From NCBI GenBank assembly GCA_007131745.1, contig SLPX01000193.1, positions 1 through 17,268 on the forward strand: a stretch of DNA of 17,268 nt. The letters run 5' to 3'. Position 1 is the stretch's first letter, and each line of letters opens with the position of its first letter. The position numbers and the translations under genes were made by a program. Under the pieces are notes generated by a model that searched no databases, was not told the DNA's origin, and was given only the letters and a program-made list of their open reading frames with translations. This document shows, in pieces, positions 1-17,268 of this stretch. This DNA comes from Myxococcales bacterium. GTDB taxonomy: Bacteria > Myxococcota > Polyangia > HGW-17 > SLPX01.

Positions 1-118
1 GTGCTTCAGAATCCAGCGGGCCGGGCGCATAGTCGACCGGCCCTTCATCATGTCGCCTCCCACCAGAATGCAAACGGCGACGTCCGGCGTTTCCGGAGCC
101 TGCGAAAACATGGCCTCG
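1..118 (-). repeat. Repeat X, left copy (inverted relative to 3166-3283)
   Basis: The reverse complement of this stretch matches 3166-3283 base for base over 118 positions, with four mismatches by hand count (positions 5, 7, 90 and 93) and no gap. It runs into the window edge, so the repeat may continue to the left. It contains a perfect 7-bp GC-rich stem, GGGCCGG at 18-24 with CCGGCCC at 37-43. The reading frame is not preserved between copies in the 90-93 region, so it does not look like a coding remnant. Function unknown; it may be a dispersed intergenic element. Confidence 0.85.
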
Positions 119-130
119 GCAACACCGTGT

Positions 131-198
131 TCGGCGGTTTGTCCGCTGCCGTATAAAAACAACCTCGCCCGATTTCATTCGCTGTAAACAGGGCGAGC
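131..198 (+). repeat. Repeat Y, copy 1
   Basis: The 43-base core at 131-173 matches 3081-3123 and 3498-3540 with three differences. A looser match, from GCTGT to CGAGCC, continues to about 198 and is shared only with copy 2. The core lies in the same orientation as the other two copies, unlike repeat X, which is inverted. No ORF or transposase is associated with it. Confidence 0.8.
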
Positions 199-218
199 CT
201 GTTTATTTAAGGTTTTTT
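164..218 (+). terminator. Possible terminator-like hairpin plus T-rich tail
   Basis: CTCGCCC at 164-170 pairs perfectly with GGGCGAG at 191-197 across a 20-base loop. T-rich sequence follows, with TTTTTT near 213-218. The loop is long and the T tract is not immediately after the stem, so this is only a weak candidate for ending transcription entering from the left. It falls within and just after repeat Y copy 1. Confidence 0.25.
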
Positions 219-421
219 AGAGGAAAAATGTCGACGGGCTGAAAGAGGAGCACTTCGGGATGTGGACAATCGAGCAAGGGGCGGGTAAAACTTGCAGGAG
301 AAGGAAAAGGAAAAAACATACCAGGTGATGGTGATTTTCAAACCTGGTCAATTGTTTGCGTCGAATCCACCGGGACGGTTTTGTAGCAATCCCGGTCGTC
401 CCCATAAGGAAAGAACCGGTC
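199..421 (+). promoter_or_regulatory. Leader of the TIG-repeat gene with two hairpins
   Basis: Two perfect 7-bp inverted repeats lie in tandem upstream of the start codon: ACCAGGT 320-326 with ACCTGGT 342-348 (15-base loop), and ACCGGGA 369-375 with TCCCGGT 390-396 (14-base loop). They end 10 bases before the likely ribosome binding site AGGAAAG (407-413). I found no convincing sigma70 promoter and no known riboswitch class. A role in mRNA stability or translation control is inference only. Confidence 0.35.
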
Positions 422-3049
422 ATGAGAAGAAAAACGAATCTACGAAGTGGAGCAAGTCAGTTCAATTCCCTCGATACACGCAGAATGATCGGTGGCCGTG
501 GCGGCGGGGGCACATTGAAATCTTTGCGGATGCTTTTACCGGCCGCTCTTTTCTTTTTTTGCATGGGGCTGCCCCGAGTGGGCGAAGGGAGGGGTGACAA
601 GGTCTGGACATTGCGCGGTATCAAGCCCGCCGAAGGTCCATGGGGTACAGTTGTGACAATAGAAGGGACAGGGTTTGTAAAGGGGCTGGAGGTTCATTAT
701 GAAGAAAAACCGCTTAAGCCGATTGCAATGGGCCGGAACTTCATCCGGGTGAGGGTCCCGGAAAACTCGGGTAGCGGATGGTTTACAGTAAGTCAGTACG
801 GTCGCAAATTGACAGCGCCCGACCGTTTTGTGGTGATCAATCCGCCCGTGGTCGAGAAACTGGTTCCGGACGAGAGCTTGCCCAACACTTGGATCACGCT
901 CAAGGGAGCGCATCTTGATTCCAAGATGAGATTCTGGATCGGGGGTCAACCCGTCAGACGGCAATTCGTGGAAAGCGGGGAGATCAGGCTTTTTGTTCAT
1001 AAGGGTTTGCAGTCGGGACCGCTTGTTTATGAGTGGAAAGGCCGTAAAAACCGGACAAAGATTGTTTTTTCAATGACCGAATTGCCCCGCATTACGGAAT
1101 TCGGCCCGGAGTCGGGATGGTACGGCGACGAAGTGATCATCAGGGGTGAGAATTTTTGCAGAGATCCGAAAGTGACTCTGGCCTCCAAAGAAGCTGAGGT
1201 AAAAACAAATCCGAAGCGGACGGAACTCAGGGTACTCGTGCCGGAAAACGCGGAATCGGGACGCTTTGAAATCGAGTGTTACACCATGACTTTTACAGTT
1301 CCGGGTGTTTTCAGGGTGGCCCCGACTTTTGCACAGTTGAAAACGGTTGAACCCGGGTCAGGACCTCCTGGAACCTGGCTCAGCATAAAAGGAGAGGGGT
1401 TTACGCCCAAAGACAGGTTTTGGCTCGGAAGGACTCGTTTGAAAACAAAATTCGTGTCCCCCCGGATAGTGAGAGTACAAATCGCCCCCGATGCTGAAAC
1501 AGGAAAATTGTTTTATGAGAGCTTCGGAAAAAGGATTTCATCGAATGATGTAATCATTGTTTACAGGGAGCCGGTGATAGAATCGATTAGTCCGGAAAGC
1601 GGATGGCACGGCGAGGAGTTGGTGATTACAGGAGAAAACTTTTGTCCCGATATGACGGTTGAAATAGGCGGCCGGAGAATTCCCGTTGTAAACAGAAAAG
1701 GCAGCCGGATGGTTACGGTTCAGCTACCCTCGAAAGTAAAGAGCGGAAATATACGGGTGACATGCTTCAAGTGGTCGGTCGATTCCCCCTCTGCTTTCAA
1801 GCTGGAGCCGCCCGGATCATCTATCTTTTCAGTGCGGCCGCTTAAGGGGCCGCCGGGGACCAGGATAGTTGTACGAGGGAAAAGGCTGACTGAAAAAGAT
1901 GGTTTTTATCTCGGGGATGCGCGCCTGGACATGGAATTCAAAGGGCCGTCTGAAGTTGAGCTGGAAGTCCCCCGGGGCGCGGAATCCGGGCCGATCATTC
2001 ACAAGAGTTTCGGCCGTTCCACCCGTACGAAGTTTGTCTTTAATGTTATCATGCCCAGACCCATTGTGGCTTCCTTTACACCAAGGCATGCATGGTTCGG
2101 CGACACGGTGTCGCTCAGGGGCAGAAACATTTGCCCGAACCCCGAGGTTTTCCTGCAAAAAGAAAAGCTCAAAATTCTTGAGGCCGATGACACCGAGGTC
2201 AAAGTCCGCATCCCAAGAGGGGCAAGAACAGGAAATTTTGTCGTGGTTTGTCCCAATCACAAGATAATGGTGAGGCCCGCGCTTGCTCTCAAGCCGCCAT
2301 TCGGCAGGATAGTGTCCATTAATCCGACATCCGGACCATGGGGAACCTGGGTTACAGTGGACGGCGAGAGTTTCAGCAAGGACGATGTCTTTTTTCTTGG
2401 AAGGCAACGGTTGCAAAGCAAATTCATCTCGAGCAACGAGGTCAGTGTTCAGATCCCTGAAAAGGCCGAATCCGGGAGGATGGAGATATTGAGTGCAGGG
2501 AGAAGAAGGGTATCGGACCAGGAGTTCGAGGTTGTCTTTTTGACTCCTGTTGTAAAAAAATTCGCTCCGCGTTCGGGATGGTATGGTGACACCGTGACTT
2601 TGCACGGCAGACATTTCTGCATGAATCCAAGGGTGGTGTTTACAGGTGGAAATGTGACGGCAGAGGTGGAACGACGTATAGGCGACAACACCTTGGAGGT
2701 AACCGTGCCCGAGGGGGCGCAGACCGGCGCTTTGGCCGTGGAATGCCACGGACGCATGTCACGATCTTCGCGATTCTTCGTGCTTTCACCGCCCTTGGCG
2801 CATGTCACAGGAGTAAAACCCGATCGCGGTCCGTGGGAAACCTGGATTTCGGTCAAAGGGCGGAATTTTACCAAAGACACGATTTTTTACCTGGGTGAAA
2901 CCAGGCTTAAAATGTCCTACACAAGCCCGGAAAGCGTCCGTGTGTTCATTCCCCGCGGCGCCAAGTCCGGACTCATCTACGTGGAAAGCTTCGGACAGCG
3001 CCGGGACACAAGTTATACCTACGTGGTCAGAAAACCGCCCAAAGACTGA
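422..3049 (+). CDS. Secreted protein of ten tandem TIG/IPT-type Ig-like domains
   Basis: The product is about 875 residues from ATG 422, which has AGGAAAG eight bases upstream. The frame is open further upstream to a TTG at 356, but ATG 422 has the better site. A basic N-terminus is followed by a hydrophobic stretch (MLLPAALFFFCMG, about residues 37-49), so a Sec signal peptide is likely; FFFC is not a good lipobox. The rest is ten units of roughly 80 residues, each opening with a P..G.W/P-G-T/D..V...G..F pattern and ending in V.IP..A.SG, typical of TIG/IPT domains. After two A-type units, B (SGW-GD...FC) and A (GPWGTW...F-LG..RL) types alternate. The B-unit tryptophans are at residues 233, 395, 558 and 720. 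Each B unit has two cysteines and the A units have none. TIG arrays usually act in surface adhesion or extracellular structure; no catalytic or anchoring domain is visible. The gene lies between repeat copies and has no operon partner. Confidence 0.85.
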   Translation: MRRKTNLRSGASQFNSLDTRRMIGGRGGGGTLKSLRMLLPAALFFFCMGLPRVGEGRGDKVWTLRGIKPAEGPWGTVVTIEGTGFVKGLEVHYEEKPLKPIAMGRNFIRVRVPENSGSGWFTVSQYGRKLTAPDRFVVINPPVVEKLVPDESLPNTWITLKGAHLDSKMRFWIGGQPVRRQFVESGEIRLFVHKGLQSGPLVYEWKGRKNRTKIVFSMTELPRITEFGPESGWYGDEVIIRGENFCRDPKVTLASKEAEVKTNPKRTELRVLVPENAESGRFEIECYTMTFTVPGVFRVAPTFAQLKTVEPGSGPPGTWLSIKGEGFTPKDRFWLGRTRLKTKFVSPRIVRVQIAPDAETGKLFYESFGKRISSNDVIIVYREPVIESISPESGWHGEELVITGENFCPDMTVEIGGRRIPVVNRKGSRMVTVQLPSKVKSGNIRVTCFKWSVDSPSAFKLEPPGSSIFSVRPLKGPPGTRIVVRGKRLTEKDGFYLGDARLDMEFKGPSEVELEVPRGAESGPIIHKSFGRSTRTKFVFNVIMPRPIVASFTPRHAWFGDTVSLRGRNICPNPEVFLQKEKLKILEADDTEVKVRIPRGARTGNFVVVCPNHKIMVRPALALKPPFGRIVSINPTSGPWGTWVTVDGESFSKDDVFFLGRQRLQSKFISSNEVSVQIPEKAESGRMEILSAGRRRVSDQEFEVVFLTPVVKKFAPRSGWYGDTVTLHGRHFCMNPRVVFTGGNVTAEVERRIGDNTLEVTVPEGAQTGALAVECHGRMSRSSRFFVLSPPLAHVTGVKPDRGPWETWISVKGRNFTKDTIFYLGETRLKMSYTSPESVRVFIPRGAKSGLIYVESFGQRRDTSYTYVVRKPPKD

Positions 3050-3149
3050 AACTCCCGCCATTGAGGTTGGAACAAGGCGCTCGGCGATTTGTCCGCTGCC
3101 GTAAACAAACAACCTCGCCCGATCACTAGCTGTCAATAGAACGAGCCGG
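3047..3149 (+). repeat. Repeat Y, copy 2
   Basis: Bases 3047-3125 align without gaps to 3464-3542 over 79 positions with five mismatches by hand count. The rest, to about 3149, resembles the end of copy 1. The repeat starts exactly at the TGA stop codon of the TIG-repeat gene, so the end of that gene coincides with a repeat boundary. Confidence 0.85.
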
Positions 3150-3165
3150 ACAATGCCTGATCTGG

Positions 3166-3283
3166 CGAGGCCATGTTTTCGCAGGCTCCGAAACCGCCGG
3201 ACGTCGCCGTTTGCATTCTGGTGGGAGGCGACATGATGAAGGGCCGGTCGACTATGCGCCCGGCCCGCTGGATTCTAACGCAC
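3166..3283 (+). repeat. Repeat X, right copy
   Basis: This is the inverted partner of bases 1-118, with four mismatches in 118 positions. It carries the same GC stem, GGGCCGG 3241-3247 with CCGGCCC 3260-3266 around a 12-base loop. It lies 16 bases after repeat Y copy 2. Together the two X copies bracket the TIG-repeat gene. No target-site duplication is evident. Confidence 0.85.
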
Positions 3284-3463
3284 GGCTTTTTCCGGAGACC
3301 TGCTTCAACTTTCGGCCTCGGCACAACACCTACGATCATTTGTTGTACATAGGGCGAGGTGCAAAAAAGGCAGATGGACAATAAGCCGACATCTGAGTTG
3401 CGCTTCCGGGTGCAGGGGTGGCAGGAACGGGTGAAGGATGAAGCAACTCGGACGAGCCGCAGA
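3284..3463. other. Intergenic spacer between repeats X and Y
   Basis: About 180 bases without a recognisable gene, promoter or RNA. The open frame on the minus strand over 3133-3543 runs through repeats on both sides and has no family resemblance, so it is not called. If repeat X is longer than the window shows on its left copy, part of this spacer may belong to it. Confidence 0.4.
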
Positions 3464-3542
3464 TGAAACTCCCGCAAGGGAGGTTCTAACAAGGCGCTCG
3501 GCGATTTGTCCGCTGCCGTAAACAAACAACCTCGCCCGATCA
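3464..3542 (+). repeat. Repeat Y, copy 3
   Basis: Seventy-nine bases nearly identical to 3047-3125 (five mismatches). This copy holds a compact hairpin, CTCCC-GCAA-GGGAG, with a GNRA-type loop near its left end; copy 2 has lost the pairing. It ends 13 bases before the stop codon of the minus-strand binding-protein gene, so it could lie in that gene's 3' untranslated region and help end the transcript. The hairpin is short for a Rho-independent terminator. Confidence 0.8.
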
Positions 3543-3555
3543 TTCTGCCTAATAT

Positions 3556-5436
3556 TTAAGAGGAAGCGGTGGGTTCTTTGGCCGCTATCAGCCTCACAAT
3601 CCAGATCAAAAAGATCACAACGAAAATGTTTAAGATCTTGGATGCTACAGAAGAATCCATTGTTACAGCGCCTTCATCCTCATGCACCAAGATCCAGGCC
3701 GAAGGCAAAACCGAATCAGGAGGTTCCGGATTGTTCGTTGCTTCCAATATCTTTTGCATCTTTTCTCGAGGCAGCGGCAGGCCGTGTAACGGGAGCGCCG
3801 CGGCCTGAGCGCCGCCCGCTCTTGAAAAACCCAGGTTTCGGCTCGGAGCGGCCAAAACCACTTGGGATGAATAAGTATCCACCGGAAAATGTTGCGAATC
3901 GTAACTGAAAGCCGGAATTCTGATGTGCCTGAGGTAGGTGAGAACAGCGCGGTTTTGAGGGGTTATCCAACCATCCAAAGAAACGATCTTGAAGTCATAT
4001 TTTTTCATCGCCCGGATAATCTCCGGATCGCCGACCTGAGCGGAGAACAAGACACCATCCAGCTCTTTTTGATCGAGAAGTCGAAAAAGCTTGTTCTTTA
4101 AGTCGAAAACCGCGGGCTTTTTGCCCAACGATTGAAGGATGGCCTCAGCGATTACCGCGCCCCCGCTTCCTTTTTGCGTTGTTCCTATGCGGCCGGTGGA
4201 AGGATCGCGGGAATCTTTTTGCCTGCGGAGAAGATGGACAGCGCGTGTCTCAAGAACTGCAACCGCCTCGATTCTATCATCCCTTGAAGATACAGGTCGT
4301 CCTTTCCTGTCCATGAAAAACCGTTCAGCTCCCAGCACCGCGAGGCGCGCTTTGCCATCGGCCAGATCTTTCGCAGGTTTAAGAGAACGGCTTATTTGCA
4401 AGGTTCGTTCAGGAAAAGCCTGCCGGACTGCATGAATGGCTGATTTAGACGGACCGGAAAGATCGTCTTTGGTATGCACAACAATGTTAAGTTTAGGGCT
4501 TTTGTGAGAAATTCTTTTTCTTCGAGCGGGGAGGTTTTTGTTTTTAAGGAAGCTTTCTGCTGCAAGTTGTGGACTAACACCTCTGACCTGAACCTCGTAA
4601 TTGAGAGCCGTCATTTGTTCAGTGGTAATCAAGGATTCAAGCTTATCAAGCACCGCTTTGATGGAAGGTGTTCTTTCCAATGTATCCATGCGAATCATGA
4701 AAGCGGCTTCATATCTTGGAAAAAAACCTTTTGAATCATCCAGAACTTTCAGCCTGGGGTCGCGAACGGAACCATCCGTGGCATAACCCACAACAACATC
4801 CACCTTGCCCGACAGAAGGGCCTGGTATCTTTTTTCCGGGTCGTCAACCAAGACAGGGTTGGATGTCATCTTGTGCTTGATTCCATATGTTCTCAAAAGG
4901 GAGTGCAGCCCGTCGACAGGTCGCCGCAGGTATTCGGACGGGCAGCCGATTCGCAGGGAGGATTCTGTTTTTGCCAGGTCTGCTATGGATTGGAGGTTTT
5001 CCGCGGCCGCGCGATCCGTGCGGACCAACACCCTGTAACCATTATCAAAGCCCAGGGGCCCAAGCCATTTCAACCCGATTTCCCGGAAAATCGTTCTCAC
5101 TCTTGTGAGTGAATCGGAGTCGTGCTCGATGGATTGGCCCATGAACACGAGGCCGGTTCCCGTGTATTCAAGCATCAGGTCGATTTCTCCATTCCTTATA
5201 GCTCTGTGGCACTCATAAGTGTCATTGCAGTTTATCAATTCTTCAACCGCGTATCCATGGCCTTTCAAAAGTTGCGCTGCAATGGATCCTACGATCTTTT
5301 GTTCATCAAAGTTTTTTACACCGATGCGGATTGCCGGATCCTGTGGATCGCGACATCCCGTGGTGGCAAGAAAGCCGACCAAACCGACCAAGCAAAAACA
5401 TGTAAGAGTTAGGGCTGTTTTATTCGATCTAATCAT
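3556..5436 (-). CDS. Membrane-anchored dual solute-binding protein: OpuAC-type domain fused to TAXI-like domain
   Basis: 626 residues. The N-terminus has a hydrophobic segment and a lipobox-like ATTGC (Cys28); the -3 residue is Thr rather than Leu, so lipidation is likely but not certain. Residues about 36-300 resemble the OpuAC/ProX family of glycine betaine and choline binding proteins: IRIGVKNFDEQKIVGSIAAQ near the start, then GEIDLMLEYTGTG at 83-95 and a second half ending near 300. Residues about 316-590 look like a second periplasmic binding domain of TAXI type (TRAP-associated receptors): RIGTTQKGSGG (416-426), a KELDGVLFSA stretch, and IPAFSYDSQ...VDTYSSQVV near 507-527, comparable to the IPAGTYPGQ region of TAXI proteins. 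A transmembrane helix at about 598-618 is followed by R and K, placing the C-terminus in the cytoplasm. The start overlaps the end of the BCCT gene by eight bases. No ABC ATPase or permease gene is adjacent. The first domain is fairly sure, the second moderately so. Confidence 0.75.
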   Translation of the reverse strand: MIRSNKTALTLTCFCLVGLVGFLATTGCRDPQDPAIRIGVKNFDEQKIVGSIAAQLLKGHGYAVEELINCNDTYECHRAIRNGEIDLMLEYTGTGLVFMGQSIEHDSDSLTRVRTIFREIGLKWLGPLGFDNGYRVLVRTDRAAAENLQSIADLAKTESSLRIGCPSEYLRRPVDGLHSLLRTYGIKHKMTSNPVLVDDPEKRYQALLSGKVDVVVGYATDGSVRDPRLKVLDDSKGFFPRYEAAFMIRMDTLERTPSIKAVLDKLESLITTEQMTALNYEVQVRGVSPQLAAESFLKNKNLPARRKRISHKSPKLNIVVHTKDDLSGPSKSAIHAVRQAFPERTLQISRSLKPAKDLADGKARLAVLGAERFFMDRKGRPVSSRDDRIEAVAVLETRAVHLLRRQKDSRDPSTGRIGTTQKGSGGAVIAEAILQSLGKKPAVFDLKNKLFRLLDQKELDGVLFSAQVGDPEIIRAMKKYDFKIVSLDGWITPQNRAVLTYLRHIRIPAFSYDSQHFPVDTYSSQVVLAAPSRNLGFSRAGGAQAAALPLHGLPLPREKMQKILEATNNPEPPDSVLPSAWILVHEDEGAVTMDSSVASKILNIFVVIFLIWIVRLIAAKEPTASS

Positions 5437-7300
5437 TTTTTGTCTTGCCCCGTGTTTTATCTCGTTTCAACTCGCCACCGCGGATGATTTCTTCGATTTC
5501 ATCGGGATCTGCTAGATCATTGTCGTCATCGTTGCCGTCATCATCGTAGTCCTCGTCGCCGTCCTCGTTGTGGTCCTCGGTGTCGTCCTCGTCTTCGTGG
5601 CCTCTTTTTAGGGTCAAGCCGGGTTTTTTCATTCCTGTTGAGTCGCGATCCGTGGTGGTTTCACCAGTCTTTTTGCCTGAAATCTTTTTGTTCTTCTTGT
5701 TTTCCTTTTGGTTGGATCGCGTTGCCCCGGCGACCTTTTTGCGCTGCTTTCGAAGATCTTCTTTTAATGCCCTCAGAAGAGCGGCGAGTTGCAGCAACAT
5801 GACGAAGACAAAGGGAACAGCTCCGGTGATGACAACCGCCTGCAATGCTTCCACGGATCCTGTAAACATGAGAGCCGCGCCCAGTCCGCCGAGCACGATG
5901 CCCCAGGTGATTTTCTTTTTGAGCGGCGGGTCCGGGTTTCCCTGGGAAGTCAACATCGACAGAACAAAGGTGGCGCTGTCCGCGCTTGTCACCAGGAAGA
6001 CGAATATCAACGAAATGGCTGTGATGCTCAAAAGGCCGGAGAGCGGAAATCCTTCGAACAGGGTAAAAAGAGCCGCGGTCATATCTTCTTTCACAAGGGT
6101 TGAGAGCGCTCCTACTCCGCTCATTTCTTCATGAATGGCAGAGCCTCCGAAAATGGAAAACCACAGAATCGAAAAAAGCGTGGGTACCAGTAAAACACCG
6201 AGAACGAATTCGCGGATTGTTCGGCCTCGACTAATGCGTGCGATGAACACCCCAACGAAAGGCGCCCATGCCATCCAGAATATGAAAAAGGTGAGTGTCC
6301 ATCGGTGAGTCCATTCTCGAAGATTCTGGTATGGGTACATTCTGAACGACATCCCGACAAGGGAAGTGGAATAATCGCCCACTGATGTCAAAAATCCTCC
6401 CAGCAGAGATGTGGTGGGTCCGGCCAGCAATACGAACAGCATCAAGGTTACGGCCAGCCACATGTTGATATTGCTCAATATTCGGATTCCTTTTGACAGG
6501 CCGGTTGTGGCCGATGTCATGTAGGCAACCACGAGGCAAGCCAGAATCACAACCGGGAGCCAAAGTGTATCTCCTGGAATTCCCGAAACAATTTGAACCC
6601 CCGAGGTGATTTGCATCAGCCCCATCCCGATGGAACCCGCGATTCCCAGGGAAACGGCGGCTACGCCTACAATGTCGGCTGTCATCGCGACGGGTGACAC
6701 CCATGAGCCTTGAAAAACCCTTCTTATCGGTTCCCCCGGCAGGTATTTTGCTCCTTTTCTGAATCCGAAGTAGGCCAGAACCAAGCCGGTGATTGCATAA
6801 ATGGCCCAGGCATGAACACCCCAATGAAAACAAGTGATTACCATTGCCTGGCGCGCGGCCGCCGGTGAACCGCTTTGTACTCCTGTCGGCTCGATAAAGT
6901 GCATTACCGGTTCGGAAACCCCCCAGAAAAGAAGGCCCACGCCCATGCCTGCTGCAAACAACATCGCCAACCAGGAGGAAATAGAGAACTCCGGTTTGTC
7001 ATTATCCTTTCCGAGCTTTATTTTTCCGTATGGTCCTAAGGCGAGCCAAATGCAAGCCAGTACGAATGTGGTTGCCGAAAGAAGGAAAAACCAATCCAAC
7101 GAATGCAGCACGGAAGAGATCAACCTATTGGCGGCCTGCCCAAGTTCACCCGGAGACAAAACACCCCAGATCGCTATGGCGATGGACATAACGAGTGAAA
7201 GGATAAAGAGACCGTTTTTTTTCAGGAAAGAGCCTTCCGGGTTCTGGGAATTGTTTTCTCTGGATTGATCCGGTGAAATATTTTTTGTTTCCGCGCTCAT
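5429..7300 (-). CDS. BCCT-family (betaine/choline/carnitine-type) transporter with a long charged C-terminal tail
   Basis: 623 residues and about 12 membrane helices between residues 30 and 510. Family marks include GMGVGLLFWGVSEPVMH (118-134), similar to the GMGIG Na+/betaine motif, HWGVHAWAIYA (159-169), and the signature segment ending in PFVGVFIARISRGRTIREF (347-365). Before it the sequence reads FFIFWMAW: two of the tryptophans expected in the substrate-site helix are kept and others are Phe. The GMGVG motif suggests Na+ coupling; the substrate is inferred as a quaternary ammonium osmolyte. The tail after residue 510 first carries many Lys/Arg, then 24 Asp/Glu in the 40 residues 567-606, then a basic end. 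An in-frame stop lies just upstream of ATG 7300, but no clear Shine-Dalgarno sequence is present. It is translationally coupled to the downstream binding-protein gene. Confidence 0.92.
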   Translation of the reverse strand: MSAETKNISPDQSRENNSQNPEGSFLKKNGLFILSLVMSIAIAIWGVLSPGELGQAANRLISSVLHSLDWFFLLSATTFVLACIWLALGPYGKIKLGKDNDKPEFSISSWLAMLFAAGMGVGLLFWGVSEPVMHFIEPTGVQSGSPAAARQAMVITCFHWGVHAWAIYAITGLVLAYFGFRKGAKYLPGEPIRRVFQGSWVSPVAMTADIVGVAAVSLGIAGSIGMGLMQITSGVQIVSGIPGDTLWLPVVILACLVVAYMTSATTGLSKGIRILSNINMWLAVTLMLFVLLAGPTTSLLGGFLTSVGDYSTSLVGMSFRMYPYQNLREWTHRWTLTFFIFWMAWAPFVGVFIARISRGRTIREFVLGVLLVPTLFSILWFSIFGGSAIHEEMSGVGALSTLVKEDMTAALFTLFEGFPLSGLLSITAISLIFVFLVTSADSATFVLSMLTSQGNPDPPLKKKITWGIVLGGLGAALMFTGSVEALQAVVITGAVPFVFVMLLQLAALLRALKEDLRKQRKKVAGATRSNQKENKKNKKISGKKTGETTTDRDSTGMKKPGLTLKRGHEDEDDTEDHNEDGDEDYDDDGNDDDNDLADPDEIEEIIRGGELKRDKTRGKTKND

Positions 7301-7422
7301 AAAGGAAAACTTCTACTGTCTGTTCATGCAAGCACAAGCCCGATGGGTGTTACCTGTGACAAGTCCTTGCTGGTTTTCAGGCGACCTTGGCTGGAATGGC
7401 TGTAAATTTTCTGCCGAAATTG

Positions 7423-7451
7423 AGTATAGCTTTCCCTTTGCTTGAATGCAA
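7423..7451 (-). promoter_or_regulatory. Candidate sigma70 promoter for the BCCT-receptor operon
   Basis: On the minus strand TTGCAT (7446-7451) and TATACT (7423-7428) are separated by exactly 17 bases. The -10 matches five of six consensus positions, but the -35 matches only its TTG. It would give a leader of roughly 115 bases before ATG 7300. The BCCT gene could also be read through from the upstream coiled-coil gene. Confidence 0.35.
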
Positions 7452-7541
7452 GGGAGGGGTCATTGGTGCTCTTAACTGTCTGATTTTATGTTGGTATTGC
7501 CGCAGAGGAAGTAGGCTGACAGAAGCAGGGCAGGGAAAACC

Positions 7542-8321
7542 TCAGAGTCCATCCAGCGGGTTGACCGATGTCTGGACACTGGTCGGTGCACTGGGCTTCT
7601 TTTTCTTTTCCGTTGCAGAATCCCCGGACGATGCAGAAGCTCTCCTGCGCCTGCGACCTGAGGTTCCTCCCTCGGTCGAGCTTTCCAGCGCCTGACTTCT
7701 CTTTTCGAGCTTGGCAAGCTGCGCTTCGAGAGCAGCCTTTTCCGCCTCTGTTGCCTGGGTGAGTTGCTGGACGAGCCTGTCTTTTTCTTCGTTGACTCTT
7801 TTCAACTCCGCAAGATCTTTTTCAAGTTGCTCCTGCCGTTCTTGGGCTTCGCGTGCCTGTTGGGCAGCTACTGCATCCCTTCGCTTCTGTTCCTCGCTTT
7901 GCTGGTACAGGTAATAGCCCAACCCTCCGGCCGCGCCCAGCAGAACCACGATTCCGCCGATAATAGCGGCTTTTGGAATTCTTGTGCCGCTGGTGGCTTT
8001 TGCCTCGGCTTCGGCCCGGATCCGTTCTTGTTCGAGAGCGGCCTCTTTTTCCATGCGCGCCCGCATCTCGGCTTCTTTCAACTTGACTTGGGCTTCGCGT
8101 TCGGCTTGCTCGCGCTGAAGAGCTTCCTGGCGTTTTCGTTCTTCTTCTTCAAATATCTTCCGTTCTTCTTCTTCTTTGCGACGACGTTCGGCTTCCTCTC
8201 GTGCACGGAGCTCCGCTTCTTCGCGCGCTTGTTTTTCTTCTTCTTCCGTTTTGAGCCTGTCATCTTCTATGCGACGGAGTTCTTTGAGTGAGAAGAGTAC
8301 TGAGTTCTCTTTTTCAGCCAT
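7542..8321 (-). CDS. Coiled-coil single-pass membrane protein
   Basis: 259 residues from ATG 8321, with AAAGG eight bases upstream. The conserved-looking N-terminus (MAEKENSVLFSLKELRRIED) is followed by a very Glu/Arg/Lys/Ala-rich helical stretch (about 20-110), one membrane helix (118-139, rich in Gly, Ile, Val and Leu), a second coiled-coil stretch (140-215), and a disordered basic tail with five consecutive arginines (223-227) and lysines. There is no signal peptide. Orientation is uncertain, since both flanks are highly charged. I recall similar N-termini in Myxococcota proteins of unknown role, but cannot verify this. A structural or scaffold role is inference. It has its own promoter and sits 241 bases upstream of the BCCT gene. 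Confidence 0.75.
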   Translation of the reverse strand: MAEKENSVLFSLKELRRIEDDRLKTEEEEKQAREEAELRAREEAERRRKEEEERKIFEEEERKRQEALQREQAEREAQVKLKEAEMRARMEKEAALEQERIRAEAEAKATSGTRIPKAAIIGGIVVLLGAAGGLGYYLYQQSEEQKRRDAVAAQQAREAQERQEQLEKDLAELKRVNEEKDRLVQQLTQATEAEKAALEAQLAKLEKRSQALESSTEGGTSGRRRRRASASSGDSATEKKKKPSAPTSVQTSVNPLDGL

Positions 8322-8632
8322 GATAGAACCTTTCGATTGGGCCTGCGGCCCTGTTTGCTTCGCTTGGATCCACGAATTCTATATTATATCCTTTTGTTTC
8401 TTTCGCTTCAAGTTCCTTAGCTGCAATGCTATGACATTTTTTTCTGCTAGTAGCTTTTACATTCAATAAGAAGATGTTTCAAGAGGTTAACGGTATTTTT
8501 TTCAACCTTGCCACTGTTTGACAGTATTTGCAGAATCTTGTTGGGTTTTCTTTGAGTTTTTACAAAAAAAATTGTGGATTGAGAAGACATAAGTAGTTTC
8601 GATATCCCTTGCCATCATCGGCAGGATCCTCC
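8322..8632. other. Divergent intergenic region
   Basis: This 311-base, T-rich region separates the minus-strand coiled-coil gene from the plus-strand polysaccharide operon. The minus-strand promoter at 8383-8411 is the only convincing signal. TTGACA occurs on the plus strand at 8518-8523, but no good -10 box follows at 16-18 bases, so the promoter of the plus-strand operon is not assigned. No small gene or RNA is seen. Confidence 0.5.
8383..8411 (-). promoter_or_regulatory. Sigma70-like promoter for the coiled-coil gene
   Basis: On the minus strand TTGAAG (8406-8411) and a perfect TATAAT (8383-8388) are separated by exactly 17 bases. Transcription would begin near 8376, giving a leader of about 55 bases before ATG 8321. 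This is the best promoter match in the window. Confidence 0.65.
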
Positions 8633-9376
8633 ATGATGCATCCCGCAATGGATCCGAAAGGGTTTATAGATTTACATGCTCATGTTCTTCACGGAGTAGA
8701 TGACGGCCCCGGTACCCTGGAAGAAGTGCTCGCCGTTATCGCGGGCATGTCTGAAATGGGTTATGTGGAGATCTGCGCCACCCCTCACCAGAGATCGGAT
8801 CTCTATGCTCCTCATCCTGATCAAATTCAGGTTGCTGCAGCAGAGCTTCGGGCGGGGTTGAATGAGCATGGATCCGCAATGAAAGTTCGTATCGGAGCTG
8901 AAAATTGTTGGGATGATCTGTTTTTTGAACGGGTGCAGCAAGGGAGTATTCCGACTTACGAAGGAACAAAAAGTTTTCTTTTGGAAATGCCGGGATGGTT
9001 CCTTCCGGCCGAGCTGGATCGCCGACTTTTTGATTTGAGGAGATCCGGATACCTGCCTGTGATAGCGCACATAGAACGCTATCAGGGGACACCGGACCTC
9101 CTGGAACGGGCGCGGAGCATCGCTGAATTTGCAGTGATAACATGCAATTTGGAATCTCTTGGAGGATCCGCCGGACGTAGAGCCGCTGGAATAGCCAGAA
9201 AGGCGGTAACGGAAGGGATCGCACAGGTTCTGTGCTCGGATATTCACGGGGAGATCTGGCTGAAGGATTTGGCAAAAGGATTTCGGTGGTTGAGTCGCCG
9301 GGTTTCCGCGGATCGTATTGACCTTCTTCTCAAGACGAACCCGATGCGGGTCCTGGCCGGAGAAATGCCTGAATGA
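8633..9376 (+). CDS. CpsB/YwqE-type PHP-domain phosphoesterase (protein-tyrosine phosphatase family)
   Basis: 247 residues from ATG 8633, preceded by AGGA six bases upstream; an open TTG at 8609 has no such site. It shows the PHP metal-site motifs of the CpsB/CapC/YwqE family in order: DLHAH with H20 and DD (13-24), ATPH (49-52), GAEN with E90, LLEMP (116-120), AHIERY (145-150) and CSDIHG (201-206, where the family usually has SDAH). CNLESLGG (171-178) fits the conserved strand before the last metal site. Length matches the family. These enzymes use metal ions to dephosphorylate the tyrosine-rich tail of polysaccharide co-polymerase kinases (Wzc/CpsD type) and so control capsule or exopolysaccharide length. 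No such kinase is in the window. It is the first gene of a four-gene plus-strand cluster. Confidence 0.85.
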   Translation: MMHPAMDPKGFIDLHAHVLHGVDDGPGTLEEVLAVIAGMSEMGYVEICATPHQRSDLYAPHPDQIQVAAAELRAGLNEHGSAMKVRIGAENCWDDLFFERVQQGSIPTYEGTKSFLLEMPGWFLPAELDRRLFDLRRSGYLPVIAHIERYQGTPDLLERARSIAEFAVITCNLESLGGSAGRRAAGIARKAVTEGIAQVLCSDIHGEIWLKDLAKGFRWLSRRVSADRIDLLLKTNPMRVLAGEMPE

Positions 9377-9439
9377 TTCGCTGATTAGCATTGAGACAAA
9401 AAAATTCCCCTTCAATGGGTGACAGGAGAGGTTGATAAG

Positions 9440-10741
9440 ATGGATTTTTTCGGAAAAGTCGAACGGAAAGAAGCGCGGGTGGCCGTGGTGGGGGCCGGGT
9501 ACGTGGGACTGCCCCTTGCCGTTGAAATATGCAGGGCCGGCATGCATGTTGTGGCGCTGGACAAGAAACCCGAAAGGGTCCAAAGCCTCCTGGAAGGAAT
9601 TTCCTACATCAAGGATGTTTCGAGCTCGGAATTGCAGGATTTTTTGAAAAAAGGTCTTTTCGATGCGACCACGGAGACCGGTGTGTTGAGTGAAGTGGAT
9701 GCCGTAATCATCTGCGTCCCGACTCCTTTGCGAAAGACAAAGGATCCCGATGTATCGTTCATAATGGATGCAGCCGGGGAAGTAGCCGCGCACCTTGGAA
9801 AAGAGCAACTCGTAGTCCTGGAATCCACCACCTACCCCGGCTTTACGAGGGAAATGCTTCAGCCGCATTTGGAAGGTTCAGACCGCAAAGCGGGCAAGGA
9901 TTTTTTCCTGGGGTTTTCTCCTGAAAGGGTGGATCCGGGCAATCAGAGTTTCGGCACCCGCAACACGCCCAAAGTAATCGGCGGGGTGACCGAGGAGTGC
10001 CTGATGCGGGTGAAAGCATTGTACTCTGCGTTTATCGATAGGCTTGTCCCGGTTTCCTCGACGGATGCCGCTGAGATGGTGAAACTCCTGGAAAATACTT
10101 TTCGAGCGGTAAACATAGGAATGGTAAATGAAGTCGCCATCATGTGCCACAAACTGGGTTTGGATACATGGGAGGTTATTGAAGCCGCGGCCACCAAACC
10201 ATTCGGATTCATGCCGTTTTATCCGGGTCCCGGTCTTGGAGGACACTGCATTCCGGTTGATCCCCATTACCTGAGTTGGAAGCTCAAGACCTTGGAGTAC
10301 AACGCCCGGTTCATAGAGCTTGCAGGAGAGGTGAATTCCCACATGCCGCTGGTGGTTGTTGAAAGGGTCGTGGATGTGTTGAACGGACGAAAAAAGGCGG
10401 TAAACGGATCCCGCATTCTGGTGTTGGGAGTGGCTTACAAGAAAAACATAGATGATGTCAGGGAATCTCCGGCGTTGGATATAATCAACGCTCTCAGCGG
10501 AAAGGGCGCGGATGTGTTTTTCCACGATCCGTTCGTAGAAAGCTTGAAAACTCTGCATGGCGGTGAGATGCGGTCGGTTGCGCCGGATGATCTTTCGTCT
10601 TATGACTGTGCGGTTATCGTGACCGATCATGACGAGGTAGATTATAAAAGGGTGTTAAACGAAGTTCCGGCTGTTGTAGACACCCGGAACGCGACGGCGT
10701 CATACAGGGCCGGCGCATCGGCCGAGGTGGTCACTATTTGA
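9440..10741 (+). CDS. wbpA: UDP-N-acetyl-D-glucosamine 6-dehydrogenase (WbpA type)
   Basis: 433 residues from ATG 9440, with AGGAGAGG eight bases upstream; an in-frame GTG at 9419 is less likely. The N-terminal Rossmann fold has VAVVGAGYVGLPL (NAD-binding Gly at 18, 20 and 23) and ICVPTPL; ESTTYPG follows. The middle has PVSSTDAAEMVKLLEN with the catalytic-type Lys215, and YPGPGLGGHCIPVDPHY with the nucleophilic Cys270. The C-terminal domain has LGVAYKKNIDDVRESPA and a VTDHD stretch. The ATKPFGFMPFYPGPGLGGHC stretch closely follows WbpA, which oxidises UDP-GlcNAc to UDP-GlcNAcA for O-antigen sugars, rather than UDP-glucose dehydrogenase. A UDP-ManNAc dehydrogenase is the nearest alternative. 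It lies 63 bases after the PHP gene. Confidence 0.88.
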   Translation: MDFFGKVERKEARVAVVGAGYVGLPLAVEICRAGMHVVALDKKPERVQSLLEGISYIKDVSSSELQDFLKKGLFDATTETGVLSEVDAVIICVPTPLRKTKDPDVSFIMDAAGEVAAHLGKEQLVVLESTTYPGFTREMLQPHLEGSDRKAGKDFFLGFSPERVDPGNQSFGTRNTPKVIGGVTEECLMRVKALYSAFIDRLVPVSSTDAAEMVKLLENTFRAVNIGMVNEVAIMCHKLGLDTWEVIEAAATKPFGFMPFYPGPGLGGHCIPVDPHYLSWKLKTLEYNARFIELAGEVNSHMPLVVVERVVDVLNGRKKAVNGSRILVLGVAYKKNIDDVRESPALDIINALSGKGADVFFHDPFVESLKTLHGGEMRSVAPDDLSSYDCAVIVTDHDEVDYKRVLNEVPAVVDTRNATASYRAGASAEVVTI

Positions 10742-10822
10742 CAGGACAATCCAATGGTTTCCCCTGAATGGCAAAACCCCGGGAAAACCGCGGGAAACCG
10801 GTTTTCCGCGCACCGGCCCTCC

Positions 10823-10829
10823 GGAGGAG
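10823..10829 (+). promoter_or_regulatory. Shine-Dalgarno site supporting a TTG start
   Basis: GGAGGAG lies four bases before an in-frame TTG at 10834. The in-frame ATG at 10768 has no purine-rich site in front of it. The site therefore favours TTG 10834 as the start of the flippase-like gene. Confidence 0.6.
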
Positions 10830-10833
10830 CGCT

Positions 10834-11958
10834 TTGAAGAAGATTTTGTTCAGGGCGTTTCTGTCTCTTTCGGTGGGAGGACTTTTTGCTTACCTGGCAT
10901 TCCGGGATTTGGACTGGGAAGGCCTGGTGAAGTCTCTCAGGGGCGCTGATTACCGTTGGCTCATACCCTATTTCGGAACATTGGTTGGGGTGCACGTGGT
11001 GCGCGCTTGGCGATGGAAGTACCTTCTGCAACCCGTTGCTCCCGAGATGCCTTCAAACTGGCGGATAATAAGCGTTTCATGGGTGGGATTCACCGCCATA
11101 TTGGCCTTGCCCCTGAGGTTGGGGGAAGTTGTTCGTCCATACCTGATTGCGGATCCGAGGAAAAAGGATTCTCGCTGCGACGATGATGCTACCGATGGAA
11201 ACCGTGAATCAGACGATCGCGGCAGGCTCAGAATGAGCGCGGCGCTGGGAACCATAGCGGTTGAAAGAGTGGTCGATGGATTGATAGTATCGATTTTTCT
11301 TTTCACGGTGTTTTTTATCCTGGACTCACGGGGGCAGGGGACGAGTTGGATGATGCCCTTGGGATGGACCGCTCTGGGTGTATTCGGGGGTTCGATGTTG
11401 TTTTTGGCAGCGGCCGTTTTGAACCCAGCATGGTCGGTTTCCGTGTTCATGAAATTGAGTTTGTTGGATTTTCTGGCCGGACGTTTCGGAGGCAAAGCCG
11501 AGTGGTTGAGAAACAAGGTTGCTTACGGTCTCGAAGGGGTGATACAGGGGTTCTTGGCCTTGAAAAGTCCTCTCCTGCTAATCAAGTTCGTCATTGCATC
11601 CATGGTTTACTGGGGATTTAACGGGTTGGGTTTCTGGATTCTCTCCAGAGCGTTCCACCTGGGTTTGGACATCACGGGCGGGTATGCTGTTTGCGGGCTG
11701 GTAGTAATAGGCATTACTTTGCCTACCGCTCCGGGCCTTGTGGGCAATTTTCATGAATTTGCCAGGCTCGGCCTGCTCTTATACCTTCCGACCGCGGTGG
11801 TGAGAGCTGACGGCATGGCGTATGTGGTTGCCGTGCACATGCTCCAGGTGACATGGTATGTCGGCATGGGGGTTTTGATGTTGGTCACCGGACAGGTTTC
11901 TTTCGGCAAGGTGGTGGAGGCAGCGAAAGAGCATATGGACACAATGATTGATGATTAG
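10834..11958 (+). CDS. Flippase-like integral membrane protein (LPG_synthase_TM / UPF0104 family)
   Basis: 374 residues if TTG 10834 is the start; ATG 10768 would add 22 mostly basic residues. About seven or eight membrane helices are visible. Family marks are RAWRWKYLL (58-65), ALPLRLGEVVRPYL (91-104), GTIAVERVVDGL (139-150) and LPTAPGLVGNFHEF near the C-terminal part, matching the lysylphosphatidylglycerol synthase transmembrane family. That family includes lipid or lipid-linked sugar flippases and many proteins of unknown substrate. Between the second and third motifs is an unusual hydrophilic insert of about 25 residues rich in Asp, Arg and Lys (107-133). The position after a nucleotide-sugar dehydrogenase suggests a role with lipid-linked envelope glycans, by inference only. 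It lies 92 bases after the wbpA-type gene if the TTG is used. Confidence 0.82.
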   Translation: MKKILFRAFLSLSVGGLFAYLAFRDLDWEGLVKSLRGADYRWLIPYFGTLVGVHVVRAWRWKYLLQPVAPEMPSNWRIISVSWVGFTAILALPLRLGEVVRPYLIADPRKKDSRCDDDATDGNRESDDRGRLRMSAALGTIAVERVVDGLIVSIFLFTVFFILDSRGQGTSWMMPLGWTALGVFGGSMLFLAAAVLNPAWSVSVFMKLSLLDFLAGRFGGKAEWLRNKVAYGLEGVIQGFLALKSPLLLIKFVIASMVYWGFNGLGFWILSRAFHLGLDITGGYAVCGLVVIGITLPTAPGLVGNFHEFARLGLLLYLPTAVVRADGMAYVVAVHMLQVTWYVGMGVLMLVTGQVSFGKVVEAAKEHMDTMIDD

Positions 11959-11991
11959 GGATGAGGGCTGAACCGATCCACGGGAGAAGTG

Positions 11992-13416
11992 ATGGAGAAG
12001 CTTTTTGTAAAAAGGTCGATGGCGGGGGTTTCGGCCTTTTTGTGGTTTGCCGTGTTTGCTGTTTGTTGGACCACTTTTTTTTGTTCGGGTTGCAAGGGCG
12101 GAGCCCGTTCCAGGACTCATTGCCGGGCGGGTTCGCCCGGCGTTTCGCATGTTTCGATCTGCAGGCCGCGGAAAAAAGATGTTTGCGACGACCTGGAATC
12201 CTTACGGGAAGCTATGAGGAAACTCGAATGCTTGCTGGTGGTGTACGAAAACCAGGAATCCGCGGACCCGGATTTGCCCGTCTTGATGACGAATTTGCAC
12301 GATGAAATAGTCGAGAAACTGGTTGCCAGAAACAGGTGGGATGGAGACGCTGCGATATGGGAAACGCTGTATTTCTACACATCCCGTCTGAACGCTGTCA
12401 GAAATTCATCGGCAAAGGAGAGCAAGATCCCGGTCTATTCAGTAAACGGCCATCACATGGCTGCCGCATACTGGATAGAGGCGTCACGAAAACAGCCGGT
12501 TAAGACACTGCTTCATTTTGATTCTCATGCCGATACCCGGGCGGTTGCAGATCCTGATAAGATCCTGAAGCTGGGAAAGAACATATTGAAAGGCGAAGAT
12601 GTCGATAATTCCCGGGAAGCGCTCGGTAAATATTTGAGAGATCCCGCTGTTCCGATCAGTGCGGCCGTTTTAGTCTTGGGAATCAAGCGCCTGGTTTGGG
12701 CTAAGCCGTCCTGGTACAATCTCACGGATTTTGTTTCCAGGGTTTTTTTCTACGGAAAACATGTTTCCCCTGCTCCGGGGAAGGAGACGATATCGAACAA
12801 GTGGGAACTGTTTTACGACAGATCCGCGGATCCGGTGGATGACCCGGAGATTCCTCCAGACAGCACATGGAAAATCCTGGATGATTCAGCCGAGGATCTG
12901 GGTGAGTTCTCTCATGTCCGGAAGTTGCTCCTGAGCGTTTTGACCACGAATCCCTGGCCCGAAGAAACCGCGCGTCAAGAAGAAATGAAAAAACGGCTTT
13001 TAAAAGCCGTGCCCAGGGGCCGGTTCATACTGGACATCGACCTGGACTACTTTGCCAGCGTAGACCTTACAAAGGATCTTGCGCCCGGGGTTGTGCCGGC
13101 GTCTTATTCAGACCGGAGAAAGTATCTTTCTGCCGAGGCGGTGAAAAAGCGGGAGGAAACGTGGAGGGACCACCGGGTGAGCATGGAGAAACGATTGGAT
13201 GAACTGGAAGAAATTTTGAGGTTTTTGCGGGATAACGGTCGAATGCCCATGGTTGTCACCGTGGCCGATTCCACCCGAATGCCTTTTTCCATTCATTGGT
13301 GGGCCCAGCAATACTGGGAATACACGCCCAAACGATTTGTTCCTTACCTGCAACACAGGGTCAGGCTGCTTCTTGCCCGCGTGTACGAAGCCGACTCCAT
13401 GAAAGCCGTTTTGTGA
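11992..13416 (+). CDS. Exported UPF0489 (C5orf22-like) protein, probable lipoprotein
   Basis: 474 residues from ATG 11992, with GGAG five bases upstream; a GTG at 11989 is also possible. The basic start MEKLFVKRS, a hydrophobic stretch (14-30) and FCSGC suggest export, perhaps with lipidation at Cys34; the -3 Cys is atypical for a lipobox. The body matches the UPF0489 pattern: VYSVNGHHMAAAYWIEAS (148-165), LLHFDSHADT (173-182), then LDIDLDYF (347-354) and PMVVTVADSTRMPF further on. DSHAD and DIDLDYF resemble the metal-binding Asp/His of the arginase/deacetylase fold, so a metal-dependent hydrolase is plausible, but no activity is established for the family. A long helical charged segment lies near 375-415. 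It is the last gene of the plus-strand cluster, 33 bases after the flippase-like gene. Confidence 0.72.
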   Translation: MEKLFVKRSMAGVSAFLWFAVFAVCWTTFFCSGCKGGARSRTHCRAGSPGVSHVSICRPRKKDVCDDLESLREAMRKLECLLVVYENQESADPDLPVLMTNLHDEIVEKLVARNRWDGDAAIWETLYFYTSRLNAVRNSSAKESKIPVYSVNGHHMAAAYWIEASRKQPVKTLLHFDSHADTRAVADPDKILKLGKNILKGEDVDNSREALGKYLRDPAVPISAAVLVLGIKRLVWAKPSWYNLTDFVSRVFFYGKHVSPAPGKETISNKWELFYDRSADPVDDPEIPPDSTWKILDDSAEDLGEFSHVRKLLLSVLTTNPWPEETARQEEMKKRLLKAVPRGRFILDIDLDYFASVDLTKDLAPGVVPASYSDRRKYLSAEAVKKREETWRDHRVSMEKRLDELEEILRFLRDNGRMPMVVTVADSTRMPFSIHWWAQQYWEYTPKRFVPYLQHRVRLLLARVYEADSMKAVL

Positions 13417-13441
13417 CCGCAAAACAGAGGAAAACACCGGA

Positions 13442-15391
13442 TCAGTTTTTGTTGCGCAGAAACTTGTCCAGGATTGCGTATTGGCTCAAGAGGTCTGCAT
13501 TTTGTACATTGCACCGGGCGTTTTCCACGAGTTCCCACAACCGATGGTAAAGAATCACGAGATTGCCCTGGAGAGCTTCCACTTCCTTGTTCAAAACGGC
13601 CAACTCGTTTTTCCAAGCGGCTAATTGTTTTTTTTCTTCGATTTGCAGTTCATGTTGCCGCCGCTCCAGGGCTTGCACCCGGGATGAGATTTCGTCGATG
13701 TTTTTTTCAAGACCAGGGTCGTCGGCATACTGGTCCATGATAAAAGCCTTTTCGAGGTTGAGTTCTATGACGGCTCTTCTCAACCTTCCAAGCCTCTCCC
13801 TGTAAGAGTCTTCCATCTCACGGAAACGGTCTTCTTCAAGAGATTTTTGCGTGCCGGACGCCAGGAGTCGCTCCTCTTCATCGAAGATTCCGATCAGCAC
13901 GTGGATGAGTTCCGGAGGCGCAAGGCGCATTTCCCTGAGTTGGTTCCCGATATCTTGCAGCATTCGCAGGGTGTATTCGTCATGCCACCATTCCGATGGT
14001 TCCCTGGGCGAAAAACCGATTTTGCCCATGGCGTATTTTAACGGCGCCTGAGAGGAGGTTTCGGCTGAAAGAGGAGTGGATTCATCTTCCGGTCCCGCGT
14101 CCATGCGGGTGGGTTGGCTTTCGAAATCATCGGTCGATCCTCCGGCGTGGTCTCCCCATATTGTGTCGGCTTCCCAGATGGACATGTCCTTGGACCTTCC
14201 GCGCCATGCCTTTCCGGGAACAAGAACCGAGTCACGTTGGGGTTTTCTTTTACTTCGAGCCGGGGGCGATTCAAGAGCGGAACCGGCTTGGATTCCTTCA
14301 ACGCCATCGGTTCCCCGCGTTTCAACGAACCGCTGCACGGTCTTCCTGCGTTCTTCTTCGGAATGGAGCGAATCTGTAAAAGGTTCGGGTAACATGGAAT
14401 CGGGTTTTCGAAAGACGGGCGTGCCGGGTTCCAACCCCGACAGTCGGGAAAATGTATGTGATTCGGTCCAGTCATCTTCCGGTCCGCCCAGATCGAGGAT
14501 GCCGACACGGGAAAAGTTCTTTGCGTATATCTTTTCGCAAAGCCGGAGATCCGACAGAACAGCATCAAAGCTCTGATATCGTTTTTGAGGTTTTTTTTCC
14601 AAACACTGCATTACCACGGCCTCGAGTTCGGGAAAAATCTCTTCATTGTCCGTTCTGGCGGAAGGGGGTTCTACGCGCTTGTTTTTGTGCGCTTCCAACA
14701 GCATGTAAATGTTGTTCACATCGAATGGAGGTTTTCCGGTTAGGCATTCATAGAGAACCGTACCAAAGGAGTATATGTCGGTTCGATGATCAATCGGAAG
14801 CCCCTGTGTCTGTTCGGGTGACATGTTGTGAGGGGTGCCGAACACCGCGCCGTCCGCGGTCAGTTTTGAACTGGATTCACCAAGTAGTTTTGCAAGTCCG
14901 AAATCTATGAGCTTGACATGGTTGTTGTCTCCGGGGGTCGTCACCAGCATGATGTTGTCCGGTTTCAGATCCCTGTGAATCACCCCGTTTTCGTGGGCGT
15001 ATCGCAAACCGTCGGCTACCTGCAGGAAAATTTTCAATGTACGTCCCACCTCCATTGCGCCGTGTGCGTCCAGAAGCTCTTGGAGGCTTGTTCCTTCCAG
15101 GTATTCCATGACAAGGTAGAGCCTGCCGTCGTCAAGCTGTCCGAAGTCGGTCAGGTACACGATGTTCCTGTGTTGAATACGGCCGGCGGCTATTGCTTCC
15201 CGTCTGAATCTCGCTACCACCTCGGGATTTCCTGCGAGATCCCTTTTCAAGACCTTCACAGCGAACGGGCTGCAAAGCTCCCTGTGTTCAGCCATGTATA
15301 CTTCTCCGATGCCTCCCGATCCGAGAAGCTTGATTACTTGAAAACGGCCACCGATCGTGCTTCCCATAATGCTTTGTTTTCTGCCGGGCAA
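13442..15391 (-). CDS. Eukaryotic-type Ser/Thr protein kinase with C-terminal coiled coil
   Basis: 649 residues from TTG 15391, which has GGGGG five bases upstream; ATG 15367 is a weaker alternative start. The kinase domain (about 16-285) is complete: glycine loop GSGGIGEV (24-31), Lys46, Glu65, HRDLKPDN (139-146), DFG (163-165) and FGTPHNMSPEQ (184-194, an APE-motif variant). It is an RD kinase with Ser173-175 and Thr178 in the activation segment, so autophosphorylation is plausible. Residues about 290-465 form a low-complexity, charged linker. The last 180 residues are helical, with a coiled coil at about 540-620. No transmembrane helix or extracellular sensor domain is visible, so it probably acts in the cytoplasm. 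It lies 25 bases after the beta-propeller gene on the same strand and is convergent with the UPF0489 gene. Confidence 0.93.
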   Translation of the reverse strand: MPGRKQSIMGSTIGGRFQVIKLLGSGGIGEVYMAEHRELCSPFAVKVLKRDLAGNPEVVARFRREAIAAGRIQHRNIVYLTDFGQLDDGRLYLVMEYLEGTSLQELLDAHGAMEVGRTLKIFLQVADGLRYAHENGVIHRDLKPDNIMLVTTPGDNNHVKLIDFGLAKLLGESSSKLTADGAVFGTPHNMSPEQTQGLPIDHRTDIYSFGTVLYECLTGKPPFDVNNIYMLLEAHKNKRVEPPSARTDNEEIFPELEAVVMQCLEKKPQKRYQSFDAVLSDLRLCEKIYAKNFSRVGILDLGGPEDDWTESHTFSRLSGLEPGTPVFRKPDSMLPEPFTDSLHSEEERRKTVQRFVETRGTDGVEGIQAGSALESPPARSKRKPQRDSVLVPGKAWRGRSKDMSIWEADTIWGDHAGGSTDDFESQPTRMDAGPEDESTPLSAETSSQAPLKYAMGKIGFSPREPSEWWHDEYTLRMLQDIGNQLREMRLAPPELIHVLIGIFDEEERLLASGTQKSLEEDRFREMEDSYRERLGRLRRAVIELNLEKAFIMDQYADDPGLEKNIDEISSRVQALERRQHELQIEEKKQLAAWKNELAVLNKEVEALQGNLVILYHRLWELVENARCNVQNADLLSQYAILDKFLRNKN

Positions 15392-15396
15392 AATAT

Positions 15397-15401
15397 CCCC
15401 C
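15397..15401 (-). promoter_or_regulatory. Shine-Dalgarno site for the kinase gene TTG start
   Basis: On the minus strand AAAGGGGGA places GGGGG five bases before TTG 15391. The ATG eight codons later has only A-rich sequence before it. The site lies in the 25-base gap after the two consecutive stop codons of the upstream gene. Confidence 0.55.
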
Positions 15402-15416
15402 TTTGTTTATTGTTTA

Positions 15417-17268
15417 TTATTCAACCGGTGCTCCCGCGCATTCCCAGATCACTCCGAAATCATGTAAAATAGGCGTGCTGTCCTTGTTTTCGGAGATGAG
15501 CTGAAATTCCACCTGTGCATAAGGCGCCGGATTCGGGAGCAATGCTTCGGTCCCGTTCGGAGGAGGGTCGCTCAGGTCGGCCTGTGATACGAGCCATGGT
15601 CCATACCACGAACCTAAAGACGATGGATCGTCGCCCGTGCGGATGCGCATTTCTATCCGCGTTCCAGCCGGTTCGGTGGAATTCCATTCAACGAAGAGCC
15701 AGTTCGTATCCGACTGGGGTCCACAACCGGGCACTATGTAGCGATAGTGGCCGCGTGGACGGGTGAAATTCCTGAGCCCGTACCCGGTGAAATCACTGTA
15801 CGTATATGGGTTTGTTCCCACAGGAAGCTGGTGATAGACGCCGGTCGGGTTTCCGTTTACATCCACGTCCAGGCGAGAGGCCGTTGACGCGTCATAACTT
15901 ATGCCCCAGATGTTTCCCGAAAAATCCACGCCCGCGCCTATCAAGTTGCCGCCCAGGGTGCACGCTCCGTTTGCTCCAGGTCCGTACCACGTGACCGATG
16001 AAGGCGGCTGTAGACCGTCTCCTATAGACTGCGGGATCCGAATGAGGCACCCGTTGTTGGATGAAACCCAGACATAACCTCTCGTGTCCGCTGCTATCCC
16101 CCGGGTGTGGACCGTGGCCCCGGTTTGACTTGTTTGCACCCTGGTCCATGTTCCGTTTCCAAGGGTTGCGAAACCGCCGCTCCGATCCGGGCGGTAACGG
16201 TACACATCCTGGGATCCCCATCCTCCGGCCCAGACGTTATCCTCCGAATCCATTGCAATGCCGTAAAACTGGTCTCCGCCGAAACCGGGTTGCAGCATTT
16301 GTCCCATGAAATTCTGGGCATCAACGGTAGAAAAATAGATCAAGCGCCCCTGGTGGTTTCCCGCCTGCGAAACAGTCCACAACACCCCTTGGCTGTCCAC
16401 GGTGCAACCATACGGTTCATGCCCGGCCGGCAGATCCACTGTCTGAGTTATCTGGCCGGTGTCTCCGTTGACCTGGTAAAACCTGTTGTTCCCACCCCGG
16501 GCGTTGGTGCCGACCCACGCGTTGCCCGCGCCGCTGCCGTAAACATCCCCCGCGTCCAGGCAAACCGATCGTCCCAGTTCGTTTGATGATGCGAAGTTAA
16601 CGGTCATCAGTACACATTCATCATCCCAACCCGGAAATTCGATCGGGTCGTTCACATCTATCACTCCGTCTCCGTTTGCATCCCACGACGTGGTTATCAC
16701 ACCGTCTCCGTCCCGGTCCACGCAATCTTCCATGGAGTTTGCTATCTTCGTGACCGACGCCTGGCCCCCGAAAGCCCTGTTTGCAACCCAGACGTCGAAA
16801 TTGTAATCCACGGCCGTGCGGGAGGGGGCGTTGGCCGTTGTTTGGATGTTCAAAGAAACCCCCGGATTTTCAACCGACTCACAGTGCCCGTCCAGGTAGG
16901 AGGGATTTCCGAAACATGTGACCGAGTAGTACCGAGCTACTTCAGCGACTGATTCGGTATCGATCTTGGACACCGTTCCGATGCCGAGGTCATTGGTGTT
17001 GGCGATCCACATGTAATTGAAATTGACGCTTGTTCGGTCCAAGATGATGTCACCGTTGGGGTCCAATCCAACCCCGTCCGCATCCACGTTTGGGTCGGGA
17101 TCATCCGGCATCGGAAACGGGTCATCTCCCAGGTCGAAAAACTGACAGTTCGGGTTGTAGTTTCCACACCGGTTTATCCCCGCGTCTGCAACGGGAAAGA
17201 CATCCCAAATACCTCCGTCTCCGTCCCCGGGACCTCCGTCTCCGTCGGATGGGCCGCCATCGCCGGAA
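15417..17268 (-). CDS. Secreted beta-propeller (Vgb/NHL-like) surface protein, 5' end outside the window
   Basis: The frame stays open to the window edge, so the N-terminus is missing. The first visible part is a low-complexity Gly/Asp/Pro linker (SGDGGPSDGDGGPGDGDGG), as found after the lipid anchor in many deltaproteobacterial surface lipoproteins. Then come repeated blocks with a G..D..G..W pattern: GCTVDSQGVLWTV, GIAMDSEDNVWAG, GIAADTRGYVWVS and GVDFSGNIWGI, as in virginiamycin-B-lyase/NHL-type propellers. DRDGDGVITT and DANGDGVIDVND resemble EF-hand or dockerin-type calcium loops. The C-terminal 120 residues (after YIVPGCGP) form a separate beta-rich domain of unknown type. Cysteines are frequent, fitting an oxidising location. 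No lyase activity is implied; the catalytic residues of Vgb were not found. It shares a transcript with the kinase gene. Confidence 0.7.
   Translation of the reverse strand, partial: SGDGGPSDGDGGPGDGDGGIWDVFPVADAGINRCGNYNPNCQFFDLGDDPFPMPDDPDPNVDADGVGLDPNGDIILDRTSVNFNYMWIANTNDLGIGTVSKIDTESVAEVARYYSVTCFGNPSYLDGHCESVENPGVSLNIQTTANAPSRTAVDYNFDVWVANRAFGGQASVTKIANSMEDCVDRDGDGVITTSWDANGDGVIDVNDPIEFPGWDDECVLMTVNFASSNELGRSVCLDAGDVYGSGAGNAWVGTNARGGNNRFYQVNGDTGQITQTVDLPAGHEPYGCTVDSQGVLWTVSQAGNHQGRLIYFSTVDAQNFMGQMLQPGFGGDQFYGIAMDSEDNVWAGGWGSQDVYRYRPDRSGGFATLGNGTWTRVQTSQTGATVHTRGIAADTRGYVWVSSNNGCLIRIPQSIGDGLQPPSSVTWYGPGANGACTLGGNLIGAGVDFSGNIWGISYDASTASRLDVDVNGNPTGVYHQLPVGTNPYTYSDFTGYGLRNFTRPRGHYRYIVPGCGPQSDTNWLFVEWNSTEPAGTRIEMRIRTGDDPSSLGSWYGPWLVSQADLSDPPPNGTEALLPNPAPYAQVEFQLISENKDSTPILHDFGVIWECAGAPVE

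What the first reader, a model, noticed from the sequence alone, without database searches (positions are those of the whole stretch)
5429..5436. A BCCT transporter translationally coupled to a solute-binding lipoprotein
The BCCT stop and the receptor start share ATGATTAG, and no ABC permease or ATPase is nearby. BCCT carriers are known as stand-alone secondary transporters that bind substrate in the membrane. A dedicated OpuAC-type receptor encoded in the same transcript would be a receptor-assisted BCCT system, similar in idea to TRAP transporters. The overlap is seen directly; cooperation is inference.
Basis: partly seen in the sequence, partly recalled or inferred. Interest (0 to 1): 0.8.

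Follow-up and report, generated by a model that had tools for sequence, protein, structure and literature searches.

The report
Binding protein paired with betaine symporter
A sodium-driven betaine importer of a kind thought to work alone is encoded, with overlapping genes, beside a membrane-tethered double binding protein, and the pair recurs in distant bacteria, which points to a new sort of receptor-assisted importer.

Summary
In detail: a BCCT gene (5429-7300, minus strand) ends in ATGATTAG, where the receptor gene (3556-5436) starts. The receptor is more than an OpuAC lipoprotein: lipid anchor, quaternary-amine binding domain with an intact cage, a second domain with the TAXI (TRAP) receptor fold, and a C-terminal membrane helix. 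The pair is conserved. Of 377 genomes of one phylum, 8 gave a full-length receptor; 7 have a BCCT directly upstream, the eighth only the tail of one before its contig ends. Martelella plasmids (Alphaproteobacteria) carry the pair too. All 10 junctions with an intact upstream end overlap by 4 or 8 bases; one broken copy (Paracoccus) does not. Paired BCCTs fall in one clade, with four unpaired ones. None of 70 other BCCT stretches holds the receptor. Two draft carrier genomes show no other OpuAC gene and no OpuB-type permease. The closest precedent is TAXI-GltS (2025), whose authors raise the possibility that SBP-assisted secondary transport needs an elevator; BCCTs have the LeuT fold. Functional linkage is well supported; delivery of substrate by the receptor is inferred, without biochemistry, and a regulatory role is the main rival.

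The parts
5429..7300 (-). BCCT-family transporter gene, 623 aa
   Evidence: PF02028 566.8 bits; Foldseek match of its model to TmaT and BetP
5432..5752 (-). charged C-terminal tail of the BCCT (about residues 517-623; Lys-rich, then Asp/Glu-rich), mostly low-confidence in the model
5429..5436 (-). overlap ATGATTAG: BCCT stop codon and receptor start codon
3556..5436 (-). tandem-domain receptor gene, 626 aa
5353..5436 (-). signal peptide up to lipoprotein Cys28
   Evidence: Cys in 32 of 33 rows, one gap; 77 of 78 in the wider family, one gap
4540..5334 (-). domain 1, OpuBC/OpuCC-type quaternary-amine binding domain (residues 35-299)
3673..4509 (-). domain 2, TAXI-fold binding domain (residues 310-588)
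3580..3657 (-). C-terminal membrane helix (residues 594-619 in the model), then a short tail with Lys

Best explanation
The two genes encode one receptor-assisted secondary importer for glycine betaine or a related quaternary-amine osmolyte. Shown by sequence and models: the receptor has a lipoprotein Cys, a betaine-type binding domain with a conserved cage, a TAXI-fold second domain in which the glutamate-site residues that could be aligned are replaced, and a C-terminal hydrophobic helix; the BCCT keeps the aromatic box and the Na2 site. Inferred: the receptor stays in the inner membrane next to the transporter, domain 1 captures scarce substrate, domain 2 docks or spaces the receptor, and the closed receptor hands substrate to the outward-open BCCT, which carries it in with Na+. 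The gene overlap keeps the two in step.
For: Receptor and BCCT lie in the same order on the same strand at 10 loci where both can be read (window; L063-L067, L069, L071; L157; L156 with a broken BCCT); at an eleventh, L001, only the charged tail of the upstream ORF is on the contig. Overlap at 10 of 10 intact junctions. None of 70 other BCCT stretches (L073-L142) has the receptor. The paired BCCTs tested fall in one set supported at 100. Pairwise identities of receptor and BCCT over 8 pairs, two with a fragment, correlate at r 0.86, 0 of 5000 permutations (shared ancestry contributes). 9 of 32 further receptors have exactly the contig length of one of 120 listed BCCTs, control 0 of 24. Cage residues in 33 rows: Y91 33, T94 33, R172 33, Y242 33, Y134 32, K41 31, N132 31, Y218 29. 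C-terminal hydrophobic segment in 77 of 78 at 1.6 or more. BCCT cage and Na2 positions kept. No other OpuAC and only 28-bit permease matches in G001 and G058.
Against: No binding, docking or transport data. Four BCCTs of the clade (L075, L076, L077, L137) have no receptor beside them and none was found elsewhere in their genomes, so these carriers presumably work alone. Known BCCTs bind substrate themselves and have no known receptor (recalled). The pair is rare: 8 of 377 genomes, a lower bound since at most 3 candidates per genome were scored. In the Martelella group of receptors the cage is looser: position 218 is Tyr in 6 of 46 and N132 kept in 8 of 46. In Paracoccus aminovorans the receptor is intact while the BCCT is broken.
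Confidence: 0.62

Rival explanations
1. The receptor is a regulatory or sensory subunit. It binds betaine outside and switches the BCCT on or off (for example limits uptake or efflux) without handing substrate over.
For: Explains the conserved coupling, the membrane anchors at both ends, and why sister BCCTs exist without it. BCCTs such as BetP are regulated (recalled). In the second domain the alignable glutamate-site residues are replaced, so it could be a signalling or docking module.
Against: Domain 1 of the window's group keeps the ligand residues of importer receptors; after the C-terminal helix only a short tail remains in most members, so no cytoplasmic signalling domain is visible.
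Confidence: 0.25
2. The receptor is an ordinary ABC substrate-binding protein, or a spare one, that happens to share an operon with a BCCT.
For: Domain 1 is closest to ABC-type receptors. Six of eight carrier genomes hold an OpuAC-permease fusion elsewhere, and G213 also has a separate OpuAC gene.
Against: In those six the best permease match lies in the same open frame as its own OpuAC domain. G001 and G058, both drafts, show neither a second OpuAC nor an OpuB-type permease. ABC receptors with a second TAXI domain and a C-terminal helix are not known to me (recalled).
Confidence: 0.08
3. The receptor acts with a different, unlinked membrane protein (TRAP component, sensor kinase, chemoreceptor), and the BCCT is only co-expressed.
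For: The TAXI fold of domain 2.
Against: The BCCT is the one neighbour seen at every locus; the other flanking genes that I identified differ between most loci, except the TIG-repeat gene shared by the window and L001.
Confidence: 0.05

Closest known systems
TAXI-GltS system (BP0403 and GltS, PMC12344293)
   Same: A multi-domain lipoprotein receptor with a TAXI domain, encoded right after and overlapping a Na+ symporter gene, without TRAP membrane genes; proposed SBP-dependent secondary transport.
   Different: Its partner is GltS, modelled as an elevator; here it is a LeuT-fold BCCT. Here the likely substrate domain is an added OpuAC domain, and the receptor has a C-terminal membrane helix.
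TRAP and TTT transporters
   Same: Receptor plus secondary transporter; domain 2 shares the TAXI fold.
   Different: No TRAP or TTT membrane component was seen among the window ORFs scanned; the carrier is a BCCT.
BCCT family (BetP, TmaT, BetT)
   Same: PF02028 domain, aromatic box, Na2 site, model matching BetP and TmaT structures.
   Different: Known members act without an extracytoplasmic receptor (recalled); the window copy has a long charged C-terminal tail.
OpuBC/OpuCC/ProX/EgtU receptors of ABC importers
   Same: Domain 1 fold and cage residues.
   Different: Those serve ABC permeases; here there is a second domain, a C-terminal helix and a BCCT neighbour.

Membership tests
BCCT transporter family | PF02028 domain above the curated cut-off | tested here: met
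   566.8 bits against 27
BCCT transporter family | BetP/TmaT-like (LeuT-type) fold | tested here: met
   Foldseek best row 8zxk_C, TM 0.92 on the target, E 2.5e-29; that BCCTs have the LeuT-like fold: passages of PMC13270143
BCCT transporter family | aromatic box and Na2 site of BetP | tested here: met
   Positions mapped by hand; kept in the 12-row clade except Ile for M119 in L063. BetP roles are recalled, apart from Na1 T246/T250, seen in passages of PMC13270143; these two are V216/I220 in the window, so BetP's Na1 is not kept
Quaternary-amine receptors (subcluster F-III) | aromatic cage and carboxylate ligands | tested here: met
   33 rows; EgtU residues from passages of PMC9732360, mapped by hand; looser in the Martelella group
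Quaternary-amine receptors (subcluster F-III) | binding of betaine, choline or similar | not testable with these tools
   needs purified protein
TAXI TRAP receptors | TAXI fold | tested here: met
TAXI TRAP receptors | TIGR02122 above the curated cut-off | tested here: not met
   28.6 bits against 84.35; 7 of 9 domain-2 sequences match it at E 0.1 or better
TAXI TRAP receptors | glutamate-site residues of VcGluP | tested here: inconclusive
   E125, Y200 and M201 align to other residues (read by hand); Y45 lies outside the alignment, S75 and Q93 were not placed
TRAP transporter | DctQM-type membrane component with the receptor | tested here: not met
   None among ten window ORFs scanned with Pfam
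ABC importer | permease and ATPase genes with the receptor | tested here: not met
   None among the ten window ORFs; no permease match or ATPase motif in the fetched flanks of nine pair loci, while the control locus L072 had both
SBP-dependent secondary transporters | shown cooperation of receptor and carrier | not testable with these tools
   genomic linkage only

The most novel reading that the evidence does not exclude
This is the first class of binding-protein-dependent importer built on a LeuT-fold carrier. A doubly anchored receptor that joins an ABC-type betaine domain to a TAXI-fold domain serves a BCCT symporter, which would show that an elevator mechanism is not needed for receptor-assisted secondary transport.
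Probability: 0.55. Interest if true: 0.87.

Novelty: new variant of a known kind. Interest (0 to 1): 0.77.

Why it matters
The authors of TAXI-GltS note that the known SBP-dependent secondary transporters work, or look as if they work, as elevators, raise the possibility that this is required, and say that further classes would allow a test (discussion of PMC12344293). A BCCT has the LeuT fold, so this pair is such a test, and Martelella soudanensis NC18 and NC20 are isolated strains. It would also show how a BCCT can be given a receptor for scarce osmolytes. Public annotation labels the Martelella receptor an ABC substrate-binding protein, which hides the pairing.

Tried and rejected
A single overlapping junction as evidence was set aside, since 4-base overlaps are common in operons (recalled); conservation was used instead.

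ABC partner: searched near the pairs and genome-wide in eight genomes. The first permease query was the wrong half of P0034, its OpuAC part; it was replaced, where the piece called PERM3 again proved to be an OpuAC half, and its matches are ignored. The ATPase motif scan covered 14 loci.

Receptor-contact residues in the BCCT: seven columns separate 8 paired from 4 unpaired BCCTs, a number reached by 1 of 495 label splits. The Martelella BCCT shares only 4 of the 7, and some of the states also occur in unpaired outgroups, so this is not used as evidence.

More pairs by order or class searches: none new. BCCT-receptor fusions: none among the 120 relatives listed of 7993, all PF02028 alone; proteins above about 1090 residues were not candidates. 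Betaine catabolism genes beside the pairs: none among ten flanking ORFs of four loci, whose gene calls in GC-rich DNA are rough. Two Deinococcus BCCTs have no receptor gene annotated beside them. No Rfam match; promoter and terminator scans near chance. In one search the labels at positions 396 and 397 were misplaced and are not used. Weak LysR_substrate matches to 2 of 9 domain-2 sequences were taken as distant fold resemblance.

Literature: no paper on a BCCT with a binding protein stood out in searches (open-licence PMC only; judged from listings, six papers opened in part; one search found no paper at all).

A complex of receptor and BCCT could not be modelled here.

Full report
Observation. 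The minus strand carries a BCCT gene at 5429-7300 and a receptor gene at 3556-5436. They share ATGATTAG at 5429-5436. Pfam finds PF02028 over residues 31-515 of the BCCT and OpuAC over residues 35-299 of the receptor; no ABC permease or ATPase appears among the ten window ORFs scanned.

Ligand site. EgtU residues K242, F293, T296, N339, Y341, R379, Y419 and Y443 (passages of PMC9732360) were mapped by hand, from the aligned ranges and the alignments, to K41, Y91, T94, N132, Y134, R172, Y218 and Y242. In 33 rows these are kept in 31, 33, 33, 31, 32, 33, 29 and 33. In a wider set of 78 (32 rows of the window's group, 46 of the Martelella group) Y242 is kept in 78, Y91 in 77, K41 in 76, R172 in 75, Y134 in 72, N132 in 39 and Y218 in 35; in the Martelella group position 218 is mostly Phe or Leu and 132 mostly Ser or Thr. 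The 78 are the full-length rows (120 of 164 listed); left out were the partial P0084, P0118, P0119 and the OpuAC-permease fusions.

The BCCT. It matches TmaT, BetT and BetP by sequence and fold. Mapping BetP numbering by hand, W160, W165, Y168, W342 and W345 fit the aromatic box, and A116, M119, F435, T438 and S439 fit Na2; all are kept in the 12-row clade except Ile for M119 in L063. BetP's Na1 residues T246/T250 are V216/I220, a site that DddT also lacks (passages of PMC13270143). BetP residue roles other than Na1 are recalled.

Conservation of the pair. Of 377 genomes of the phylum of L001's genome (titled Deltaproteobacteria; the phylum is not named), 8 gave a full-length receptor, one split over two contigs; at most 3 candidates per genome were scored, so this is a lower bound. 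The BCCT lies directly upstream on the same strand in L063-L067, L069 and L071; in L001 only the charged tail of the upstream ORF is on the contig, so its identity is inferred. The G344 BCCT lies on two contigs that share 127 identical end bases. In Alphaproteobacteria, the plasmid of Martelella sp. NC18 has a BCCT and receptor overlapping by 4 bases; NC20 carries a near copy, not counted. Paracoccus aminovorans plasmid IV has an intact receptor behind a BCCT split over two frames, without overlap. So 10 of 10 junctions with an intact upstream end overlap, 9 by 4 bases and the window by 8, and 10 of 11 in all. By contrast 0 of 70 other BCCT stretches fetched (L073-L142, flanks up to about 4 kb, some cut by contig ends) hold the receptor. 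I fetched most, not all, of the BCCT places listed, which found BCCTs over the cut-off in 75 of 377 genomes.

Wider set. The first protein search gives 33 full-length members including the window among 57 rows; the second adds 45, with source names such as Martelella and Pusillimonas.

History. In a tree of 78 BCCTs the 8 paired ones (one a fragment) fall in a 12-row set with support 100. With Martelella and two Deinococcus BCCTs added and two long-branched rows dropped, 9 paired and 4 unpaired form a 13-row set, also 100. L001 and Paracoccus are not in these trees. The unpaired L075, L076, L077 and L137 are best read as losses, or the pairing arose more than once; no full-length receptor was found in their genomes. 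Their existence means the carrier can presumably act alone.

ABC partner. PF04069 finds only the receptor itself in G001 and G058, while the other six carriers have further OpuAC genes. An OpuB-type permease query gives 28 bits in G001 and G058, and 86-145 bits in the other six, where the best match lies in the same open frame as an OpuAC domain. G213 also has a separate 392-residue OpuAC frame. The genomes are drafts.

Mechanism. The most likely reading is a receptor-assisted Na+-coupled importer of betaine-like solutes. Capture by domain 1 follows from the conserved site; docking by domain 2 and hand-over are inference. Regulation by the receptor is the chief rival.

Known work. TAXI-GltS (PMC12344293; abstract, passages and sections 14, 17 and 18 read) is the nearest precedent, also described as translationally coupled, with a carrier modelled as an elevator. 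Its authors raise the question whether elevators are needed. A genome paper on Martelella soudanensis (PMC9720073, passages) lists both genes in separate table rows, the receptor as opuC and the BCCT as opuD; the passages shown say nothing of a pair. Nine paper searches on this point listed no report of a BCCT with a binding protein.

Noticed in passing
5432-5752: The window BCCT ends in a tail of about 108 residues, Lys-rich then Asp/Glu-rich; a similar tail is in L001, while six other paired BCCTs end within 14 residues of the domain.
   Followed up: partly
356-3049: A protein of repeated TIG domains is convergent with the receptor gene; an ORF of the same look is convergent with the receptor in L001 at 2469-5144.
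   Followed up: no
L156 6434-7902: Paracoccus aminovorans plasmid IV: the BCCT upstream of an intact receptor is split over two frames.
   Followed up: partly
L073 3261-5174: The genome of L001 has a second BCCT, without a receptor beside it, whose two PF02028 matches lie about 100 codons apart.
   Followed up: no
window 4540-5334 (residues 70 and 76 of the receptor): Two cysteines six residues apart are kept in 32 of 32 rows of the window's receptor group and in none of 46 of the Martelella group; possibly a disulfide.
   Followed up: no
8609-11958: CpsB/CapC-family, nucleotide-sugar dehydrogenase and LPG_synthase_TM genes in a row on the plus strand.
   Followed up: no
13442-15391: A protein kinase-domain protein with a long C-terminal part.
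   Followed up: no
L069 13474-14649: In G311 a gene with a weak-to-moderate M50-peptidase match precedes and overlaps the BCCT by 4 bases, a possible three-gene operon.
   Followed up: no
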